The notes beneath the pieces are model-generated. The model did not search any database, had not been told where the DNA came from, and saw only the letters and a list, made by a program, of their open reading frames with translations. The position numbers and the translations under genes are program-made. This document shows, piece after piece, positions 1-64,000 of a stretch of 64,000 nucleotides of DNA (positions are counted from its first letter, which is position 1; each line of letters opens with the position of its first letter). Origin of the DNA: Candidatus Fermentibacterota bacterium (GTDB taxonomy: Bacteria; JAFGKV01); the NCBI GenBank assembly GCA_016928395.1, contig JAFGKV010000147.1, forward strand, positions 1 through 64,000, given 5' to 3'.

Positions 1-441
1 GCGGCGGTTCCTGATTACCTGTATGCCCAGATGAACTGGTGGGGCGACAGCCCTCCTGACGCGGGGAGCTTCGGCGGCCGTGTCGACCACATCGTCTACG
101 ACCCCTGGTTGAACCAGTCGCTGCTGCGCCCGCAGATACCAGGCAGAGATGCCGAGACGGCTACGCTCTTGGTGTACAAGGGGGATGAGTCACGTGCGCC
201 CGACGGGGAAGTGAGTCTCTCGTATCGCGTCGCGAGGCCAGGGCGTCTCGTCATCCAAGTATGGGACTTGCTGGGGCGCCGAGTGCGGACCCTTGTAGAC
301 CGACAGGTCCAGGAGGGGGGCGGCGTGCTGACCTGGGACGGGCGCGACGAGTCGGGCGTCGCGATGGCGAACGGCTGCTATGTGGGCCGCCTGCGTTGCG
401 GCGACAACACCGCGAGCTGCAGATTCGTGCTTGTCAGGTGA
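1..441 (+). CDS. C-terminal part of a secreted beta-helix protein with FlgD-like domain (5' truncated)
   Basis: The frame is open from the first base, so the gene starts upstream of the window; 146 residues are visible. The segment with 'NWWGDSPPDAGSFGGR' matches the end of the beta-helix protein at 3074-4828 ('NWWGENPPDASSFAGR'), so the two are paralogues. The last ~80 residues form an Ig-like FlgD/type A sorting-like domain ('VWDLLGRRVRTLVD', 'LTWDGRDESGVAMANGCYVGR'), usual at the end of exported proteins in these lineages. The role is unknown; a cell-surface or secreted beta-solenoid is likely. A small secreted protein follows 11 bases after the stop codon, the same pairing seen at 3074-5383. 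Confidence 0.8.
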   Translation, partial: AAVPDYLYAQMNWWGDSPPDAGSFGGRVDHIVYDPWLNQSLLRPQIPGRDAETATLLVYKGDESRAPDGEVSLSYRVARPGRLVIQVWDLLGRRVRTLVDRQVQEGGGVLTWDGRDESGVAMANGCYVGRLRCGDNTASCRFVLVR

Positions 442-452
442 GGAGGTGAGTG

Positions 453-1028
453 ATGAAACGCATTGTGGTGTTCTTGAGCGTGGTGGCGGTCGTCACCGTC
501 TCCGCGGCGTCACTGGAGACGGTGACGCTGTATCCATCCCAATCCGCGAGTGTTGCCGGCGATTCGGACGGGCTTCCGGATGCCAGGGTGCTTATGCAAT
601 TCGACCTTGCCTCGCTGCCCAAGGGTGCGATCGTCGAGTTCGCGGGCTTGAGGCTGACGGATGGGGTGACCGTTGCCTGGGAGAGCGACTTCGTGCCGGT
701 CATCGTGGGCGCGCTGACCTCGGGCTGGGATGAATCGGCCTCGTGGCACGGCCCGGCGGAAGGCGAATCGTGGCAGAGCCCAGGCGGAGACTGGGATGCG
801 AAGCACACCGCTTACCGCGTGCTGGTGACAAAGGCGCGGGTGCCTGCCCCGTTCTGGATGACCGAGATTGTGACCGCGTGGCTGAACGGAGACGTGCCGA
901 ACCATGGACTCGTCGCGATGCTGGAAGAGGGAGCGGATCTCGCGGATGTAGCACCGAACTTCAACGCGGAGACGTTGAAGCCATCCCTCGAGATCCGCTA
1001 CCTCCTTCCACAGACTGATCAGCGCTAA
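453..1028 (+). CDS. small secreted protein, DNRLRE-like
   Basis: The 191-residue product starts with a signal peptide ('MKRIVVFLSVVAVVTVSA'). ATG at 453 is preferred because AGGAGG at 441-446 lies six bases upstream; the in-frame GTG at 450 is too close. The body ('VLMQFDLASLPKGAIVEFAG', then 'TEIVTAWLNGDVPNHGLV' and 'PSLEIRY' at the end) has the layout of the DNRLRE/CBM96-like beta-sandwich family often found beside surface proteins. It is paralogous to 4847-5383 along its whole length. It probably forms a two-gene unit with the beta-helix gene just upstream. Function is not known; family assignment is by pattern only. Confidence 0.75.
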   Translation: MKRIVVFLSVVAVVTVSAASLETVTLYPSQSASVAGDSDGLPDARVLMQFDLASLPKGAIVEFAGLRLTDGVTVAWESDFVPVIVGALTSGWDESASWHGPAEGESWQSPGGDWDAKHTAYRVLVTKARVPAPFWMTEIVTAWLNGDVPNHGLVAMLEEGADLADVAPNFNAETLKPSLEIRYLLPQTDQR

Positions 1029-1162
1029 GGCAGGCGTCAGATGGCGACAGGCGCGGCGACCGGACGCGGCGCCGCGCCTGCTCGTCGCCGTGTGGCTATG
1101 CTGCCCGCGTGGGGCTGGAGCAGCCCGCGTCACCCGCCGGACCTCACGAAGGGGGAGGCTCT

Positions 1163-2971
1163 ATGATCTGCGTCGTGCTTGTGCTCGTATGCCTCCTTGG
1201 TGGGCCGTGCGGGGCTCACACGTTCTACGTGACGAACACCAGAGATGACTATGACGAGGGCTCGTTCCGGTGGGCGGTGGGCATGTGCGACTGGTATCCC
1301 ATCCTCCCGGATACGGTGCTGTTTGCCATTCCGATGACCGACCCTGGCTACGACCCGGAGACGGGCGTGTGGACCATCGCGTACGACCTGGCCGCGACAA
1401 GCGGCGATCCCTATGCCTTCTGGAAGCCGCACGCGGTGGTGGATGGGTTTTCGCAGCGGGAGTTCATCGGGCATGACACGAATCCCTACGGGCCCGAGAT
1501 CGAACTAAAGGGGCCGTACCAGCAAGGGGTCCCCAATCGTATGGGCGTGGTCATCTACGCCGACGACATCACCATTCGGGGTCTGTGCATCAACGGGTTC
1601 GGGTCAGACAACGTCAGTATCTACAACAAGTCTGACGGAAGCCTCTCGGAACACATTACGATCACGGGGTGCTACATAGGGTGCGACCCGACGGGGAGTC
1701 GCGCGGAGGCGCACAGCCCGTGTGGGATCGACGCCCGCGGCGTCACTGACCTGCGCATTGGCGGAGACGCGCCCGAGGACCGAAACATCCTCTCCGGTTC
1801 GGGAATCGGCGAGCTGGCGATCTCGTACGCGGGGAGCTTCGAGGTTGTGAACAACATCATCGGGTTGGACAGAACCGGTACCGTTGATCTCACGTCGGGA
1901 TCGGGCGCCCATCAACAGTTCTTTCTGGCCGACATATCGTACGATCCGGGCTCCGGAGACCGCGGCATCGTCCGCGGGAACACCATCGCCGGCCGAAAGA
2001 CGCTGAACGTCTGGATCACGCATGTGGCTGTCGACACCGGTGCCATCGTGTTTCGGGACAATCTGATCGGAGTCGGGCTCAACGGGGGCGACCGCGGTCC
2101 GAGAAGAACGAACCTCCACATCAAGGGATCGGGTCTCCGCTTCGAAGGGAATGTGGTTGCCTATGCCCACGCCTGGTACGGCTTCAAAATCTGGGACGAG
2201 ACGAGCGACTTCAACACCATTACCCGCAACTCCGTGTACGGCTGCAACCGTCTGGGCATCCAGCTCAGCAACTGGCCGGCAACGCTCTCCGAGGTTGACT
2301 TCATCGACGGGGTCTACGGCCCGGGGGTCAACGAAGAGATCGACCCGTGCTACTGCGATTCGGTCGTGCAGGGAGCAGGCGAGACCGTTGCTTACATGAC
2401 CTGCATGAGAGACTGCGCCGTGGAGATCTTCATCGGTGATTCGCCCGGAAGTCACTACGAATGCTCCCTCGCCGCCCACGGCGATGTGTACAGCGGCAGG
2501 ACTTACGTGGGCGACGCGGAGGAGATCGCGCCGGGTCCCGTGTTCAGCCAGTACCGCCTCGCCATCTCCCCGCCGCTGCCCCCGGGCACGGTCCTCACCT
2601 CGACTGCCACCAACCGCAACGGCAGCACGTCGGAGTTCGGGTGTTCGTGCGCCGTGCCGATGGCGGGCGAGGCCGAGGCCGGCTGCCGGCCCCCGGCATT
2701 CAAGCTCCTGCGGCCGGCACCGAACCCGTTTTGCGATCGCACCATTCTCTGCTACCATGTTCCCAAGGCGCGGGGTGTTTCCATTTCAGCCTATGACGTG
2801 GCCGGCCGCTGCGTGGCGACCATCGCCGGAGGGCACCATGAGCCCGGCGCGTACGGCCTCGCATGGGAGGGCGCCGATGATCATGGGGCACTGCTACCCG
2901 GAGGGACGTACATGATCCGCATGGTAGCGGATGGCTTCGCCTGCACCCACCCAGTCAGCATCCTGCGATGA
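1163..2971 (+). CDS. secreted right-handed parallel beta-helix protein with FlgD-like C-terminal domain
   Basis: The product has 602 residues. ATG 1163 is chosen because it follows a purine-rich GGGGGAGG and begins a clear signal peptide ('MICVVLVLVCLLGGPCGAHT'); the frame extends to 1109 but without exported character. Residues ~22-40 ('TNTRDDYDEGSFRWAV') match the N-terminal motif of CSLREA-type beta-helix proteins (pattern TNxxDxGxGSLRxAI). The centre has repeats of the type 'ITITGCYIG' and 'VNNIIGLDRTGT', as in pectate-lyase-like solenoids. Residues ~515-602 form a FlgD-like domain ('PAPNPFCDRTILCYHVP', 'AYDVAGRCVATI'). Location is the cell surface or outside; substrate unknown. It is more diverged from the genes at 1 and 3074 than those are from each other. 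Confidence 0.82.
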   Translation: MICVVLVLVCLLGGPCGAHTFYVTNTRDDYDEGSFRWAVGMCDWYPILPDTVLFAIPMTDPGYDPETGVWTIAYDLAATSGDPYAFWKPHAVVDGFSQREFIGHDTNPYGPEIELKGPYQQGVPNRMGVVIYADDITIRGLCINGFGSDNVSIYNKSDGSLSEHITITGCYIGCDPTGSRAEAHSPCGIDARGVTDLRIGGDAPEDRNILSGSGIGELAISYAGSFEVVNNIIGLDRTGTVDLTSGSGAHQQFFLADISYDPGSGDRGIVRGNTIAGRKTLNVWITHVAVDTGAIVFRDNLIGVGLNGGDRGPRRTNLHIKGSGLRFEGNVVAYAHAWYGFKIWDETSDFNTITRNSVYGCNRLGIQLSNWPATLSEVDFIDGVYGPGVNEEIDPCYCDSVVQGAGETVAYMTCMRDCAVEIFIGDSPGSHYECSLAAHGDVYSGRTYVGDAEEIAPGPVFSQYRLAISPPLPPGTVLTSTATNRNGSTSEFGCSCAVPMAGEAEAGCRPPAFKLLRPAPNPFCDRTILCYHVPKARGVSISAYDVAGRCVATIAGGHHEPGAYGLAWEGADDHGALLPGGTYMIRMVADGFACTHPVSILR

Positions 2972-3073
2972 GCCGCTTCACCTGCAAGATTCGAGGGCCG
3001 TCCTGCGTGATGATGCGGCACGTCAATCAGGTTCTCCCTCAATACTGAGTCTCAATCCCAAAGGAGAAAGGCC

Positions 3074-4828
3074 ATGACAAGGCTCGTCTTCGCGGCAGCG
3101 CTGTTCTGCATTCTGGCGCTGCCAGGCTTCGCCGATGTCCATCACGTCTACTGGGACGACTCAATCCAGGACGCCATCGATGCGGCGTCTCCCGGCGACA
3201 CCGTGGTGGTGCATCCCGGCACGTACTATGAGAGCATCACGCTCTCCCACCGGGTGGACGTCTGGTCCACCAACGGAGCTGCCTCCACCACCATCAATGG
3301 CGGCAGCTCGGGACGGACGGTGTACTCGCCCATGACCGCGGACTCGCTTCAGTTCGGAGGACCAAACGCAGGGTTTACCATACGAGGCGGCTCGTTCGCG
3401 GCTGCGCAGTTCGACGGAAGTGATCACGTTCACGTCGAAGATCTTGACGTGTTCATGGGCACGTACAGCCTCGGCCTGTTCGTCTCCGCATGCGCAAGCA
3501 CCTGCGGGTTCCAAGACATCGAAGTGTGCGGCACACCCGGAGCGAATGGTGATGGGATCCTCGTGCTTGGATCTGGGGCGACCTTTGAGGACGTCACGGT
3601 CCATGATGTCCCGTACACCGGCATCTACGTGGACCTCTGCTCCACGAGCAACTCGCCGGACTTTGTTGATGTCACCATCGAGGGCAGTGACGCAGGCTTC
3701 TGGACGTACGAGGCATGGCCGTCGATCACGGGCGGAAGCCACATCAGCAATTGCGACATCGGCGTCGCGGTGCAGGGCTCGCCAGAGTGGCCGTCGATCG
3801 GTCTTGACGGGATCCAGTTCACACAGTGTGAGTACGGCGTCTCGGCCTGGAGCGACCCTGACGGGTATGCCATTCTGAGCATCGAAGGCTGCACCTTCGA
3901 CAGCTGCGGCAATGGGGTCTATCTGGGGGGCTTTGCTGGAATCAGCGCCTGCACGTTCAGCAACCTCACGGATGACGGTATTACCGTGTGGGGCGGCGCC
4001 TCCATCGGCAGCTCAGGCGCCAACACCTTCTACAACATCGACGGCGATGCGATCATCGTCTCAAGCGATGCCTATGCCACCATCGGCGCGAACAACTTCG
4101 ATTATGTCGATGAAACGGCCATCCTGATCCAGAGCGGCGCGGGCGGGACCACCATCGAGTCGTGCGATGCCGATGGATCAGGCGGCTGCTTCGAGGGCAT
4201 CTACACCAGCGAGCCCGGCACGATGGTCACGGTCAGAGATTGCAGGCTGTACAACTACCGGGGGCATGTCTCTCCGTCTCCACGCGGCGCGGCCTCGCGC
4301 GGCAGGACCGCCGATTTCGGCACCCGGGACGACTACGGGAACAATGACTTCCACAGCAACTCGATCGACCTCCAGTACATCAATCGCGATGCCGTCCCTG
4401 ATTCGCTGTATGCGGTGGGGAACTGGTGGGGGGAGAACCCGCCCGACGCCAGCAGCTTCGCGGGCCGGACCGACTACATCGTGTATTCGCCGTACCTGAC
4501 CTCCCAGCCGAGGTTGATGCCTGTGACGGAGCCCGAGGCGGCGCTGCCGGAAGCGGCAAGACTGATCAGCATTCATCCGAGCCCGTCGCGGGGAGACGTG
4601 ACGTTCCGCTATGCGCTTCCCGAGGCGGACCACGTGACCCTGGCAATCCTCGACTTGAGCGGGAGGTTGATCGCAACCCTGGAAGACGGGCCCCGGCCTG
4701 CCGGGTTCCCCTCGGTGGTGTGGGACGGCCATACTTCGATGGGGAATGCGGTAGCCTCAGGCGTGTACCTGTGCCGGATGGCGACGTCGGCGACCGCCGA
4801 CACGTTCCGGTTCGTGCTGGTGCGGTAA
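3074..4828 (+). CDS. secreted beta-helix (NosD-like) protein with FlgD-like C-terminal domain
   Basis: The product has 584 residues, with an AAGGAGAAAGG ribosome-binding region just before ATG 3074 and a signal peptide ('RLVFAAALFCILALPGFA'). Residues 28-60 ('SIQDAIDAASPGDTVVVHPG') match the opening motif of periplasmic copper-binding NosD / parallel beta-helix proteins. Repeats such as 'ISACTFSNLTDDGITVWGG' follow. The C-terminal ~85 residues are a FlgD-like domain ('HPSPSRGDVTFRYALPEADH', 'ILDLSGRLIATLED'). Its C-terminal third is closely similar to the truncated gene at 1-441. The DNRLRE-like gene at 4847 follows after 18 bases, so both pairs share the same order. Confidence 0.82.
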   Translation: MTRLVFAAALFCILALPGFADVHHVYWDDSIQDAIDAASPGDTVVVHPGTYYESITLSHRVDVWSTNGAASTTINGGSSGRTVYSPMTADSLQFGGPNAGFTIRGGSFAAAQFDGSDHVHVEDLDVFMGTYSLGLFVSACASTCGFQDIEVCGTPGANGDGILVLGSGATFEDVTVHDVPYTGIYVDLCSTSNSPDFVDVTIEGSDAGFWTYEAWPSITGGSHISNCDIGVAVQGSPEWPSIGLDGIQFTQCEYGVSAWSDPDGYAILSIEGCTFDSCGNGVYLGGFAGISACTFSNLTDDGITVWGGASIGSSGANTFYNIDGDAIIVSSDAYATIGANNFDYVDETAILIQSGAGGTTIESCDADGSGGCFEGIYTSEPGTMVTVRDCRLYNYRGHVSPSPRGAASRGRTADFGTRDDYGNNDFHSNSIDLQYINRDAVPDSLYAVGNWWGENPPDASSFAGRTDYIVYSPYLTSQPRLMPVTEPEAALPEAARLISIHPSPSRGDVTFRYALPEADHVTLAILDLSGRLIATLEDGPRPAGFPSVVWDGHTSMGNAVASGVYLCRMATSATADTFRFVLVR

Positions 4829-4846
4829 GGGAAGGAAGGTCCTGCA

Positions 4847-5383
4847 ATGGTACGCATATCGCTCATCCTCACGACCACGCTGCTGGCGATGAGTGCCACA
4901 GCATCTCCCATTGAAACCGTCGTGCTCTCTCCCGGCGAGACCGCAGACTTTGACGTTGAGACCGATGGCGTCGCAGATCCGCATGTTGCCATGGCCTTCG
5001 ATCTCACGGGCCTGCCCAAGGATGCAGTCGTCATCCACGCGTTCCTGCGACTCACAGAAGGTGAAGGCATCCCCTGGGATGCAGAGTATGTCCCCGTCAT
5101 CGTGGCGCCGGTGACCCATTCCTGGAATGCCGAGTCCGCCGACGCGGCCTGGGACGAGGCAAGGACATCACGACGCGTGCTCATGCGGCAGGCCGCGACG
5201 CCCGCGAAGTTCATGCTCACCACGATCGTGAAGGAGTGGCTGGCAGGCGCCAGACCCAACCATGGCCTTATGGCCATGCTGGAAGAGGCAGCGGATCTCG
5301 CGGATGTCGCACCGCACTTCAACGCCGAGACGTTGAAGCCAACCCTTGAGATCCGCTACCTCGTGCCTCAGGCTGATCGCTGA
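4847..5383 (+). CDS. small secreted protein, DNRLRE-like (paralogue of 453-1028)
   Basis: The product has 178 residues and begins with a signal peptide ('MVRISLILTTTLLAMSATAS'); GGAAGG lies 8-13 bases upstream of ATG. It is similar to the 453-1028 product along its length: 'ETVVLSPGETADFDVETDGV', 'MAFDLTGLPKDAVV', and an end 'DVAPHFNAETLKPTLEIRYL' that differs from the paralogue at only a few positions. The two downstream halves are much more alike than the N-termini, which suggests a duplication followed by divergence or gene conversion. Probably exported and functionally paired with the beta-helix protein upstream; no activity can be assigned. Confidence 0.75.
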   Translation: MVRISLILTTTLLAMSATASPIETVVLSPGETADFDVETDGVADPHVAMAFDLTGLPKDAVVIHAFLRLTEGEGIPWDAEYVPVIVAPVTHSWNAESADAAWDEARTSRRVLMRQAATPAKFMLTTIVKEWLAGARPNHGLMAMLEEAADLADVAPHFNAETLKPTLEIRYLVPQADR

Positions 5384-5745
5384 GGCGCAGGCAAGATAGC
5401 ACGCAGCGCACCGGGCGCGCAATGTGCCCGCCGCGCCGGGGAGGGGGGGCGTAGAAGGATTGCCCACTGTCCGGGTCAGAACATGCCCCCGCGATCCGAG
5501 CCCAGATCGCGCAGATCATCGACGAGCGAGGCGGACTGCTGCTGCCAACCTGCACATCACCCATTTCTGGCCTACCTCTCTTCCCCGTGACTGCGCCGCG
5601 CCTCGAGGCTGCAGGGGAGGGTGGTTCCGCTCAGTCGGGCACGGAGTCCCGGTAAAGCTCTGCGAGGAACCGTTGCCTCGTAGGGCAAAGCTCTGACTCC
5701 GCCCGCGTCGGGGTCGGTATGGAAACCTCCACAGTCCGCCCTGTC

Positions 5746-5768
5746 ATTGCCCGACTCGATCGGGCAAT
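5746..5768. repeat. REP-like palindrome
   Basis: Arms ATTGCCCG (5746-5753) and CGGGCAAT (5761-5768) surround a 7-base centre. About 30 bases later comes 'GATCACCCGGTCACGCC', which resembles the second palindrome normally found in tandem with the first in known intergenic repeats of this type. Here the second element looks interrupted. Family membership is from memory of the motif and was not searched. Confidence 0.5.
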
Positions 5769-5888
5769 CCAGGCCAAGACATCACGACCGAGTCCTGGAT
5801 CACCCGGTCACGCCACAGCACCCAAAGCGTTGGGTGCGGGGCCACGCCGGGGAATGACATTCGTGCTCGTCATCTTGCCGGCTCGTTC

Positions 5889-5911
5889 CCATGCCCTGCG
5901 GTGGGGCATGG
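5889..5911. repeat. inverted repeat, possible terminator or REP relative
   Basis: CCATGCCC at 5889-5896 pairs with GGGCATGG at 5904-5911 over a 7-base loop. There is no T-run on either side, so a simple intrinsic terminator is not supported. It lies in the convergent gap together with the palindrome at 5746. Confidence 0.4.
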
Positions 5912-6164
5912 ATCCCCCGCGCCCGCGGATGTGCAGCGTGGCTGTAATGCCGCCTCATCTCGGGATGTGAGCTGGCTTTCTCTTGTGTCACTGCATGGGG
6001 CTATGCGGCGGGGAAGAGAACCGCGAGTAGAGTCACGCAGGATTCGATCGAGTAGGCGTCGCTTTCCGGCACCGCGGGTCGCGGAACCCGGGGACCACGA
6101 GGCCCGACAGAGCCGAGTGCGATCTTCTTGCTGCGATCTCTGGGTACCGCCGAGGAGGCGGATG

Positions 6165-6842
6165 TCAGGGTTCGACGACGCGGTCGCCGGGGGAGACGGC
6201 GACCCGGGCGATGCCGGGCAATGCGGTCAGGTCTGCGACCAGGCGATGAGGCGAGGCCCCACGGCGCAGCTCAACGGTGTAGGAGACCTCGATGAGAGTG
6301 CCCTGGCGCTGGGTGTGGAGCCCCGCCAGCGACGCCATACGCCCGTGTTTCCTGATGACCGCCATGGATGCCTCGTGGGACAGCTCGTCCACAGCGGCTG
6401 AAAACGTCAGCGCGACGGTGGACCCGGTTCCTCCTCCAAACCGGATTTGGTGCAGCAGGTAGACGAAAACACCCACCCCCGCGAAGGCCGCGACCACCAA
6501 CATCGTTTGGGTGGTGCCCGCTGCCATGCCGGCGGCCAAGGCCAGGAACACGAAGGCGGTGTCCCTCGTGTCTTTCACCGCAGTTCTGAACCTGATGATC
6601 GAGAGGGCGCCGACCAGGCTGAAGGCCCGGGCGATGCTGTTGCCGATGATCATCATCACCATGGCGGTGACCATGGAGAGCATGGCCAGTGTGTGGAGGA
6701 AGCTCCTGGATGCGCCGGGGCTGTCATTCGTGAAGTAGTAAAGGGCGGCCGTGACCACGCCCAGTAGGAACGCCAGCGCTACCCGTAGGAGGATCAGTTC
6801 CACGGTAAGCTCGCCTGCCTCGATGACGAGGTTCTCGAACAT
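6165..6842 (-). CDS. DUF4956 family membrane protein
   Basis: The product has 225 residues. The N-terminal half carries four likely membrane segments (about residues 15-40, 52-70, 95-112 and 115-130); the conserved block 'SLVGALSIIRFRTAVKDTRD' identifies DUF4956. The C-terminal ~90 residues are soluble. In known genomes DUF4956 genes sit next to VTC-domain genes and often CotH kinases, but their activity is not established. Here it is the last gene of a minus-strand operon and starts 3 bases after the stop codon of the VTC gene, which supports translational coupling. No CotH is seen in the window. Confidence 0.85.
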   Translation of the reverse strand: MFENLVIEAGELTVELILLRVALAFLLGVVTAALYYFTNDSPGASRSFLHTLAMLSMVTAMVMMIIGNSIARAFSLVGALSIIRFRTAVKDTRDTAFVFLALAAGMAAGTTQTMLVVAAFAGVGVFVYLLHQIRFGGGTGSTVALTFSAAVDELSHEASMAVIRKHGRMASLAGLHTQRQGTLIEVSYTVELRRGASPHRLVADLTALPGIARVAVSPGDRVVEP

Positions 6843-6845
6843 ACG

Positions 6846-7628
6846 CTAATGGTCCATTCCGGAGGGATGGGAGGCTTCGGGCACGCCTTGACCACTCCTC
6901 CAACTCTCCAGGCTCAGGCAGTACTTGGAGATGGAGGTTGACATGAGTCCCTCGCTCCGTATCAGGCAGCGCATCCACTGCGGCATGCAGTCACCGAACT
7001 TTAGCTCGAGGATCACGTGGCCATTGGTGCATGGGTGGAGATGGCCCTCCTCGAACAGCGCGTCATAGGTCGGCCAAAGCAGGCTTTGAACTCCGCGGTC
7101 CATGGTGAGGCGAGCCTGGGGATGCCACCGATCCACATAGGCGGTGCGGTCATACGCGACCAGCACCACTGGTTCAAGGCAGAGCTGCCTGGTGAACCAC
7201 ACGAACCGGCCTGCAGCGCGCAACGTTCCCGGCGTCATGCCGTCACCTGGTTGGAGGGGGGGAATTTCCTTGTGCACCAAGGCATGTTTACAGAGATCCG
7301 GGGACAGCGGGGCACGCTCCTTTAGAACCTTGCGGCCGCGCTTGTGCTTGATCTCCAGGAAGAGGCGCTCCGGTATGCCGTCTCGGGCGTACGAGCGCAC
7401 TCTCAGCTTCTTGCGCCGTCTGAGGCCATCCACCTTGTGATGGTAGAAGTCAAACCGGGGAGAGTCGTAGTAGATACTCCGCACGGTGTAGGTGGCCTCG
7501 GCGTGGGAATCGGCATGGGGATCGGGAACCACGAAGGAGCTGATAGCCCGGACGATGCGCCGGGCCTGGTCGCCGTCGATCCAGTACTTGAACTCCTCGC
7601 GCCACCCGGCGATCGTTCGCGACATCAC
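6846..7628 (-). CDS. VTC domain protein, possible polyphosphate polymerase
   Basis: The product has 260 residues. It has the basic and acidic tunnel-strand motifs of the VTC (triphosphate-tunnel) fold: 'FKYWID' near residue 13, 'VRSIYYDSP' near 48, 'RRRKKLRVRSY' near 69, 'FLEIKHKRGRKVLKERA' near 90 and the late 'VILELKFGDCMPQWM' near 202 followed by 'SISKYCLS'. In yeast Vtc4 this fold makes polyphosphate from ATP; bacterial members are usually annotated by similarity only. The key Lys/Arg/Glu positions look intact. The start ATG overlaps the end of the HlyD-like gene by 4 bases (7625-7628), and DUF4956 follows directly. Confidence 0.82.
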   Translation of the reverse strand: MMSRTIAGWREEFKYWIDGDQARRIVRAISSFVVPDPHADSHAEATYTVRSIYYDSPRFDFYHHKVDGLRRRKKLRVRSYARDGIPERLFLEIKHKRGRKVLKERAPLSPDLCKHALVHKEIPPLQPGDGMTPGTLRAAGRFVWFTRQLCLEPVVLVAYDRTAYVDRWHPQARLTMDRGVQSLLWPTYDALFEEGHLHPCTNGHVILELKFGDCMPQWMRCLIRSEGLMSTSISKYCLSLESWRSGQGVPEASHPSGMDH

Positions 7629-8617
7629 GATCCCCCGCTACGGATTGCAGCCCGTACCGTCATCCCCGGCCGCATGTCGAGTCCAGCATTGGGGATGGCT
7701 GCGTATGCAGCCACGGAGACGGTTGCTCCCACCACCGAAGCGCTCTGAGCCAGGCGGACGATCCTGCCGGCAGCATCGGTCCCGGCCTGGCTCGTGACCT
7801 CCACTAAGTCGCCAGTCCGAACCTTTCCCAGTGTCTTCTGGTCAAGAGGCAAGGCGACCAGGATCGTATCGATCTTCTGAAGGACGATGAGACACTCGGG
7901 CCGAAGATCGCCAACGACTGCATCCATCGGCGCCGCAACCAGGGTCGTCTCGGCCCGCGCGTGCGCCTGGGCTGACTCGGCCTCCAAGGCCGCGATTTCG
8001 GCCCGGAGGGCTTCCCGGTCTTCGGGCCTGGCCCCGGCTCGGGTCAGTTCAGCCTTCGCCAGGGCCGCCGCATAATCCGCGGCGGCAACCTCCGCCAGAA
8101 CTCTCGCCCGGGCACACTCGTCGGCAGCGACCATCCCGCGGGATGCGAGGGAACACGCCAACGCGGCCTCCGTGGCTGCCCTCGATGCCGTCAGCTCCGC
8201 ACTCCGGGCGGTGGCCTCCGCACAGGCCACCTCTTCGGGGCGGGGCCCTGCCTCCAGGAGCCTCAGCCTGGCGCGGGCGCCCTCCAGCCGGGCGGAGGAC
8301 GTGGTCGCTCCGTGGATCGCCAGGGGAAACACGACCCGGGCCAGCGGCTGTCCGGTTCTCACCGTATCACCCGTGCACGGCCACCCCACCAGGGACACAG
8401 AGACGGGGTCTCCCCGCAGGGCCTGCCAGCTCCGGGATGCGGACATGACGCCTCCGCGCAGGAGCTGCTCCACCACATAGTCTTCGGTGGCCATGATCAT
8501 CCACTCGGCCTGCGGCATCACGACGCCGCGGATTCGGATGGCCCGTCCGTCCAGCTGATGGGCTCCGGCCACGGCCACGGCCACGATCGCTATTGGGAGC
8601 ACGATCCTTGCGGTCAC
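7625..8617 (-). CDS. HlyD-like periplasmic adaptor (membrane fusion) protein
   Basis: The product has 330 residues and starts at GTG 8617 after AGAGGAA. One N-terminal membrane or signal segment ('IVLPIAIVAVAVAGAHQL') is followed by a lipoyl/barrel-type half-motif, a long Ala/Glu/Arg-rich helical hairpin (about residues 105-215), and a C-terminal beta domain ('LDQKTLGKVRTGDLVEV', 'GLDMRPGMTVRAAI'). This is the layout of HlyD/AcrA-type adaptors. No exporter pump (ABC, RND or MFS) lies next to it; its neighbours are a broken MscS channel gene upstream and VTC/DUF4956 downstream. It may serve a novel partner or be an unrelated adaptor; the cargo is unknown. Confidence 0.75.
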   Translation of the reverse strand: MTARIVLPIAIVAVAVAGAHQLDGRAIRIRGVVMPQAEWMIMATEDYVVEQLLRGGVMSASRSWQALRGDPVSVSLVGWPCTGDTVRTGQPLARVVFPLAIHGATTSSARLEGARARLRLLEAGPRPEEVACAEATARSAELTASRAATEAALACSLASRGMVAADECARARVLAEVAAADYAAALAKAELTRAGARPEDREALRAEIAALEAESAQAHARAETTLVAAPMDAVVGDLRPECLIVLQKIDTILVALPLDQKTLGKVRTGDLVEVTSQAGTDAAGRIVRLAQSASVVGATVSVAAYAAIPNAGLDMRPGMTVRAAIRSGGS

Positions 8618-8704
8618 GGGGTTCCTCTCATCAGGGGTTGTCTCTTTGACCCCCCTGGGGAGGAAACGTTTACCCCCGGACTGACGGCAGGGGCTACTCG
8701 TCCG

Positions 8705-10210
8705 TCAGACCAGGCCGAAGAAGCTTTTCACCCGCTTAAGAATCAGGCCGAAGGACGCCTCCTGGTGGTCAGGCTCATCCTCCTCCTCGAAGCAGGCCAG
8801 CTTTGCCACGTTCTCCCTCTGCCTGAGTTCCATGGCTCGGGAGAGGGATTCGGCGATGGCCGGATTCTCCTCCAGGAGGGGACTGAGGTGTTCCTTGCGG
8901 ATGACCAGCACCGATGTGTCCTCCAGAGCGCGAACCGTGGCCCCGCGCGCCTCGCCGGTGAGCAGCGACATCTCGCCGAAGAAGTCACCCCTGCCCAACC
9001 GCGCCATCGTGGCCGCCTGTCCCCCGGCCGAGGCGACGATCACCTCGACGCATCCCTGCTGGATCACATAGAGGGAGTCTCCCGATTCTCCCTGGCGAAC
9101 CAGTGACTCACCCGCGGCGTAGAACACCGCGGAAGCCTCCGCAGCAAGAGTTGCCAGCGGTTCCTCGTCCAGTTTTGGGCGAAGAGCGGCACGCGCCGTA
9201 GGAGCTGGCGCGCCCGAGCCACGTGGTGAGACTGGCGAGCGCTCACCTCTTCCTGGGCGAGTATCTGCACCGTGCGGCGGGGGTAGGGGACAATGATCCC
9301 GCTTCTGTTCAGATGATACCAGATCTGCGATTTGACCCGGTCGTTCGTGTCGTACCCATCCTCGAAGCGCCTCACCCAGAACTTCACCCGATAGGAGATC
9401 GCATGCTCTCCGAACTCCATGAGCCACACCCTGGGTGAAGGCTCACTGACTACCTCGGGTATAGAGACTATCGCCTCACGGATCACCGACTTCACCCGGT
9501 TGGGTCTGACCTCGTACCCGATATTGATGAAGAACGAGCGAGCCTTGGGAATCGGCGGCTGGCTGTAGTTCAGTAGAATGCCCTTCGCCACCTTCGAGTT
9601 GGGTACCGTGAGATACTCATTGTCGTAGGTGAGGATTCGAGTCGCCCCCCCAGTTGACATTGTCAACCGTGCCATCGCGACCGTCGATGGATACTCGGTC
9701 GCCGATGGAGAAGGGCTGCTCGACATTGATGGCGATACCGGCGAAGAGGTTACCCAGCACGTCCTGGAGGGCGAACCCGAGCACGAAGGTCAGAGCTGCG
9801 GACGTGGCGACAAGTGGCGTACGATCGATGCCAAGATTGGCGCGAAGGATGACCATGAGCACGAAGAAGGCTACGATCCAGCGGACGATGTCGCGCAGCA
9901 GCCGGGGAACCGAGACACCGCGACGCCTGCTGAGCGCGCTGTCGAAGAGGACCGTGTCGAGAAGCCTGACGGCCAGATAGACACAAAAGAACTGGGTGGA
10001 TGCCCCAAAGAAGGGCACAAGCCGTGAAACTAGAGGGCCCCCCGCAAGGCGCAGAAACAGCCAAAGCGCAGCGGAGGATACCGTGATGAGCGACACGAAT
10101 CGGACTGCAGCGAGCCATGCCCATCGTCGGGCCATGGCCGCCTGCCACACGGCGAACCCAAGGACTGCCAAGAGCAGGCCTAGGCCTGCTGCGATATGAA
10201 CGAGACTCAT
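8705..10210 (-). pseudogene. MscS channel with C-terminal cyclic-nucleotide-binding domain, broken by two frameshifts
   Basis: Three consecutive frames make one recognisable protein. From 10210 to about 9650: four membrane segments and the MscS pore region ending 'IDGRDGTVDNVNW'. From ~9645 to ~9180: the MscS beta and alpha/beta domains ('ATRILTYDNEYLTVPNSKVA'). From ~9175 to 8705: a cNMP-binding domain ('GESLVRQGESGDSLYVIQQG', 'GRGDFFGEMSLLTGEARGA'). The first break is in a run of seven C (9645-9651): one base fewer restores 'NWGATRIL'. The second is at TTTT (9173-9176): one extra base restores 'FAQKLDEE'. Together the fused protein would be ~500 residues, like cyclic-nucleotide-gated MscS relatives. 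Both breaks are in homopolymers, so sequencing error is as likely as a true pseudogene. Confidence 0.85.
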
Positions 10211-10355
10211 GGAGCACCGCCTCTTGGGCCAGAAAGGCCGGCCACCTGGGCATCCGTACTACGGGCGCACCTGTGGCCGGCGAATACGCCCAGTCTCTGC
10301 CCTGGGGCGAACGTGTCAAGCCAGGGTGCGAAGCCCGGTGGGTATGGTTCCTGAC

Positions 10356-10384
10356 TTGACAGGAGTGGAATGCTCCGGTATACG
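10356..10384 (+). promoter_or_regulatory. candidate sigma-70 promoter for the MscS gene at 10453
   Basis: TTGACA at 10356-10361 and TATACG at 10379-10384 are separated by 17 bases. Initiation would fall near 10391, giving a leader of about 60 bases before ATG 10453. The -35 is a perfect consensus match and the -10 matches at four of six positions. Confidence 0.55.
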
Positions 10385-10452
10385 AACCACAATGTGAGCC
10401 TGCGTGCCTGGGGTATCCACGCACAGCCCTTCCCCGTCCCAAGGAGCCTGCG

Positions 10453-12636
10453 ATGAATCCAGTGCGCACCTGCACCATTGTATTCCTGTTTCTGCTCGGA
10501 ACCCTCGTCCCCCCTGTCGTACTGGCCCAGAAGGCCGATATCGCGGAGCGGTCGGCCATCAACCCGGGCCTGGGACCGCCGCCGAGCCTCGTGGTTCGTG
10601 CTGCACCCGCGGATGCGTGGAAGTCATTCCTTCTTTTAGGTCGGCGTGGTGACTACCATCTGGCGGCGCATCTTCTCGACCTGAGCGAGGTTCCCCAGGG
10701 TCAGCACCGCGCGGTGGGTGACGACCTTGCCCGCAAGCTTACTCGGCTTCTGGACACGCTGGGAGCGGCTCCAGGCGGTGTCAGCCACTCCGAGCCCGAG
10801 GGACCGACAGTCGAGGGGGAACCCTCGAACGTGGTGGTGGCATTCCGATTCCGCCACGAAGCGGTGGAGGGAGAAGTGTGGCTTCGGCGTACCCGGGACC
10901 TCTCCACAGGAGAGCTGGCGTGGCTGTTCACGAGGCAGACGGTCTCCAGCATTCCCTTCTGGTATCGCGCAGTCGTCGAGGGAAGCGACGTGGAGGCTGC
11001 CGAACCTCTGAACGAGGGGCTGGGCGAGGTTCCGGCTTCGGTCCGGCGCGGAAACCCCCGGGCCACGGTCGCGGGCTTTCTGCAGCATGCGAAGGCGGGG
11101 GATTTCCACGACGCCTCGCATTTCCTCGATCTCGGAGACTATCCACAGAACGAACAGACCGCGGCGGGTCGACGCCTGGCCAGACGGCTCATGTTAACCG
11201 TGCTGCGCACTGGGCTCATTGAGCCGGATGCCGTATCCAATGATGAGTTCGGAGTGCCGGAGGCCGGTATCCCCGACGACGAGGAAGTTCTCGCCGAAGC
11301 CGTCCTGGCCAGGAGGACGGTACCCGTTTCGCTGACGCGACGATTCGACCCGATGCTCGGAAGCGTCTGGGCATTCTCGCGTCCCACCGTAGCCCAGATT
11401 GATGCGCTCTACCGGCACCACGGGTACGGGTGGATAGGCGATCACCTCCCCGAAGTCTTCTTTGCCACACAATTCGCGGGTCTGCAACTGTGGCAGTGGT
11501 CTGCGCTGGTGCTGGTGTTGATCGTCGGATGGTTCGCGGCCCGGTTGCTCTCATCATGGGCCTCGCGGGTGTTTGGCGCCATGGCGGCTCGTACGAGGGT
11601 GAAGTGGGACGACGCCATGGTCCATGCATTGGATGGGCCGCTGGGTCTGATCGTCTGGGCTCTCATCGTTGCCATGGCCTCGCCCCTGGTCGGCATGTCA
11701 ATAGCCGCACAGAGTCTTGTCGGCAGAGGGTGGCGCATTCTGATGCTGGCGGGCTTCGGGTGGATGCTGTTCCGCTCCATCGACCTGATGACGCTGTACG
11801 TAAGGGCCCTGGCAACTCAGCGAAGTGCACTGGGTTTGAGCTTCATCCCCATCGCGGGTCGGGTGTCGAAGATTCTCATCCTTGTCTTCGTATTCCTCGC
11901 CGTGCTGGATGTCATCGGCGTAGAAGTCGTGGGCCTGCTGGCAGGCTTGGGACTGGGTGGTCTGGCCATCGCTTTTGCCGCACAGAAGACCATCGAGAAC
12001 CTTTTCGGAGCCATCGCCATTGCAGGCGACCGGCCATTCAAGGTCGGTGACTGGGTCACCACCGGTGACGTCTCGGGAACGGTGGAGGATGTGGGGCTTC
12101 GATCCACGAGAATACGCCCCATGAACCGAACCTTGGTCTCTATTCCCAACGGAGTCCTGATGGGGCAGACCATCACCAACTTCGGTGAACGGGATCGGAT
12201 CATGTTCGAGACCACCATCGGCGTCGTGTACGAAACTACGGCCGATCAGATCGTCTTCATCCTCGATGAGATCAAGAAGATGCTCCTCGCGGATCCGCGC
12301 GTCTATCCCGACTCCCATCGGGTTCGCTTCAAGGGATTCGGCCCGTCGTCTCTGGACATTTTGATCATCTGCTGGATCTTGACGACGAACTTCCATGAGT
12401 TCACGGGCATCGCCGAGGAGATCAACCTCAACATCATGCGGATCGTGGAGCGCTCAGGGAGCTCGTTCGCCTTCCCGACTCAGACGATTCACATGGCTCG
12501 TGACGAGATGCCAAATCAGGATCTGCGGGAGAGCATTCGCAACGAGGTGGAAGGCAGGCGCCAGAGGGGAGACCTCACCGTTCCAGAGCCCACCGACGAT
12601 ATGCGCAGGCAACTCAGGGGAGGAGTGAATACGTAG
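10453..12636 (+). CDS. large MscS-family mechanosensitive channel with duplicated periplasmic module
   Basis: The product has 727 residues; AAGGAG lies six bases before ATG. A signal peptide ('TIVFLFLLGTLVPPVVLAQ') is followed by two copies of a ~125-residue module (about 45-172 and 195-321). Each has 'GDYHLAAHLLDL' / 'GDFHDASHFLDL', then 'LARKL' / 'LARRL', and ends 'AWLFTRQTVSSIPFWY' / 'VWAFSRPTVAQIDALY'. Residues ~340-480 hold four to five membrane segments; 480-530 is the pore helix and MscS core ('LAGLGLGGLAIAFAAQKTIE', 'VGDWVTTGDVSGTVEDVGLR', 'VSIPNGVLMGQTITNF'). The family releases solutes on hypo-osmotic shock. It is divergent from the frameshifted MscS gene. Confidence 0.9.
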   Translation: MNPVRTCTIVFLFLLGTLVPPVVLAQKADIAERSAINPGLGPPPSLVVRAAPADAWKSFLLLGRRGDYHLAAHLLDLSEVPQGQHRAVGDDLARKLTRLLDTLGAAPGGVSHSEPEGPTVEGEPSNVVVAFRFRHEAVEGEVWLRRTRDLSTGELAWLFTRQTVSSIPFWYRAVVEGSDVEAAEPLNEGLGEVPASVRRGNPRATVAGFLQHAKAGDFHDASHFLDLGDYPQNEQTAAGRRLARRLMLTVLRTGLIEPDAVSNDEFGVPEAGIPDDEEVLAEAVLARRTVPVSLTRRFDPMLGSVWAFSRPTVAQIDALYRHHGYGWIGDHLPEVFFATQFAGLQLWQWSALVLVLIVGWFAARLLSSWASRVFGAMAARTRVKWDDAMVHALDGPLGLIVWALIVAMASPLVGMSIAAQSLVGRGWRILMLAGFGWMLFRSIDLMTLYVRALATQRSALGLSFIPIAGRVSKILILVFVFLAVLDVIGVEVVGLLAGLGLGGLAIAFAAQKTIENLFGAIAIAGDRPFKVGDWVTTGDVSGTVEDVGLRSTRIRPMNRTLVSIPNGVLMGQTITNFGERDRIMFETTIGVVYETTADQIVFILDEIKKMLLADPRVYPDSHRVRFKGFGPSSLDILIICWILTTNFHEFTGIAEEINLNIMRIVERSGSSFAFPTQTIHMARDEMPNQDLRESIRNEVEGRRQRGDLTVPEPTDDMRRQLRGGVNT

Positions 12637-12993
12637 ATCTCACGCCCGTCTATAACCGATCTCGGTGGATTCGGGCGAGGCCGCCGGCTGAGATACGCGC
12701 TACACCAGAGTACCCCGCCGAGTCGGCAAAAGACCGCACCTTGCCGTTGTGATAGTGGCGACCTATGGATAGATTCTGCCAACGGGCCATGAGCAAGAGG
12801 ATGGCGAGGCAGACCATGTCACATCCTGAAGCTTGAGCCCCTTCGCCTACACGCGGCCTAACCGGGCGGCCCGTGACGCCACCGGTCGCAACCCCTTGAG
12901 CGAACCCCCGGTCATGGTGGCTGGTCCGGTGGGTACGGAGCGTCAGGTTTGGAGGGTTCCGGATGAGACGATGCGCGGACCTGCTGCACGTGA
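12637..12993. other. 357-base gap, nothing recognised
   Basis: Neither strand shows a gene with a family match or a ribosome-binding site. A minus-strand reading frame (to 13144) covers this area but lies over the rarD-like gene and shows no family motif. No clear terminator, promoter or repeat was seen. Confidence 0.5.
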
Positions 12994-13980
12994 GTGGAAG
13001 TGGCACTACCGCGGGACGAATGTGCGCCCTTGAAACCTGAAACGGCAGAGGGAGACCGCGCCGCCGCAGATACCAGGAAGGGGCTGGCGTATGCGGTGAG
13101 CGCATACTCTTTGTGGGGGCTGTTACCCGTCTACTGGAAGGCATTGGGCGGAGTGGGCGCCTTGGAGATCCTCGCTCACCGGACAGCGTGGTCGCTGGTG
13201 TTCGTGAGCGCGGTTCTGGTCATCCGGCGCGATTGGCGGTGGCGTGCCGTCATCCAGGCGCGACCCCGGCTCCTGCTCATCTTTCTGGGCAGTGGCGCAA
13301 TCCTCGCCACCAACTGGCTAACCTACATCTGGGGGGTGAACTCCGGTCAGATCGTCGAAACAAGCCTCGGTTACTTCATCAATCCACTCATGTATGTGCT
13401 CCTCGGCGTGATCGTCTTGCACGAACGGATGGGCAGGGCTCAGGTTATGGCCGTCGGCCTGGCGGCCGCCGGGGTTCTCTACCTTACTGTCAATCACGGA
13501 TCGTTCCCGTGGATCGCCATGACGCTGGCCACGACCTTCGCCCTCTACGGTCTCCTGCGCAAGATCGCACCGCTGGGCGCCCTGGAGGGCCTGGCGGTGG
13601 AAACGGCGGCCTTATGTGTTCCTGCCGCGGTCTACATTGCCTACCTCGGCCACCAGGGCAGCGGCTCCTTTGCCTCGGAGTCACACGGTTGTAGCCTACT
13701 TCTCCTCATGAGCGGGTGTGTCACCGCTTTTCCCTTGTTGCTCTTCACCGCGGGGGCACGGCGGCTTCCCCTGGCGACCGTGGGAATCCTCCAGTACATC
13801 GCGCCCACTCTGCAACTCCTTTTGGGGGTCCTGGTCTATCGCGAGCCGTTCGGCGGGGTCCGTGCGGTGGGCTTCGGCTTCGTCTGGTGCGCCCTGCTGC
13901 TCTACACGGCCGACGGCTTGGTCCGGTGGCGACGCGGGGCGAAACGGCACCGGAAGTACGGAGTCGGGACGAATCCTTAG
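12994..13980 (+). CDS. rarD: RarD-like EamA-family permease
   Basis: The product has up to 328 residues with ten hydrophobic segments, in the two-fold EamA arrangement of drug/metabolite transporters. The start of the membrane part 'KGLAYAVSAYSLWGLLPVYW' followed by 'ALEILAHRTAWSLVFV' is the RarD signature. RarD proteins are inner-membrane permeases; the original name comes from chloramphenicol sensitivity and the substrate remains uncertain. The start is unclear: GTG 12994, GTG 13000 and TTG 13033 are in frame and none has a strong ribosome-binding site; the TTG would give a normal-length N-terminus. It appears to be a single-gene unit. Confidence 0.85.
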   Translation: MEVALPRDECAPLKPETAEGDRAAADTRKGLAYAVSAYSLWGLLPVYWKALGGVGALEILAHRTAWSLVFVSAVLVIRRDWRWRAVIQARPRLLLIFLGSGAILATNWLTYIWGVNSGQIVETSLGYFINPLMYVLLGVIVLHERMGRAQVMAVGLAAAGVLYLTVNHGSFPWIAMTLATTFALYGLLRKIAPLGALEGLAVETAALCVPAAVYIAYLGHQGSGSFASESHGCSLLLLMSGCVTAFPLLLFTAGARRLPLATVGILQYIAPTLQLLLGVLVYREPFGGVRAVGFGFVWCALLLYTADGLVRWRRGAKRHRKYGVGTNP

Positions 13981-14531
13981 TTCGCGATAGGCTTTCGTAC
14001 GGCCTCTTTGGACTCAGGATGGATTTGGCGACCGCTCAGGCTGTTCGCCCCCGGATTGCGTATCCAAAACCTGATGTCTCGGGAACACTGTGTCTTCCTC
14101 GCGTAGTCCTGGCGGGCTTGCCAAGGGGCGACGGGATCACGGCCAGGAAGAACGGCACCCTGAGACAGACGATTTCCAGTGTGGTGTGCACTATCGTTGC
14201 CGATAGAGGTCCGGGTATCACCAATTCGTCCAGATTCCTATTCCAAGCACGACGGACCCTCATCGATACGACTCCTCATACAAAGCCAAAGCTGCCCTCC
14301 ATTGTTCCCTCGCCGTGTGTCGGACCGTCCGATGGGGGACGTCGCTGAGCCGTCGATCACGTGCGTCCCGCGTTCTCTTCTCCTTTGCCAGGGTTGATAT
14401 GCGAGTCCACGCCCACTATGGGGAGGGTATCTCCCAGCCTCCCCGCGGTTTCCCATCGCTGAGATTGACAGACGGCCCCGGAACGGGTAGCCTTCAGGGT
14501 GCCAAACGCATACCAGCCATGGAGGCTGCCC
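13981..14531. other. 551-base gap with toxin-antitoxin promoter near its end
   Basis: No convincing gene. Short minus-strand frames (for example 14036-14263) have neither family resemblance nor good ribosome-binding sites. The only readable signal is the candidate promoter at 14465-14493 for the antitoxin gene. The stretch may be a remnant of something lost. Confidence 0.5.
14465..14493 (+). promoter_or_regulatory. candidate promoter of the vapBC-like pair
   Basis: TTGACA at 14465-14470, 17-base spacer, TAGCCT at 14488-14493. The start of transcription would be near 14500 and the ribosome-binding site TGGAGG at 14519-14524, giving a short leader as is usual for toxin-antitoxin operons. Confidence 0.45.
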
Positions 14532-14738
14532 GTGGTTATCGTCACCGTGTCTCCCACGTATCAGATCGTGATCCCGAAGCCTATCCGTGATCGGATGAAG
14601 CTGGCTCCGGGCCAGCGGCTTCAGGTTATCACCCACGAAGATCGTCTTGAGCTTATCCCGTTGCGGCCGATGGATGAGTTGCGCGGCTTTCTCCGCGGTA
14701 TTGAGGGCGCCGCCGACCGCGAGCATGACCGGCCATGA
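14532..14738 (+). CDS. AbrB/SpoVT-type antitoxin (VapB-like)
   Basis: The product has 68 residues from GTG 14532, chosen because TGGAGG (14519-14524) lies seven bases upstream; a GTG at 14499 would add 11 residues with no family similarity. The N-terminal half ('TVSPTYQIVIPKPIRDRMKL', then 'PGQRLQVI') is the swapped-hairpin AbrB DNA-binding fold of MazE/VapB antitoxins. The C-terminal tail ('LRGFLRGIEGAAD') is the usual toxin-neutralising region. The stop codon overlaps the start of the PIN toxin by 4 bases (ATGA, 14735-14738). Such antitoxins repress their own operon. Confidence 0.88.
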   Translation: MVIVTVSPTYQIVIPKPIRDRMKLAPGQRLQVITHEDRLELIPLRPMDELRGFLRGIEGAADREHDRP

Positions 14739-15121
14739 ACGTCGTGGACACCAGCGGGTGGATCGAGTACTTCGGCGAAGGCCCGAATGCCGCATTCTTC
14801 GCGCCCATAGTAGAGAATACCGATGAACTAGTGGTGCCCGTCGTGATTCTGGCCGAGGTGTTCAAACGCGTGCTCCAGAGCCACGGCGACGGGGCGGCGC
14901 TCAAGGCGATCGCCGCGATGCAGCGCGGGCAGGTCGTGAATCTTGACTCGACCACGGCCATGTCCGCCGCCCATCTCAGCTTGCGCCACCAGATCCCGTT
15001 GATCGACAGCATCGTTCTGGCGGCTGCCCGGGCCGAAGGGGCGACCCTGTGGACTCAGGATCCTCATTTCGAGGGGATCCTGGGCGTTCGATTCCTCGAG
15101 GCCTCCCGCGACCTGGCGTAA
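14735..15121 (+). CDS. vapC: PIN-domain toxin (VapC-like RNase)
   Basis: The product has 128 residues, the normal VapC length. The acidic active-site residues of the PIN fold are all present: Asp5 ('VVDTSGWIEY'), Glu41 ('VILAEVFKRV'), Asp91 ('PLIDSIVLAAA') and Asp109 ('TQDPHF'). The family cleaves tRNA or rRNA with Mg2+ when released from its antitoxin. It is translationally coupled to the AbrB-type antitoxin. An 8-bp tandem repeat begins 12 bases after its stop codon. An intact catalytic set suggests a functional module. Confidence 0.9.
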   Translation: MNVVDTSGWIEYFGEGPNAAFFAPIVENTDELVVPVVILAEVFKRVLQSHGDGAALKAIAAMQRGQVVNLDSTTAMSAAHLSLRHQIPLIDSIVLAAARAEGATLWTQDPHFEGILGVRFLEASRDLA

Positions 15122-15133
15122 AGCAGGGACGGG

Positions 15134-15189
15134 TGGATGGGTGGACGACTGGACGGGTGGATGGGTGGACGAGTGGATGGGTGGACGAC
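15134..15189. repeat. 8-bp tandem repeat, seven units
   Basis: Seven contiguous units fit TGGAYGRS: three TGGATGGG, two TGGACGAC, one TGGACGGG and one TGGACGAG. A partial unit (GGGACGGG) precedes at 15126. It lies between the vapC-like stop codon and the end of the outer-membrane protein gene on the other strand, so both genes point into it. Confidence 0.8.
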
Positions 15190-15218
15190 TGCAATCATCC
15201 ATCCATTGTTCCATCCTT

Positions 15219-15959
15219 TCAGAAGCTGATAGCCAGCCCGAGGCCTAGGTAGTGCAGGAGGGCGAAGGTAAGTACTTCGTCGTTGTCGGCGCCGCCTTCC
15301 AGAACACGGTAGCCCACGCGCAGCGCGACGGCCGGCATGGGCTCGTACCTCAGCGCAACCAGCACGTCTTCGGCTCGTCCCTGGGGTGCGGCCAACGCAT
15401 CGGCGACCACCATGAGTGAGGTGCGATCGGCAACCCACCATTCGATGGCCCCGTGAAGCAACGGTACAAAGCCGGTGTTCTTCTTGGCGTCCCCCGCATC
15501 TTCGCTCTCGATGCGTACCTCGGCGTCTCGAACTTTGCCGGTGAGCCCGAGGCCAATCGTAAGGTTGGGCCGTCGATGGATATCGTACCGGTAGGTCAGC
15601 CGGTACGAGTCAAACCGGTACGTGGCCTCCAGAGGAGTGTCTGGTCCGAACGTCGCGTCCTCGAAGACCACCTCTTTGGGCACCGAGCCCTCAGCTCTCA
15701 AGCTCAGGGGCGCCGCGAGCACGGAGAGCGAGTGGCGGAGACGGAACGAATAGGTCAGGCGAGCCCTGATGTATTCATCCGCATCAGTCGAGAGTTCCTT
15801 GGACAATGAGAGCATGGTGCCGCCGTCTCCCGGGCTACGGACATCATTGTAGCCGCTGATTACGGCGCCGGACTCCAGGTCAAGTTGCCAGCCGGCCTGC
15901 ACGGGCATAAGGCCCAGTGCCAACAGAGAGGCGATGCATGCGGTTCGCGACAGTGTCAT
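15219..15959 (-). CDS. predicted outer-membrane beta-barrel protein
   Basis: The product has 246 residues. ATG 15959 is chosen because AGGAGAA sits 7 bases upstream and a signal peptide follows ('TACIASLLALGLMPVQAG'); the frame is open to 16049 but the added residues do not look exported. The mature part alternates polar and hydrophobic residues in strand-length blocks ('EYIRARLTYSFRLRHSLSVL', 'YRFDSYRLTYRYDIHRRPNL', 'AVALRVGYRVLEGG') and ends in Phe ('LGLGLAISF'), the usual C-terminal signal for the barrel assembly machinery. No family was recognised. It is divergent from the receiver/ATP-grasp gene. Confidence 0.75.
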   Translation of the reverse strand: MTLSRTACIASLLALGLMPVQAGWQLDLESGAVISGYNDVRSPGDGGTMLSLSKELSTDADEYIRARLTYSFRLRHSLSVLAAPLSLRAEGSVPKEVVFEDATFGPDTPLEATYRFDSYRLTYRYDIHRRPNLTIGLGLTGKVRDAEVRIESEDAGDAKKNTGFVPLLHGAIEWWVADRTSLMVVADALAAPQGRAEDVLVALRYEPMPAVALRVGYRVLEGGADNDEVLTFALLHYLGLGLAISF

Positions 15960-16024
15960 GGTCTGATTCTCCTGTGGGGCGGCGAGTCTGCGGGTGATCG
16001 GCAATACTCCCACTTCACGGAAGA

Positions 16025-16046
16025 AAAGGCACAAGAGCGCCTTTTT
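16025..16046. terminator. terminator-like hairpin between divergent genes
   Basis: AAAAGGC (16025-16031) and GCCTTTT (16040-16046) pair across an 8-base loop, with T-runs on either strand. It lies upstream of both neighbouring genes, so it could be an attenuator in the leader of the minus-strand outer-membrane protein gene. The stem is short and AT-rich. Confidence 0.3.
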
Positions 16047-16084
16047 CAACCGTTCCGTTGCCCGGCATTGCGCGGGGCAGCGTC

Positions 16085-16113
16085 TTGCAGGATCGGGCCG
16101 GGTACGTTATGAT
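16085..16113 (+). promoter_or_regulatory. candidate promoter of the receiver/ATP-grasp gene
   Basis: TTGCAG (16085-16090), 17-base spacer, TATGAT (16108-16113). The -10 matches the consensus at five of six positions; the -35 is weak. The leader would be about 55 bases. Confidence 0.45.
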
Positions 16114-16175
16114 ACCATGAACGAAGGCCTCGATCGGTCCCGCCCGGCGTCACCGGGCCTATCTCCGGAGTGCAG

Positions 16176-19160
16176 ATGACGGCAAAGCCCCAGCTCATGC
16201 TCCACAGCAGGTACGGCATGCGTACCGACGAATACTCATCGCTCATGGGGTTTCGGGTGCGGGATATCCTCATGGTGGCATCGGAGTACGATGCCTTCAT
16301 CCTTCAGGAAGACGGCCAGCTTTCTGAACTGGTGCTTCAGGAGTATCGAAACCTGGAACTGAATGTTCGGTTCGCGCCTCGATTCACCCTGGCCGGCAGC
16401 GGCAGAGAGGCCATGGAGCTTCTCGAGGCCAGGCCGTTCGATCTCATCATCACCACCTCGCGCATAGGCGACATGGACGCAGAGGTTTTCGGCCGTCAGG
16501 CAAAGAAGGCCCATGCCGGGGTGCACGTGGCCCTGCTGGCGGCTCATGCCTGGGATTTGCCGCGGGTGGAGGGGATGCGAGATCGTGGCGCCATCGATTG
16601 GGTGTTCCTGTGGCAGGGGGATATCAAGATTTTCCTGGCCATGATCAAGCAAGTCGAAGACCGGGAAAACGCTGACCATGATGTGCTGGAGAGCGGCGTG
16701 CAGGTCATCATTCTGGTGGAAGACGAAGTACGGTTCTTCTCATCGTTTCTCCCCCAGATGTATGCAGAGGTGACCCGGCAGACCGGCAGGCTCTTGGACG
16801 AGGGTTTCAATCTCTCCCATCGTCTGTTACGCACCCGCGCCCGGCCCAAGATTCTTCTGGCCCACTCGTTCGAGGAAGCGCTGGGCCTGTATGAACGCTA
16901 TGCCGAGAATGTGCTTGGCGTCATATCGGATGTCAGCTACAGTTGCGACGGTCACTATGACGGTGAGGCGGGGTTGAAGTTGGCACGGCTCATCCGTGAA
17001 CGAGATCCCGATATGCCGATCCTGCTCCAATCAACCGATCCTCGCAACAGGGATCGGGCCCACGCTACCGGAGCATCCTTCCTGCACAAGGAGTCGCCGC
17101 GCCTCTTGGAGGAAATCCGCGACTACATCATGGCCAATTTCGGATTCGGCGATTTTGTGTTCCGCATGCCTGACGGGCGAGACGTCGGCCGGGCATGCAC
17201 CATACGGGAGATGGTGAGGCTTCTGCGGGACGTGCCGGAGCAAGCCATCGAATATCATGCCCGCCGTAACCATTTCTCCCGCTGGCTCAAGGCTCGTTCG
17301 GAGTTTGAACTGGCGTCGCTCATCAAGCCGAAGCGCGTATCGGAGTTTGCTTCTATCGCCGATCTCCGCAGCTACCTCATCGAGCGGTTCGTCAGCTATC
17401 TCCGGGAGATTCAGCGCCACATCATTGCGGATTTCGACCCCGAACGCTACGATGATTTCGTGGCGTTCGCCAAAATCGGCAGCGGGTCGCTGGGCGGCAA
17501 AGGCAGAGGCCTGGCATTCATGCACAAGCTCCTGGCCCAGGAAGACGTGGGGATCCCCGGCGTGACGGTCTGCATACCCGACACCGTGGTCGTGGCCAGC
17601 GACGTGTTCGAGGAGTTTGTCGCGGAGAACGACCTCCGCTCGGTGCTGCTGGAGCCGGGAACCCGCACGGACGGCGAAATCCTCGACGCGTTCCGGCGCG
17701 GCAGATTCAGCGGCCACCGCCGCGCGGAACTGGCGGCATTGCTGACCCGGATGGGCGAGCCCCTGGCCGTACGATCATCCAGCATCCTGGAGGATTCGGT
17801 CTTGCAGCCGTTTGCCGGAGTCTACGCCACGGTCATGCTACCCAACTCCCATCCCAGCCTCGATGTTCGCTTGGCGCAGCTTATCGAGGCCATCAAGGTC
17901 GTGTATTCGTCGACCATCTTCAAGTCGGCGCGAGAGTACTTGGCGACGACGCCCCATCGCATCGAGGAGGAGCGCATGGCGGTGCTGGTGCAAAGGTTGG
18001 TGGGGAGCCGCCGCGGCGACCGATTCTACCCCTCGCTTGCGGGGGTTGCGCTGTCGTACAATTTCTACCCGATCCAGGGCATCCAGCCGGACGACGGCGT
18101 GGCTCTGGTGGCAATGGGGCTGGGCAAGAGCGTGGTCGAGGGCCGTGAGTGCTTGCGGTTCTGCCCGGCCCGGCCGCAGATCATGCCCCAGTTTTCCCGG
18201 GTGGCCGATGTGGTGCGCAATGCGCAACGACGATTCTACGCATTGGACATGACGCAAGACTCGTCGATACCGGGGCTCATCCTTGACGCGAACCTCGCGG
18301 CCGAGGAGACAGTGGACGCGCTGAGGGCCGGCGCTGCCGATGCCCTGGCGTCGACCTATCTCTCCGACGGTGAGCGTCTCGTCTCCGGTGTCATGCCCGG
18401 AGGTGCGCCCCTGGTCACCTTCGCAGGCTTGCTGGAGGGCTTCCCCTTCTCTCTCCCCGCCCTACTGGCCCGCCTTCTCAAGATCTGCACTTCGGGTTTC
18501 GGCACGCCCGTAGAAATCGAGTTTGCCGCAGACGTGCCCTGGCACTGCAGTGGCCCGTGTGAGTTCCAGGTGCTTCAGGTACGCCCAATGGTGGCGGAGC
18601 GAGCCGGTGAGGGGGTCGATTTTGGAAGCATTGAAGGAGACCCTCGGGTCATTGTCCAGTCGGACAGTGCTCTGGGCAATGGCCGGATCTCTGAGGTGCA
18701 CGATGTGATCGCGGTGGATCCCACCAAGCTCAATAGGGCGCATACAGGCCAGGTTGCCGGAATCATCCAGGCCCTGAACCGGAGGATGCAGGCCGAAGAC
18801 AAGAACTGCGTGCTCATCGGGCCGGGTCGTTGGGGATCCAGTGATCCCTGGTTGGGCATCCCCGTTGCCTGGCATCAGATTTCCACCGCGCGGGCGATCG
18901 TTGAGACTGATTTTCCCGATCTGGAGGTCGAACCGTCCCTGGGTTCTCACTTCTTCAACAACCTGACGACCTTCGGCATAGCCTATTTCACGGTGCACCA
19001 GCGCCGAGGGGACGGATGCATCGACTGGGAATGGCTATCCGCACAACCCTCGGTGGACGAGCACCTTGATGGTGCGGTACGGCATCTACGGGTGTCTGCG
19101 CCGCTTCAGGTGCTGGTGGACGGGAGAAGCGGTCGCGGTGCCATAATCCGTGACGCCTGA
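16176..19160 (+). CDS. two receiver-like domains fused to a PPDK-N (PEP/pyruvate-binding) ATP-grasp domain
   Basis: The product has 994 residues from ATG 16176 (CGGAG six bases upstream). Residues ~30-150 resemble a receiver domain without the phospho-acceptor Asp ('FDLIITTSRIGDMD', Thr in its place). Residues ~175-325 form a second receiver with the acidic pair 'VEDE' (~181), acceptor Asp (~251, 'GVISDVS') and Lys (~303, 'FLHKES'). Residues ~430-805 are the PPDK N-terminal ATP-grasp domain: 'GGKGRGLAF' (~440), 'AVRSSSILEDS' (~530), 'VLVQRLVG' (~606), 'LQVRPM' (~800). The swivelling phosphohistidine and PEP-binding domains of true PPDK/PEP synthase are absent. A C-terminal domain has 'GPGRWGSSDPWLG' (~881) and 'GSHFFNNLT'. 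The reaction is unknown. Confidence 0.85.
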   Translation: MTAKPQLMLHSRYGMRTDEYSSLMGFRVRDILMVASEYDAFILQEDGQLSELVLQEYRNLELNVRFAPRFTLAGSGREAMELLEARPFDLIITTSRIGDMDAEVFGRQAKKAHAGVHVALLAAHAWDLPRVEGMRDRGAIDWVFLWQGDIKIFLAMIKQVEDRENADHDVLESGVQVIILVEDEVRFFSSFLPQMYAEVTRQTGRLLDEGFNLSHRLLRTRARPKILLAHSFEEALGLYERYAENVLGVISDVSYSCDGHYDGEAGLKLARLIRERDPDMPILLQSTDPRNRDRAHATGASFLHKESPRLLEEIRDYIMANFGFGDFVFRMPDGRDVGRACTIREMVRLLRDVPEQAIEYHARRNHFSRWLKARSEFELASLIKPKRVSEFASIADLRSYLIERFVSYLREIQRHIIADFDPERYDDFVAFAKIGSGSLGGKGRGLAFMHKLLAQEDVGIPGVTVCIPDTVVVASDVFEEFVAENDLRSVLLEPGTRTDGEILDAFRRGRFSGHRRAELAALLTRMGEPLAVRSSSILEDSVLQPFAGVYATVMLPNSHPSLDVRLAQLIEAIKVVYSSTIFKSAREYLATTPHRIEEERMAVLVQRLVGSRRGDRFYPSLAGVALSYNFYPIQGIQPDDGVALVAMGLGKSVVEGRECLRFCPARPQIMPQFSRVADVVRNAQRRFYALDMTQDSSIPGLILDANLAAEETVDALRAGAADALASTYLSDGERLVSGVMPGGAPLVTFAGLLEGFPFSLPALLARLLKICTSGFGTPVEIEFAADVPWHCSGPCEFQVLQVRPMVAERAGEGVDFGSIEGDPRVIVQSDSALGNGRISEVHDVIAVDPTKLNRAHTGQVAGIIQALNRRMQAEDKNCVLIGPGRWGSSDPWLGIPVAWHQISTARAIVETDFPDLEVEPSLGSHFFNNLTTFGIAYFTVHQRRGDGCIDWEWLSAQPSVDEHLDGAVRHLRVSAPLQVLVDGRSGRGAIIRDA

Positions 19161-19164
19161 GGAA

Positions 19165-20268
19165 TCACCGGACAGAACGCATCTCGGCCAAGGCCCGCAC
19201 GAACCCCTCGTTTTGGGCCATGGTGCCCACGGTGACTCTCAGGCTGTTGGCCAGACCGAAGGGCTTCAGGGGTCGCACGATGTAGCCGACCCGTTCCAGG
19301 CGCTCTGCAACTGCGGACGCGTCAGTCTTCACATCCACGGTTACGAAATTCCCCTGGCTCGGCCATACCGACAGCCCCAAACCGGCCAGGGCTTCGGCCA
19401 GGTATCTCCGGCCTTCGACTACCAGGTTTACGCTCCGCCTCGTGTGGTCGACGGCGGCAAACGCCGCGAGGGCCGCGGCCTGCGCGGGAATCGAGATCTT
19501 AAACGGCCCCCTGATGCGCGCCAGCTGGGCGATGATGGAGGGATGACCTACTCCGTATCCAATCCGTAGCCCCGCCAAGGCGTAGACCTTGCTGAAACTC
19601 CTGGTCACCAGAAGTTGGGGTTCGCGGGACAAGTAGGCTACTCCGTCGGGGTAGTCTGATGCGGTGACATACTCGAAGTACGCTTCATCCCAGACCACCA
19701 TGACGCGCTCCGGCAGACCCGACAGCAACTCCTCAAGCTCGGCCCGGCTGTAGTGGGCGCCCGTGGGGTTGTTCGGGTTGGCAATGAACAGCAGCCGCGT
19801 GTGTGGGGATATGCCATTGAGAATCTCCTCGATGGTGGCCTTTCTCGGGTCTGCCGCCTGTAGCGGCTTGAATTCTCCACCGGCCATGCGCGAGGCGATG
19901 GCATAATGGACAAACGAGGGCCATGGGCTGACACCCTCGAAGCCGGGACCGATGTATGCCAAGGCGGCGATCTCGAGGAAGTGACTGGCGCCCGCAGTCA
20001 CCAGCACGGAATCCTCCGCCACGCCGAGTTTCCGGGCGATGGCTGTGCGGAGTACGGGGGCCTCCAGCTCGGGATAGAGGTTGATCCGCGGCGCCTCACG
20101 TATGATGGCGTCGATTACCTCAGGCGCGGGGCCCAGCGGATTCTCGTTGGAGGCCAGTTTGGCCGCCACGATGCCCAACTCGCGCTCTACTTCCTCCATG
20201 GGTTTCCCCGGGACATAGAGAGGGATGCTCGAAACGTGAGGACGGATCAAGTCAGCAGGGGAGGCCAT
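19165..20268 (-). CDS. hisC: histidinol-phosphate aminotransferase
   Basis: The product has 367 residues. ATG 20268 follows AAGGAGA by 6 bases; the longer frame to 20301 overlaps the upstream gene and is not needed. It is a fold-type I PLP enzyme: 'KLASNENPLGPAPEVIDAI' at the N-terminus, 'NPNNPTGAHY' (~150), Asp and Tyr of 'VVWDEAYFEY' (~192), PLP Lys in 'TRSFSKVYALAGLRIGYG' (~222) and a late Arg in 'NSLRVTVG'. It converts imidazole acetol phosphate to histidinol phosphate, but relatives act on other amino acids, and no other his gene is present. It is the second gene after the UbiA-type gene (10-base gap) and converges with the upstream neighbour with only 4 bases between stop codons. Confidence 0.85.
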   Translation of the reverse strand: MASPADLIRPHVSSIPLYVPGKPMEEVERELGIVAAKLASNENPLGPAPEVIDAIIREAPRINLYPELEAPVLRTAIARKLGVAEDSVLVTAGASHFLEIAALAYIGPGFEGVSPWPSFVHYAIASRMAGGEFKPLQAADPRKATIEEILNGISPHTRLLFIANPNNPTGAHYSRAELEELLSGLPERVMVVWDEAYFEYVTASDYPDGVAYLSREPQLLVTRSFSKVYALAGLRIGYGVGHPSIIAQLARIRGPFKISIPAQAAALAAFAAVDHTRRSVNLVVEGRRYLAEALAGLGLSVWPSQGNFVTVDVKTDASAVAERLERVGYIVRPLKPFGLANSLRVTVGTMAQNEGFVRALAEMRSVR

Positions 20269-20278
20269 AAGGATCTCC

Positions 20279-21166
20279 TTAGAGGAGCCCGCGAGGGCCA
20301 ACGTAGTAGATCACAACGGCGACGCAGGCGGCCCATGCCGCCACGGCAACGAGAAGGGGCTTATCCTCCAGCAGTAACCGCTCGGGGCTACCACCCATGT
20401 CGCGTTTGTGTACGAGATACAGGTAACGGAAGATGCCGTAGAGCACGAAGGGGATGGTCAAAGACAGCGCATGGGTATTGAACTTCGCCACGGTATCGGG
20501 ACTCAAGGTATACAGGGCGTAGGCCACGACCGTGGACGATGTCACTACTGAGATCATCTGATCAAGGAGCGTGGGGCTGTATTCCGCTAAGATCGGGCGG
20601 TGGTTGGCCGCGCCGGTCTCGAGAATCACCAGTTCGTGACGTCGCTTGTTCATGGCCAGAAACAGCGAGAGAAGAATGGTGCAGACGATGAGCCATGACG
20701 AGATCTCGACGCCGATGACGGCGGCGCCCGCCACCGCGCGCAGCACGAAGCCAGCCGATATGGCGAACACATCGAGGATTACCAAATGCTTCAGGCACCG
20801 GCTATACGCAAGCATGAGGGCGAGGTAGCTGGCGGCCACCACGGCGAACGCAGGGGATAGAAGAATCGCCGCCGCCATTGCGCCTATCGCCAGCAGCACC
20901 GCCCAAAGGTAGGCCGAGGTGACTGTCACCTCACCCGCCGCGATGGGCCTGAATCGTTTCACCGGATGCAAACGGTCAGCCTCGCGGTCGCTGATATCAT
21001 TGATGATGTATACCACACCGCTCAGTAGGCAGAACACGCCGAACGCGCCGAAGGCCTTCAGTACATCGGCGGCATTGGACGCCCGCTGCGCAAAGGCGAC
21101 TCCCGCGAATACCACGAGATTCTTCGTCCACTGCCGTGGCCGCACAAGCCGAAGGAGATGGTTCAT
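20279..21166 (-). CDS. UbiA-family prenyltransferase, decaprenyl-phosphate phosphoribosyltransferase type
   Basis: The product has 295 residues from ATG 21166 (AGGTGG nearby); the frame extends to 21256 without similarity. It has about eight membrane segments. The opening 'LVRPRQWTKNLVVFAG' and first Asp motif 'NDISDREADRLHPVKRFRP' match decaprenyl-phosphate 5-phosphoribose synthases; the second motif is 'LDVFAISAGFVLRAVAGA'. Mycobacterial relatives (Rv3806c type) transfer phosphoribose to decaprenyl phosphate for arabinan synthesis. Outside actinobacteria the product is less certain, perhaps a lipid-linked pentose donor for surface polysaccharide. It forms a pair with hisC. Confidence 0.82.
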   Translation of the reverse strand: MNHLLRLVRPRQWTKNLVVFAGVAFAQRASNAADVLKAFGAFGVFCLLSGVVYIINDISDREADRLHPVKRFRPIAAGEVTVTSAYLWAVLLAIGAMAAAILLSPAFAVVAASYLALMLAYSRCLKHLVILDVFAISAGFVLRAVAGAAVIGVEISSWLIVCTILLSLFLAMNKRRHELVILETGAANHRPILAEYSPTLLDQMISVVTSSTVVAYALYTLSPDTVAKFNTHALSLTIPFVLYGIFRYLYLVHKRDMGGSPERLLLEDKPLLVAVAAWAACVAVVIYYVGPRGLL

Positions 21167-21437
21167 GGGGACCACCTGGGTTGAGTAGAGGCGCGCCCAC
21201 CTGCAGCATGGCGCACGCGTAAGTACCGCCAAGATGCCAGCGCAGGGTGCTGGCACGCTCCCTGAGGGGTGCGCCAGGCGGGACGCTCACACGCGGTACC
21301 GGCAAAACTTTCAAGGTAAATGCCCCGGGCTGCTTGTCAACCACCGGCCGCTCGGTCTTGACGCGCGCGCCGTCGTGGGCTAACTGTGGTGATCCAACAG
21401 ATCCGGCATGGTTTCTCTCGAGGAGACATTGATCCCT

Positions 21438-22172
21438 ATGGACCGACCACCCGCAATCCAGGCACTTCACGAGCAAGGCCTCGCCCTCTACCGCGTGAAG
21501 CGGTATCATGAGGCGTTGGCGCTGTTTCGCGATGCGCTGACGCAACTACCGGATGATCCGATGCTGCATTATCGCGTGGGATCGACGCTGTTTCGCCTGG
21601 GATTGGATGAGGAGGCCGAGATCCACTTTCAAAAGACCCTGGACGGCCAGCCATCTCACACCAATGCACTGATTAACCTCGCCTTGGTGTTTGAGCGCAC
21701 GGGGCGGGAGGAGCGGGCCATCAAGACTCTGCTGGCTGCGGCGGAATTGGATCCGACAAACCCGCAGGTGCATTTCAACCTCGGGGCCATGTACGGAGAT
21801 CAAAGCGACCTGGAACGCGCGGTTCGCCACTTCGAACGGGCATTGGAGCTTGATCCCCTGGGGATGGAAGCCTCGTACAACCTCGGCCTGGCCTATATCA
21901 AGGTTGGACTGAGCAAGAAGGCCGTCGAGGCCCTCAGAAATACCTTGCGACTGGATCCGCGCAATGTCGACGCGCTGTTCGCACTTGGGCGGGCCTACCG
22001 CGCGTGCCACATGTCGGACCGGGCTCTCGAGACATACCAGCGAATCGTGGAGATTGACCCTTCGGCGCGCCAGGCCTACTTCTGGCTGGGTGTGCTGTAT
22101 GATCAGATGGAGATGAAGGACGAGGCTCGCCAGATGTATCGCCGCAGCCGCGGCGACGAACTGGACGGTTGA
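21438..22172 (+). CDS. tetratricopeptide-repeat protein
   Basis: The product has 244 residues made almost wholly of TPR units, about six, of 34 residues each: 'ALHEQGLALYRVKRYHEALA', 'MLHYRVGSTLFRLGLDEEAE', 'NALINLALVFERTGREERAI', 'QVHFNLGAMYGDQSDLERAV', 'EASYNLGLAYIKVGLSKKAV', 'DALFALGRAYRACHMSDRAL'. No signal peptide or membrane segment, so a cytoplasmic scaffold is likely. The start is uncertain: ATG 21438 lies 13 bases after GAGGAG, while TTG 21429 lies 4 bases after it. It is divergent from the UbiA-type gene, and its partner is unknown. Confidence 0.85.
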   Translation: MDRPPAIQALHEQGLALYRVKRYHEALALFRDALTQLPDDPMLHYRVGSTLFRLGLDEEAEIHFQKTLDGQPSHTNALINLALVFERTGREERAIKTLLAAAELDPTNPQVHFNLGAMYGDQSDLERAVRHFERALELDPLGMEASYNLGLAYIKVGLSKKAVEALRNTLRLDPRNVDALFALGRAYRACHMSDRALETYQRIVEIDPSARQAYFWLGVLYDQMEMKDEARQMYRRSRGDELDG

Positions 22173-22278
22173 GGACAAACGACTATCGTGATGGAATGAT
22201 GGGGACCGGAGGGCCGGACTGAGAGCCGACACCTCCGAGCAGAACGAGGCATGAAGCACGAGGGGATGTAGAGCGGCG

Positions 22279-22308
22279 ACTGAGTGCTGACCACTGAGAA
22301 CTGAAGAC
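22279..22308. repeat. imperfect CTGA-rich direct repeat
   Basis: The 203-base gap 22173-22375 holds the run ACTGAGTGCTGACC then ACTGAGAACTGAAG, two imperfect copies of one 14-base unit. Similar CTGAG-rich intergenic strings occur in other bacterial genomes. No gene is visible in the gap. Confidence 0.4.
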
Positions 22309-22375
22309 TTCCCGCGCAGCGAGGATCTGTGAACTCCCCACCATTCAATGCAGTTGCGAACGAATCGAGGCCGGA

Positions 22376-23365
22376 ATGCGCGTCGTGGTGACCCGTACGA
22401 TACCCGATGACGGTCTGCGTCTCCTGCGAGAGGCGGGGCTTACTCTGCACATCAATGGTGAGGATCGCCCCATGAGCAGGGACGAACTCAGTGAGGCCGT
22501 GCACACGGCGGACGGCGTGATCTGTCTTCTCAGCGATCGCATCGACCGGGATATCCTGGATGTGGCCTCCAAGACCGTGGGTTTCGCCAACTACGCCGTG
22601 GGGTATGAGAACATCGATACCGTCTACGCGACGGAACTGGGGATCATGATCGCGAACACTCCTGGTGTCCTGACCGATGCCACGGCCGATCTCACATGGG
22701 CACTACTGCTGGCCTCGGCCCGCCGGATTGTGGCGGGGGACGCTATGGTCCGGACGGGGCGTTTCGCCGGATGGGGACCAATGTTGATGCTGGGCGCCGA
22801 TATTGCGGGGCGCACACTGGGGATCGTCGGAGCGGGTCGTATCGGCACCGAGGTGGCCCGACGCGCCCGTGGGTTTTCCATGCGAATCCTCTACGCGGAG
22901 AGGTGTGACAGGCCCGAGATGGAGCGCCTCGGCGCACGGTGTGTGGATCTGAACACCCTGCTGATGGAAAGCGATTTCGTGACGCTCCATGTGCCTCTCA
23001 CGGAGCAGACCCATCATCTCATCGACAGCGAAGCGCTGGGCCTGATGAAGCCTTCGGCCATTCTCATCAATACATCCCGCGGTTCGGTTGTGGACGAGGA
23101 GGCACTGATCGAGGCCCTCAAGAGCGGAGTCATCGCGGGCGCCGGTCTCGACGTGTTCGAGCGGGAACCCGCACTGGCACCGGGACTCGACGAGCTTTCC
23201 AATGTGGTCCTGACGCCCCACATCGGATCAGCAACCACCACCACCCGCGCCACCATGGCAACGCTGGCTTCCACCAACCTCCTCGCGATGCTCTCCGGCC
23301 ATGCTCCTCCCAATCTCGTCAATGCCGAGGTGATGGGTCGCCATCGCCGGGTGCGCGAGGTCTAA
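22376..23365 (+). CDS. NAD(P)-dependent 2-hydroxyacid dehydrogenase (glyoxylate/hydroxypyruvate reductase type)
   Basis: The product has 329 residues; GAGG at 22367-22370 precedes ATG by five bases. The Rossmann motif 'GIVGAGRIGTEVARRA' lies near residue 147. The catalytic set of the D-isomer-specific family is visible: Arg in 'LINTSRGSVVDEEAL' (~232), Glu in 'LDVFEREPAL' (~262) and His in 'VVLTPHIGSATTTTR' (~284). 'FANYAVGYENIDTVYA' (~67) is typical of glyoxylate reductase / glycerate dehydrogenase members. It probably interconverts glyoxylate and glycolate, or hydroxypyruvate and glycerate. The radical SAM gene follows 10 bases after the stop codon. Confidence 0.88.
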   Translation: MRVVVTRTIPDDGLRLLREAGLTLHINGEDRPMSRDELSEAVHTADGVICLLSDRIDRDILDVASKTVGFANYAVGYENIDTVYATELGIMIANTPGVLTDATADLTWALLLASARRIVAGDAMVRTGRFAGWGPMLMLGADIAGRTLGIVGAGRIGTEVARRARGFSMRILYAERCDRPEMERLGARCVDLNTLLMESDFVTLHVPLTEQTHHLIDSEALGLMKPSAILINTSRGSVVDEEALIEALKSGVIAGAGLDVFEREPALAPGLDELSNVVLTPHIGSATTTTRATMATLASTNLLAMLSGHAPPNLVNAEVMGRHRRVREV

Positions 23366-23375
23366 TCTCATCGGC

Positions 23376-24140
23376 GTGACCGTCTCGTTCGGGGATTCGC
23401 AGGCTCTGGGCCGGATCATGACCGTGGAGGGGCTCGCGGGTGGATCATGCCCATTCAACTGCGTGTACTGCACGGTTGCCCATCCGCCACCCACAACCCG
23501 CCGTCGGCGCGTGGCCGATGCCCACGCGGTGGGTGCTCTTCTGGATGTCGCCAGGGAGAAGGCCGGCGCTCTTGATCATCTCGTGATAGGGGGTGGTGGA
23601 GACCCCCTGCTGTGGACGGGAATCGGCGACTTCCTCCGGCGGGTTCATACCAGATACGCAGTCCCTCTGGCAGTGCTGACTCCAGGGCCGCTTCTGTCCC
23701 GGGGTGCGATCCGTGACGCCATGGAGCCTGTCGATGTGGTGATGGTGAAGTTGGATGCAGGGCTTCACCGCCTGATGCAGGCAGTGAACCGACCTCATCG
23801 CGGCGTTCGCTTCGACCGTTTGGTGGAGTCACTGGGCAGGTTCGCCGCTGCCTTTGATGGAGCGCTATGGGCACAGACCAGGCCAATTCCAGGAGTGAAC
23901 GATGGGATCGGTGAAATGACCAGACTCGCGACCGCTCTCAGAGGAATCTCTCCTGCAAAGGTCATCGTCGCAGGGCTGGTGCCAGGGGGTTGGGGCACAC
24001 GGTCAGAGAAGCAGCGAATCTCTCTGGGAGAGATACAGGTCCTTGAGATTCCCGATGGCACGGCTTCGTCGGGATCGGCCGTTATGGGCGCCGATGGATC
24101 GGCCCAGAAGATCTCCTTCCAGGGATGCTGGCGCATCTGA
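23376..24140 (+). CDS. radical SAM protein of unknown function
   Basis: The product has 254 residues from GTG 23376. The Fe-S cluster motif is CX3CX2C in 'GGSCPFNCVYCTV' (Cys25, 29, 32), so it should bind a [4Fe-4S] cluster and S-adenosylmethionine. 'HLVIGGGGDPLLWTGIGDFL' (~68) and 'WAQTRPIPGVNDGIGEM' (~168) resemble the small radical SAM family that opens with a 'GPVPSRRLGRSLG' type motif; here the corresponding region is 'SFGDSQALGRIMTVEG'. The substrate is not known. It is probably co-transcribed with the dehydrogenase upstream (10-base gap). Confidence 0.78.
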   Translation: MTVSFGDSQALGRIMTVEGLAGGSCPFNCVYCTVAHPPPTTRRRRVADAHAVGALLDVAREKAGALDHLVIGGGGDPLLWTGIGDFLRRVHTRYAVPLAVLTPGPLLSRGAIRDAMEPVDVVMVKLDAGLHRLMQAVNRPHRGVRFDRLVESLGRFAAAFDGALWAQTRPIPGVNDGIGEMTRLATALRGISPAKVIVAGLVPGGWGTRSEKQRISLGEIQVLEIPDGTASSGSAVMGADGSAQKISFQGCWRI

Positions 24141-24292
24141 CCGGCCGTTCGGGGATGTGGCGCAGACGACGGCGCACCGATACCTTGTAGGGTTTGCGCT
24201 TTCCATGGGACTTCCGGATGAGAAGGGAACCAGAAGCTGCATACATCACATGAGCAATGCCCCAGTCGGCTCGCTCATTCAGGAGTAGAGGC

Positions 24293-25606
24293 GTGAAGCT
24301 CTCCCAAGAGACCATGAGTAAGGCGACGGTAACTGTCACTGAGCCGTCACCGTCGCAACGGGTGCTGGAGGTTTCGCTGTCGGCCGACGAAGCGCAGAGA
24401 CTGCGCGGCGTATACCTCAGAGGCCTGACCAAAGACATGACACTGCCAGGGTTCCGAAAGGGGAAGGTTCCCTTCCATCTGGTGCAGGCCCAGCTTGGAG
24501 AGTCTGCCGAACAAGGTTTGGTGCTGGAGCTGGGCAAGGCATTTCTGGATCGCTACGCACACGACCAGCACTTCCCGGTGGTTCGGACGCCGCACGTGAC
24601 ATCACCCATCGCCTCTGACGGAGGCCTCAAACTGAGGATTGAGGTGGATGTGGTTCCACCTTTCGAGCTTCCTCCCTACAAGGCTCTCCCCGCGAGGCTG
24701 CAGCGTCGAACCGTGACGGAAGCTGATGTGGAGGAGTTTCTTCGCCAGCGAACCGAGCAGCTATCGACCTTGCTTCCCAAGAAGGAGCCATTGTCATTGG
24801 GAGATGCGGCGCGACTTCGTGTGCAACGGGTCGCTCCCGGTGGGATTCCTCTGGTTGGCGAGCCTGTCAGGGAGGTCATGATCCGGCTCGATCTCAACGA
24901 AGCGCCGCCGGAATTGGTGAATGGCCTGGTGGGGCTGATGAAGGATGCTACCACCCGTATCACCCTCCCCCGCGAGGGAAGTGGATTGGTGAAGGCTCCC
25001 AAAGGGGCCGACGAAGGCAGTCTCTATGCGATCACTGTGGTGGATGCCTTGACCGTGGAGCCTCCGGAGCCGGCACGCGTGGCGCAGGAGTTCGGCATTG
25101 ACGATCCGGAGGAACTCCCCATTAGGGTCCGGGTACTGCTCGAAGACGAGATGGACAGGCATGCCCGTGCAGCGATGCGCGGCGAACTGGTAGCCAGGAT
25201 CGCGCGCAACGCGAGCCTGCATCTGCCGTTAGCCATGGTGGACGAACATATTGAAGACATACGCACATCCCTTGTCGAGACTGCCCACCGCCAGGGCAAG
25301 GAACCTGACTCCGATCTTCTGGACCCGCAGTTCTTTGCGGAGCGGCACCGAGATCAGATACGACACGGCATGAAGGAACTCCTGATCGTTGACGCGATCG
25401 CCACCACGGAAGGGCTTCTCCCGACTCATGAGCAGATCCAGGCAGCTATCGGGGCCCAGGCTCATGCCAGAGGGCTCAGTGCCAAGCAGGCGGTCAAACA
25501 GATGGATGACGAGGATCTCCAAGCCTTGATCCGTCGGATCACACGAGTCAACGTTGAGCGGTTCCTTGAGGACGAGGCCGAGGTGGAACTAGCCGAAATG
25601 AGCTGA
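24293..25606 (+). CDS. tig: trigger factor (ribosome-bound chaperone, peptidyl-prolyl isomerase)
   Basis: The product has 437 residues, normal for the family. GTG 24293 is chosen because AGGAG (24280-24284) is 8 bases upstream; ATG 24314 would also serve. The ribosome-docking signature appears as '[20 protein letters not shown]' near residue 43. The middle FKBP-like domain (about 150-235) is diverged and may be weakly active or inactive. The C-terminal chaperone arms contain '[20 protein letters not shown]'. It stands first in the tig-clpP-clpX-lon-engB run, the common order in bacteria. Confidence 0.93.
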
Positions 25607-25617
25607 GGGACTTACTG

Positions 25618-26220
25618 ATGACATACATACCGTTTGTGGTTGAGCAGACAGGCAGGATAGAGCGAACCTACGACATCTACTCGAGGCTCCTGAAGGACAG
25701 GATCATCTTCATCGGGACGCCCGTAGATGACCAGATCGCCAATCTGGTCATCGCACAACTTCTTTTTCTTCAGGCAGAAGACCCCCACGTCGACATATCG
25801 CTCTACATCAACACGCCCGGTGGCGTCGTGACCTCGGGCCTAGCCATCTATGATACCATGCAGTACATCAAACCGGATATCGCCACCGTCTGTCTGGGCC
25901 AGGCCGCCAGTCTGGGTGCGCTGCTTCTCGCTGCAGGGACCGTGGGAAAGCGCTCGGCCCTGCCAAACTCCCGCATCATGATCCACCAACCGTTGGGGGG
26001 CATCTCCGGTCAGGCGGTTGACATCGCCATTCATGCCCGCGAAATTGTGCGGATGAAGCAGAGTCTGAATCAGATACTGGCAACCCACACCGGTCAGCCG
26101 GTATCGAGAATCGAGCGCGACAGTGACCGCAACTTCTTCATGTCCGCGCACGAGGCAAAGGAATACGGCATCATTGATACGGTGATGGCGTTGCCCGTCA
26201 AGGAACACTCGCAAGGGTAG
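25618..26220 (+). CDS. clpP: ATP-dependent Clp protease proteolytic subunit with Asn in place of catalytic Asp
   Basis: The product has 200 residues. Nucleophile Ser98 ('[16 protein letters not shown]') and His123 ('[10 protein letters not shown]') are present. The third triad residue should be the Asp of 'RDTxRDxF'; here the sequence is '[12 protein letters not shown]', so position 172 is Asn (codon AAC, 26131-26133). The rest of the protein is a normal ClpP, with the hydrophobic N-terminal loop '[20 protein letters not shown]'. It forms tetradecamers capped by ClpX, encoded 5 bases downstream. Asn at this place is known in Listeria ClpP1, which works in mixed rings with another ClpP; a second clpP is not in this window. 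Confidence 0.95.
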
Positions 26221-26225
26221 TCGCA

Positions 26226-27479
26226 ATGACTCGTCGCACCAATCCGCCGGGATCGAGACTGCTGCGCTGCTCGTTCTGCGGGCGAGATCAGTCCGAGGTG
26301 GACAAGCTCATCTCGGGGCCTTCCGTCTATATCTGCAATGAGTGCGTCTCGCTCTGCAACGAGATTCTCTCCGAGGAGGCCGGCCGGGACGTACAGCACG
26401 CCAAGCCTACATTGCCTAAGCCGCGCGAGATCAACTCGGAACTGAACGCCTTTGTCATTGGTCAGGAGCGCGCCAAGAAGACATTGGCCGTGGCTGTGTA
26501 CAACCACTACAAGCGTATCCGGAACAAGAAGCTCCGTGACAATGTTGAGATCGAGAAGAGCAACATCATGCTCCTCGGTCCTACCGGGACGGGTAAGACG
26601 CTTCTCGCCGAGACCCTGGCACGGATTCTCGATGTGCCCTTCGCCATCGCCGACGCCACCACCCTTACCGAGGCGGGCTACGTTGGCGAAGATGTGGAGA
26701 GCATCATCTCCAAGCTGCTGCAGAATGCCGATTTCGACATCGGTCAGGCTGAGAAGGGCATCATCTATATCGACGAAATCGACAAGATCGCCCGTAAGGC
26801 TGATAACCCATCCATCACCCGCGATGTGTCCGGCGAGGGAGTGCAGCAGGCATTGCTGAAGCTGGTGGAGGGGACAGTGGCGAATGTCCCGCCCCGGGGC
26901 GGACGGAAGCATCCACAGCAGGAGTTCATCGAGGTCAATACCCGGAACATTCTCTTCATTGCCGGCGGTGCCTTCGACGGCTTGGAGAAGATCATAGAAC
27001 GGCGAGGCGGCGGAAAGGTGGTGGGATTCGGTGCGGCGGTTCACGATGCCTCTGACGGCTCCATTGGCCGCCTTCTGGACAAGGTCGAGCCACGGGATCT
27101 CCTCAAATTCGGCATGATTCCCGAGTTGGTGGGCCGCTTCCCTGTGGTGGCTCCTCTGCACGAACTGACACAGGATGCCCTGGTGGAGATACTGACCGAG
27201 CCCAAGAATTCGCTGGTTCGTCAGTACAAGAAGCTCTTCGAGATGGAAGGCATCACGCTTCACTTCCACGACGATGCCCTCTCGGCCGTCGCGGCCGAGG
27301 CGATCCGGCGGGGAAGCGGCGCGCGCAGCCTCCGGGCAATCATGGAAGAACTGATGCTTGACTTGATGTACGACATCCCTTCCCGGTCGGACATCAGCGA
27401 GGTTGCGATCACCGCCGATTTCGTGCACAGGAAGGCTGCTCCTCTGTTTGTGATGGCAGAGGAGAAGAAGGCCTCCTGA
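26226..27479 (+). CDS. clpX: ATP-dependent Clp protease ATP-binding subunit ClpX
   Basis: The product has 417 residues. The N-terminal zinc-binding domain has four Cys ('[10 protein letters not shown]', '[11 protein letters not shown]'). Walker A is '[20 protein letters not shown]' (~117), Walker B '[16 protein letters not shown]' (~181), the pore loop lies in '[10 protein letters not shown]' (~157), and sensor 2 in '[15 protein letters not shown]'. The ClpP-docking loop reads 'VGFG' (~266) where many ClpX have IGFG. It unfolds tagged substrates and feeds ClpP. Gene order and 5-base spacing from clpP indicate one operon. Confidence 0.96.
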
Positions 27480-27496
27480 GCGTCGCAGCAGGCATC

Positions 27497-29902
27497 ATGA
27501 CCCCGATCGAATCACTACTCAGACTGTATCGCGACACCGGCGTCATCGACATTCGGTCACGCCTCCCGATACTCCCCATTCGAGACCTCATCATGCATCC
27601 GTACATGATGACGACGCTTCTGGTTGGTCGGGACCGATCGCTGGCTGCCCTGGAGCGGGCAGTGAACGACGACAAGCTTCTTTTCCTCGTTGCCCAGAAG
27701 CACCCCGAGGTGTTGGACCCGCAGAGCAAGGACTTGTACAGGGTCGGCTGCGTGGCGGCAGTGCTGCAGCTTCTCCGCCTGCCCGACGGTACGGCCAAGA
27801 TCATGGTGGAGGGCTTGGGGCGGGCGGAGGTCAAGCGCTACGTGATCCGCGGCGATCTCAGGGACGCTGTGCTCGCCCGCGGCGAACCGGAGCCGCCGGC
27901 CATATCTCCCGAACTGGAGGCCATGCTCAGGACGGTCAAGGCCAGCTTCGGCGAATATGTCTCGTTGCATCGGCGGTTGCCCGATGATTTGCTGGCATCG
28001 GTGCAGGACATCACCAGCCCGTCGAGGCTTGTGCATGTGGTTTCCGCTCACCTCCTGGTGGCCAATGAGACGAAACAGGCGCTCCTGGAAGAATTCGACC
28101 TGATGTCCCACTTGACCCTTCTGGCCCATGTACTTGCCCAGGAGTTGGATATCCTTCGGCTGGAGCGCAAGATTGAAGATGAGGTCCGCGGCCAGGTGCA
28201 GAAGAACCAGCGGGATTTCTACCTGAACGAGCAGCTTCGCGCGATACAGCGAGAGCTGGGTCATGAGGAAGAAGGTACCGACGAGCTGGGAGAGCTGGAG
28301 GCGGCCATCAAAGGCGCCTCCATGCCCGCCAAGGTTAAGGAGAAGGCCGAGCAGGAATTGGCCCGGCTGAAGCGGCTACCGCCCATGACGCCCGAAACCG
28401 GCATCGTGCGTCAGTACCTTGATTGGCTGGTAGGTCTCCCCTGGGAGGCTCGGACGGAGGATCAGCTGGATATCGGGGAGGCTGAGCGGATCCTCGATGA
28501 AGATCACTACGGCTTGACCAAGGTCAAGGAACGCATCCTCGAGTATCTGGCGGTGCTGAAGCTGGTGAAGCGCCTGAAAGGTCCGATACTGTGTCTCGTC
28601 GGCCCGCCCGGCGTGGGAAAAACCTCCTTAGGTAAGTCCATCGCCCGGGCACTAAACAGAAAGTTCGTACGGATCAGCCTGGGCGGCGTGCGCGATGAGG
28701 CCGAGATCCGAGGCCACCGGAGGACCTATGTCGGCGCACTCCCGGGGCGTATCATCCAATCCATCCGAAAGGCTGGCACGCGGAATCCGGTCTTTCTGCT
28801 GGACGAGGTAGACAAGATGAGCGTGGATTTCCGGGGGGATCCCTCCGCGGCGCTCCTGGAGGTGCTGGATCCCGAGCAGAACGACACCTTCAGCGATCAC
28901 TATCTCGAAGTAGAGTTCGATCTATCCGAGGTGATGTTCATCACCACGGCAAACATCACCCACGCCATACCACCCGCGCTGAGGGACCGGATGGAGATCA
29001 TTCGGATGCCGGGCTATCTGCGCCATGAGAAGCTGGGCATTGCCGAGCAGTTCCTCATTCCCAAGCTGAGAGCATCCCATGGGCTTAACGGCCAGCAGCT
29101 TCAGTTCGAGCGAAGCGCCCTCAATGCAATCATCGGGCGATATACGCGGGAGGCCGGCGTGCGGGATCTTGAGCGCAGCCTCGCCAGCATTTGCAGAAAG
29201 GCATCGAGGCGCATCGCCAAGGACCCCGGCTCGGGCTGTATCGTCCTCACGCCCAGAAGGGTCCAAATGTTTTTGGGTGCTCCACCCTATCGCGAATCGG
29301 AATTGGATGAGCAGGTTGGGGTCGGTTCGGCCACCGGATTGGCGTGGACGGAATTCGGCGGGGAGATTTTGACCATCGAGGCTATCGTGACGCCGGGTAA
29401 GGGGGAGGTGCTTTTCACCGGTCAACTGGGCGACGTCATGAAGGAATCGGCCAGGGCGGGATTGACCTATATGCGCAGCAGGGCCGAAGCCCTGGGGTTG
29501 GATCCCAAATTCCACCTGAATTACGATATTCACGTGCACATTCCGGAAGGTGCCATCCCCAAAGATGGGCCATCTGCAGGTATTGCCATGGCTTCAGCCA
29601 TGATCTCCGCCCTCACGGGAAGGCCGGTGAAGCGCACGGTGGCCATGACCGGCGAGATCACGTTGCGGGGCAGGGTCTTACCCGTCGGAGGTCTGCCGGA
29701 GAAGACCGTGGCGGCCCAACGGGGCGGCGTCAAGGAGATCGTGCTGCCCGCGGAGAATACCCGGGAACTCAAGGAGATCCCTCGGCAGGCGAAGCGGGGC
29801 CTTGTCTTCCATCAGGTGCGGTCCATGGATGAGGTACTGGCTTTGGCTTTCGTGGAGAATCCACTCAGGCTTTCGCGGCCTACCGGCACCGAAGCCCCAT
29901 AG
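27497..29902 (+). CDS. lon: ATP-dependent Lon protease
   Basis: The product has 801 residues, the LonA size. Residues ~15-205 are the LAN substrate-binding domain ('[20 protein letters not shown]'), followed by a coiled linker ('[20 protein letters not shown]'). The AAA domain has '[20 protein letters not shown]' (~370) and '[12 protein letters not shown]' (~430). The protease domain has the Ser of '[16 protein letters not shown]' (~690) and the Lys of '[17 protein letters not shown]' (~734). It degrades misfolded and regulatory proteins in the cytoplasm. It lies 17 bases after clpX, in the same direction. Confidence 0.96.
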
Positions 29903-29960
29903 GAAATGCCCCACACGGCGGACTCCAGGTTGATGGGCCGGATTCGCCGGGAGTGAGCCG

Positions 29961-30563
29961 ATGCCCACCCTTCCCGTGCAACTGGAGTCCTGCGCCAGCC
30001 TGGCCCAGCTTCCCAAGCCGTTTCATCCCGAGATTGCGTTTGCCGGGCGCTCCAATGTCGGCAAATCATCCCTTATCAATGCCATTACTGGAGTGCGGAT
30101 TGCCCCTGTGAGCCGAACGCCCGGTAAGACGCGCACCCTCCGTCTCTATCTCTGGCATCCGCCCAAGGGTGCCGCCATATGCCTGGTGGATCTGCCGGGC
30201 TATGGGTGGGCCAACTTGCCCGGGCATGTCCTTGCGCGATGGCATCCGTTGGTTGAGGGCTACCTTGCGGGTCGCCCGACACTCCGCGCCGTGGTGCTGG
30301 TTGCCGACCTGAGGCGGGGCAGCACGGTGCTGGACCATGACATGGCGGTCTGGCTGCGTGGGCAGGGCATGCCGTACCTGGTGGTCGCCGCAAAGGCCGA
30401 CAAGATCTCCCGGAGCAAGCGAGCGACGCTCCTCGACGCGATTGCCACGGCGACGGCAGTGTCCGCCGAAGACATCATTGAGTTTTCCACGGTTACCAGG
30501 GAGGGGTATCGAGCAGTGCACGCAGCCGTGGCGGCGTTGGCCACGGGCGCTGTCTCGCGGTAG
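29961..30563 (+). CDS. engB: ribosome-biogenesis GTPase EngB/YsxC/YihA
   Basis: The product has 200 residues. GTPase motifs: G1 'FAGRSNVGKSSLINAI' (~29), G2 'SRTPGKTRTL' (~49), G3 'LVDLPGYGWANL' (~74), G4 'VAAKADKISRSKR' (~142; Ala where most have Thr in TKAD). Family members bind the large ribosomal subunit during its assembly. It is last in the lon run, 58 bases after lon. Confidence 0.93.
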   Translation: MPTLPVQLESCASLAQLPKPFHPEIAFAGRSNVGKSSLINAITGVRIAPVSRTPGKTRTLRLYLWHPPKGAAICLVDLPGYGWANLPGHVLARWHPLVEGYLAGRPTLRAVVLVADLRRGSTVLDHDMAVWLRGQGMPYLVVAAKADKISRSKRATLLDAIATATAVSAEDIIEFSTVTREGYRAVHAAVAALATGAVSR

Positions 30564-30751
30564 TCTCGCGGGGCTGCTGGCCCGTATCGCGGGCAGGCAT
30601 GGGGTGGCGAGCATGGGGGCAACCGGCTCCGCATCGAGCTGAAGCGCTTCACCGATTCCCGACTCCTCCTGTCTGGATTCCGCTGGTCTAAGGCGACGGT
30701 GGCCTGGTGCCGCACGGGGCCAGGTTCGGGCCGATGACACCGTCTGGTGAA

Positions 30752-30771
30752 TATAGGAGCTGTCCTATATG
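30752..30771. promoter_or_regulatory. 20-bp palindrome, operator-like, with third half-site
   Basis: ATATAGGA (30752-30759) and TCCTATAT (30764-30771) flank GCTG. A further TCCTATA lies at 30780-30786, in direct orientation to the second arm with 16 bases start to start. Its AT-rich arms stand out from the GC-rich surroundings. It may be a protein-binding site or part of an unannotated transcript. Confidence 0.4.
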
Positions 30772-30879
30772 TGACAGGTCCTATACCGAGTGTATGGACA
30801 TATCCTCCCGATCCGGGTCGGAACAGACGCGAGACTGGCGGCACCATCCGCCCCGGAGGCGGGGGTACCGCCGTCCACC

Positions 30880-30898
30880 GGCGCCACAGCATGGCGCC
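30880..30898 (-). terminator. GC hairpin after the AAA operon
   Basis: GGCGCCA (30880-30886) and TGGCGCC (30892-30898) pair across five bases, just past the stop codon of the minus-strand AAA gene. There is no T-run, so termination is only suggested by position. Confidence 0.35.
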
Positions 30899-30910
30899 AG
30901 GAGGCCGTGC

Positions 30911-32680
30911 TCAGCGGAAGCGGTGCTTCAGGTAGGCGAACTGAGCCTCCAGTTCGGCGCGGTCCGCCGTGGCGTAGCGTGGGGGCAGATAGCGTCGATC
31001 CGAGGTGGCCAGCACTGCCGCCAGCTCCTGCAGGGCAAGAAGCTGGGGATCCAGGGGATCGATGAAGGAATCTACCGCGTCTTGAAGATCCTCGACATGC
31101 ACATCATCATCTCGTTGGGCAAGCACGGCCCGCTCCCTGGCACGATTGATGATTGACTCCACATCGCTGCCGGTCAGGGGCAGTGCGCCCAAGGTTGCGC
31201 GCACATAGGCCTGGACCTCGTCCGAGAGATCGACTTTGCGGCTCTTGGCGATGACCGAGAAGAGCTCCCCGACGTCGTCGGGATTCTGTGCCGGAAACAG
31301 CGGCATGCACAGCCCAAATCTGCCCTGACGCTTCATGTCGATGGAGAGCAAGTCAGGCCTCGAGGTCATGGCAACCCAAAGCTCTCTGCCCCGAAGGCTG
31401 GAGTCGCCGATATGCGCGGCGAAGGCCGCAAACACCCTGCTGGATACGCCGCTGTCGCCATCGGAGACCCGGCTGCCGAACACGGCGTCGGCTTCATCCA
31501 CTACGACGACTACCGGCCCCAGGGCCCGGATGGTCATGAGGATGCGAGCCTGCTGGCGTTCAGTGTCGCCAACCCACTTGGAGCGGAACTCGCCGATCTC
31601 CATGACGGGCAGCCCGCACTCGCTGGCGAAGCAATCGATGAGGAAGGACTTTCCCACCCCCACACGGCCCGGCACGAGCAGACCCCGCTCCAGCACGGAG
31701 GTCTTGCCGTTCTTGATCAGCCAGGCTAGCTCTCGAAGCCGTTTCTTGGCTGCCTCGTGGGTCGCCACATTATCCAGGCTGACGCCCGGCTTGGGGTCCT
31801 TGAACCGCACAAGACCCTGGCAATACTCCTCGATGAGCCGCTTCTTGCCTGAGGCGATGTGTTCCGCCGTGAGCCGCTGGCCATTGCGAACCGCCTCTGC
31901 CACAAGATGTTTCGTGCGGAGAAGGTTGAGCCCTGCGGTACGGTGCGCAAGGTCTGCCGGGGGGATATCGCTCCATCCCTCCAAACCCCGCTCTCCGGAT
32001 ATTTCCTTCACCCAATCGGCGCTCAGGAATCGCCGTCGTTCACTTTCCCCGGGAAGATCTATGCGGACCTGAGCGACGTGGGGATGCTGGAGGATGTCGC
32101 TGTGTAACTCGGCCGCTGATTCGGTAACCAAAAGAACACAAACGTCAAGCCGTCGCATCTCCGAGGATGCGGCCCACTTGAGCAGCGTGACCAGGGCCAT
32201 CCTCTCATCGAGGCTCGCGCCGCTTTCCTCCGTGGCAGGGATGATCTTCTCGGGAAAGTCAATGATAAGGGTGATGCCTCGCGTATTGGTTCCGTCAGCG
32301 GCGGCCAGGAAGAATCGCCTGAGCAAAGGCGCCAGGCGGGTGAACTCCCGGGGCGGCCCAAGGCTCCGGTATGACGTGCCCTCGACCCGGTCGTAGACTT
32401 CGATCCACTCGAAGAACCGTTGCTGCATGTCGGCGGAGCCGAAGGTCAGGCCATCACCAATGTCGTAGAAGAGGAGGACCGAGCGCTCTGGAAAGAGCCT
32501 CTGGGAGAGAAACCCTTTGAGCGGCACATAGGTCACCTGGCCATCCACGGTGACAGGGAATACGTCGAAGATATTGCCGTGCAGGACGAAGACGGTGTAC
32601 GATTCGCTGTTCCATCGACGGGCCAGCGCCAAAGCCCATCCATCCAGCGGCAGTCGTTCGCCGAGGTTGCGTTCGTTCAT
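30911..32680 (-). CDS. classical AAA ATPase with Vps4-like pore loop, linked to PspA
   Basis: The product has 589 residues. Residues ~1-285 look like a degenerate AAA domain: 'FVLHGNIFDVF' replaces Walker A, and 'GITLIIDFPEKI' takes the place of Walker B. Residues ~300-560 are an intact classical AAA module: Walker A 'GRVGVGKS' (338-345), pore loop 'SKWVGDTERQ' (367-376), Walker B 'VVVVDEADAVFG' (391-402), second region of homology 'TSRPDLLSIDMKRQGRF' with two Arg (451, 454) as possible fingers. 'SKWVG' is characteristic of the Vps4/katanin/spastin group. The start overlaps the coiled-coil gene's stop codon by 4 bases. It is last in the PspA operon, and a role in remodelling PspA filaments is inferred from this. 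Confidence 0.85.
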   Translation of the reverse strand: MNERNLGERLPLDGWALALARRWNSESYTVFVLHGNIFDVFPVTVDGQVTYVPLKGFLSQRLFPERSVLLFYDIGDGLTFGSADMQQRFFEWIEVYDRVEGTSYRSLGPPREFTRLAPLLRRFFLAAADGTNTRGITLIIDFPEKIIPATEESGASLDERMALVTLLKWAASSEMRRLDVCVLLVTESAAELHSDILQHPHVAQVRIDLPGESERRRFLSADWVKEISGERGLEGWSDIPPADLAHRTAGLNLLRTKHLVAEAVRNGQRLTAEHIASGKKRLIEEYCQGLVRFKDPKPGVSLDNVATHEAAKKRLRELAWLIKNGKTSVLERGLLVPGRVGVGKSFLIDCFASECGLPVMEIGEFRSKWVGDTERQQARILMTIRALGPVVVVVDEADAVFGSRVSDGDSGVSSRVFAAFAAHIGDSSLRGRELWVAMTSRPDLLSIDMKRQGRFGLCMPLFPAQNPDDVGELFSVIAKSRKVDLSDEVQAYVRATLGALPLTGSDVESIINRARERAVLAQRDDDVHVEDLQDAVDSFIDPLDPQLLALQELAAVLATSDRRYLPPRYATADRAELEAQFAYLKHRFR

Positions 32681-33594
32681 GCCCGTTGTTTTACCCTCCC
32701 GCGTCTCTCTCGCTCAGGTGTTGCCGCTTCGCCGAAGCCGATCCGCATATCCGGGGGCGGCAGATCGCCTACGACATCCTTGAACTCCGCCATCTGTGCC
32801 AGCCATCTGTTGGTCTGGTCAAGCTGCTCTACGCTGGCGTCGATCCGGGCGGTGAGCGCCTCCGTATTGCGCATGGCCATGGCGTCAGCCCGGATGAGCT
32901 TGATCTGCTGATGGAGGCGATCCTGTTCCGAGGCCACTAGCGCCAGGTTCTCCTTGGCCTCCTGCAGCCGTGCCATCCGTTTGTGAAGCACCGAGAGTCG
33001 GTCTGACCGGGAGCTATGAAGACGTTGCCTGGATTCCAGACTTTGAGGTGACCCGGTTGACGTGTCCGCCTCAATGTCTGCAGCGAGACGCTGAACTTCC
33101 TCTTCAGATTCCCGCACCATCCGGGGAAGGTCCTCCTTGCGTTCGCCTTCCAGGAAGACCTCCAGCGACTCCTGCATCCTAAGAAGCCGAAGATAGGTCC
33201 ACATAAGCTCCTCGAGTTTCCTCACCCTGGGACCATCGCTTCTGTCGTCCCCGTCTGCGCCGGCCTGATCTATCTCCCGGCATACGGCAGCCAGCTCATT
33301 GTAGCGGGTCCGCCCCGCATTCGTCAGCCTGGCCAGTTCCGCGTCTCGGCGGCGCACGAAGAGGATCATCTCCTGCAGAGCCTTCCTTCGTTCCTCCTTC
33401 TCCCGGCGGCGGTGGACCCATCGCTTGAAGAAAGGCATGTCAGGCAGGTAGATCCATCCCAGCGCATACCCTGTGACTCCCAGGATAAGGCCCAGTACCT
33501 CAGCCGAGAGCACACCCACGCCTACGGTAAGGATGGCTAGCCACAGGTGATGGGGGCTGTTCTTGAATTCCCGGCGGTAGTCTGGCTCGGGCAT
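32677..33594 (-). CDS. coiled-coil inner-membrane protein of the PspA operon
   Basis: The product has 305 residues from ATG 33594 (AAAGG upstream). Residues ~16-55 form one long or two short membrane segments ('LWLAILTVGVGVLSAEVLGL'). Most of the rest is charged and helical, with predicted coiled coils around 65-150, 170-195 and 205-275 ('ERRKALQEMILFVRRRDAEL', 'LHQQIKLIRADAMAMRNTEA'). No family was recognised. It lies 8 bases from the ABC ATPase gene and overlaps the AAA gene, so it is probably made together with both. A helical membrane adaptor between PspA and the AAA ATPase is one possibility. Confidence 0.75.
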   Translation of the reverse strand: MPEPDYRREFKNSPHHLWLAILTVGVGVLSAEVLGLILGVTGYALGWIYLPDMPFFKRWVHRRREKEERRKALQEMILFVRRRDAELARLTNAGRTRYNELAAVCREIDQAGADGDDRSDGPRVRKLEELMWTYLRLLRMQESLEVFLEGERKEDLPRMVRESEEEVQRLAADIEADTSTGSPQSLESRQRLHSSRSDRLSVLHKRMARLQEAKENLALVASEQDRLHQQIKLIRADAMAMRNTEALTARIDASVEQLDQTNRWLAQMAEFKDVVGDLPPPDMRIGFGEAATPERERRGRVKQRA

Positions 33595-33601
33595 GGGCCT
33601 T

Positions 33602-34492
33602 TCATCCTTCGAGTGCGGGGGCTGGGGAATCCCGCGAGGAACCGTTCGGGAGATCTTCCTCCAGTCTCTGCAACAGGTCATGGGTCATCTCGACAAACCA
33701 AGGGCGCTTGCGCATCACCTCTGGAGGCTCGTCGGGCCTCGGCGCCTCGACTTGCTCTACAAGCCTTCCGGGCCGGGCGCTCATCCGGTACACCCTGTCT
33801 CCCAGATACAGGGCCTCCTCCACCGAGTGGGTTACGAAAAAGACTGTTGCCTGTTGCTCTCGCCAGAGTTGTACCAGGAGTTCCTGCATGTGAAGTCTGA
33901 TCTTGGGATCCAAGGCCCCAAAGGGCTCGTCCATGAGGATGATGCGCGGGCACAGGATCAGGGTCGCTGCGATGGCGACTCGCTGCTGCATGCCGCCGGA
34001 GAGTTCGCCTGGGTATTTCCGCTCAGAGCCTTCAAGACCGATTCTCTGTATCCATCCCTTTGCCTGAGCATGACGGTCGGCCTTGGACACACCGCGGAGC
34101 ATGAGCCCGAAGGAGACATTGTCCAGCACCGTCAGGTGGGGGAGCAGAGAGTACTTCTGATCGACAACTCCACGGTCCGCACCCGGCCCGGTCACGGGCT
34201 TGCCGAACACCGTTACAGCACCGCTGGTGGGCGGGAAATGCGGCGGCAAACCTGCCAGAATGCGCAGCAACGTGGATTTCCCACATCCTGAAGGGCCGAC
34301 AATGGCGATGAGTTCACCCATGCCGGCAAGATCGTGCACCACGAATGAGACATCGGCGACGGCCACCTTGGCTGCCGGCCCTGTGCCGAATACCTTGCTC
34401 ACGCCGTGGAAGCGTACGATTTCTGCCGGAGCCACGTCGTCAGACGGCGGCGGTGGAGCAGGGGTTGCGGCATCGGCGACTTCGTCGGTCAC
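33602..34492 (-). CDS. ABC transporter ATPase, nitrate/sulfonate/taurine (SsuB/TauB) type
   Basis: The product has 296 residues. GTG 34492 overlaps the permease stop codon (GTGA, 34489-34492), which decides the start over the longer frame. Walker A 'VGPSGCGKSTLLRILAGLPP', Q-loop region 'GVVDQKYSLLPHLTVLDNV', signature 'LSGGMQQRVAIAATL', Walker B 'IILMDEPFGALDPKIR' and H-loop 'FFVTHSVEEALYL' are intact. An extended, Pro/Ala-rich N-terminus (~28 residues) precedes the nucleotide-binding fold. It powers the adjacent permease. Confidence 0.92.
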   Translation of the reverse strand: MTDEVADAATPAPPPPSDDVAPAEIVRFHGVSKVFGTGPAAKVAVADVSFVVHDLAGMGELIAIVGPSGCGKSTLLRILAGLPPHFPPTSGAVTVFGKPVTGPGADRGVVDQKYSLLPHLTVLDNVSFGLMLRGVSKADRHAQAKGWIQRIGLEGSERKYPGELSGGMQQRVAIAATLILCPRIILMDEPFGALDPKIRLHMQELLVQLWREQQATVFFVTHSVEEALYLGDRVYRMSARPGRLVEQVEAPRPDEPPEVMRKRPWFVEMTHDLLQRLEEDLPNGSSRDSPAPALEG

Positions 34493-35349
34493 GTGGCCCT
34501 CCGGTAGGGGAACAGGTTCTTCCCACCCCAACGCCAAGCACGATCGCATGCGATGGCGATGGCGACGATGACGATGATGATGGCGAAGATCGAAGAGGTG
34601 TGACCCCGGCGTTCAGACACGGAGATGAGGTAGCCCAGCCCCTGTTGCGCATTCACCACTTCGGCCAGGATGATCCATCCCCACCCTATGCCATATACCC
34701 CGCGGAGATGATCCCAGATATCGGCGGCGGCGACGGGGAAGAGCACGTGCCGCACCAGTTGCCAGTGGGTGGCGCCCTTGGTCCGCGCCACATCCAGGAA
34801 GGCTGGCACCACGTCAGACACTGACTTGATCACCAACGGCAACAAGGCCACGAAACACGCAATGAACAAAAACCCGATCTTCTGCGTCTCGGAGGCGCCC
34901 CACCACGCCAGAGTCAAGGGGATGAACACGATGATGGGCACATAGGCGCTGGCGAGACTCAAGGGTCGGAAAAAAGAAGCCACGGGGGGGAATGCCGCCA
35001 TACACACTCCCAGTGGCACGGCCACCATGGCGGCCAGCGAAAAGCCAATCGTGACCCGGACGAACGAGGTCAGCGCGCTGCGCACCAAGGCCTGCTCGAA
35101 ATGGAGTTTGGGGAACGCCTGCAGCACTTCGAAGGGATTGGGTAGGATAAGGGGCGCGATCATGCGATCCTCGATCCTCTCGCCCCGCGTCGCCACCCAC
35201 CACAGCAGGAGCAGCACTGCCACGAAACCCCAGGTCAGCGCCAGGCTGACGCCATGGGACACATCCTTTCGCACGGCCAGGCCCGTGTACCGTGCCACAC
35301 ACAGGAGCGCTGCCACCAGAACGGCGGCAAACAGCAGAAACCCCAGCAT
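34489..35349 (-). CDS. ABC transporter permease, SsuC/TauC type
   Basis: The product has 286 residues with about seven membrane segments, the first two forming an N-terminal extension to the usual core. The cytoplasmic coupling (EAA) loop is 'DVARTKGATHWQLVRHVLFP', followed by 'GWGWIILAEVVNAQQGLGYL', typical of nitrate/sulfonate/taurine permeases. It overlaps the neighbouring genes by 4 bases on both sides (ATGA at 35347-35350 region, GTGA at 34489-34492). One permease gene implies a homodimer. The substrate is unknown. Confidence 0.9.
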   Translation of the reverse strand: MLGFLLFAAVLVAALLCVARYTGLAVRKDVSHGVSLALTWGFVAVLLLLWWVATRGERIEDRMIAPLILPNPFEVLQAFPKLHFEQALVRSALTSFVRVTIGFSLAAMVAVPLGVCMAAFPPVASFFRPLSLASAYVPIIVFIPLTLAWWGASETQKIGFLFIACFVALLPLVIKSVSDVVPAFLDVARTKGATHWQLVRHVLFPVAAADIWDHLRGVYGIGWGWIILAEVVNAQQGLGYLISVSERRGHTSSIFAIIIVIVAIAIACDRAWRWGGKNLFPYRRAT

Positions 35350-37043
35350 CAGTCGCTCTCGAGCGGATACACCTTCACTTCAACGCGGCGGTTGCGGCGA
35401 TTGTGCTCGGGGTCGCTGGAATTGGTCATCCCGGGTACGGGATTGTCCCACCCATTGCCGATCACCCGGAACTTGTTCGGGTCGAACTTGTAGCGGGCCA
35501 TGATCTCCTTGCGCACGGCGTCAGCCCGGTCATAGGACAGTTGCCTGACCAAGTCCGCGGGCACAATCCCTCTGCGGCTGGCATCAGTGTTGCCTTCGAT
35601 CACGACATAGGCATTGCCGAACTTGCCCGCCAGTTCGCCGATTTCGGCAAGTACCTTGGGGATACTCGGATCATACACTGGATTCAGAGCCGCCCTGTTC
35701 GGTTCGAAGGTGATGATGACGGCCTTGGTGAGAATCTCGCCCGCTTCAGCCTCGGCCGTCTTGAAGAAGGTGGTGGAGCGGAAGGTGGGTTGGGAGAGAT
35801 CGGCGACATCTTTGTACTCCTCAGCCATGCCGGCCAGGATCGACGACGCCTTGACCTTGGCCGGAGCCACCGGAGTCTGGATGGCGCCCAAGGACTGGTA
35901 GATGGTCGAGGCGCGGTTCCATACCACCTCGAAGTTGGCGGGATTCATGGGATCGAGGAAGAAGTTGGCATTTTCTCGGTAGTTGGTGAGATGCGCATCA
36001 CCAGTGGTGATACCGCCATCGCTGCCGATCATGGCCTCGCACTCGTCCGCAGGGATATTGAAAGCCGCCGCCAGTTGTTGCGCCGCGGTGGGTACGTCGC
36101 TGCGCACCCGGTCCATACCCTCGAAGATGCCCCGTATCAGGTTCGCCACGATGTCTGGATGGTCGCGGAAGAAGTCATTACGGACGGCCCAGACATCGGC
36201 GATCAGGTGATTGGCGCTGGCCGTGGTCACGATGAGACGGGTACCAGCCAGCTGCTCCGACACGGTATAGATGTCGGGCGCCCAGCCGACAAAGGCATCA
36301 AAGCTGTCGTCCTGCACGAAGATCTTAGCCGCCGCAGGGGCATCGCCCGCCCAGCGGAAGTCAACCTCGGCCGGGTCGATACCGGCATCGACCAGCAGCG
36401 ACATAATGAAGAAGTGGCTAGGGGAGTTCTGCGCCAGTACCACTTTGCGTTTCTTGCCGGCCTGCATCCTCAGGTCATTGATGGATCGGATATCGCCCCG
36501 GGCAACGATGCCGTCACCGCCGCTGGACCAGTCGATCTGCTGACACACGATGGGCACCGTGCGGGAGTCCTTTATCAGCTCCGGAGCGAATAGTGCGATC
36601 ATGTCCAGAGTGCCCCATAGGATGTGGCTGTGACCGGTGGCGAACAGATCGCGAGCCTTCACCGGATCGTCCACGATGGAGAGTTCCACATAGAAACCGT
36701 ATTTCTGGTAGAAGAGGCTGGCGTCGTTGGGAGCGAGCCCATTGTTGGCAACGATAATCGGTGCCCAACCTGGCCAGATGTTGATCGGGAATCTCACCAC
36801 CATCTTGCCATCACGCATCGGCTTCGCATAGTCGCTCACGCCGGCGACGGGAGGGATTGCGCTCTCACCGATGAGCGATACCGCCTTGTCGCCGGCAAGG
36901 AGTCTCTGCGTGATATCGGAAGCCTTCAGCGACGGTATCGTTGGGGCACCGGTCGGGGCGATCTTGTCCCACCAGCGCCACACACCGAAGATCACGGCCG
37001 CGAGAAGAAGGAAGGTCAGGGCAAACTTGCCACGTCCGGTCAT
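35349..37043 (-). CDS. membrane-anchored ABC substrate-binding protein fused to an OmpA domain
   Basis: The product has 564 residues. Residues ~7-23 ('FALTFLLLAAVIFGVWRWW') look like an uncleaved membrane anchor. Residues ~80-400 are a TauA/SsuA/NMT1-like binding fold ('INIWPGWAPIIVANNGL', 'ATGHSHILWGTLDMIALFAP', 'FVGWAPDIYTVSEQLAGT'). Residues ~443-564 are an OmpA C-terminal domain: 'IEGNTDASRRG' (Asp ~487), 'LSYDRADAVRKEIMARYKFD', 'VIGNGWDNPVPG', 'RRNRRVEVKVYP' (Arg ~552). The two residues that grip diaminopimelate in OmpA are thus present. It should tie the binding domain to the inner membrane and to peptidoglycan. It overlaps the permease and follows PspA by 36 bases. Confidence 0.9.
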   Translation of the reverse strand: MTGRGKFALTFLLLAAVIFGVWRWWDKIAPTGAPTIPSLKASDITQRLLAGDKAVSLIGESAIPPVAGVSDYAKPMRDGKMVVRFPINIWPGWAPIIVANNGLAPNDASLFYQKYGFYVELSIVDDPVKARDLFATGHSHILWGTLDMIALFAPELIKDSRTVPIVCQQIDWSSGGDGIVARGDIRSINDLRMQAGKKRKVVLAQNSPSHFFIMSLLVDAGIDPAEVDFRWAGDAPAAAKIFVQDDSFDAFVGWAPDIYTVSEQLAGTRLIVTTASANHLIADVWAVRNDFFRDHPDIVANLIRGIFEGMDRVRSDVPTAAQQLAAAFNIPADECEAMIGSDGGITTGDAHLTNYRENANFFLDPMNPANFEVVWNRASTIYQSLGAIQTPVAPAKVKASSILAGMAEEYKDVADLSQPTFRSTTFFKTAEAEAGEILTKAVIITFEPNRAALNPVYDPSIPKVLAEIGELAGKFGNAYVVIEGNTDASRRGIVPADLVRQLSYDRADAVRKEIMARYKFDPNKFRVIGNGWDNPVPGMTNSSDPEHNRRNRRVEVKVYPLESD

Positions 37044-37079
37044 TGGGCTACCTCCTAAAAGTGCGGTACGTCGGCGGGG

Positions 37080-37841
37080 CTACTCCGCTATCTTCTGACG
37101 CGTCTCCGGTTGCTCTGGCTGCGCGGCAGTCGTCGCTGCCTCGGGCTGGACCAACCCCGCCTTCTTTCGATATTCCTCGAATAGCATGGCGCCTCGGGCT
37201 CTCCGGGTCTCCTGCTGTTGCTTCACGTTCGAGCCCATCTCCTTGGCGAGATCCAAGGTGGCCCTGATCTGCCCCTCTCCCGAAGCAGCGGACTGGCGAA
37301 GCCTCTGCATGGATTCGCCCATCTCACCCCCCATCATCCCTTGCAGCTCGCCCACGGAGCTCTTCATGAGGCTGGCCAGATTCTCCAGCGATCGTCCCAC
37401 CGCAACCCTGGCTTTCACGTGCTCGAACTCCATCTGAAACTTCTGTACCTCGCGGATGCTCTGGGCGATGATCTGTGTGTTCTGTTTGTACAAATCCTCG
37501 AGATTCTGACGCTGGGCTTCGTTCTCGCGGATCTCCTCCTCGAGATTGGCCAGCGTCTCGGCGTAATGGGCTCCGTTTTCGACGTCGTTGACGTTGGCGG
37601 CCGCCGCAAGCAGGCCCTGCAGCTCCTGACGCTGCCGTTCCTGCCGCTTCACCTGGTCTTTGAGCAAGGCAACCTGCCCGGCGAGTTGCCCGTTGGCATA
37701 GTGGGCCTTGTCGGCCTTGGTGCGAGCGTCGCGAATGCCGCGTTCGATCACCGCCTGGTTGATGGCATCGGTCTCTGTTGCCTTGTCAGCCATCAGGCCC
37801 AGGAAGATGAACACGCGTTTGATGGCGCGAAACAGACCCAT
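37080..37841 (-). CDS. pspA: PspA/IM30 family membrane-remodelling protein
   Basis: The product has 253 residues. It begins 'MGLFRAIKRVFIFLG' (an amphipathic helix) and is nearly all coiled coil from ~25 to ~215, rich in Gln, Glu and Arg ('QIIAQSIREVQKFQMEFEHV'). A disordered Pro/Gln tail ends the chain. This is the PspA/IM30 (Vipp1) layout, though diverged. Members are now grouped with ESCRT-III and form membrane-binding rods or rings. It sits second in the operon, 10 bases after the vWA gene. A PspA relation is by layout and sequence pattern; a generic coiled-coil protein cannot be fully excluded. Confidence 0.78.
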   Translation of the reverse strand: MGLFRAIKRVFIFLGLMADKATETDAINQAVIERGIRDARTKADKAHYANGQLAGQVALLKDQVKRQERQRQELQGLLAAAANVNDVENGAHYAETLANLEEEIRENEAQRQNLEDLYKQNTQIIAQSIREVQKFQMEFEHVKARVAVGRSLENLASLMKSSVGELQGMMGGEMGESMQRLRQSAASGEGQIRATLDLAKEMGSNVKQQQETRRARGAMLFEEYRKKAGLVQPEAATTAAQPEQPETRQKIAE

Positions 37842-37851
37842 GGTCTCCTCC

Positions 37852-38595
37852 TTACTGGGTGTGGAATGAATCGGGCTGCGCCGGCTCCTCTGATTCCAGC
37901 AGGATCTTCTGCTCCATTATGAAAGAAAGCTGATCACTGAGCTGGATTTCGTCGGCCGCAGCAACCACCGTCACATCATGTTGCCGGAGCTCATCAAAGA
38001 GGGCCGCGGCGATGTCAAACGCAATAAAATGAACACCGATGGCGGTAGCCAGCGCTTCGGCCCGCGATTGAATCTGTGGAATCACGGCCTTGGGATCGGG
38101 ACCTGTCGTGTTCATCCCATCGGTGATGACCAGAATGTGATTCCGGGACAAGGGCGAGGCGAGCACCTGTTGCGCCGCCATCTCCAGGGATCTGCCCAAG
38201 GGCGTCGAACCGCGGGGCGTGACCCCGGCGTGGAGCCAGCTCCTCAGGGCAGCCGCGTCGAATGGGCCGAAGGGAACGGCCTCGGCGGCCCCTCCCGATC
38301 GAAACACCACGAGACCGGACCGAACCTGCCGGGGATGGGACGAGCCGGGCCGCGCGTACTCCTCCACGCGGGCCACCACAGAGGCCAAGGCCCTGGCTCC
38401 GATGACGTGCTTCGGGCTGCGTCCCCCTGCGGCGTCGAGCACGGCATCGTCCATGCTGCCGGAGGTGTCGAACACAACGACAAGGTCCAAACCCTCATCG
38501 CTCTGGGGAGGATAAGAATCACCGCATGCCAGTATGACCGAGAGGCCAAGGGTCAAGGGAAGAAGAGCTCTCACGGGTAGGCGGTTCATACTCAC
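37852..38595 (-). CDS. von Willebrand factor A domain lipoprotein
   Basis: The product has ~247 residues. GTG 38595 lies seven bases after AAGGAG; ATG 38589 is also possible. A lipoprotein signal with lipobox 'VILAC' precedes the vWA domain. The metal-site (MIDAS) motif 'VVVFDTSGSMDDAV' is complete, with later Thr in 'VTPRGSTPLGRSLE' and Asp in 'ILVITDGMNTT'. It probably sits in the periplasm on a membrane and binds a partner through Mg2+ or Mn2+. It is the first gene of the seven-gene PspA operon. Confidence 0.88.
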   Translation of the reverse strand: MSMNRLPVRALLPLTLGLSVILACGDSYPPQSDEGLDLVVVFDTSGSMDDAVLDAAGGRSPKHVIGARALASVVARVEEYARPGSSHPRQVRSGLVVFRSGGAAEAVPFGPFDAAALRSWLHAGVTPRGSTPLGRSLEMAAQQVLASPLSRNHILVITDGMNTTGPDPKAVIPQIQSRAEALATAIGVHFIAFDIAAALFDELRQHDVTVVAAADEIQLSDQLSFIMEQKILLESEEPAQPDSFHTQ

Positions 38596-39160
38596 GACCA
38601 CGCTCCTTGCGGCACGTCCCTTTGGGGAAGGGCCGCCACACCTTTCCGTACTTCTGCGCGTAGCGTCCGGTGCGCGCCCAGCGGCTCATCGGCCGCCGAC
38701 ACGCATGGGCTCAACATCTAGAACAAGCTATCGGCAGCGGATGACAGGGTCAAGCCAGCCGTCGCTGCCGCACGGGTCATGGTACCTTCCATTCCGCCGC
38801 GGTATTCACAGGGGCACTTCCGTGGCGGATACACTCGGAGCGAACACCGCCACCACGGGCCGCACTCGCCTCAATCGCCTGGCGTACTTCGTCGCCATCA
38901 CATCGCCAGACTTTGATACGCGATGGTGCAGTTCGGGGCCGTTGGGTCACATCACGATCTTGCGCGGGCTTCATCAACAGCCTCCTTGGTCCGAAGCTCG
39001 CGGGCTCTTGCTTGGCGATATGCGACCCCGCTACATTGTGATGGTCTCAAGATGCTCCGGCGCGACTGCGTACGGGTGTGCATCTTCGCGTTCCCGCCTT
39101 GCCGGCCGTGAAATGGGGATGCCTCTCTTGGGCGCCGACGGCCGAGGAAGAGGATACCTC
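38596..39160. other. 565-base divergent region between the PspA operon and the glycosyltransferase gene
   Basis: A long open frame runs through it in phase with the glycosyltransferase, but it has no family similarity and the transferase has a normal start at 39161. Promoters for both directions must lie here; one minus-strand candidate is listed. No RNA gene was recognised. Confidence 0.55.
38725..38753 (-). promoter_or_regulatory. candidate promoter for the PspA operon
   Basis: On the minus strand TTGACC (38753-38748), 17-base spacer, TAGCTT (38730-38725). Start of transcription would be near 38718, leaving a leader of about 120 bases before the vWA gene. The -35 is good, the -10 weak. Confidence 0.4.
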
Positions 39161-40291
39161 ATGAGAATTGTTGCGGTCAGCACTGCGTATCCGATGCGGG
39201 GCGGCATGGCGCACTACATGGCTCTTCTCTACCGAACCTTGGTGCAGCGCGGGCATGAGGTGCGCGTCATTTCCTTTTCTCGCCAGTATCCGGGGCTGTT
39301 GTTCCCCGGGAAGACTCAGACGGATCTCAGCAGAGACGTGGAGGCTATCCCAAGCGAGGCCGTCCTTGATTCCATCAATCCATTCAGCTGGCTCCGGTCC
39401 GCATCCAGGGCGCGTTCCTTTTCGCCGGATGTTCTCCTTCTTAACTACTGGATGCCGTTCTTCATGCCGGCATACGCGACGGTTGCGTGTCTCGTTCGGT
39501 TGTTCTCGCGGACCAGGGTCATCTTCCTCTGTCACAACATTGTGCCCCACGAACGGCGCCTGGGAGATCGTCTGTTCACGCGGGTAGGCCTGCGGACCGC
39601 CCATGGTTTCGTGGTGCAAACGGAGGCCGTAAGGGATGATCTCCTTCGCGCCAGAGCCGATGCAAAGTACAGGCTCGTATCACTCCCGGCCTTTGACTTG
39701 TTCAAGACCTCGCTTTCTCGAGGGGAGGCCAGGGAGCGGCTCGGGTTGGATCCCAAGGACCGTGTCGTACTGTTTTTTGGCTATGTCCGCCGGTACAAGG
39801 GGCTGGGAGTGCTGCTTCAGGCGATGCGAACCGTTCGAGAATCCATGGCGGTGAAACTGGTCGTGGCCGGCGAGTTCTACGAGGACGTGGTCTCCACCGA
39901 GCGGAGCATCCAGGAACTGGGGATCGCCAAGGACGTGCTCATGTTCGACGAGTATATTCCCAATGAGGATGTCGGAACCTATTTCGCCGCGGCCGATGTA
40001 GTGACGCTGCCGTATCTCTCGGCGACCCAGAGCGGGATACTGCAGATCTCTTACAACTTCGATACGCCAGTCATCGTCTCGGATGTAGGCGGGCTGGCTG
40101 AATCGGTGATCGAGGGAAAGACCGGGTTCGTCGTTCCCCCCGGTGATGGGGCGGCCTTGGCCCAGGCCATTATCCGGTTCTTTCAACGCTCACCCACCGA
40201 GGATTTCGCGGCTCGCGTGCGGGAGTACAAGACGCAGTTTTCGTGGGATCGCATGGCCGAGGCCGTGGAAAGCCTTGCGGCCGACCTGTGA
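39161..40291 (+). CDS. glycosyltransferase family 4 protein
   Basis: The product has 376 residues from ATG 39161 (GAAGAGG upstream), the normal GT4 size. The N-terminal Rossmann half starts 'MRIVAVSTAYPMRGGMAHYM', with Gly-rich donor loop. The C-terminal half shows 'VLFFGYVRRYKGLGVLLQAM' (~205), 'LPYLSATQSGILQISYNFDT' and 'VIVSDVGGLAESVIEGKTG', where the EX7E-type element has been replaced by a Ser/Gln-containing version. It transfers a sugar from a nucleotide donor; acceptor unknown. Its stop codon shares one base with the next start, so the two genes are coupled. Confidence 0.88.
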   Translation: MRIVAVSTAYPMRGGMAHYMALLYRTLVQRGHEVRVISFSRQYPGLLFPGKTQTDLSRDVEAIPSEAVLDSINPFSWLRSASRARSFSPDVLLLNYWMPFFMPAYATVACLVRLFSRTRVIFLCHNIVPHERRLGDRLFTRVGLRTAHGFVVQTEAVRDDLLRARADAKYRLVSLPAFDLFKTSLSRGEARERLGLDPKDRVVLFFGYVRRYKGLGVLLQAMRTVRESMAVKLVVAGEFYEDVVSTERSIQELGIAKDVLMFDEYIPNEDVGTYFAAADVVTLPYLSATQSGILQISYNFDTPVIVSDVGGLAESVIEGKTGFVVPPGDGAALAQAIIRFFQRSPTEDFAARVREYKTQFSWDRMAEAVESLAADL

Positions 40292-43200
40292 TGAGGAGAG
40301 CGGTACAGGCCCGACGATCCGGCCTCCGGCACCCCACTACACTCGTTTTCTGGGCGGCAAGCCTCTTGTCTTTCTGTTCAACCTACGCCACGGTGCGCGG
40401 CCCGGTCCAATGGGCGGTAGAGGATCAGGGCATTGTGTACGCCATCCATGATCGTGGTCTCTATCGCATCGATCCCGATAACCGCACGGTCGGCCAGATA
40501 CCTCTTCCGCCCGAGATTGCTGGCAGTGTGCTGCTCGAGCTGGGGATGTCCGACGGGCTCCTCTGGGTCGCGACCGACAGTGTCATCGCCAATGCCGACG
40601 CTCGATACTATGACTGGGTGGTGTACGGATCCGCGGAAGGTTCTTCTCTGCCGGGATACGCCGGCATGGCGTTCGAGGGAGGATCCGTCTGGGTGGCGGG
40701 TATGCGGTCACTGGGCAGATTCGACCCGTACGCCGAAGAGTGGACTCGGTTTTCCGTGCCCGTGGACAGCCTGACCGACATTGCCTCGTTCAACCGTCAG
40801 ATATGGCTCTCCGCGGGTGGTGGCGTTGTGCGTTTTGATCCGGAGTATGAGAAGATCCGCCTGTATCGATGTGGCGAAGAACTACCGATCCCAGACGTGT
40901 CCTGGTTGCACCGGGTCGGTGACGAGCTATGGGCGATGGGGCCGGCGGGAGCCGCCCGGTATGTGCCTGTTACCGAATCGTGGCAGGCCGTTGCGTGCCA
41001 TCTGGCGCCGTCACAACTTCTGATTCAGGGTTCTCTGGTGTGGTTGATCGGCGGCGGGGGTGTCAGCGTGTACGACTTGGAGAGCCGATCATGTCGCCAA
41101 CCGATGTGGATGAACCGCGTGCAGGGGCGGATTAACGATGGCACTGTCCACGAAGGCAACGTGTATCTGGTCACGGATCAGGCGGTGGTGGTCTACGTTC
41201 CGTCGGGGAATCCCGTGGAACTCAAGGGTGATCTTCGGTTTCCCGGCGAAGTAGATGGGCTGATCAGCCTGCCCCGGCGTGTGACAAGCACGGGCACCCG
41301 CCTGGTCGCACAAGGAGACGATGCCTTCGCGGCGTTTCTCTCCTCGGAGAGCCAGTGGTGGGTGAGCCCCCCGCCCAGCGGCCACCGGCGCGGCTCGGAC
41401 GCGCTGATCCGGCTGGGAGATGGTCTCGAGCTGGGAATGATGACTCCTCCCGTCGTGATTTCCGGATCCTACACCTACCTCTTTCAGTGCACACGGGAGG
41501 CAGGGACCTGGGATATCTCCGACCGTCACCGGGTGCGTCTCTCCGGTCGAAGAGATGCCGCCTCGGCCTTTTATGACAACACGGATCAGTTCTTGGGCGA
41601 TCGGTACGGCATGCAGTGGAAGGGCCCACAAGATGGTTTCTTACGGGAAGTAGGCGCCGGATGGGGAAACGCTGACGCCGAGCTGATGGACCTGCCAGGG
41701 CGTCCGGGGTATTGCGGCGGCCGAGTGTGGGTGGGGCGCGGTGAACGGAGTCCACAGCGGGGCCGGCGTCTCCTCCAGGGGAGGGCATGGGCAGGCCAGC
41801 GGACCACTGCCCACACGGAGGAGTATTTCGAGGGCGGATCGGCGTCATACCGGCTGACTCACGGGCGGATCGTGATCGGCACGGCGAAAGTCTATTTGGA
41901 CGATCAGCCAGTGGATGAAGGCTCATTTACCCTCGACCATACGAGCGGGAGCTTCTTCCTTTCCTTCGCAGAGCGGGATCTTGTCACCCAGGACTCCACG
42001 ATCCGCGTGTCCTATGACTATTGGCTACCGGACGACGCGGAGAAGACGACCCTGGCCAGCCCTCAGCTGGTGGTGAACCACGGGGACCTCTGGACTATGT
42101 CGGTGGGGTCGTTTCACGAGCGGGACGATGGCGTGACGCGATCCCTGCTGTCGGGCGCCCTTCGTTTCCGGTCGACTCCCGACGCACCCCGGTCTACGTG
42201 GGCGGAGGCGGAGCTTCTGGCCGATTCGAAGAGCGGCACAGTTGGATCCCGCGGGTTGCTCTCGGTGGCGGGCGATCGAGTGCAGGCACAGCTGAGCGGG
42301 ATGTCACTTCCGGAGACCATCGAGACCGATGGTCGCACCCTGACCGAGTATGGGGTACTGGAACGGGAAGTGGCGACCTCGGGACGCGCGGAGCCGTGGA
42401 ACGAGCTTCCCGTGTCGTGGCGGGCAGCGTGGCGCCGGGCTGGAGAGCATGAGGGTGTCGAAGGTGGCGGTCGCATCGTCTGGGCCCAGCGAGGGATGCC
42501 CACGTTCAGTGCAGATGTCGCCTCCCGCCGATGGGAGGCAGATACGCTGTGCACCACGTGGCGGAAGATGGAACTCGGTGTCGACTACGAGCCCAGTTCT
42601 CTCCCGGGTTTCGAGAAGGCCCGGGGGCAGGTGTTGGTACGACAGTCCACCGACCGTGAGGGAGATAGATCCACGAGGTTCAGGAGCGGGCTGTCCCGAG
42701 TTCACCTGAGGCCGGCCGGGATCCTCGACCTCTCGCTGTTGGCGTGGGGGCGTCGAAGCGACGATACCACGCCGGGTAGCGCTGCCCGGCTCACGGGGCG
42801 AACCTTCGGGCTTCTGACGGCCACCTCCACCCCCGCTCCCGGCGTCAGCGTCTATGCCAGGGGCGAGGCCGACATCGCTTCGTCGGACTATCGTGCCACC
42901 ACCAAGGATGTCGCTCTGGCTAGGAGCATGCTGGCTTCAGCCACCATACGGCCGGGGCGGGCCCCTGTGGAACTGGAGGGAAGCTACTCCCGCACTCTTT
43001 CCGATGACCTCGACGACGTCGATCGTGGCCATGGCCTGGCAGGAGTGTTGGGCGATGTGGGAGATTCCTGCAGCGTTGGGCAGCAGCGCGGCACGACCCT
43101 CGCGGGCGGACCGCTTCTGTTTCTTCCGTCGCAGAGCACCGTGCGGTTTCGGGCGGTGCGGGTGGAGAGAACGGCTTCTGACTCAGGAGATGCATTCTCG

Positions 43201-43665
43201 TCAACACGCCAAGAAACCTACCAGGTGACTCTTGACATGCGGCCGCTCTCTGCCAGCCGGTGGTTTCTAGAGGGTATCGGTGTGACGACTCACGGCAGCG
43301 GAGGTGAGAGCGACACGTGGACCATTTACGCCCGGTGGGAGCGGAGGTGGATTCCCTCTTTTCTCTCCCGCATTGCGTTCAACGGCACCGTGACCCAAGG
43401 CACCTCGGAAACGTGGTCTTGGTCTCCGAGCCTGTACGTCCAGGTGGAGCCTTCGACAGGATTGGAGGTGCGAGGCGACCTCGCTGCGGGCAGGCGTCGG
43501 GCCGCTGTCGAGGAATCGTTTCTACGAGGATCCTGCCGAGTCGAAGTTCGGTTTCTCAGGGCGTTTCTGGTCCGTGCAGAAGTGAGACCCGAGATTGCCT
43601 TCCCCTCGTCCGGTGGCTCTAGATCTGGCATGACCATCAACCTGAGAGCCGGCGCGACACTCTGA
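40291..43665 (+). CDS. large exported protein: N-terminal beta-propeller, C-terminal probable beta-barrel
   Basis: The product has 1124 residues; ATG 40291 overlaps the transferase stop codon (TGATG). A signal or anchor segment lies near residues 17-33. Residues ~35-350 contain six or seven repeats of the type 'GLLWVATDSVI', 'GSVWVAGMRSLGRFDPYAEE', 'RQIWLSAGGGVVRFDPEYEK', as in two-component-regulator propellers. Residues ~520-600 are beta-rich ('TAKVYLDDQPVDEGSFTLD'). The last ~500 residues alternate Arg/Thr/aromatic strands ('VRFRAVRVERTASDS', 'CRVEVRFLRAFLVRAEVRPE') and could form an outer-membrane barrel. No known family was recognised for the whole. It may work with the glycosyltransferase. 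Confidence 0.7.
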   Translation: MRRAVQARRSGLRHPTTLVFWAASLLSFCSTYATVRGPVQWAVEDQGIVYAIHDRGLYRIDPDNRTVGQIPLPPEIAGSVLLELGMSDGLLWVATDSVIANADARYYDWVVYGSAEGSSLPGYAGMAFEGGSVWVAGMRSLGRFDPYAEEWTRFSVPVDSLTDIASFNRQIWLSAGGGVVRFDPEYEKIRLYRCGEELPIPDVSWLHRVGDELWAMGPAGAARYVPVTESWQAVACHLAPSQLLIQGSLVWLIGGGGVSVYDLESRSCRQPMWMNRVQGRINDGTVHEGNVYLVTDQAVVVYVPSGNPVELKGDLRFPGEVDGLISLPRRVTSTGTRLVAQGDDAFAAFLSSESQWWVSPPPSGHRRGSDALIRLGDGLELGMMTPPVVISGSYTYLFQCTREAGTWDISDRHRVRLSGRRDAASAFYDNTDQFLGDRYGMQWKGPQDGFLREVGAGWGNADAELMDLPGRPGYCGGRVWVGRGERSPQRGRRLLQGRAWAGQRTTAHTEEYFEGGSASYRLTHGRIVIGTAKVYLDDQPVDEGSFTLDHTSGSFFLSFAERDLVTQDSTIRVSYDYWLPDDAEKTTLASPQLVVNHGDLWTMSVGSFHERDDGVTRSLLSGALRFRSTPDAPRSTWAEAELLADSKSGTVGSRGLLSVAGDRVQAQLSGMSLPETIETDGRTLTEYGVLEREVATSGRAEPWNELPVSWRAAWRRAGEHEGVEGGGRIVWAQRGMPTFSADVASRRWEADTLCTTWRKMELGVDYEPSSLPGFEKARGQVLVRQSTDREGDRSTRFRSGLSRVHLRPAGILDLSLLAWGRRSDDTTPGSAARLTGRTFGLLTATSTPAPGVSVYARGEADIASSDYRATTKDVALARSMLASATIRPGRAPVELEGSYSRTLSDDLDDVDRGHGLAGVLGDVGDSCSVGQQRGTTLAGGPLLFLPSQSTVRFRAVRVERTASDSGDAFSSTRQETYQVTLDMRPLSASRWFLEGIGVTTHGSGGESDTWTIYARWERRWIPSFLSRIAFNGTVTQGTSETWSWSPSLYVQVEPSTGLEVRGDLAAGRRRAAVEESFLRGSCRVEVRFLRAFLVRAEVRPEIAFPSSGGSRSGMTINLRAGATL

Positions 43666-44023
43666 CCTTGCGCATCGCCGAAAGGAGCGTCCACCCTGCC
43701 TTCAGTCGTGGCGAACTGACTCGAATCGGGCGCAGCAGTGGCAGAGAGGCCAGAGATCCTTGTACTCTGCCGTATCCTCGGAAGACGTTCAGGCCCGATT
43801 CCTAAACGACAGGTGCGCGTCGATCCCGCTGCAATTTAACGCGGTATACCTGAGAGCCTGCGACGCCCTCCCGACTACGAGAACAGGCGCAACGAAGGAC
43901 GACACGGGGCAATCCAGGCGTGTCGTATGGCAAGGCTGACTGAGGTCACGCCTGCCAAGACGGTGAGTGTCTTGACAGGCGCCGGGATTTGACTGACATT
44001 CGTGTGCACTTCGCAATGCACAT
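43666..44023. other. 358-base gap carrying a tRNA promoter
   Basis: No gene seen on either strand; a minus-strand frame at 43789-44082 overlaps the tRNA and is rejected. The last part contains the candidate promoter at 43972-44000. Confidence 0.55.
43972..44000 (+). promoter_or_regulatory. candidate promoter of tRNA-Pro(GGG)
   Basis: TTGACA (43972-43977), 17-base spacer, GACATT (43995-44000). The -35 is consensus, the -10 weak. The tRNA starts 24 bases after the -10, a usual distance. Confidence 0.45.
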
Positions 44024-44100
44024 CGGGGCGTAGCGCAGCCCGGTAGCGCACTGGCATGGGGGGCCAGTGGTCGCTGGTTCAAATCCAGTCGCCCCGACCA
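44024..44100 (+). tRNA. tRNA-Pro (anticodon GGG)
   Basis: A 77-base cloverleaf with CCA encoded. Acceptor arms CGGGGCG and CGCCCCG pair fully; the anticodon stem CTGGC/GCCAG holds the loop ATGGGGG with anticodon GGG; the T arm contains GGTTCAAATCC. It reads CCC and CCU codons. Confidence 0.95.
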
Positions 44101-44101
44101 A

Positions 44102-44124
44102 GGGCCGGCCGTTGTGGCCGGCCC
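44102..44124 (+). terminator. GC-rich hairpin just after tRNA-Pro
   Basis: GGGCCGGCC (44102-44110) and GGCCGGCCC (44116-44124) form a perfect 9-bp stem with loop GTTGT, one base past the tRNA 3' end. No T-run follows, so it may be a processing or pause signal rather than a full terminator. Confidence 0.5.
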
Positions 44125-44154
44125 ACTTCGTATGAACGCGGCACAGCCACGGTG

Positions 44155-44913
44155 ATGAAGGATCCTATGCTCATCCTGCTCACAAATGATGACGGCGTCT
44201 CAGCGGATGGGCTTGCGGCTCTGCGCCAACGGCTTCGGGCCCACGCCGAGGTTGTGGTCTGCGCGCCCGAGCAGAACTGCAGCGCCACTGGTCACAAGCT
44301 GACCATTGATCGTCCGATCCGGTACAAAGAGGTTGAGTCAGGTGTGTACGCCGTGGATGGCACGCCTGTGGACTGCATTGTCGTTGCCCTCCACTGTATC
44401 CTTGACCGCGTGCCCGATGTCGTGCTTTCCGGCATCAATCATGGGCCGAACATGGGGCAGGACGTATTCTATTCTGGGACTGTTGCGGCGGCCTTGGAGG
44501 CGAGCATGAATGGCATTCCGTCGGCCGCGCTCTCCCTGGCATCCCAGGTGAATGGATTCGCAAGAGCGGCTGATGTGGGGCTCTGGCTCATGCGCCTTCT
44601 TCGTGATGGGCACGTTCCCGCGGGGATTGTGCTCAACGTGAATGTTCCGAAAGAGCCCGTGGGTATCCGCGCCACGCGGTTGGGAAGTCGCCGGTACCGG
44701 GACTTTGTCTCTCGGTTCGAGGGCCCCAATGGCCGGCGCGCATGCTGGATCGGGGGCGGCACACCGGAGTGGGAGACGGATGATGCATCGGATCAGGCGG
44801 CCATCAGGGAAGAGCTGGTATCTGTGACGCCGTTGGGTGGGGACCTGACTCGTGAGGATATGCTGCCTTCCCTCCAGGTGCAGGGGCATCTGGATTGGGT
44901 AGGCCAACTGTGA
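44155..44913 (+). CDS. surE: 5'/3'-nucleotidase SurE
   Basis: The product has 252 residues from ATG 44155; ATG 44167 ('MLILLTNDDG') is an alternative that resembles the usual SurE start and has AAGGA four bases before it. Metal-binding residues are in 'TNDDGVSADGL' (two Asp), 'APEQNCSATGHKLTI' (Ser) and 'SGINHGPNMGQDVFYSGTVA' (Asn). It removes phosphate from nucleoside monophosphates and is linked to stationary-phase survival. The following pcm gene overlaps it by 4 bases, the classical surE-pcm pair. Confidence 0.94.
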   Translation: MKDPMLILLTNDDGVSADGLAALRQRLRAHAEVVVCAPEQNCSATGHKLTIDRPIRYKEVESGVYAVDGTPVDCIVVALHCILDRVPDVVLSGINHGPNMGQDVFYSGTVAAALEASMNGIPSAALSLASQVNGFARAADVGLWLMRLLRDGHVPAGIVLNVNVPKEPVGIRATRLGSRRYRDFVSRFEGPNGRRACWIGGGTPEWETDDASDQAAIREELVSVTPLGGDLTREDMLPSLQVQGHLDWVGQL

Positions 44914-45590
44914 GCGATGGTACCCGGGAAAGCCCCATGAGTCGGGACAGGATCCTGAAAGCCATGAGCCGCGTGCCGAGGGAGCGCTTTGTCTCGCCCA
45001 CGCTGGAATCCCTGGCGTACGCTGACTATCCGCTTCCCATCGGCGGCGAGCAGACCATCAGTTCCTTTGAGACCGTTGTGCTCCTGTGCACTGCGCTGCT
45101 TCTGCGGGGCGGAGAGCGGGTGTTAGAGGTGGGAACAGGATCAGGCTACCAAGCCGCCGTCTTGGCGGAACTGGGGTGCAAAGTGTATAGCGTTGAGCGG
45201 GTTGCAGAGTTGTCCAGAGGAGCACGGAAGCTCTTGGATAGACTTGGGTATCTTCGCGTGCTCGTCCGGCTGGGGGACGGCGCTGATGGGTGGCCCGAAT
45301 ACGCCCCCTTTGACCGTATCGTTGTGACGGCGGCATGCCCCGACGTGCCCCGGCCTCTGACAGAACAGCTTGCCCACGGTGGCATACTGGTGCTGCCGGT
45401 GGGGGGCCGGAAGAGCCAGCGATTGGTGCGGATCACTCGGCGTATGAGCGGGCAGTTCATGCAAGCCGCATTGGATCAGTGCAACTTCGTTCCTCTGCTG
45501 GGTAAGTGGGGTTGGGCTGAAGAGCCGCACTGCGCTCGAGTGCCTCGCCTCTCGGGAGGGGTGTTACCCGGAGGTGGTCCTTGGGGCTAG
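44910..45590 (+). CDS. pcm: protein-L-isoaspartate O-methyltransferase
   Basis: The product has 226 residues. GTG 44910 overlaps the surE stop codon (GTGA), which suggests coupling; ATG 44937 is possible. The family's N-terminal block 'MSRVPRERFVSPTLESLAYA' and 'PIGGEQTISSFETVVLL' is followed by the SAM-binding motif 'VLEVGTGSGYQAAVLAEL' (~77). The Ser of 'QTIS' is the catalytic contact in known structures. It repairs isoaspartyl residues in aged proteins. The C-terminus is extended past the usual end ('FVPLLGKWGW') by ~25 residues that overlap the next gene. Confidence 0.92.
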   Translation: MSDGTRESPMSRDRILKAMSRVPRERFVSPTLESLAYADYPLPIGGEQTISSFETVVLLCTALLLRGGERVLEVGTGSGYQAAVLAELGCKVYSVERVAELSRGARKLLDRLGYLRVLVRLGDGADGWPEYAPFDRIVVTAACPDVPRPLTEQLAHGGILVLPVGGRKSQRLVRITRRMSGQFMQAALDQCNFVPLLGKWGWAEEPHCARVPRLSGGVLPGGGPWG

Positions 45591-46204
45591 CGCACAGCGT
45601 GTTGACATGGCCCTCGCGGGCCATGCGGGCGATGTACGAGTGGGTACTGGCCTGGGCAGAGACCAAGCAGGCCATCGTCGCCTTGCTGATTCTGGCGTTG
45701 GCGGAGTCGTCCTTCTTTCCCATTCCTCCGGACGTGCTCCTCATCGCCATGGCGGTTGCCACGCCGCGGTCTGCGCTGCGGTACGCGGCTATCGCGACCC
45801 TCGGCAGCGTGGTAGGTGGGATGGTTGGGTACCTCATAGGCGCGCAGCTCTATGAGGCCGTGGGTGAGCACATCATTCGTTTCTATCATCTCGAGAGTCA
45901 ATGGGAGACGGTGAAGCTTGGCTACCAAGGGAATGCCTTCCTCCTTGTAACCGCAGCCGGATTCACACCGATTCCCTACAAGGTATTCACCATTGCGGGA
46001 GGCGCCTGCGGCATCTATTTTCCGACCTTGGTCTTCGCCTCTCTCCTCTCCCGAGGGACGCGGTTCTTTCTCGTCGCCGGGTTGATCAGGCTCTGTGGCC
46101 CCGGCGTGAAGGGTTTCATTGATCGATACTTCAATCTCTTGAGCGTGGCGTTCTTCGTGCTGCTGGTACTGGGCTTCTACGTGGCGAGAGTGGTGCTCAA
46201 GTGA
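45581..46204 (+). CDS. YqaA/DedA-type (VTT domain) membrane protein
   Basis: The product has 207 residues. TTG 45581 is preferred because a strong GGAGGTGG (45570-45577) lies just before it inside pcm; ATG 45623 and 45632 lack such a site and the first falls in an inverted repeat (45607-45624). Four or five membrane segments and 'SSFFPIPPDVLLIAMAVATP' plus 'TAAGFTPIPYKVFTIAGGAC' mark the SNARE-associated/VTT fold of the YqaA group. DedA-superfamily members flip or transport phospholipids and are needed for envelope integrity. The substrate here is unknown. It overlaps pcm by 10 bases. Confidence 0.85.
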   Translation: MGLAHSVLTWPSRAMRAMYEWVLAWAETKQAIVALLILALAESSFFPIPPDVLLIAMAVATPRSALRYAAIATLGSVVGGMVGYLIGAQLYEAVGEHIIRFYHLESQWETVKLGYQGNAFLLVTAAGFTPIPYKVFTIAGGACGIYFPTLVFASLLSRGTRFFLVAGLIRLCGPGVKGFIDRYFNLLSVAFFVLLVLGFYVARVVLK

Positions 46205-46215
46205 GTGAAGGTATT

Positions 46216-46292
<77 letters not shown>

Positions 46293-46315
46293 GCAAGGAG
46301 CATCGAGGGCCTCTG

Positions 46316-46780
46316 ATGGGTTCCCGTAGAGTTCAGATCGCTGTGGTTGGATCGTCTCGCCCCTCGCCGCGAGGCAATGAGCTGGCATACGAGTGCGGTC
46401 GCCTGCTGGCCCAGCGAGGGGCTGTTGTCATATGCGGCGGGCTTGGTGGGGTCATGGAGGCGGCCTGCCAAGGCGCTCACGATGCGGGGGGGCTGGCAGT
46501 CGGCATCGTGCCCGGATCTCGGTCAGATGCCAACAAGTGGGCACATGCGGTCATCTCTCCCGGCATGGGATACGGCCGGAATTGGGCCATAGTGCATTCC
46601 TCCGACGGAGTGCTGGCGGTGGAGGGGCAGATCGGCACTCTTTCCGAGCTGTGTCTGGCTGCGCAACTCAGTCTTCCCATAGCCGGTCTGGCAACGTGGA
46701 ACCTGACGGAACTGCCGGTCCGTCACGCGGCGACTCCTGAAGAGGCTGTTGCCTGGCTCATGGACGCGATAGATGGTTGA
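46316..46780 (+). CDS. TIGR00725-like Rossmann (SLOG/LOG-type) protein
   Basis: The product has 154 residues. 'QIAVVGSSRPSPRGNELAY' at the N-terminus, 'VVICGGLGGVMEAACQGAHD' (~38) and 'AVEGQIGTLSELCLAAQL' (~101) match the TIGR00725 group of lysine-decarboxylase-like nucleotide-binding proteins, which are related to LOG and MoCo carrier proteins. The activity is not established. GAGGG lies upstream of ATG. It overlaps acyP by 8 bases. Confidence 0.85.
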   Translation: MGSRRVQIAVVGSSRPSPRGNELAYECGRLLAQRGAVVICGGLGGVMEAACQGAHDAGGLAVGIVPGSRSDANKWAHAVISPGMGYGRNWAIVHSSDGVLAVEGQIGTLSELCLAAQLSLPIAGLATWNLTELPVRHAATPEEAVAWLMDAIDG

Positions 46781-47045
46781 GCGGCGTCGTTTTACCGTAC
46801 GAGGCAGGGTCCAAGGGGTTGGCTACCGCTGGTTTGTGTTGCGGCGGGCGCGGGCACTTGAGCTCTGCGGGTGGGCACGAAACATGGCCGACGGCGGTGT
46901 TGAGCTGGAAGCGCAGGGCGAAAGAGACACCCTCGATGCGTTAGAGGTCGCACTTTCGGAAGGCCCCCGGCTTTGCCACGTGGAGCAGGTCACATGGATC
47001 GGGATTCCCGCCCATGCGGATCAGGGTTTTCGAATCGTCCTCTGA
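46773..47045 (+). CDS. acyP: acylphosphatase
   Basis: The product has 90 residues, the usual length. The signature 'VRGRVQGVGYRWFVLRRAR' contains the catalytic Arg (~19), and the catalytic Asn is in 'GWARNMADGGVELEAQG' (~38). It hydrolyses acyl phosphates such as acetyl phosphate or carbamoyl phosphate. Overlap with the gene before suggests coupling. Confidence 0.94.
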   Translation: MVERRRFTVRGRVQGVGYRWFVLRRARALELCGWARNMADGGVELEAQGERDTLDALEVALSEGPRLCHVEQVTWIGIPAHADQGFRIVL

Positions 47046-47146
47046 TGTCGTCCAGGGTGGGAGGCTGCATCCATTCTGGGTAGATAAATCGCACGAAGGT
47101 GTTGGCAAAGGTCATGCCCTTTGTGCACAATCGGAAGGGTGACTAC

Positions 47147-47671
47147 ATGGAGCTTGCAGGCTTGATTCGTTCCGTTCCCGATTTTCCAAAACCGGGAATC
47201 GTATTCAAGGACATTACCACGTTACTCGGCGATGGGGAGGCATTCTCGCAGGTGATCAACGCATGGGCGGGGCGGTTGGCGGGCAGGGGTGTAACCAGGG
47301 TTCTTGCGGTGGAGGCCCGCGGCTTTATATTCGGTGGTGCTTTGGCCCACCAGTTGAGGGTTCCCCTAGCGCTGGCACGCAAGCCCGGGAAACTTCCTTG
47401 GCTGACGATTCGCGAGAGCTACTCCCTGGAGTATGGCACCGATTCCCTTGAGATCCACCGCGATGCCGTGGCGTCGGGTGACAAGGTGGCTGTGGTCGAT
47501 GATCTGCTCGCCACCGGGGGAACCGCGCAAGCGGCAGTGCGTCTGGCCGAAAAGCTGGGCGGATCGGTGGTGGATGTCGGATTCCTGATTGAGCTTGCTT
47601 TCCTGAATGGACGGCAGAAGCTGGTAGGGTATCCGGTGGAGAGCTTCATCGTCTGCGCGGCCGAAGAGTAG
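47147..47671 (+). CDS. apt: adenine phosphoribosyltransferase
   Basis: The product has 174 residues from ATG 47147, after GGAAGGG; the longer frame to 47099 has no family similarity. 'IRSVPDFPKPGIVFKDITTL' opens the protein as in Apt, the flexible-loop region is 'RKPGKLPWLTIRESYSLEYG', and the PRPP motif is 'VAVVDDLLATGGTAQAAV' (~116). It converts adenine and PRPP to AMP. Confidence 0.95.
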   Translation: MELAGLIRSVPDFPKPGIVFKDITTLLGDGEAFSQVINAWAGRLAGRGVTRVLAVEARGFIFGGALAHQLRVPLALARKPGKLPWLTIRESYSLEYGTDSLEIHRDAVASGDKVAVVDDLLATGGTAQAAVRLAEKLGGSVVDVGFLIELAFLNGRQKLVGYPVESFIVCAAEE

Positions 47672-47681
47672 AAGCCGATCT

Positions 47682-47759
47682 GCCCCCGTAGCTCAGTTAG
47701 GATAGAGCAGCGGTTTCCTAAACCGTGTGCCGCAAGTTCGAGTCTTGCCGGGGGCGCCA
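47682..47759 (+). tRNA. tRNA-Arg (anticodon CCT)
   Basis: A 78-base cloverleaf with CCA encoded. Acceptor arms GCCCCCG/CGGGGGC pair fully; the anticodon stem GCGGT/ACCGT holds the loop TTCCTAA (anticodon CCU); the T arm is GCAAG TTCGAGT CTTGC. It reads AGG. It starts 10 bases after apt. Confidence 0.95.
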
Positions 47760-47825
47760 TCAGGGGCTGGGAGCGTCCCACCCCGGCATGTCCAGGAATC
47801 TTGAGTTGCTAAGCGAGGAGGAGCC

Positions 47826-48524
47826 GTGGCGCCGAGAAAGCGGCTGACGAAAAAGGAGATGAAGCACGATCCGGTCATCGAGAAGACGCTGCTGGCGTGG
47901 CGTTACCTTAGCCGGAATCGCAATATGGCGGTCACTGTGGTCATGGCGGTCATTGCGGTTGCCGCACTGGCGTGGGCCGCATCCTCGTACCGTTCGTCGC
48001 GGCGAATCGAGACGGAGACCAGCCTTGGTAGAGCCTTGTTGCTTCTCCAGACCGGCGAACGAGACAGGGCAGTGGACATGCTCATGGGGATCGTGGCGGA
48101 CAAGGGTCGAGATGACACCGGGAAACGGGCTGCCTACTACCTGGCGCATGTGAGGTTCGAGCAGCGTGATTTTGCGGCGGCCAGGGAGATGTTCGACCGT
48201 TTCTACCGGAGCGGGATCAACGATCCCTTCCTTCGGGCCTCCGCGGGCAAGGGCGTTGCAGACTGCGATGCCGAGTTGGGCAATCTCGACCTGGCGGGTG
48301 ACGAGTATCTCGCTGTCGCGGAACGTTATCGCGATGTACCGTTGGCGCCCGAGTGCTTGCATCTTGCGGCCTTGGCGCTTTCGGCTACTGCGGATAAGGC
48401 TGGCGCCATGGGCGCGGCGGAGAGACTGATCCAAAACTACCCTGACTATGGTCGCATTGGAGATGCGAGGGTTCTCCTGGGTGAGCTTCAGGCACACGAA
48501 CGGCTCCTGAGGAGCGAGTCCTGA
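47826..48524 (+). CDS. YfgM-like TPR membrane protein
   Basis: The product has 232 residues from GTG 47826, after GGAGGAG. A basic N-terminus is followed by one membrane segment (~33-52, 'AVTVVMAVIAVAALAWAASS') and a periplasmic part with TPR-like helical pairs ('ALLLLQTGERDRAVDMLMGI', 'YLAHVRFEQRDFAAAREMFD', 'CDAELGNLDLAGDEYLAVAE'). This is the arrangement of YfgM (TPR_21), an inner-membrane partner of the Sec machinery and periplasmic chaperones. Assignment is by layout; no classical partner gene is adjacent. Confidence 0.72.
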   Translation: MAPRKRLTKKEMKHDPVIEKTLLAWRYLSRNRNMAVTVVMAVIAVAALAWAASSYRSSRRIETETSLGRALLLLQTGERDRAVDMLMGIVADKGRDDTGKRAAYYLAHVRFEQRDFAAAREMFDRFYRSGINDPFLRASAGKGVADCDAELGNLDLAGDEYLAVAERYRDVPLAPECLHLAALALSATADKAGAMGAAERLIQNYPDYGRIGDARVLLGELQAHERLLRSES

Positions 48525-48785
48525 GAAACCCACTATTCGGTCGTAGGTTGGACACGATATCGATGTGGGCACTAATCACATGCCCCACGGGCTATCCGCG
48601 GTGTCAGTTGCGTGTGCTGCCGCGGAGCCCGGATCCATGGCGTTCTCGGGTTCCGCTGGAACCGAGGCGATGGGTGGATGAACACGGTTGCTGCGGCCGA
48701 GGCCACGGGTTTCTCTTTCCGAAACGCCCGTTAGCAGGAGCCGCTTTTGCACTACGGGGCCTGAACGGTCCTGTACGGAGGAGTG

Positions 48786-49013
48786 ATGTCGAGACGATGT
48801 AGGATAACCGGCAAAGGCCCGATGGTAGCGAATCGGGTGTCGCATGCGAATAATCGGAGCAAACGGAGGCAGTTGCCGAATCTCCAGCGCAAACGGATCT
48901 GGATCCCCGAAGAGGGTCGTTGGATTCGGGTGCGCGTTTCGACCCGCGCTCTGCGCACTATGGCGAAGAACGGTGTAGCGGCGACCCTGAGATCCGCGGG
49001 CATCATCCGCTAG
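48786..49013 (+). CDS. rpmB: 50S ribosomal protein L28
   Basis: The product has 75 residues. ATG 48786 follows GGAGG (48777-48781). 'RRCRITGKGPMVANRVSHAN' at the start (the usual Cys/Gly-rich opening) and 'RRQLPNLQRKRIWIPEEGRW' identify L28. The paired CXXC zinc ligands of some L28 are reduced to one Cys here, so it is a zinc-free form. rpsR follows after 22 bases. The 261-base gap before it holds nothing recognisable. Confidence 0.95.
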   Translation: MSRRCRITGKGPMVANRVSHANNRSKRRQLPNLQRKRIWIPEEGRWIRVRVSTRALRTMAKNGVAATLRSAGIIR

Positions 49014-49035
49014 CGGCTGCTGTGAGGAGGATTGC

Positions 49036-49260
49036 ATGATCGTAGGCAGAGACAGACGGCGAATACTGCGACCGAAGATTCGCCTTGAGGAAATCGATTA
49101 CAAGAACCTCGATGCGATTCGGAGGTTCGTGACAGACCAGGGCAGGATTCTACCTCGCAAGGCGACGCGCATCGGCGCGCGAGAACAGCGGCTTCTGGCC
49201 CGGGAGATCAAGAGGGCCCGCCACCTCGCCTTGTTGCCTTTCTGCACGAGACACAGATAG
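49036..49260 (+). CDS. rpsR: 30S ribosomal protein S18
   Basis: The product has 74 residues, with GAGGAGG upstream of ATG. 'KIRLEEIDYKNLDAIRRFVT' and 'GRILPRKATRIGAREQRLLA' then 'REIKRARHLALLPFCTRHR' are the S18 core and end. It forms part of the 30S platform with S6. It is placed here next to rpmB rather than with rpsF and rplI. Confidence 0.96.
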   Translation: MIVGRDRRRILRPKIRLEEIDYKNLDAIRRFVTDQGRILPRKATRIGAREQRLLAREIKRARHLALLPFCTRHR

Positions 49261-49265
49261 GTGGC

Positions 49266-49294
49266 TTGACTGCCAGCCTGTGGAGGCATACTCT
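49266..49294 (+). promoter_or_regulatory. candidate promoter of tRNA-Val
   Basis: TTGACT (49266-49271), 17-base spacer, TACTCT (49289-49294). It lies just past rpsR and 28 bases before the tRNA. Confidence 0.4.
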
Positions 49295-49322
49295 GTACTG
49301 TCATGGTGTGCCTTCCAAGAGC

Positions 49323-49399
49323 GGGCGATTAGCTCAGTTGGTTAGAGTGCTTGCTTGACATGCAAGAGGCCACTGGTTCAAATCCAGTATCGCCCACCA
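49323..49399 (+). tRNA. tRNA-Val (anticodon GAC)
   Basis: A 77-base cloverleaf with CCA encoded. Acceptor arms GGGCGAT/ATCGCCC; anticodon stem CTTGC/GCAAG with loop TTGACAT (anticodon GAC); T arm CTGGTTCAAATCCAG. It reads GUC and GUU. infC follows 92 bases later. Confidence 0.95.
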
Positions 49400-49491
49400 G
49401 TTTGCAAGGATGCCGGCGCCCCCGGCTACAGTAGTACCACACGGGTTGTCCGAGTGAGCCCAACAGACAAGGAGAGGATCACGCACACCAT

Positions 49492-50040
49492 ATGACCGGG
49501 AGGTGGAAGCCCGAGGCAGAGACCGACAGGAGCAGAGTCAACCGTATGATCACGGCACCGCAGGTGCGAGTGATAGACCACGACGGCAGCCAAGCCGGCG
49601 TGATGTCGATTCGCCAAGCACTGTCGTTTGCCGAGGAGCGAGGCTTGGATCTGGTAGAGGTCGCATCCAATGCGCATCCGCCGGTGTGCAAGGTGGTGGA
49701 CTATGGGAAGTTCCGCTACGAGCGCACACGACGGGCGCGGACCGCGCGCAAGAAGCAGCACACGATCGATGTGAAGGAAGTCCGTCTGAGGCCCAAAATT
49801 GATGATCATGACTATGACTTCAAGTGCAAGAATGCCAGGAAGTTCCTGGAGGGCCGGGACAAGGTGAAAGTCACGGTGCTGTTCCGCGGGAGAGAGCGGA
49901 CACATGCGGAGCGCGGTCGAGCCTTGCTCGACAAGTTCTCGGCTGATCTTGCCGATGTCGGTATCGTTGAACAGCAGGCGCAGCTCGATGGTCGCAGTGC
50001 GATGATGGTAATGGTGCTGGCTCCCAAGCCCATATCCTGA
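49492..50040 (+). CDS. infC: translation initiation factor IF-3
   Basis: The product has 182 residues. N-domain '[20 protein letters not shown]', '[20 protein letters not shown]', '[15 protein letters not shown]'; linker and C-domain '[20 protein letters not shown]', '[20 protein letters not shown]'. All parts of IF-3 are present. ATG 49492 is used, with AAGGAGAGG 14 bases upstream, an unusually long spacing. The unusual AUU-type start that autoregulates infC in enterobacteria is not needed here. It is the first gene of the infC-rpmI-rplT operon. Confidence 0.96.
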
Positions 50041-50104
50041 TCAAGGTCTGCCCTTCTCTTCTTCAGTCTCCGGCGGCATACCCCGTCACGCCATGGAGAG
50101 TACT

Positions 50105-50299
50105 ATGCCCAAGATAAAGACAAATCGTTCCACAGCAAAGCGGTTCAAGCTGACGGGTACCGGCCGTCTTGTGCGCGGATGTTCGCACAAGAGCCATATC
50201 CTCACGAAGAAATCCTCCAAGCGAAAGCGAGGATTGCGCCAGCCGAAGCTGACTGATCGGCGAGACGAAGGGCGGATACGCAAGCTGCTCGCCATCTAA
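50105..50299 (+). CDS. rpmI: 50S ribosomal protein L35
   Basis: The product has 64 residues from ATG 50105 (GGAGAG upstream). '[20 protein letters not shown]' is the L35 N-terminus; '[20 protein letters not shown]' is its conserved core. It lies 64 bases after infC and is part of the usual trio. Confidence 0.97.
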
Positions 50300-50333
50300 C
50301 ACTCGTACGCTACACCACGACGGAGGTGATGGG

Positions 50334-50705
50334 GTGTCACGATCACAAGTCCGGGTGCCTTCCCGGGAGCGGAGAAAGAAGATACTTGTCCAAGCCCGAG
50401 GTTTCCGAGGCAGCCGCGGTCGGCTGCTGAAGGTGGCGAATGAAACCGTGCTTCGAGCCGGGAAGTTCGCCTACCGAGACCGAAGGCGCCGCAAGAGGGA
50501 TTTTCGGAGCCTCTGGATCATGAGAATCAATGCCGCGGCCCGGAACAACGGTATGAGTTACTCGACTCTGGTTCATGGACTGAACGCCGCCGGCATCCGC
50601 CTTGATCGGAGGCAGTTGGCCGACCTGGCGGTCCGGGAACCGTCAGCTTTCTCGCAGGTCGTGCACTCGGTGCGCGAAGCTCTGGCAGCACCACCGCAGG
50701 GATAG
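50334..50705 (+). CDS. rplT: 50S ribosomal protein L20
   Basis: The product has 123 residues from GTG 50334, five bases after a strong GGAGGTG (50322-50328). '[20 protein letters not shown]' and '[20 protein letters not shown]' then '[20 protein letters not shown]' are typical L20. In many bacteria L20 represses its own operon by binding the rpmI leader; no such structure was worked out here. pheS does not follow; the cell-division genes do. Confidence 0.97.
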
Positions 50706-50715
50706 TCGGCAGCCC

Positions 50716-51021
50716 GTGCTCCTCACGTTCCTGAAGGTGTCGGCAGAGAGGTGGTCTCATCTGGAGTCTCTTGTTTCGCGGCTCGGCACCGAGTGCCATC
50801 GCTTGCAGAGGGAGAACGTCGCACTTGCTCGTGCTGTTGCCGATCGCGAGCAGGAAATCCTGCGGCTGCGTTCGACGCATCAGGAGCAGGCCTTGGTGCA
50901 TGAGGGTGTGACGCGCTTTCTCTCGGTGAAGGAGCAAGTCCAGGAGCGAATTGATGATCTTCTCGCCCGAATCGACCTAGCCGAACTCCCTATTTCGAGC
51001 ATGGCTGACATCGAGAGATGA
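50716..51021 (+). CDS. small coiled-coil protein upstream of zapA
   Basis: The product has about 101 residues from GTG 50716; GTG 50737 is also possible and neither has a strong ribosome-binding site. It is mainly helical with heptads ('LESLVSRLGTECHRLQRENV', 'VADREQEILRLRSTHQEQAL', 'VKEQVQERIDDLLARIDLAE'). Position and shape recall the ZapB-like coiled-coil proteins encoded with zapA in many bacteria, but sequence similarity cannot be shown from here. It overlaps zapA by 4 bases (ATGA, 51018-51021). Confidence 0.65.
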   Translation: MLLTFLKVSAERWSHLESLVSRLGTECHRLQRENVALARAVADREQEILRLRSTHQEQALVHEGVTRFLSVKEQVQERIDDLLARIDLAELPISSMADIER

Positions 51022-51356
51022 ACGTGGAACACCATGCTCGCGCTCGTGCTATCAAAGTAACAATAATGGCTCAGGAGTACGTACTTTCTGGCGACATGGA
51101 TCCTGACTATATAAATAGAGTTGCCAATTACGTCAATGGAAAGATGAAGGAAATACACAACAAGACTGTTGGGATGTCAATGACTAGATTGGCAGTTTTG
51201 GCGGCAATGAATATTGCTGATGAATTCCTAACTCTAAGAAGCGATATTGAGCGAGCTGAAGAACTCGGAATCGAAAAAATGGAGCAACTCGAGAGCCGGA
51301 TCGGTACGTGGGTCCATGATTCCGACAGACAGCGAGTTGACAATAGTCCGCAATGA
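51018..51356 (+). CDS. zapA: cell division protein ZapA
   Basis: The product has 112 residues. 'KVTIMAQEYVLSGDMDPDYI' and 'VANYVNGKMKEIHNKTVGMS' then 'RLAVLAAMNIADEFLTLRSD' are the ZapA fold (N-terminal beta domain and long helix). ZapA bundles FtsZ filaments at the division ring. The DNA is visibly richer in A and T, with codons such as ATA, AGA and CTA that are rare in the neighbours. The 6S RNA candidate starts 25 bases after the stop codon. Confidence 0.92.
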   Translation: MNVEHHARARAIKVTIMAQEYVLSGDMDPDYINRVANYVNGKMKEIHNKTVGMSMTRLAVLAAMNIADEFLTLRSDIERAEELGIEKMEQLESRIGTWVHDSDRQRVDNSPQ

Positions 51357-51380
51357 TCAACCACTAATGATTCGTGATAC

Positions 51381-51561
51381 GGATTCCCTGTCGTGTTCGT
51401 GATGTCCAGTTATGTTTTGAGCCAACACTTGAACCGAAGGGGATACGCCCGTGAGCGGTCGAGGAGCTGTGCAGCAGGTTCTCGATGCCCTCTTTTGCGA
51501 TCCCCACGTGTATACGTAGGTTCGAGATATTCTCGACACACGGCATCGTGGCGGGGAATCC
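51381..51561 (+). ncRNA. ssrS: 6S RNA candidate
   Basis: About 181 bases between zapA and rny. The ends close in a stem of some 15 pairs: GGATTCCCTGTCGTG (51381-51395) with the complementary end CATCGTGGCGGGGAATCC (to ~51562), including several G-U pairs. Inside, GAACC (51431-51435) pairs with GGTTC (51519-51523), and GGGGAT (51439-51444) with ATCCCC (51500-51505); between the latter 3' strands lies a small hairpin ACGTGTATACGT (51506-51517). A long irregular rod with terminal hairpin and a hairpin on the 3' side of the central bubble is the 6S design, which binds housekeeping RNA polymerase. Location beside zapA is the typical one. Confidence 0.8.
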
Positions 51562-51654
51562 TTTCTGCTTTGCTCGGGTCATATGCCTTCTCCCACGCAG
51601 GCGACTTCAATGGGGGAGCGCCACGAGGCGACCCGGGTTATTGGGGAGTACATC

Positions 51655-53220
51655 ATGACTGCTTATACTCTCGCGGCCGCAGTGGCCGCAGTGACTACGA
51701 TACTTGGTTTCTTTCTTGGCGCACGGTGGAGGGCCGCAGCCGACACTCGCCGGATGGCAGGCGTCAAGGAGATCTCCTCCCGAATTCTTCAAGATGCCAA
51801 GCGCGACGCCGAGGCGATCAAGAAGGAGGCATCTCTCCAGGCAAAGGATGAATGGTATCAGGCCAAACTGCAGTTTGACGCCGAGACGCGGGAGCGCCGC
51901 CGCGAGTTCGAAGGGACGACGAAGAAACTCTCTCAGCGGGAGTTTAACCTCGAGCGCAAAGCAGATATTATCAGCAAGAAGGAGAGGGAATTCGCCAACA
52001 AGGTGAACGCCTTGCTGGCCCGCGAGCGCATCGTCAAACAGAAAGAGGAACGGCTCACCGAGATTCTTACCGAGCAGAACCGTCATCTGGAACGGATTGC
52101 CGGAATGACTGAGGCGGAGGCCAAACGTCAACTTCTCGAGAATCTCGAGAATGAAGCCCGCGCCGAGGCGGCTCTTCTGGTGAAGTCGATCAAGGATCGA
52201 GCCATTGAAGGTGCCAACCGGGAGGCGAAGAAGATCATTAGCCTCGCGATTCAACGTTGCGCCGCAGAGCATGTGACCGAATCCACGGTGTCCGTGGTAA
52301 GCTTGCCATCTGACGAGATGAAGGGGCGGATCATCGGTCGTGAGGGTAGGAATATACGAGCCTTCGAAACCGCCACAGGCGTGGACGTCGTGGTGGACGA
52401 TACACCTGAAGCCGTAGCGCTTTCCTGTTTTGACCCTATCCGACGCGAGGTTGCCCGAATCTCGCTGGAGCGGCTGCTGGAGGATGGGAGGATTCACCCC
52501 ACGAAGATCGAAGAGGTCGTGCAGAAGGTCTCGGTGGAGATGGCCGACCTCATCAAGCGAACTGGTGAAGAGGCCGCCTTGGAAGTTGGTGTACATGGCC
52601 TTCATCCGGAACTGATCAAGCTCCTGGGTCGGCTACGATTTCGCTCGAGCTACGGCCAGAATGTGCTGGTGCATTCGAAGGAGACCGCGATCATTGCGGG
52701 GATCATGGCCGCTGAGCTTGGATTGGACGGGGATTTGGCCCGCCGTGGCGGCTTGCTCCACGATATCGGCAAGGCTGTAGACCACATGGTGGATGGCACC
52801 CATTCCCAGATCGGAATCGAATTGGTTACGCGGTACGGCGAAGGTGACATCGTGGCCAACTGCGTTGCTGCACACCACGAGGAGACTGAGTTCGAGAGCC
52901 CCCTTGCGGTGCTTGTTCAGGCTGCCGATGCGGTCAGTGGTGCTCGACCCGGGGCCCGCCGTGAGCTCTTGGAGACCTATGTCAAGCGACTCCACCAGTT
53001 GGAAGAAATAGGCGATTCCTTCGAAGGCGTGGAGAAGGCCTACGCAATACAGGCGGGTCGTGAGATTCGGATAATCGTCGCCCACCAACTTGTGGATGAC
53101 GCAAAAGCGCAGTCCTTGGCATCATCCATAGCGCGGAAGGTCGAGTCGCAGATGGACTATCCCGGTCAGATCAAGATAACTGTCATCCGGGAGACCAGAG
53201 CCGTCGACTATGCTCGGTAA
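51655..53220 (+). CDS. rny: ribonuclease Y
   Basis: The product has 521 residues from ATG 51655, six bases after GGGGAG; the frame extends to 51583 over the 6S RNA flank without similarity. One N-terminal membrane anchor ('[20 protein letters not shown]'), a long coiled coil (~30-200), a KH domain ('[20 protein letters not shown]', ~222) and an HD domain ('[20 protein letters not shown]', ~365) with '[20 protein letters not shown]'. It starts mRNA decay at the membrane. xseA overlaps it by 11 bases. Confidence 0.96.
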
Positions 53221-54445
53221 TGGAGAGCAGCTAGCTGGCGTCTTCTGGTTGACCGTCAGTCAACTCACCCAGAAGGTCAAGGCGGCCATAGAAGGCGCTA
53301 TGGGAGAAGTGTGGGTCCAGGGTGAGCTTTCCGGTGTAAAACTGCATCAACCCTCAGGGCATTTGTACTTCAGCCTCAAAGACGAGGCATGCCTTATCCG
53401 GGCTGCGATGTTTCGCCGAAGGGCCTCGACCCTGGGATTTGTGCCCGCAGAAGGGGACGTTGTGCTTGTGCTGGGCAGGCTCACGGTATTCGAGCGCCAG
53501 GGCCAGTACCAGATGGTTGTGGATGAGATGGTGCCGGCAGGCGCCAAGGGAATGGCGACCCTGAAACTGGAGATGCTCAAGGCCAGGCTGTCGGCCGAGG
53601 GTATCTTCGATTCCCGTCGCAAGCGCGAGCTTCCCGCCTTTCCCGCAGTTATCGGAGTGGTGACATCCTCATCGGGCGCCGCCATCGCCGACATCATCAA
53701 AGTGGTGACGCGGCGCTGGCCTGCGGCACGCATACTCGTGAGCGCTGCCCGAGTCCAGGGAGAAGGCGCACCCGCATCCATTGTCAAGGCGCTGGTAGAT
53801 CTATCCGTTCATGGCGGGGTTGATGTCATCATCGTGGGACGGGGAGGCGGGGCGAAGGAGGATCTGTCGTGCTTCAACGACGAGGCCGTCGTGCGAGCCA
53901 TAGTCCGTTCAGCCGTTCCTGTGGTCTCCGCAGTGGGGCACGAGGTTGATATGACCCTGGCGGATCTCGCTGCCGACGCCCGGGCGCCCACGCCTTCGGC
54001 TGCGGCGGAAGTGGTGGTTCCCGACCGGAGAGATCTGGCAATGCGCGTCAACTCCCTATCCCTCAGGGCGAGACGGGCCTTTGCGGCCAACACCGCCCTG
54101 GCGCGCGAGCGGATACGGAGGTTAGGGACGAGTCACGGGTTGCGCTCACCGAAAGGTCTTGTGCAGCAAAGGGTTCTGCGACTTGACGATCTCGGCGCAC
54201 GCCTGCGAAGCGCCGCGGCTTCGACCATTCGGCTTCACGAAGAGAGGATACACGCGAGGAGCGAGCAGCTGAATGCCCTTGACCCGCGAGCCGTCTTGGG
54301 GCGAGGCTATACACTCTGTCTTGACCATTCGACACGAGCACTGCTGAGCAGTGCAGGCGATACTGCGGCAGACGCGATCGTGGATGTGGTGTTCCACGAT
54401 GGAGAAGCAACATGTCAGGTGACCGGGTCGATCCTGTACGAATAG
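53210..54445 (+). CDS. xseA: exodeoxyribonuclease VII large subunit
   Basis: The product has 411 residues. The N-terminal OB domain ('[20 protein letters not shown]', '[17 protein letters not shown]') is followed by the catalytic domain ('[20 protein letters not shown]', '[20 protein letters not shown]', '[20 protein letters not shown]', '[14 protein letters not shown]') and a coiled C-terminal part. With XseB it degrades single-stranded DNA. The next gene xseB overlaps it by 34 bases. Confidence 0.95.
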
Positions 54446-54675
54446 CAGACGAAATTGCCTCCTTTGAGACAAGTCTCTCCCGTCTGGAGGATGTCGTCTC
54501 GACGCTGGAAAAGGGTGGCGTTACTCTTCAGAGGTCCATGGAGCTGTTCGAGGAGGGCATGCGCCTGATCGAACGCCTCCAACGGGTCTTGGAGTTCGCC
54601 GAGTCAAGGATTGATGAACTTGTTCAGAGCGCCGAAGGAACCCTGGAGACCAGACCTTTCGAAGCCACTCGCTGA
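54412..54675 (+). CDS. xseB: exodeoxyribonuclease VII small subunit
   Basis: The product has 87 residues. 'FETSLSRLEDVVSTLEKGGV' then 'LQRSMELFEEGMRLIERLQR' is the XseB helical core. It overlaps xseA before it and the prenyl synthase gene after it (by about 60 bases). Confidence 0.94.
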   Translation: MSGDRVDPVRIADEIASFETSLSRLEDVVSTLEKGGVTLQRSMELFEEGMRLIERLQRVLEFAESRIDELVQSAEGTLETRPFEATR

Positions 54676-55555
54676 GGTCCAGGCGGAGATCAGCCAGTCC
54701 CTTCAATGTTTCATTGCACGGGAAGTCCTAGCCCGCTGGCGGGGATCCGCACGGCTGCTCCCTGCCGTACGGCATGCATTGGCTGTTCCTGGCAAGCGAG
54801 TGCGTCCTTCCTTGATTGTCCTTAGTGCGTATTCCGGCAGCGAGTCTCCCGCAATCGCGGGAGACTCGCTGCTGGCCATCGCTACCGCTGTGGAGATGGT
54901 CCACACCTACTCTCTCATTCACGACGACCTGCCGTGCATGGATGATGATCTCATGCGCCGCGGGATTCCCACGTGCCACGTCGCCTACGGTATCAGTGAT
55001 GCTACTTGGGCGGGCTCGGCTCTGCTTATTGAAGCGTTTGTGATACTGGCCCGAGAGTTCTCCGCCTCGGGCTGCCTTCCAGAGGCAGCCCGGGTCATGG
55101 GTGATGCTGCGGGTCTTGAGGGCATGGTTGGCGGCCAGTGGCTTGACACCCAGTTGCCAGGTACGGGCGTCTCGGGGGATGCGTTCATCGAGGTGCACAG
55201 GCGCAAGACTGCGGCGCTGCTCCAGGGCTGTTGTACCCTGGGGGGTTTGGCGGGCGGTGTTGATGAGCCGGCTATCGTCGCCTTGCGCAGTTTCGGCGAG
55301 TGCCTTGGCTTAGCCTTCCAGGCCATTGATGATCTTCTGGATGTGACAGGGAATGAACGAGTGGTTGGCAAGCGCGTGGGCAAGGACGCCCAGGCCGGAA
55401 AGCTCACCGCGACGGCCACCTTGGGAGTCGAGGGCGCGCGCCGCTATGTCGACGAACTCATCGATCTAGCGATGTCTGCTCTCGCTTCGTTGGAGGGACC
55501 GGCGGTGCCGCGCCTCCGCGACCTCGCATTTCATCTGGGTCACCGGGTTCTCTAG
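54614..55555 (+). CDS. ispA: short-chain polyprenyl (farnesyl/geranylgeranyl) diphosphate synthase
   Basis: The product has about 313 residues; the start overlaps xseB and is uncertain (ATG 54614 or a later codon). 'GKRVRPSLIVLSAYSG' (~60) and the first Asp-rich motif 'YSLIHDDLPCMDDDLMRRG' (~101) are followed by 'GGQWLDTQ', 'HRRKTAALLQGCCTLGG' and the second motif 'LAFQAIDDLLDVTGN' (~239). It condenses isopentenyl diphosphate with allylic diphosphates. A strong 19-bp inverted repeat lies inside the gene (54834-54875), in a variable stretch ahead of the first motif. dxs starts on the last base of its stop codon. Confidence 0.93.
   Translation: MNLFRAPKEPWRPDLSKPLAEVQAEISQSLQCFIAREVLARWRGSARLLPAVRHALAVPGKRVRPSLIVLSAYSGSESPAIAGDSLLAIATAVEMVHTYSLIHDDLPCMDDDLMRRGIPTCHVAYGISDATWAGSALLIEAFVILAREFSASGCLPEAARVMGDAAGLEGMVGGQWLDTQLPGTGVSGDAFIEVHRRKTAALLQGCCTLGGLAGGVDEPAIVALRSFGECLGLAFQAIDDLLDVTGNERVVGKRVGKDAQAGKLTATATLGVEGARRYVDELIDLAMSALASLEGPAVPRLRDLAFHLGHRVL
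54834..54875. repeat. long inverted repeat inside the prenyl synthase gene
   Basis: Arms 54834-54852 and 54857-54875 are complementary over 19 positions with one G-T pair; the core of 14 pairs (54839-54852 and 54857-54870) is perfect. The loop is AATC. It encodes 'SGSESPAIAGDSLL' without breaking the frame. Confidence 0.85.
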
Positions 55556-57456
55556 TGGCGCACGATACTCCCGGTCCCTCACCGCATCGGCTGCTTTCCC
55601 GCATTGATTCTCCGGCCGACCTGAAGGGGTTGCCCCTACCCGATCTTCATGCTCTTGCGGAGGAGATCCGGAGTTTCGTCATCGACGGCGTCTGTCATAG
55701 CGGCGGCCATCTCGGCCCGAGCTTGGGGGTCGTGGAGTTGACCATTGCCCTGGAGTACGTGTATGATTTCACTCGGGATCGGCTGGTGTGGGATGTCGGG
55801 CATCAGTGCTATCCCCACAAGATCCTGACCGGCCGCCGTGATCGATTCTCGACTCTGCGCCAGTTCGGCGGGGTGAGCGGGTTCCCCAAGAGAGAGGAAT
55901 CCCTCTATGACCATTTCGGTACGGGACATGCGGGAACCTCGGTTTCGGCCGCCCTGGGAATGGCTGTGGCCAGAGACGCATCCGGTGATGACTATTCAGT
56001 ACTTGCCGTATTGGGCGACGGGGCTGCCTCGGCGGGTATGATCTTCGAGGCCCTGAATCATGCGGGCGACGTGGGAACCGGCCTCACCGTGGTTCTGAAC
56101 GACAATGCGTGGTCGATCTCGAAGAGCGTGGGGGGCATGGCGGAGTACCTCAATCGCTTGATCACCACGCCGGCCTACAACAAGCTCCGTAGTGAGTTGT
56201 GGCGCATCACCGGCCTGCTTCCCTCTGATTCCAAGACGCGCGCCCGCAAGATGGCGCATCTCTTCCAGGAGAGCGTCAAGAATCTCCTGGTGCCCGGGAC
56301 CATGTTCGAGGAGTTGGGCTTCCGATACATCGGTCCTGTGAATGGTCACAGTCTTGCTACCTTGATTCGAACGTTCAAGTATGTACGCTCGCTGCCCGGC
56401 CCTGTGTTGGTGCATGTAGTGACGCAGAAGGGCAAGGGGTACGCCCCAGCGGAATCCGACGGTCAGAAGCTACATGGCGTCGGGCCATTCGACAGGGAGA
56501 AGGGGCCTCCGCCTGACTCGGGTGGCATGACCTTCACCAAGGTGTTCGGCGCCACCTTGGTGGAACTGGCCCGGCATGATTCCAGGATAGTTGCCATCAC
56601 GGCCGCTATGCCCAGCGGTACCGGCCTCGACCTTTTCGGCCAGGAGTATCCGAGTCGCTTCTTCGATGTGGGCATTGCGGAGCAGCACGCGGTCACTCTC
56701 GCGGCGGGCATGGCTACGGGCGGCCTCAGACCCGTGGTGGCCATCTACTCCACCTTCATGCAGCGGGCATACGATCAGGTTGTCCACGATGTGTGTCTGC
56801 AGAATCTCCCGGTGGTGCTCGCCATGGATCGGGGAGGTTTAGTCGGGGAGGACGGCCCCACACATCACGGTGTGTTTGACTTGAGTTACCTTCGGCCGAT
56901 TCCCAACTTGGTGATTGTCGCACCGTCTGATGAGGCTGAGTTGCAGCGGGCACTGGTCTTCGCCCTTGAACATGACGGACCAGTGGCACTTAGGTATCCC
57001 CGGGGCAAAGGACCAGGCATCGCTCTGGCAAAACACCCTCGCCCCCTGGAGTTGGGTCAGGCGCGCATGCTGCGGCGGGGCGGCGACGTGGCCTTCATCG
57101 GTGTCGGCCCGATCGTGTATGACACTCTGGAAGCTGCCGGGATTCTCAGCGATCGTGGCATCCAGGCCTGTGTGCTAGACTGCCGTTTCGTGAAACCACT
57201 GGATGAAGCCGCCGTGATATCCGCTGCGGCCGGCGTGAAACTCATCGTTACGGTGGAGGACAATGCGCTGTCGGGAGGTTTCGGCGGCGCCATCGCTGAG
57301 CTGTTCATGAATCGCCCCGGGCACGCGCCCATCGTGCGCATTGGTGTGCCGGACTCGTTCGTTCCCCATGGTGCGCTGCCCATCCTCAGGGAGAGGCTGG
57401 GTATGATTCCCCAACGCATGGCCTCCACCGTAGAGGACGCTCTTGCCGCCCGCTGA
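55555..57456 (+). CDS. dxs: 1-deoxy-D-xylulose-5-phosphate synthase
   Basis: The product has 633 residues from GTG 55555. N-terminal thiamine-diphosphate motifs: 'SGGHLGPSLGVVELTIALEY', 'WDVGHQCYPHKILTGR', 'LGDGAASAGMIFEALNHAGD' then 'NDNAWSIS'. The second half has 'RFFDVGIAEQHAVTLAAGMA' with the catalytic Glu, and 'MDRGGLVGEDGPTHHGVFDL'. It makes DXP from pyruvate and glyceraldehyde 3-phosphate, the first step of the MEP pathway, and so feeds the prenyl synthase just upstream. Confidence 0.96.
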   Translation: MAHDTPGPSPHRLLSRIDSPADLKGLPLPDLHALAEEIRSFVIDGVCHSGGHLGPSLGVVELTIALEYVYDFTRDRLVWDVGHQCYPHKILTGRRDRFSTLRQFGGVSGFPKREESLYDHFGTGHAGTSVSAALGMAVARDASGDDYSVLAVLGDGAASAGMIFEALNHAGDVGTGLTVVLNDNAWSISKSVGGMAEYLNRLITTPAYNKLRSELWRITGLLPSDSKTRARKMAHLFQESVKNLLVPGTMFEELGFRYIGPVNGHSLATLIRTFKYVRSLPGPVLVHVVTQKGKGYAPAESDGQKLHGVGPFDREKGPPPDSGGMTFTKVFGATLVELARHDSRIVAITAAMPSGTGLDLFGQEYPSRFFDVGIAEQHAVTLAAGMATGGLRPVVAIYSTFMQRAYDQVVHDVCLQNLPVVLAMDRGGLVGEDGPTHHGVFDLSYLRPIPNLVIVAPSDEAELQRALVFALEHDGPVALRYPRGKGPGIALAKHPRPLELGQARMLRRGGDVAFIGVGPIVYDTLEAAGILSDRGIQACVLDCRFVKPLDEAAVISAAAGVKLIVTVEDNALSGGFGGAIAELFMNRPGHAPIVRIGVPDSFVPHGALPILRERLGMIPQRMASTVEDALAAR

Positions 57457-58309
57457 CCGTCTGGGTCTTGTCGTCAACCTTGCGCGACCGAACGCGGTGA
57501 TCTTGGTAGATCGTGTTCGGATGTGGGCCGCACGGCGGGGTGTCACGCTCCTGTTTGGCGACATGGGATTCGGATGTCCGCCGGGCGAGGAAGCGACGAC
57601 GTCACTGGCGGAGATGGGGGGAAAGTGTGCCGCGGTCGTCGTCCTCGGTGGGGATGGCACCATTCTCCGCGCGGCCCCCCTCGTTGCGCCGGCAGGAATT
57701 CCGTTGGTGGCGGTGAATACCGGCAAGTTCGGCTTCCTGGCGACCGCGGAGAGCCATGAGATGGAGGAGTTGCTGGATGACCTTCTTGCTGGGGCTCTGC
57801 GGGAGGAGGAACGGTCGCTTCTATGGGCCACGTGCGACACGGGTCCTCGCCAGGCTCTGGCGCTGAACGATATCGTGCTCCACCGGATGGAAGCAGCCCG
57901 CGTCGTCGAGTACGAAGTGCGAATCGGCGACGCGTTGGTCAGTAGATTCGCAGCCGACGGCGTCTGCATCGCCACCCCCACCGGCTCTACCGCCTACAGT
58001 CTCTCCGCGGGAGGGCCCGTGTTGCAGCCCACCGTGGAGGCTGTGATCATCACGCCGTTGTGTGCACATACGCTGGCAATGCGGTCGATGGTGGTGTCTG
58101 ACCATGAAGTCGTCCGGCTTCGCGTTGTCTCCACCGACGTAGCCGTTCACCTCTTGGTCGACGGGCAGGTCCAAGGCGTTCTCCGCCAGGGGCAGGAGGT
58201 GGTGGTGGAGCACGCGCCTCACGTGCTTCGTCTTCTCCAGCGCAGCCATCGAACGTTCTATGTTCTGCTTCGCCAGAAGCTCGGGTGGGCGGGGACTGCG
58301 GGGGAGTAG
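57443..58309 (+). CDS. nadK: NAD kinase
   Basis: The product has 288 residues. TTG 57443 is preceded by GAGGA (57433-57437) and overlaps dxs by 14 bases. 'AVVVLGGDGTILRAAPL' carries the GGDG motif; 'NTGKFGFLATAE' and 'TPTGSTAYSLSAGGPVLQPT' are the other conserved loops. It makes NADP from NAD, which the MEP pathway consumes. Confidence 0.95.
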   Translation: MPPADRLGLVVNLARPNAVILVDRVRMWAARRGVTLLFGDMGFGCPPGEEATTSLAEMGGKCAAVVVLGGDGTILRAAPLVAPAGIPLVAVNTGKFGFLATAESHEMEELLDDLLAGALREEERSLLWATCDTGPRQALALNDIVLHRMEAARVVEYEVRIGDALVSRFAADGVCIATPTGSTAYSLSAGGPVLQPTVEAVIITPLCAHTLAMRSMVVSDHEVVRLRVVSTDVAVHLLVDGQVQGVLRQGQEVVVEHAPHVLRLLQRSHRTFYVLLRQKLGWAGTAGE

Positions 58310-60001
58310 ATGCTCTGCATGCTCCGTATCGCCAATTTCAGGGTGGTCGAGCACCTCCTCTTCTCTCCCGGAGACGGGTTGAGTGCAGTCACGGGGGAGA
58401 CTGGCGCCGGCAAATCGGTGCTGGTGGGTGCCCTGGAGGCTGCTTTGGGGCACACGATGGAGGCCGACGATGTCCGCGCTCCGGCCGACACCGCGACAGT
58501 GGTGGCGGAGTTTTCGATTGGGCAGTCCAGCCCCGCGTGGAACAGAATTCACGATCTTGTTCCAGAGTGGAGCGGGCCCACTCTCCAGATCGAGCGGCGG
58601 GTGCATCCGGGCGGCAGGAGTTCGTGCCGGGTCGATGGCCGCGTCGTGAGCCGGGAGACACTCATGGCCATCGGAGATTGGCTGGTGGACATTCATGGTC
58701 AGCATGGTCACCAGCTGCTCCTCTCCGAGGCGGCTCAACTGGAGGTACTTGATGGATTCGGAGGGCTGCTCGACGGACGGAACGCTCTTGCCGATGTCTA
58801 CCGCCAGTGGATGGAACTCAAACGTCGCGTGCGGGAGGCACGGGAAGCCGTGGAACATGCCCAGCAGGAAGCTGACCGGCGTCTGTTTGAACTCAATGAA
58901 CTACGCACGGCTCACCTTATCCCCGGCGAACGGGAGGGGCTGGAGCGCGAACTCCGGCTGCTAGCCACCGCCGAACAGTGGAAGACCGCCAGCATGCGGG
59001 CTCGCGAGACGCTTCTGGAGGATGATGACGCCATCATCGGACGGATCATCCGTGTTGCTCGCACCCTGGAGGAACTGAGCGACCAGTTCGATGACCTCAA
59101 GCGAGCTTTGGCGGGAGCGGAACGCTGCGTGGTGGAACTCCAGGATCTTGCCGATGTGCTTCGTGCAATCGACTCACGATTGGAGACGAATCCACAACGG
59201 CAGGAGGAAGTCGAGGAGCGATTGGGGTTGCTCGTTCGGCTGGAGAAGAAACACGGCCTGAGTCATCAAGGACTTCTGGATCTTCGTGCTCGGCTGGAGA
59301 ACGAGGCGGCCGCGAGTATGGACGCTCGGGCTGAGTTGATGCGGGCCGAGAGCCTGCTGGAGGAGACCCGCACCGAGTTGGAGGAGCGGGCCACCCGGCT
59401 TAGCACGGCGCGGATGCAGGCTGCCGAGCGTCTGGCGCCTTTGGTAGAGGCTGAGTTTGCCGAGGTGGGACTTGAACGGGCTCGCTTCGCAGTGCGGCTG
59501 GAGCCTCAGCCGGTGAAAGACGGGTTCTCCGGCGATGCGAGGGGTAAGGAGCGGGCGGTGTTTCTCTTCTCCGCTTCACCGGGTGAGGAGGCGAAAGAAC
59601 TGGCGCGGGTGGCCAGCGGCGGTGAGCTTTCCAGGATTATGCTCGCGCTCAAGTCTGTGTTAGGGGGGGTAGACCCTGTCGACACCATGGTGTTCGACGA
59701 GATTGACACCGGCGTTGGAGGGGGCCTCGCACGGGTCGTGGGACACCGTTTGAAGACACTGGCTCATGACCGGCAGGTACTCTGCGTTACACATCTTGCG
59801 CCTGTGGCAGGCATGGCGGATCATCATTTCGTCGTGGAGAAGGGTGCCAGTGATCGTATCACCGTCGGGATCACAGAAGTCAGTGGCGAAGGGCGCATCC
59901 TCGAGATTGCCCGGATGCTCGGTGGCCTTCCCATCACAGAGGAGGCCCGTCGGCACGCACAGGTAATGGTTGAGGGGGGAGTCGAAGGAGACGACACATG
60001 A
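58310..60001 (+). CDS. recN: DNA repair protein RecN
   Basis: The product has 563 residues. Walker A 'VTGETGAGKSVLVGALEAAL' (~29), 'VDIHGQHGHQLLLSEAAQLE' (~127), two coiled-coil arms (~160-215 and ~280-370), signature 'RVASGGELSRIMLALKSVLG' (~430) and Walker B 'TMVFDEIDTGVGGGLARVVG' (~457). It is an SMC-like ATPase for double-strand break repair. It starts directly after the nadK stop codon and overlaps the next gene by 4 bases. Confidence 0.95.
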   Translation: MLCMLRIANFRVVEHLLFSPGDGLSAVTGETGAGKSVLVGALEAALGHTMEADDVRAPADTATVVAEFSIGQSSPAWNRIHDLVPEWSGPTLQIERRVHPGGRSSCRVDGRVVSRETLMAIGDWLVDIHGQHGHQLLLSEAAQLEVLDGFGGLLDGRNALADVYRQWMELKRRVREAREAVEHAQQEADRRLFELNELRTAHLIPGEREGLERELRLLATAEQWKTASMRARETLLEDDDAIIGRIIRVARTLEELSDQFDDLKRALAGAERCVVELQDLADVLRAIDSRLETNPQRQEEVEERLGLLVRLEKKHGLSHQGLLDLRARLENEAAASMDARAELMRAESLLEETRTELEERATRLSTARMQAAERLAPLVEAEFAEVGLERARFAVRLEPQPVKDGFSGDARGKERAVFLFSASPGEEAKELARVASGGELSRIMLALKSVLGGVDPVDTMVFDEIDTGVGGGLARVVGHRLKTLAHDRQVLCVTHLAPVAGMADHHFVVEKGASDRITVGITEVSGEGRILEIARMLGGLPITEEARRHAQVMVEGGVEGDDT

Positions 60002-61083
60002 AGGTGCTCAGGTATGACTACCGCGACATGTTCGGCGCTGCCTCTCTTGGACTACGGGTTCGGAAGTGGCTCGTGGCACTGCCGGGGATGCTCGTGGCCG
60101 TGCTGTGGTGGGCAGTAATGGCCTGGATGGCCCTCCTGGTGCGTGGAGTCTCACCGGCTCTGGTATGGAATGCGTATGGACCAGTGCCGTGGCCATCTCG
60201 CGGGAGCCTTGACGGTACCCTTTCCCCTATCCTCTGGGGCTTGGCCATCGCGGGGTCGGCAGTGGCGTGGCTACTGGCGTGCTCCGCTGTGAGCAGGGTC
60301 ACGTACCATCAGCTCAAGGGCAATGACTTCTACAGCTTCTTTGAAGCGTGGCGATTCGCATTGCGCAAGTGGAAGGCTGTGGTCCTTCCGGGCTTGATCC
60401 TCGGCGTGGGTGGGGGCATTCTAGCACTTTCCCTGGTCGCGCTTTCGCTGCTGGGCGGCTTGTGGCTCCCCATTGCGGGCATTTTCTTCCCTCTCGGTCT
60501 ACTGGCGGCGTCCGCTCTCCTCTATCTCTTCATGGTTTCCTGTACAGGTCTCTGCATGGGGCCCGCCGTCGTCGCTTCCAGCGGCAGTGAAGCCCTCGAG
60601 ACTGCATTCGAGCTGTTCAGCATCCAGAGCGGCCAGGGAAAGCGGGCGTGGTTGTATTCGACCCTCAATCTCGCGATTGCAGCGGTACACACCGTCGCCC
60701 TTGGCGTCTTTCTGGGAATCGGATCGCTCCTGACCTCGTGGGTATTCGACATGGGCCGCGCCGGAGCTATTGGTCGGCTGCTTCGGGCATCCTTGGCATG
60801 GGCGCCCCGGGTTGCGCACGCAGTCAATGGTGTTCCGGGCGCATTGGATTCTCTTTTCTTGGGTGTCAGCGGAGGAGTGGCATCCCCTTATCGTGCGTAT
60901 CTGAGTAACCAGCCGGCAAGCATCATCGGCGGGGTTGCTCTGGCCGTTTTGTTCCTGGCAATCTTCCTGCTTCTTCTTGCCCAATTCACGGCCACGTTCG
61001 CCACCGGGCAGACGACTGCCTACGTGGTACTCCGGCAGCTCAAGGATGAGCAGAATCTCCTCGAGGAAGACCTGGGGGAGTAA
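59998..61083 (+). CDS. polytopic membrane protein of unknown function
   Basis: The product has 361 residues with about six membrane segments (roughly 27-50, 78-100, 130-155, 155-182, 220-245 and 303-332). 'VSRVTYHQLKGNDFYSFFEA' and 'RKWKAVVLPGLILGVGGGIL' lie between them. The acidic tail 'EDLGE' is cytoplasmic. No family was recognised. The ATGA overlap with recN (59998-60001) suggests coupled translation. Confidence 0.75.
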   Translation: MKVLRYDYRDMFGAASLGLRVRKWLVALPGMLVAVLWWAVMAWMALLVRGVSPALVWNAYGPVPWPSRGSLDGTLSPILWGLAIAGSAVAWLLACSAVSRVTYHQLKGNDFYSFFEAWRFALRKWKAVVLPGLILGVGGGILALSLVALSLLGGLWLPIAGIFFPLGLLAASALLYLFMVSCTGLCMGPAVVASSGSEALETAFELFSIQSGQGKRAWLYSTLNLAIAAVHTVALGVFLGIGSLLTSWVFDMGRAGAIGRLLRASLAWAPRVAHAVNGVPGALDSLFLGVSGGVASPYRAYLSNQPASIIGGVALAVLFLAIFLLLLAQFTATFATGQTTAYVVLRQLKDEQNLLEEDLGE

Positions 61084-61119
61084 CGGGTCAACGGAAGCAT
61101 CACGATCTTGCGTTTTCCC

Positions 61120-61590
61120 ATGCGGTACCTCGTCGACGGCTCAAATGTTCTTGGCAGCAGGGGCGAGCTCAACACTCCAGGGGCCCCTGATAGACTTCTC
61201 TGGGCTATCGAACGGTTCTGCAAGCGCGGACGGTCCACGGCCCTGGTCATCTTCGACGGCATGGAAGGCCGATCTCCCGGGGGCGAGTTCAGTATTGGTG
61301 AACGGGTTCGGGCCCGTGTTGCTTCGGCCATCGGAACGGCGGATCGCGCCGATCGTGAGATCATCGCGAAGATCCCACCTCATGGCGCGGAAGGTACCAT
61401 CGTGGTGACAAGTGACGCCGCCCTCGCCGCTGCCGCGCGGTGCCGGATGGCGCAGGTTGTGGATTCCGTGTCTTTTGTTCGCCAGGTCGAGGCGACTGGC
61501 GCCAGGGTCCGTGACGAGAAGGAAGCGGCCGCCGCAGGCGTCGATAATGCAGAGCTGCTGCGGCTGTGGAGAGGCAACGACAGTGTCTGA
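61120..61590 (+). CDS. NYN-domain (YacP-like) predicted ribonuclease
   Basis: The product has 156 residues from ATG 61120 ('MRYLVDGSNVLGSRG'); a TTG at 61108 is the frame's other start and neither has a clear ribosome-binding site. 'YLVDGSNVL' (Asp ~5), 'ALVIFDGME' (~47), 'ADREIIAKI' (~79) and 'TIVVTSDAALAAAAR' (~92) are the acidic strand ends of the NYN/PIN-like nuclease fold seen in YacP (Rae1) proteins. It probably cleaves RNA. It overlaps the next gene by 8 bases. Confidence 0.78.
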   Translation: MRYLVDGSNVLGSRGELNTPGAPDRLLWAIERFCKRGRSTALVIFDGMEGRSPGGEFSIGERVRARVASAIGTADRADREIIAKIPPHGAEGTIVVTSDAALAAAARCRMAQVVDSVSFVRQVEATGARVRDEKEAAAAGVDNAELLRLWRGNDSV

Positions 61591-62074
61591 TGCTCCTCCT
61601 GGTAGAATGGTGTCTGTCGCGGCGTGCGAAGGATGGATCACCATGGTGGTGCCTGCGTCCACTACGGCGGTTCGCATCGTTGCGGCTGCAGTCAGAGGCA
61701 TGGCCGAGACCGTCCTTGCGCCGGAGGACGCGGATCACGTGGAAGTCGTGACGGCAGAGGTTGGCAACAATATCGTAACCCATGGACTCGGCGCGGGCGA
61801 GGCTTGCTGCCACGGCGAATCCTTTCTGCTCTCAATCATGGTCAATCCCCAATGCGTCACGATGGAGTTTGTTGATGATGGCCCTCCCTTCGATCCTGTC
61901 TCGGCCTTGCCGGGCACTCCCGAGGAGAGCGTGGCACGGGGTGGAGGGGGACTCGGGCTCTACATCATGCGGCGCATAATGGATGAACTGTCCTATCGAC
62001 GAGTCGGCGGGAGCAATGTATTCCGTTTGGTGAAGCGGGGGACGGCCCGGGTCTCAGAGGAAGATGCCCAGTGA
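61583..62074 (+). CDS. RsbW-like anti-sigma serine kinase (HATPase) protein
   Basis: The product has 163 residues from GTG 61583, eight bases after GGAGAGG. The ATP-binding motifs of the SpoIIAB/RsbW type are present: N-box 'EVVTAEVGNNIVTHG' (~54), G1 'FVDDGPPFDP' (~97) and G2 'GGGGLGLYIMRRIMDELSYR' (~120). Such proteins bind a sigma factor or phosphorylate an anti-sigma antagonist. The PAS/GAF sensor starts 61 bases later and may supply the signal. No sigma factor or antagonist is in the window. Confidence 0.87.
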   Translation: MSDAPPGRMVSVAACEGWITMVVPASTTAVRIVAAAVRGMAETVLAPEDADHVEVVTAEVGNNIVTHGLGAGEACCHGESFLLSIMVNPQCVTMEFVDDGPPFDPVSALPGTPEESVARGGGGLGLYIMRRIMDELSYRRVGGSNVFRLVKRGTARVSEEDAQ

Positions 62075-62135
62075 AGAACGACCATCGCGACCAGACTGTT
62101 CGCGCGTCGTTCATAAGGTATCAAAGGGGGCCTCG

Positions 62136-64000
62136 GTGACATTCCATGAGGAATCGGGATTGATCACTCAGGGTATAGGCAACAAAGCAGGGCAGGAGGC
62201 GGGAGTGTCCGGGGCTTCCTCCGCCGATTCTGCTCTCTTTGAGGCTGGGACTATGTACCAGTCGCTTCACCGGCTCATGCGCCTGATGTGCGACAATGTG
62301 CCTGATTTGATCTGGGCCAAAGACGCGCAGAAGCGGTACCTCTTCGCGAACAAGGCCATGTGTGAACGCCTGCTCAATGCCACCCACATCGACGAACCGA
62401 GGGGCAAGACCGACATGTTCTTCGCCCAGCGTGAGAGGGCGGCGCATCCTGACCGACCAGATTGGCACACCTTCGGAGAGATCTGTCGTGACTCCGATGA
62501 GGAAGTCATGCGTTCTGGGAAGCCGGGCAGGTTTGACGAGTACGGGAATGTTCGGGGAGAGCCCCTTTACCTAGACGTCTACAAGGCGCCGTTGGTGGAT
62601 GAGAAGGGACGGTTGCTCGGCACGGTGGGGTGCGGCAGAGTCGTCACGCGGGAAAGGCATCTCGAAGCCGAGCAGAAGAGTACTGAAGAGGCGCTGAGAG
62701 AGTCGCAGCAGATGCTGCGTCTGGTTCTTGATACGATCCCTGTGCGGGTGTTTTGGAAGGACACGTCCCTCAACTACTTGGGGTGCAACCGCCCGTTCGC
62801 CCAAGATGGAGGGCTGGCGACGCCGCAGGAGATTATCGGCAAGAACGATTACGAATTGGGCTGGTCAGAGCAAGCCGATCTGTATCGGGCTGATGACAGA
62901 AGCGTCATTACTAGGGGTCTTCCGAAACTGAACTACGAGGAACCCCAGACCACGCCGGATGGTGGCCGGATCTGGCTTTGTACCAGCAAGATTCCGCTTC
63001 GGGACAGTTCCGGCGGTGTGCGCGGCGTGCTGGGCACCTACGAAGATGTCACTGAACGGAAACGCCAGGAAATCGTTGAGCGGGTGGTGTACCGGATTGC
63101 CACCGCGGTGCATTCCGTTGACGATCTCGATCAGCTCTTCGAGGCAATTCGCATGAATTTGGGCGAACTGATGCCGGTGAGCAACATGTATGTCGCCCTC
63201 TTCGATACCGAATCGAACACTCTGTCGTTTCCGTATTTTCTGGATCAGGCGATGGATGCGCCGGTGGCCAAACCACTAGGCAAGGGTCTGACCGAGTATG
63301 TGCTGCGTACTGGGGAACCCCTCCTGGCAACCCCCGAGGTGTTCGATGATCTTGTGGCCCGGGGCGAGGTGGAGTCTCTGGGCGCGCCGTCGATCGATTG
63401 GCTGGGAGTGCCACTGCGTGCGGGCGACAGTGTCGTGGGGGTGCTGGCAGTGCAGACCTATGACCCGACGGTTCGATACACGGATTCGGATCGACAGATG
63501 CTGGCCTTTGTCTCCGATGAGGTGGCTACCGCCATTGCGCGGAAGCGGCATGAGGAGGAACAGGCCGCTCAGATGGCACGGATTCGGAGTCAGCAGGCCG
63601 CAGTGGTGCGGCTCGCCACGTCGGAGCTGGTCGCCTCCGGTGACTTCGCCGAAGCGGCCAGGGAATTCGCCGAGGTGGCCGCGCACACGCTCCAGGTCGA
63701 GCGGGTCGGTATCTGGCTGGGGAATCCAGACGAGCAGATGCGCTGTGTTGACCTCTATGCACTTTCAGACCAGACGCACGCAAGCGGCCTGACGCTCGAG
63801 GCGTCAAAGCATCCCCGATACTTCGCGGCATTGCTTTCGGACCGGGCCATCGCCGCTGATGAGGCCCTGACCGATCCTCGCACCAGCGAATTCAGAGAGT
63901 CGTATCTGATTCCTCACGGCATCACATCGATGCTGGATGCCCCTATACGCGTCGCTGGACGAGTAAGGGGCATTGTCTGCTTCGAACATGTCGGCAAGCC
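62136..64000 (+). CDS. PAS/GAF multi-sensor protein, 3' end beyond the window
   Basis: The frame is open from GTG 62136 (AAGGGGG five or six bases upstream) to the window edge, 621 residues so far. Domains in order: PAS (~32-180, 'DNVPDLIWAKDAQKRYLFAN', 'GTVGCGRVVTRERH'), PAS (~190-310, 'LDTIPVRVFWKDTSLNYLGC', 'GVLGTYEDVTERKRQE'), GAF (~320-475, 'PVSNMYVALFDTESNTLSFP', 'VPLRAGDSVVGVLAVQTYD') and a second GAF (~480-620, 'QVERVGIWLGNPDEQM'). The output domain is cut off; a PP2C phosphatase would fit the RsbW-like neighbour, a histidine kinase is equally common. Confidence 0.85.
   Translation, partial: MTFHEESGLITQGIGNKAGQEAGVSGASSADSALFEAGTMYQSLHRLMRLMCDNVPDLIWAKDAQKRYLFANKAMCERLLNATHIDEPRGKTDMFFAQRERAAHPDRPDWHTFGEICRDSDEEVMRSGKPGRFDEYGNVRGEPLYLDVYKAPLVDEKGRLLGTVGCGRVVTRERHLEAEQKSTEEALRESQQMLRLVLDTIPVRVFWKDTSLNYLGCNRPFAQDGGLATPQEIIGKNDYELGWSEQADLYRADDRSVITRGLPKLNYEEPQTTPDGGRIWLCTSKIPLRDSSGGVRGVLGTYEDVTERKRQEIVERVVYRIATAVHSVDDLDQLFEAIRMNLGELMPVSNMYVALFDTESNTLSFPYFLDQAMDAPVAKPLGKGLTEYVLRTGEPLLATPEVFDDLVARGEVESLGAPSIDWLGVPLRAGDSVVGVLAVQTYDPTVRYTDSDRQMLAFVSDEVATAIARKRHEEEQAAQMARIRSQQAAVVRLATSELVASGDFAEAAREFAEVAAHTLQVERVGIWLGNPDEQMRCVDLYALSDQTHASGLTLEASKHPRYFAALLSDRAIAADEALTDPRTSEFRESYLIPHGITSMLDAPIRVAGRVRGIVCFEHVGK

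Follow-up and report, generated by a model that had tools for sequence, protein, structure and literature searches.

Whether bacterial ESCRT-III proteins have a Vps4-like motor is an explicit open question (PMC8281802), no Vps4 equivalent being known for Vipp1 (Liu et al., 2021). This question is raised by an operon located in a window of 64,000 nucleotides, the whole stretch of DNA analysed (contig JAFGKV010000147.1, Candidatus Fermentibacterota bacterium), in which a PspA-type protein is encoded together with an AAA protein, a coiled-coil membrane protein, and an ABC importer having an OmpA-fused binding protein. The AAA family found here is a candidate for the missing motor. We assign a probability of about one half to the operon encoding a membrane-remodelling module of the ESCRT-III kind that brings along an AAA disassembly motor and is controlled by a wall-tethered periplasmic receptor.

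The gene neighbourhood itself is not new. The original prediction left open whether the full set had been described; it has been, with the exception of the vWA gene. Ravi et al. (2024; PMC11237479) reported, in the main text, a neighbourhood (example OGG56892.1) of PspA, a transmembrane (TM) Snf7-like protein, a two-domain AAA protein with a dead N-terminal domain, an ABC ATPase, a permease, and a binding protein fused to OmpA—the coiled-coil gene here corresponding to the Snf7-like one, and the other genes to their namesakes—and proposed ATP-driven membrane remodelling tied to transport. That main text mentions neither the vWA gene nor a form without the transporter, nor does it report the PspA tail motif or a wide spread within a single family that is probably myxobacterial. 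To the gene set reported in 2024, the forms, tail motif, and spread described below add what makes the mechanism testable.

Gene Organization of the Operon

Domains were called by Pfam and NCBIfam profile searches of the window proteins. The seven open reading frames, all on the minus strand from 38589 to 30911, and their relevant features are as follows, in the order of transcription.

37852..38589, minus strand: periplasmic vWA protein, 245 aa (Pfam VWA, 37.6 bits)
37080..37841, minus strand: PspA/IM30-type coiled-coil protein of the ESCRT-III superfamily, 253 aa (PF04012, 17.2 bits, with syntenic homologues and fold)
37107-37148, minus strand: Ala/Pro/Gln linker of PspA, preceding ETRQKIAE
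37083..37106, minus strand: PspA C-terminal motif ETRQKIAE, predicted docking motif (residues invariant in homologues)
35349..37043, minus strand: SBP-OmpA, an NMT1/SsuA-type solute-binding protein with a C-terminal OmpA peptidoglycan-binding domain, 564 aa (OmpA, 34 bits; SsuA_fam, 37.8 bits)
34489..35349, minus strand: ABC permease of the NitT/TauT (TauC/SsuC) type, 286 aa (BPD_transp_1, 55.5 bits; SaoP/TauC-like, 93-100 bits)
33602..34492, minus strand: ABC ATPase of the NitT/TauT type, 296 aa from a GTG start (ABC_tran, 98 bits; TauB-like, 210 bits)
32677..33594, minus strand: membrane coiled-coil protein, 305 aa (AlphaFold2 model; no family match)
30911..32680, minus strand: tandem AAA protein, 589 aa (AAA, 69.6 bits, and motifs)
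31646-31669, minus strand: Walker A motif GRVGVGKS of the C-terminal AAA domain

The junctions measure +10 (vWA/PspA), +36 (PspA/SBP-OmpA), -1 (SBP-OmpA/permease), -4 (permease/ABC ATPase), +7 (ABC ATPase/coiled-coil), and -4 bases (coiled-coil/AAA); that is, two of the three 4-base overlaps originally claimed are present, and the third is an overlap of 1 base. Good ribosome-binding sites precede several of the seven genes, and an uninformative scan for promoter- and terminator-like sites inside the operon gave none above shuffled background. A single transcript is compatible with this layout, which is not proof of it.

The operon is real, with all reading frames in the predicted order and that order co-conserved in relatives: it was found in six related genomes (complete form-A loci) and also in four distant genomes at 20-40% identity, so that the homologues cannot be said to co-occur only rarely. 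Because the same order is seen in other phyla, the set is far from a chance assembly. Lon, which adjoins the operon, shows 50% identity, compared with 72-79% for the AAA protein, PspA, SBP, and permease, and the operon has therefore probably moved between phyla as a block. Such a transfer would also suit co-transcribed neighbours that share no common machine and were clustered by chance or selfishly, an explanation that is highly improbable given the linkage data, since the order and subsets of it recur in several divergent branches and a specific PspA type co-occurs with the AAA type.

Identity of the PspA Protein

The window PspA scored 17.2 bits against PF04012 (PspA_IM30), for which the cut-off is 33.9 bits, and a PF04012 search of the window's own genome gave no match at E<=0.001; homology to PspA was therefore shown via relatives. 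Syntenic homologues scored 28.2-72.9 bits against the same profile, with four of the five above the cut-off. Furthermore, the model of the window protein (pLDDT 69) has helices at residues 2-83 and 87-168 forming a Vipp1/PspA-like helical hairpin fold, and its top PDB matches are Vipp1 structures (8qbs, 6zvr, 8qbw, and 7o3w; E 0.002-0.012, probability 1.00). A profile built on the close homologues gave no match among PDB sequences, and a profile-profile comparison with the L074 PspA (E 7e-4, with a probability of just 27%) was not relied on alone. On the basis of synteny, intermediate sequences, and structure, the assignment of 37080-37841 to PspA is right despite the weak 17-bit score, and membership of the ESCRT-III superfamily is borne out with it.

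Importer, Binding Protein, and Coiled-Coil Protein

The permease, the ATPase—which retains Walker A GPSGCGKST and the LSGGMQQRVA signature—and the NMT1/SsuA-type binding protein make up a complete NitT/TauT ABC importer set, and family matches confirm the predicted fusion of the binding protein to a peptidoglycan-binding OmpA domain. The permease and ATPase families and the NMT1-type domain are shared with TauABC and SsuABC, from which the present system differs in having a membrane-anchored, OmpA-fused binding domain and in lacking the transporter in a sister form. The anchor is a conserved hydrophobic N-terminal segment, attaching the protein to the inner membrane. No paper was found in a literature search for OmpA-fused binding proteins such as this one.

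The sister form (form B) is without the permease and ATPase and retains SBP-OmpA, the binding domain of which has 77% within-form identity; a myxobacterial-type form is also without this permease/ATPase pair and keeps the rest. The transporter is thus dispensable, as a whole clade retains everything else. The strong conservation of SBP-OmpA in form B without an importer shows that import is probably not the sole function of the binding protein. Periplasm, cell wall, and membrane remodelling would thereby be linked in an unusual way.

These forms bear on the view that the system is primarily an importer, with the coiled-coil protein, PspA, and AAA protein protecting or assembling the transporter (by quality control or by sealing proton leaks) and OmpA simply positioning the binding protein. 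Some distant genomes (L139 and L146-L148) carry the SBP, permease, ATPase, and coiled-coil genes but have neither PspA nor AAA beside them, and the importer family signatures are intact, both of which favour it. Nevertheless, the loss of the transporter pair in two forms that keep the remainder, together with the conservation of a binding protein left without an importer, makes this view doubtful.

The coiled-coil protein and the binding protein together are the most constant partners across forms. In the AlphaFold2 model of the former (pLDDT 84.8), an N-terminal hydrophobic helical hairpin (residues about 13-51) precedes a coiled coil of some 220 residues, which is predicted to lie on the cytoplasmic side. 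The protein matched no Pfam or NCBIfam family and had no meaningful PDB match by sequence or fold: BAR and SMC coiled coils matched weakly, and no ESCRT-III structure was among the 50 best matches. These comparisons did not show it to be Snf7-like, as the corresponding TM protein of Ravi et al. (2024) is.

The vWA protein, with a signal peptide and a complete MIDAS motif (DxSxS...T...D; DTSGSM, TPLG, and DG do not vary across 12 homologues), is accessory, its gene occurring only in the window and Verrucomicrobiota-Lentisphaerota forms. Its earlier designation as a lipoprotein depends on one Cys (ILAC-G) that homologues do not keep, and was not upheld as a general feature.

The AAA Protein and the PspA Tail

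In every aligned member of the AAA family, the N-terminal AAA domain is degenerate and inactive, whereas the motifs of the C-terminal domain are intact; in the window protein, these are Walker A GRVGVGKS, Walker B VVVDEAD, the aromatic pore loop FRSKWVG, and the Arg finger KRQGR. MIT and Vps4_C were not matched in Pfam/NCBIfam searches of the protein, the N-terminus being the degenerate AAA domain. The window protein scored 65 bits for CDC48 and 33 bits for CdvC, and the closest PDB structures are VCP-like (CDC48/VCP D2 domains), which rules out a Vps4-like protein by descent. Of the predicted "Vps4-like AAA", the AAA domain with intact motor motifs stands but the Vps4 descent and architecture do not, and the term is valid at most in function.

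Three residues in the tail of the window PspA (Q249, I251, and E253) do not vary among 16 homologues. A C-terminal motif was present in all 20 sampled PspAs that are of a dedicated type or AAA-linked (KT[IL]G in 19 and QRTMG in one), and KT[IL]G was found in none of 18 sampled ordinary PspAs; in the dedicated type, the motif sits behind a flexible linker. AAA-linked PspAs of four other branches also have [KR]x[ILM]G-like tails, to which the window-type RQKIAE is an inexact fit. The dedicated PspA gene was linked to that of the AAA protein in 70 of 85 genomes (probable myxobacteria), on the same strand and 5.5-14.7 kb away, and no such linkage was seen for 12 ordinary PspAs in genomes also having the AAA protein. 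The tail, which resembles ESCRT-III docking tails, is a candidate docking motif predicted from sequence, and can be mutated; ordinary PspA paralogues, having neither tail nor linkage, are a natural control.

PspA might alternatively regulate the AAA protein rather than be its substrate, by analogy with E. coli, in which PspA inhibits PspF, an AAA+ activator; the AAA protein would then act on a different client, for instance the coiled-coil protein. Going by the titles of references in PMC8281802 and PMC11746142, PspA has an established role as an AAA+ adaptor/inhibitor, and the coiled-coil gene adjoins that of the AAA protein even where no PspA is seen nearby (e.g., G689 and G705). The classical/CDC48 type of the AAA protein, with an aromatic pore loop and not an enhancer-binding protein, and a tail-and-linker architecture suited to a threaded or docked substrate render this unlikely.

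Proposed Mechanism

In the preferred reading, that of a remodelling module with its own motor, PspA would polymerise at the inner membrane, on its cytoplasmic side, as expected from its family. The AAA protein may grip the flexible C-terminal motif of PspA and thread or extract subunits, recycling the polymer as Vps4 does ESCRT-III. The two-TM coiled-coil protein, given its constant co-occurrence, may anchor or nucleate the machinery at the membrane and connect it to the binding protein, which is probably held by its inner-membrane anchor and tied to peptidoglycan via OmpA, as its sequence supports. The binding protein would sense envelope distance and/or a small ligand of the NitT/TauT class, probably an anion; it would also supply the ABC importer in the window's form and operate without one in the sister form. 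The vWA protein may be a clade-specific, metal-dependent periplasmic adaptor. The model is built on the gene set, its order, the domain identities, catalytic residues, tail motif, and absence of the transporter in one clade. An envelope-stress or membrane-repair machine switched by a ligand, as originally proposed, is still something that we infer. As a tentative extension, the system may be a full equivalent of ESCRT-III/Vps4 in bacteria: the tail of a dedicated PspA paralogue would dock it to an AAA disassembly motor, and a ligand receptor tethered to peptidoglycan, with or without its ABC importer, would gate polymer turnover across the envelope.

The PspA- and AAA-less importer and coiled-coil loci, the AAA homologues without nearby PspA, the inexact fit of RQKIAE, and PspA that polymerises and remodels membranes without an AAA partner in other bacteria (PMC11746142) count against the main model.

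With ESCRT-III/Vps4 (CdvB/CdvC in archaea), the system shares a polymer protein of the ESCRT-III superfamily, an AAA motor, a tail motif behind a flexible linker, and a W-V-G pore loop. However, the AAA protein here is CDC48-like, without MIT and in tandem with a dead N-terminal domain, and the PspA tail is not an MIM by sequence. The classical Psp system (PspA-PspF, PspB, and PspC) likewise combines a PspA-family effector with an AAA+ partner; PspB, PspC, and PspF had no family match (Pfam/NCBIfam) among the seven genes, the AAA protein is not a transcriptional activator, and the present operon additionally encodes a transporter, a fusion to OmpA, and a membrane protein with a coiled coil.

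Distribution

Most of the AAA homologues that share 25-36% identity, from other phyla and from Verrucomicrobiota (L062-L070), have no PspA linkage. The AAA protein alone is therefore a poor marker, and the coiled-coil profile was used in its place. This profile (A4) had matches in 113 of the 193 genomes sampled from the phylum of G030. A literature search for the system in Myxococcus found no paper. The sampled family in which most genomes have the system is probably myxobacterial, and a tractable laboratory strain is thus probably available for testing the system.

The operon and its proteins

Seven open reading frames lie on the minus strand, as first predicted, with all starts chosen by conservation:

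38589-37852, minus strand, vWA protein
37841-37080, minus strand, PspA
37043-35349, minus strand, binding protein fused to an OmpA domain (SBP-OmpA)
35349-34489, minus strand, permease
34492-33602, minus strand, ABC ATPase (GTG start)
33594-32677, minus strand, coiled-coil protein
32680-30911, minus strand, AAA protein

From vWA to AAA, the gene junctions measure +10, +36, -1, -4, +7, and -4; of three 4-base overlaps originally claimed, two are present and the third is a single base. Several starts are preceded by Shine-Dalgarno-like sequences (AGGAGG and similar), and a scan of the window operon found no internal promoter- or terminator-like sites above shuffled sequence. Since the upstream neighbor is divergent and the downstream yihA convergent, the transcription unit is self-contained, and all seven genes are likely, judging from sequence, to share a single transcript.

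Pfam/NCBIfam family calls were clear for AAA, ABC ATPase (TauB/SsuB type), permease (TauC/SaoP type), OmpA, and vWA; the middle of the OmpA protein was called as SsuA/TauA at family level, and the coiled-coil protein has no convincing family in either database. The window PspA scored 17.2 bits against PspA_IM30, below the cut-off of 33.9. Its AlphaFold2 model (alignment of 16 homologues, pLDDT 69) shows a long hairpin (helices 2-83 and 87-168), with the top five PDB matches all being Vipp1 (E 0.002-0.012, none under 0.001; probability 1.00). At the PspA position of distant operons of the same order, PF04012 scores were 72.9 (L074), 49.1 (L143), 44.9 (L149), 39.7 (L144), and 28.2 bits (L142; L-numbers denote loci from other genomes), and an iterated profile seeded with the L074 PspA recruited the close homologues. 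The gene is accepted as PspA because the Vipp1-like fold, the scores at syntenic positions, and the iterated profile bear out that identity.

The AAA protein is not a Vps4 by membership, which is a separate matter from its way of working: the closest solved structures are second domains of CDC48/VCP, the NCBIfam score for CDC48 (65 bits) is far above that for CdvC (33 bits), and the protein has no MIT domain. Across an alignment of 14 homologues, the C-terminal AAA domain has retained a Walker A of GRVGVGK[ST] or equivalent, the DEAD of Walker B, a pore loop 1 reading FRSKWVG or a variant of it, and a KRxGR arginine finger. The N-terminal AAA domain is alignable over its full length but lacks the P-loop lysine, and is presumably inactive.

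The operon belongs to a kind already described: in the main-text passages of Ravi et al. (2024; PMC11237479), essentially this neighborhood is reported and ATP-dependent remodeling coupled to solute transport proposed. The main text leaves vWA unmentioned, and those passages do not describe a transporter-less version or the PspA tail motif; the evidence added here sharpens the mechanism.

Forms with and without the transporter

A scan of species genomes yielded 14 close relatives of PspA, most of them in MAGs of Verrucomicrobiota and Lentisphaerota, and mapping the seven genes onto their loci and further genomes revealed two forms. Form A has the order vWA-PspA-SBP/OmpA-permease-ATPase-coiled coil-AAA; the window, L001, L004, L007, L010, and L059 carry all of it, and L085 (the window's own genus) and L086 carry part. 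In form B, which runs PspA-SBP/OmpA-coiled coil-AAA and in several cases includes vWA, the permease and ATPase are missing; its loci are L003 (whose contig ends before AAA), L006, L008, L011, L013, L060, and L061. In three genomes the operon genes are split. At E<=1e-30, no permease homologues were found in the form-B and split genomes searched, as against five of five other form-A genomes. In one genome (L009:9001-11893 and L071), PspA stands alone beside a protein resembling phospholipase D (120 bits for PLDc_2), and AAA, also alone, is on another contig.

Form-A and form-B binding proteins share ~30% identity, while within form B the binding and OmpA domains are 77% and 76% identical, respectively. 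In the AAA tree, six form-B sequences constitute one fully supported clade nested among the form-A ones. Because distant operons carry the transporter too, form B is more simply read as having lost it, and conservation of the binding protein after importer loss suggests a sensing or scaffolding function. One main rival, an importer with maintenance factors, has on its side the distant loci that keep the transporter without adjacent PspA or AAA, and has form B against it.

The best marker of the system in distant genomes is the coiled-coil protein. Its profile hits 13 genomes of a domain-wide sample of 386, and 113 of the 193 from the phylum of genome G030 (mostly family f29; likely myxobacteria, in line with published deltaproteobacterial examples). 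The complete order, PspA-SBP/OmpA-permease-ATPase-coiled coil-AAA, recurs with low identity in L142, L143, L144, and L149; L074, L131-L134, and L140 have PspA-SBP (without OmpA)-coiled coil, with AAA on the same strand several kilobases downstream; and L139, L146, L147, and L148 have SBP/OmpA-permease-ATPase-coiled coil, with PspA and AAA not adjacent. The transporter and the PspA/AAA pair can thus each be missing, and the binding and coiled-coil proteins remain together in most loci.

Genome G835 carries the transporter and coiled coil without PspA/AAA (L139) and PspA-SBP-coiled coil-AAA without that transporter (L140), resembling two halves separated into paralogous loci. In the complete operon at L149:1575-5766, two SBP-OmpA genes flank PspA. 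At the PspA position, L147:12882-13703 and L148:3701-4459 encode a protein without a confident Pfam match, whose N-terminus (MGLLRKLAxLVVEFPDE) resembles an amphipathic helix and which may be another peripheral membrane partner.

A dedicated PspA and its tail

The G030 phylum has two kinds of PspA, ordinary (100-185 bits) and a second kind (~60-77 bits). The second kind and AAA lie on the same strand, 5.5-14.7 kb apart, in 70 of the 85 genomes having both (other contigs in 14, 25 kb apart in one), whereas ordinary PspA was linked to AAA in none of 12 genomes compared. At its C-terminus the second kind carries a Pro/Gly/Ser linker that looks disordered, followed by a short motif, which is KT[IL]G in 19 of the 20 PspAs sampled; their number overstates independence given shared descent within the phylum. 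The exception, from G691 (QRTMG), is divergent and likewise linked to coiled coil and AAA. KT[IL]G occurs in none of 18 ordinary PspAs, with one (KKKLG) fitting the loosest pattern. Other branches end in QKDLGP/KELGP (L142), EKTLGS/EKQIGS (L143), QREMGP (L144), and QRGLGP (L149), and window-type PspA has an invariant Q-x-I-x-E, as in RQKIAE. This recurrence in separate branches is a stronger point than the within-phylum counts. We propose that the bacterial tails are functional analogues of MIMs, the ESCRT-III tail motifs of eukaryotes and archaea, and not MIMs themselves. According to Liu et al. (2021; PMC8281802), no Vps4 equivalent is known for Vipp1.

The best-supported model combines a PspA polymer, an AAA motor, the coiled-coil protein, and a wall-tethered binding protein. 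Of its elements, the protein identities, catalytic motifs, conservation, differences between forms, and tail are demonstrated. The co-encoded motor would recycle the polymer via the PspA tail motif, through putative docking and disassembly; the coiled-coil protein would organize the PspA/AAA machinery at the membrane; and the peptidoglycan-tethered, membrane-anchored binding protein would govern the system and may also feed the importer, the ligand and signaling direction being presumptive. The other main rival makes PspA a regulator and not a substrate of AAA.

Probable transfer and more distant AAA relatives

Lon, beside the window operon, shares 50% identity with its Lentisphaerota counterpart, compared with 72-79% for AAA, PspA, SBP, and permease, and G002, from the same family as the window genome, has no SBP-OmpA, PspA, or AAA matches. 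The operon was likely transferred as a unit between phyla, in either direction. In a same-genus genome the operon, with 77% DNA identity, occupies a short contig and a multi-TM protein, not the operon, adjoins yihA (L087:1-1950), so the locus has moved within the genus.

Distant AAA relatives (30-33% identity) lie away from PspA in Verrucomicrobiota loci L062, L063 (8383-16206), L064, and L065, with one in L063 adjoining, by eye, BatA-like and DUF58-like genes. An AAA of 34% identity comes immediately after a 1623-aa protein in L067:4545-11154; by eye, the N-terminus of that protein appears Ser/Thr protein kinase-like.

Follow-up and report, generated by a model that had tools for sequence, protein, structure and literature searches.

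A PspA-linked tandem AAA protein as a candidate motor for a bacterial ESCRT-III coat

The recycling and remodelling of ESCRT-III polymers by the AAA ATPase Vps4, known in archaea as CdvC, is established for eukaryotes and archaea. PspA, a membrane-bending protein of bacteria, belongs to the ESCRT-III superfamily and is encoded, together with an AAA protein, in the stretch of DNA studied here (64,000 nucleotides of a Candidatus Fermentibacterota contig, hereafter the window). The locus raises the question of whether this AAA protein is the motor of a PspA coat and whether it descends from Vps4. A review describes bacteria as having no clear Vps4 homologue (PMC7615534), and structural work on PspA leaves its disassembly open (PMC11746142).

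The AAA gene belongs to a seven-gene operon on the minus strand, in the order VWA lipoprotein, PspA, substrate-binding/OmpA protein (SBP-OmpA), permease, ABC ATPase, membrane coiled-coil protein (TMCC) and AAA; neighbouring genes overlap or are separated by short gaps (Table 1). The start codon of AAA and the stop codon of the gene before it share the sequence ATGA, and engB, which follows downstream, is convergent, which agrees with a preliminary description of the window that had placed the AAA gene at the operon end. The convergent neighbours at positions 24257–30563 look like tig-clpP-clpX-lon-engB; the AAA operon ends against this proteostasis cluster. A pairing of the MoxR-VWA type was considered and dropped, because the VWA protein carries a lipoprotein-like signal and should therefore be periplasmic, where it could not meet a cytosolic AAA protein. 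The GC-content of the locus gave no sign of recent transfer; the two nearest genomes compared (G001 and G002) lack a full-length AAA ortholog, which suggests transfer or loss. The association of PspA and AAA in one operon has already been reported: Ravi et al. 2024 (PMC11237479) described an operon type exemplified by OGG56892.1 and proposed Vps4-like membrane remodelling for it. As presented there, it combines PspA, a protein of two AAA copies with an inactive N-terminal one, an ABC ATPase, a permease, a PBPB + OmpA protein and a transmembrane partner, and the window fits this description closely.

Table 1. Features of the AAA operon (positions in the window).
Feature	Position	Strand	Basis
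AAA protein, tandem AAA (N-terminal inactive + C-terminal active module), 589 aa	30911..32680	-	ORF, PF00004, AlphaFold, Foldseek, 79 related loci
N-terminal half, residues 1-290, predicted degenerate AAA fold, D1 position, without Walker A	31811..32680	-	Foldseek, motif count, Ycf46-like profile match
Walker A GRVGVGKS, residues 338-345	31646..31669	-	42-member alignment
Pore loop 1 RSKWVG, residues 366-371	31568..31585	-	42-member alignment
Walker B VVVVVDE, residues 390-396	31493..31513	-	42-member alignment
Second region of homology (SRH), Arg451 + Arg454, sensor-1 Asn -> Ser	31316..31378	-	42-member alignment
Membrane hairpin + long coiled-coil protein (TMCC)	32677..33594	-	Alignment of 38, structure model, hydropathy
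ABC transporter ATPase, taurine/sulfonate/nitrate type	33602..34549	-	PF00005; nearest NCBIfam = taurine ATP-binding subunit, below cut-off
ABC permease	34489..35349	-	PF00528; SaoP/TauC-like
Substrate-binding domain + C-terminal OmpA peptidoglycan-binding domain, N-terminal hydrophobic anchor	35349..37043	-	PF00691, SsuA-family match, hydropathy
Divergent PspA (ESCRT-III superfamily)	37080..37841	-	PF04012 in relatives; canonical PspA in distant branch
PspA C-terminal peptide RQKIAE, proposed AAA-engagement tail	37083..37100	-	Column conservation
VWA-domain protein, lipoprotein-like signal, first operon gene	37852..38601	-	PF00092; gene order kept in related loci

The AAA reading frame is a real gene, stop-free over its whole length. 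Residues 335–456 match the Pfam AAA family (PF00004) at E 4.5e-19, over the curated cut-off, and an AAA_lid_3 match was found in 25 of 42 family members. In the alignment of these 42 proteins, Walker A (GxxGxGK[ST]) is preserved in 41 and the DE of Walker B in all; the pore-loop tryptophan, Trp369 (S-K/Q-W-V/Q-G), is present in 41, Arg451 of the SRH in 42 and Arg454 in 41. Such retention in 41–42 relatives indicates that the Walker motifs, the pore tryptophan and the SRH arginines are under selection. The preliminary description had read SKWVG at the pore-loop position and two arginines in the second region of homology, and the alignment bears out both. It had also called this second region classical and the Walker motifs intact. 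The Walker motifs and the SRH arginine fingers do place the module in the classical AAA family; what the description overlooked is that 41 of 42 members have Ser, Cys or Ala where classical AAA proteins have the sensor-1 asparagine (N of 'ATN'), with the preceding threonine retained. The rate of ATP hydrolysis is uncertain for this reason.

The whole protein was modelled with AlphaFold2 from the alignment of 42 sequences, with a mean pLDDT of 90 and a pTM of 0.86. The model aligns over about 560–640 columns with tandem-AAA proteins in Foldseek (E 1e-18 to 1e-20, with TM scores of at most 0.58 when normalised by query length), the top match being p97 D1D2 (E 1.4e-20, 578 columns), followed by Cdc48, Rix7, NVL and Afg2. 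Since the predicted model matches tandem AAA proteins from end to end, its N-terminal half can be read as an AAA domain occupying the place of D1, devoid of nucleotide-binding motifs: a GxxxxGK[ST] P-loop was sought in the first 280 residues and found in none of the 42 members. The suggestion that this half (residues 1–285) is a second AAA domain without Walker A is thus confirmed at the level of the predicted structure. The proteins p97/Cdc48, Rix7 and NVL are the best full-length structural matches, and VCP/Cdc48 gives the best PDB sequence matches, including those of the active module. Unlike them, the window protein has a dead N-terminal AAA domain, no Cdc48 N domain was found in it, and its family forms a tree clade of its own.

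The ancestry of the active module was studied in a maximum-likelihood tree comprising the family, Vps4, katanin, spastin, Msp1, both Cdc48 domains (D1 and D2), FtsH and a Ycf46-like set; PAN and MoxR were not included. The family forms its own clade with 100/100 support and a long stem, outside the clade of Vps4, katanin, spastin and Msp1 (99/98). In AU tests, constraining it with Vps4, katanin and spastin was weakly rejected (p 0.036), and the value rose to 0.055 when Msp1 was added; a constraint with Cdc48 D2 was rejected at p 0.039. A grouping with FtsH, proteasome or MoxR-type ATPases, against which the preliminary description had set its reading, is not seen for FtsH, which does not group with the family in the tree, although the corresponding constraint was not rejected (p 0.16). 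Curated profiles score the protein highest with CDC48 (65 bits), then PAN (49), FtsH (39.5) and CdvC/Vps4 (33).

These data bear on the possibility that the protein is a true member of the Vps4/katanin (meiotic) clade acquired by bacteria. It does share with Vps4/CdvC a tryptophan pore loop and a genetic tie to an ESCRT-III homologue with a conserved C-terminal peptide, and it has the SKWVG motif and the arginine pair. The motif is not diagnostic of Vps4 and katanin, because the D2 domain of an archaeal VCP-like ATPase carries SKWVGESE at the same place. The tandem AAA layout and the separate clade are foreign to Vps4, no MIT or Vps4_C match occurs among the Pfam matches listed for the window protein or family members, and the CdvC profile ranks below those of CDC48, PAN and FtsH. 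Tree, AU test and domain content together disfavour such descent, and we regard it as very improbable; as a statement of kinship, the "Vps4/katanin-style" label of the preliminary description falls.

The best-supported neighbour of the family is the Ycf46-like set (98/93), with long branches on both sides that make long-branch attraction possible. This set comprises loci L127, L129, L132, L135 and L136, which we take to belong to the cyanobacterial/plastid Ycf46 family; cyanobacterial plasmid homologues are 46–48% identical to L132. Full-length profile comparison joins the two groups over 443 columns at E 4e-30, and the N-terminal halves alone match at E 7e-5. Both groups have a degenerate N-terminal half followed by an active AAA module, and in both a GD[SG]GTSSR[VI]F-like segment follows Walker B. 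They differ in the pore loop, which has no tryptophan in the Ycf46 type (FAGLVGESES in L132), and form separate supported clades. In layout, profile and tree, these sequence comparisons point to the Ycf46-type tandem AAA proteins as the probable nearest relatives of the family. Several further relatives were noted. Loci L121 and L122 of one genome (G041) are distant (23–27%) with the same N-half plus AAA layout, and in one of them Walker A is degenerate. Bacillota plasmids (H13–H16; Paenibacillus, Brevibacillus) also encode related ATP-binding proteins. A 425-aa AAA protein (L131, genome G018) has the pore loop SKWVGETQ, and its nearest model, far under the cut-off, is the anti-phage ATPase IteA.

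Searching 85,000 species genomes yielded 79 related AAA loci. Close loci (63–79% identity) come mostly from Verrucomicrobia and from some Planctomycetes MAGs, where the order VWA-PspA-SBP/OmpA-permease-ABC-TMCC-AAA is kept; a distant branch of about 37% identity is found in Myxococcota. Among the 40 close-clade loci with enough upstream sequence, TMCC precedes the AAA gene in 34, PspA in 27, SBP-OmpA in 26 and the ABC ATPase in 19. In the distant branch, PspA (PF04012, E 1e-18 to 1e-20) lies in the AAA operon or directly adjoins the AAA gene. In the Myxococcota operon (L112, L107, L118, L119), another ABC ATPase and a PEGA-domain Ser/Thr kinase are added immediately before AAA; in L119 (genome G055), AAA is preceded by a kinase-TPR-GAF-sigma54 activator fusion.

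The presence of permease, ABC ATPase and SBP-OmpA in the full operons, and a link to transport suggested by Ravi et al. (PMC11237479), would suit an AAA protein that serves the linked ABC importer specifically, as its assembly chaperone or its regulator, with uptake controlled by the membrane state and PspA as the sensor. Seven loci of Opitutaceae and Planctomycetes (L076, L077, L082, L084, L088, L089 and L091) argue against it, as they keep PspA, TMCC and AAA and lack both the permease and its cognate ABC ATPase; their SBP-OmpA is a distant paralog (26–29%). The transporter therefore looks optional. The ABC ATPase of the Myxococcota operon is, moreover, a different one, and we consider the importer role improbable.

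The PspA of the window is divergent: its match to PF04012 (E 0.004) is below the cut-off, whereas 17 of 19 relatives match, the best at E 2e-6. A profile search of PDB with the PspA alignment gave no match, and in the window's genome no PspA above the Pfam threshold was found besides the divergent one of the operon. In 13 of the 40 close-clade loci PspA is not linked to AAA; G064, the sole such genome checked, encodes it elsewhere. In the phylum of G060, 388 genomes were compared, and exactly the same five of them contain the close AAA clade, its PspA subfamily and the close form of TMCC. Three of the five are fully independent; the draw was centred on G060, and G061 was known beforehand. In the phylum of G030, 146 genomes were compared: 74 possess both AAA and PspA, 8 only AAA, 2 only PspA and 62 neither (Fisher p 1e-29, uncorrected for the relatedness of genomes that share descent). 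The eight AAA-only genomes have a more divergent PspA, and in six of them it shares a contig with AAA. In 74 of 92 AAA-positive genomes the distance between PspA and AAA is no more than 20 kb; several of the exceptions come from fragmented assemblies, in which the two genes fall on separate contigs. Tailed PspA occurs with no AAA detected in G586 and G587, and in G055 the sole PspA accompanying AAA is a canonical one that lacks the tail and lies on a different contig. AAA and PspA are thus kept together, which makes the AAA protein a good candidate for the motor, so far missing, that dismantles PspA coats.

A second possible substrate is TMCC. Its reading frame extends to position 33681, with a likely start at 33594 (MPEPDYRREF). 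The model (pLDDT 86) contains helices at residues 43–59 and 62–81, followed by a long helical hairpin; positive residues follow the second transmembrane helix, so the C-terminal coiled coil should be cytoplasmic and could anchor the motor. The transmembrane partner is named a Snf7 homologue by Ravi et al. (PMC11237479). For the window protein this attribution is unsupported: no match to PspA or Snf7 was obtained by Pfam, hhalign or Foldseek, and the best Foldseek hit in PDB has an E-value of 0.06, with coiled-coil and BAR folds first and Vipp1 at about 0.4. The long helical hairpin is still compatible with it. In many close-clade TMCC proteins the C-terminus consists of a Pro-rich linker followed by basic V[KR]QR-like residues, which bear a loose resemblance to the RQKIAE of PspA.

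The direct substrate of AAA might accordingly be TMCC, assembled, extracted or reset by it, with PspA as a parallel envelope partner. In 34 of 40 loci TMCC is the gene just before AAA, more than the 27 of 40 that have PspA upstream; it overlaps the AAA start in the window, and it too ends in a linker and a VKQR/VRQR-like sequence. PspA is nevertheless linked to AAA with no intervening TMCC match in L092, L098 and G277, and TMCC was matched in 10 of 388 genomes as against 19 with AAA. Its C-terminus is also less uniform than the PspA tail. TMCC as the direct substrate seems unlikely on this evidence.

PspA proteins of the AAA systems share a low-conservation, disordered-looking Ala/Pro-rich linker that leads to a conserved C-terminal peptide. 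In the window branch, the columns of RQKIAE are 79–100% conserved versus 32–68% in the linker; in Myxococcota and Planctomycetota the tail is EKTIGKK or EKTIGPAE, and further relatives end in KALGPE, KNLGPA or KDLGPA (KxLGP). Canonical PspAs, including paralogs from the same genomes (G463, G464, G473, G484, G488 and G495), end near LxxLKxxL or otherwise. A strict tail motif was found in 38 of 48 dereplicated AAA-system PspAs, in none of 21 canonical PspAs and in 2.3% of shuffled tails. Seven of the ten that do not pass are close variants (RQKIPE, RQKITE, RQKIGE, KDAIGP, TTLGP and, twice, GTMGP), and the other three are canonical paralogs placed in the AAA-system set by the script. Since the motif was defined on the very sequences counted, from genomes related by descent, the contrast with the canonical set weighs more than the count. 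One genome (G063) encodes, in addition to the PspA of its operon, a second paralog (L183) whose tail, KDAIGPAES, resembles the other branch. PspA filament tails, put forward as a substrate in the preliminary description, are a plausible one, and co-occurrence, linkage and tail motif strengthen the case.

We propose that the tandem AAA protein is probably the motor of a bacterial ESCRT-III (PspA) coat and extracts subunits by their tail. PspA would polymerise along the cytoplasmic membrane, on its inner face. The N-terminal AAA domain, being inactive, most likely serves as a ring scaffold, a receptor for the tail or both, and the active C-terminal module would form a hexamer in which the tryptophan pore loop grips the C-terminal peptide of PspA (RQKIAE; EKTIGKK or KxLGP in other branches). 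ATP hydrolysis would thread or pull the subunits out, disassembling the coat for recycling. TMCC, encoded next to AAA, probably anchors or nucleates coat and motor at the membrane. In some lineages, an ABC importer whose receptor is bound to peptidoglycan may stand next to coat and motor. By analogy, the AAA protein is most likely a functional counterpart of Vps4 and not a member of its family. A narrower version, which we hold tentatively, is that a dedicated ESCRT-III motor arose from Ycf46-like tandem AAA proteins independently of Vps4 and reads the C-terminal peptide of its own PspA, as a convergent counterpart of the Vps4-MIM pair.

Compared with the passages of Ravi et al. (PMC11237479) considered here, the tail peptide, the co-inheritance test and the Ycf46 kinship appear to be new, with priority uncertain. 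With a co-inherited motor and a short conserved tail, the question of PspA disassembly becomes a simple experiment on six residues of PspA. If the proposal is true, ESCRT-III polymers would have acquired AAA recyclers at least twice.
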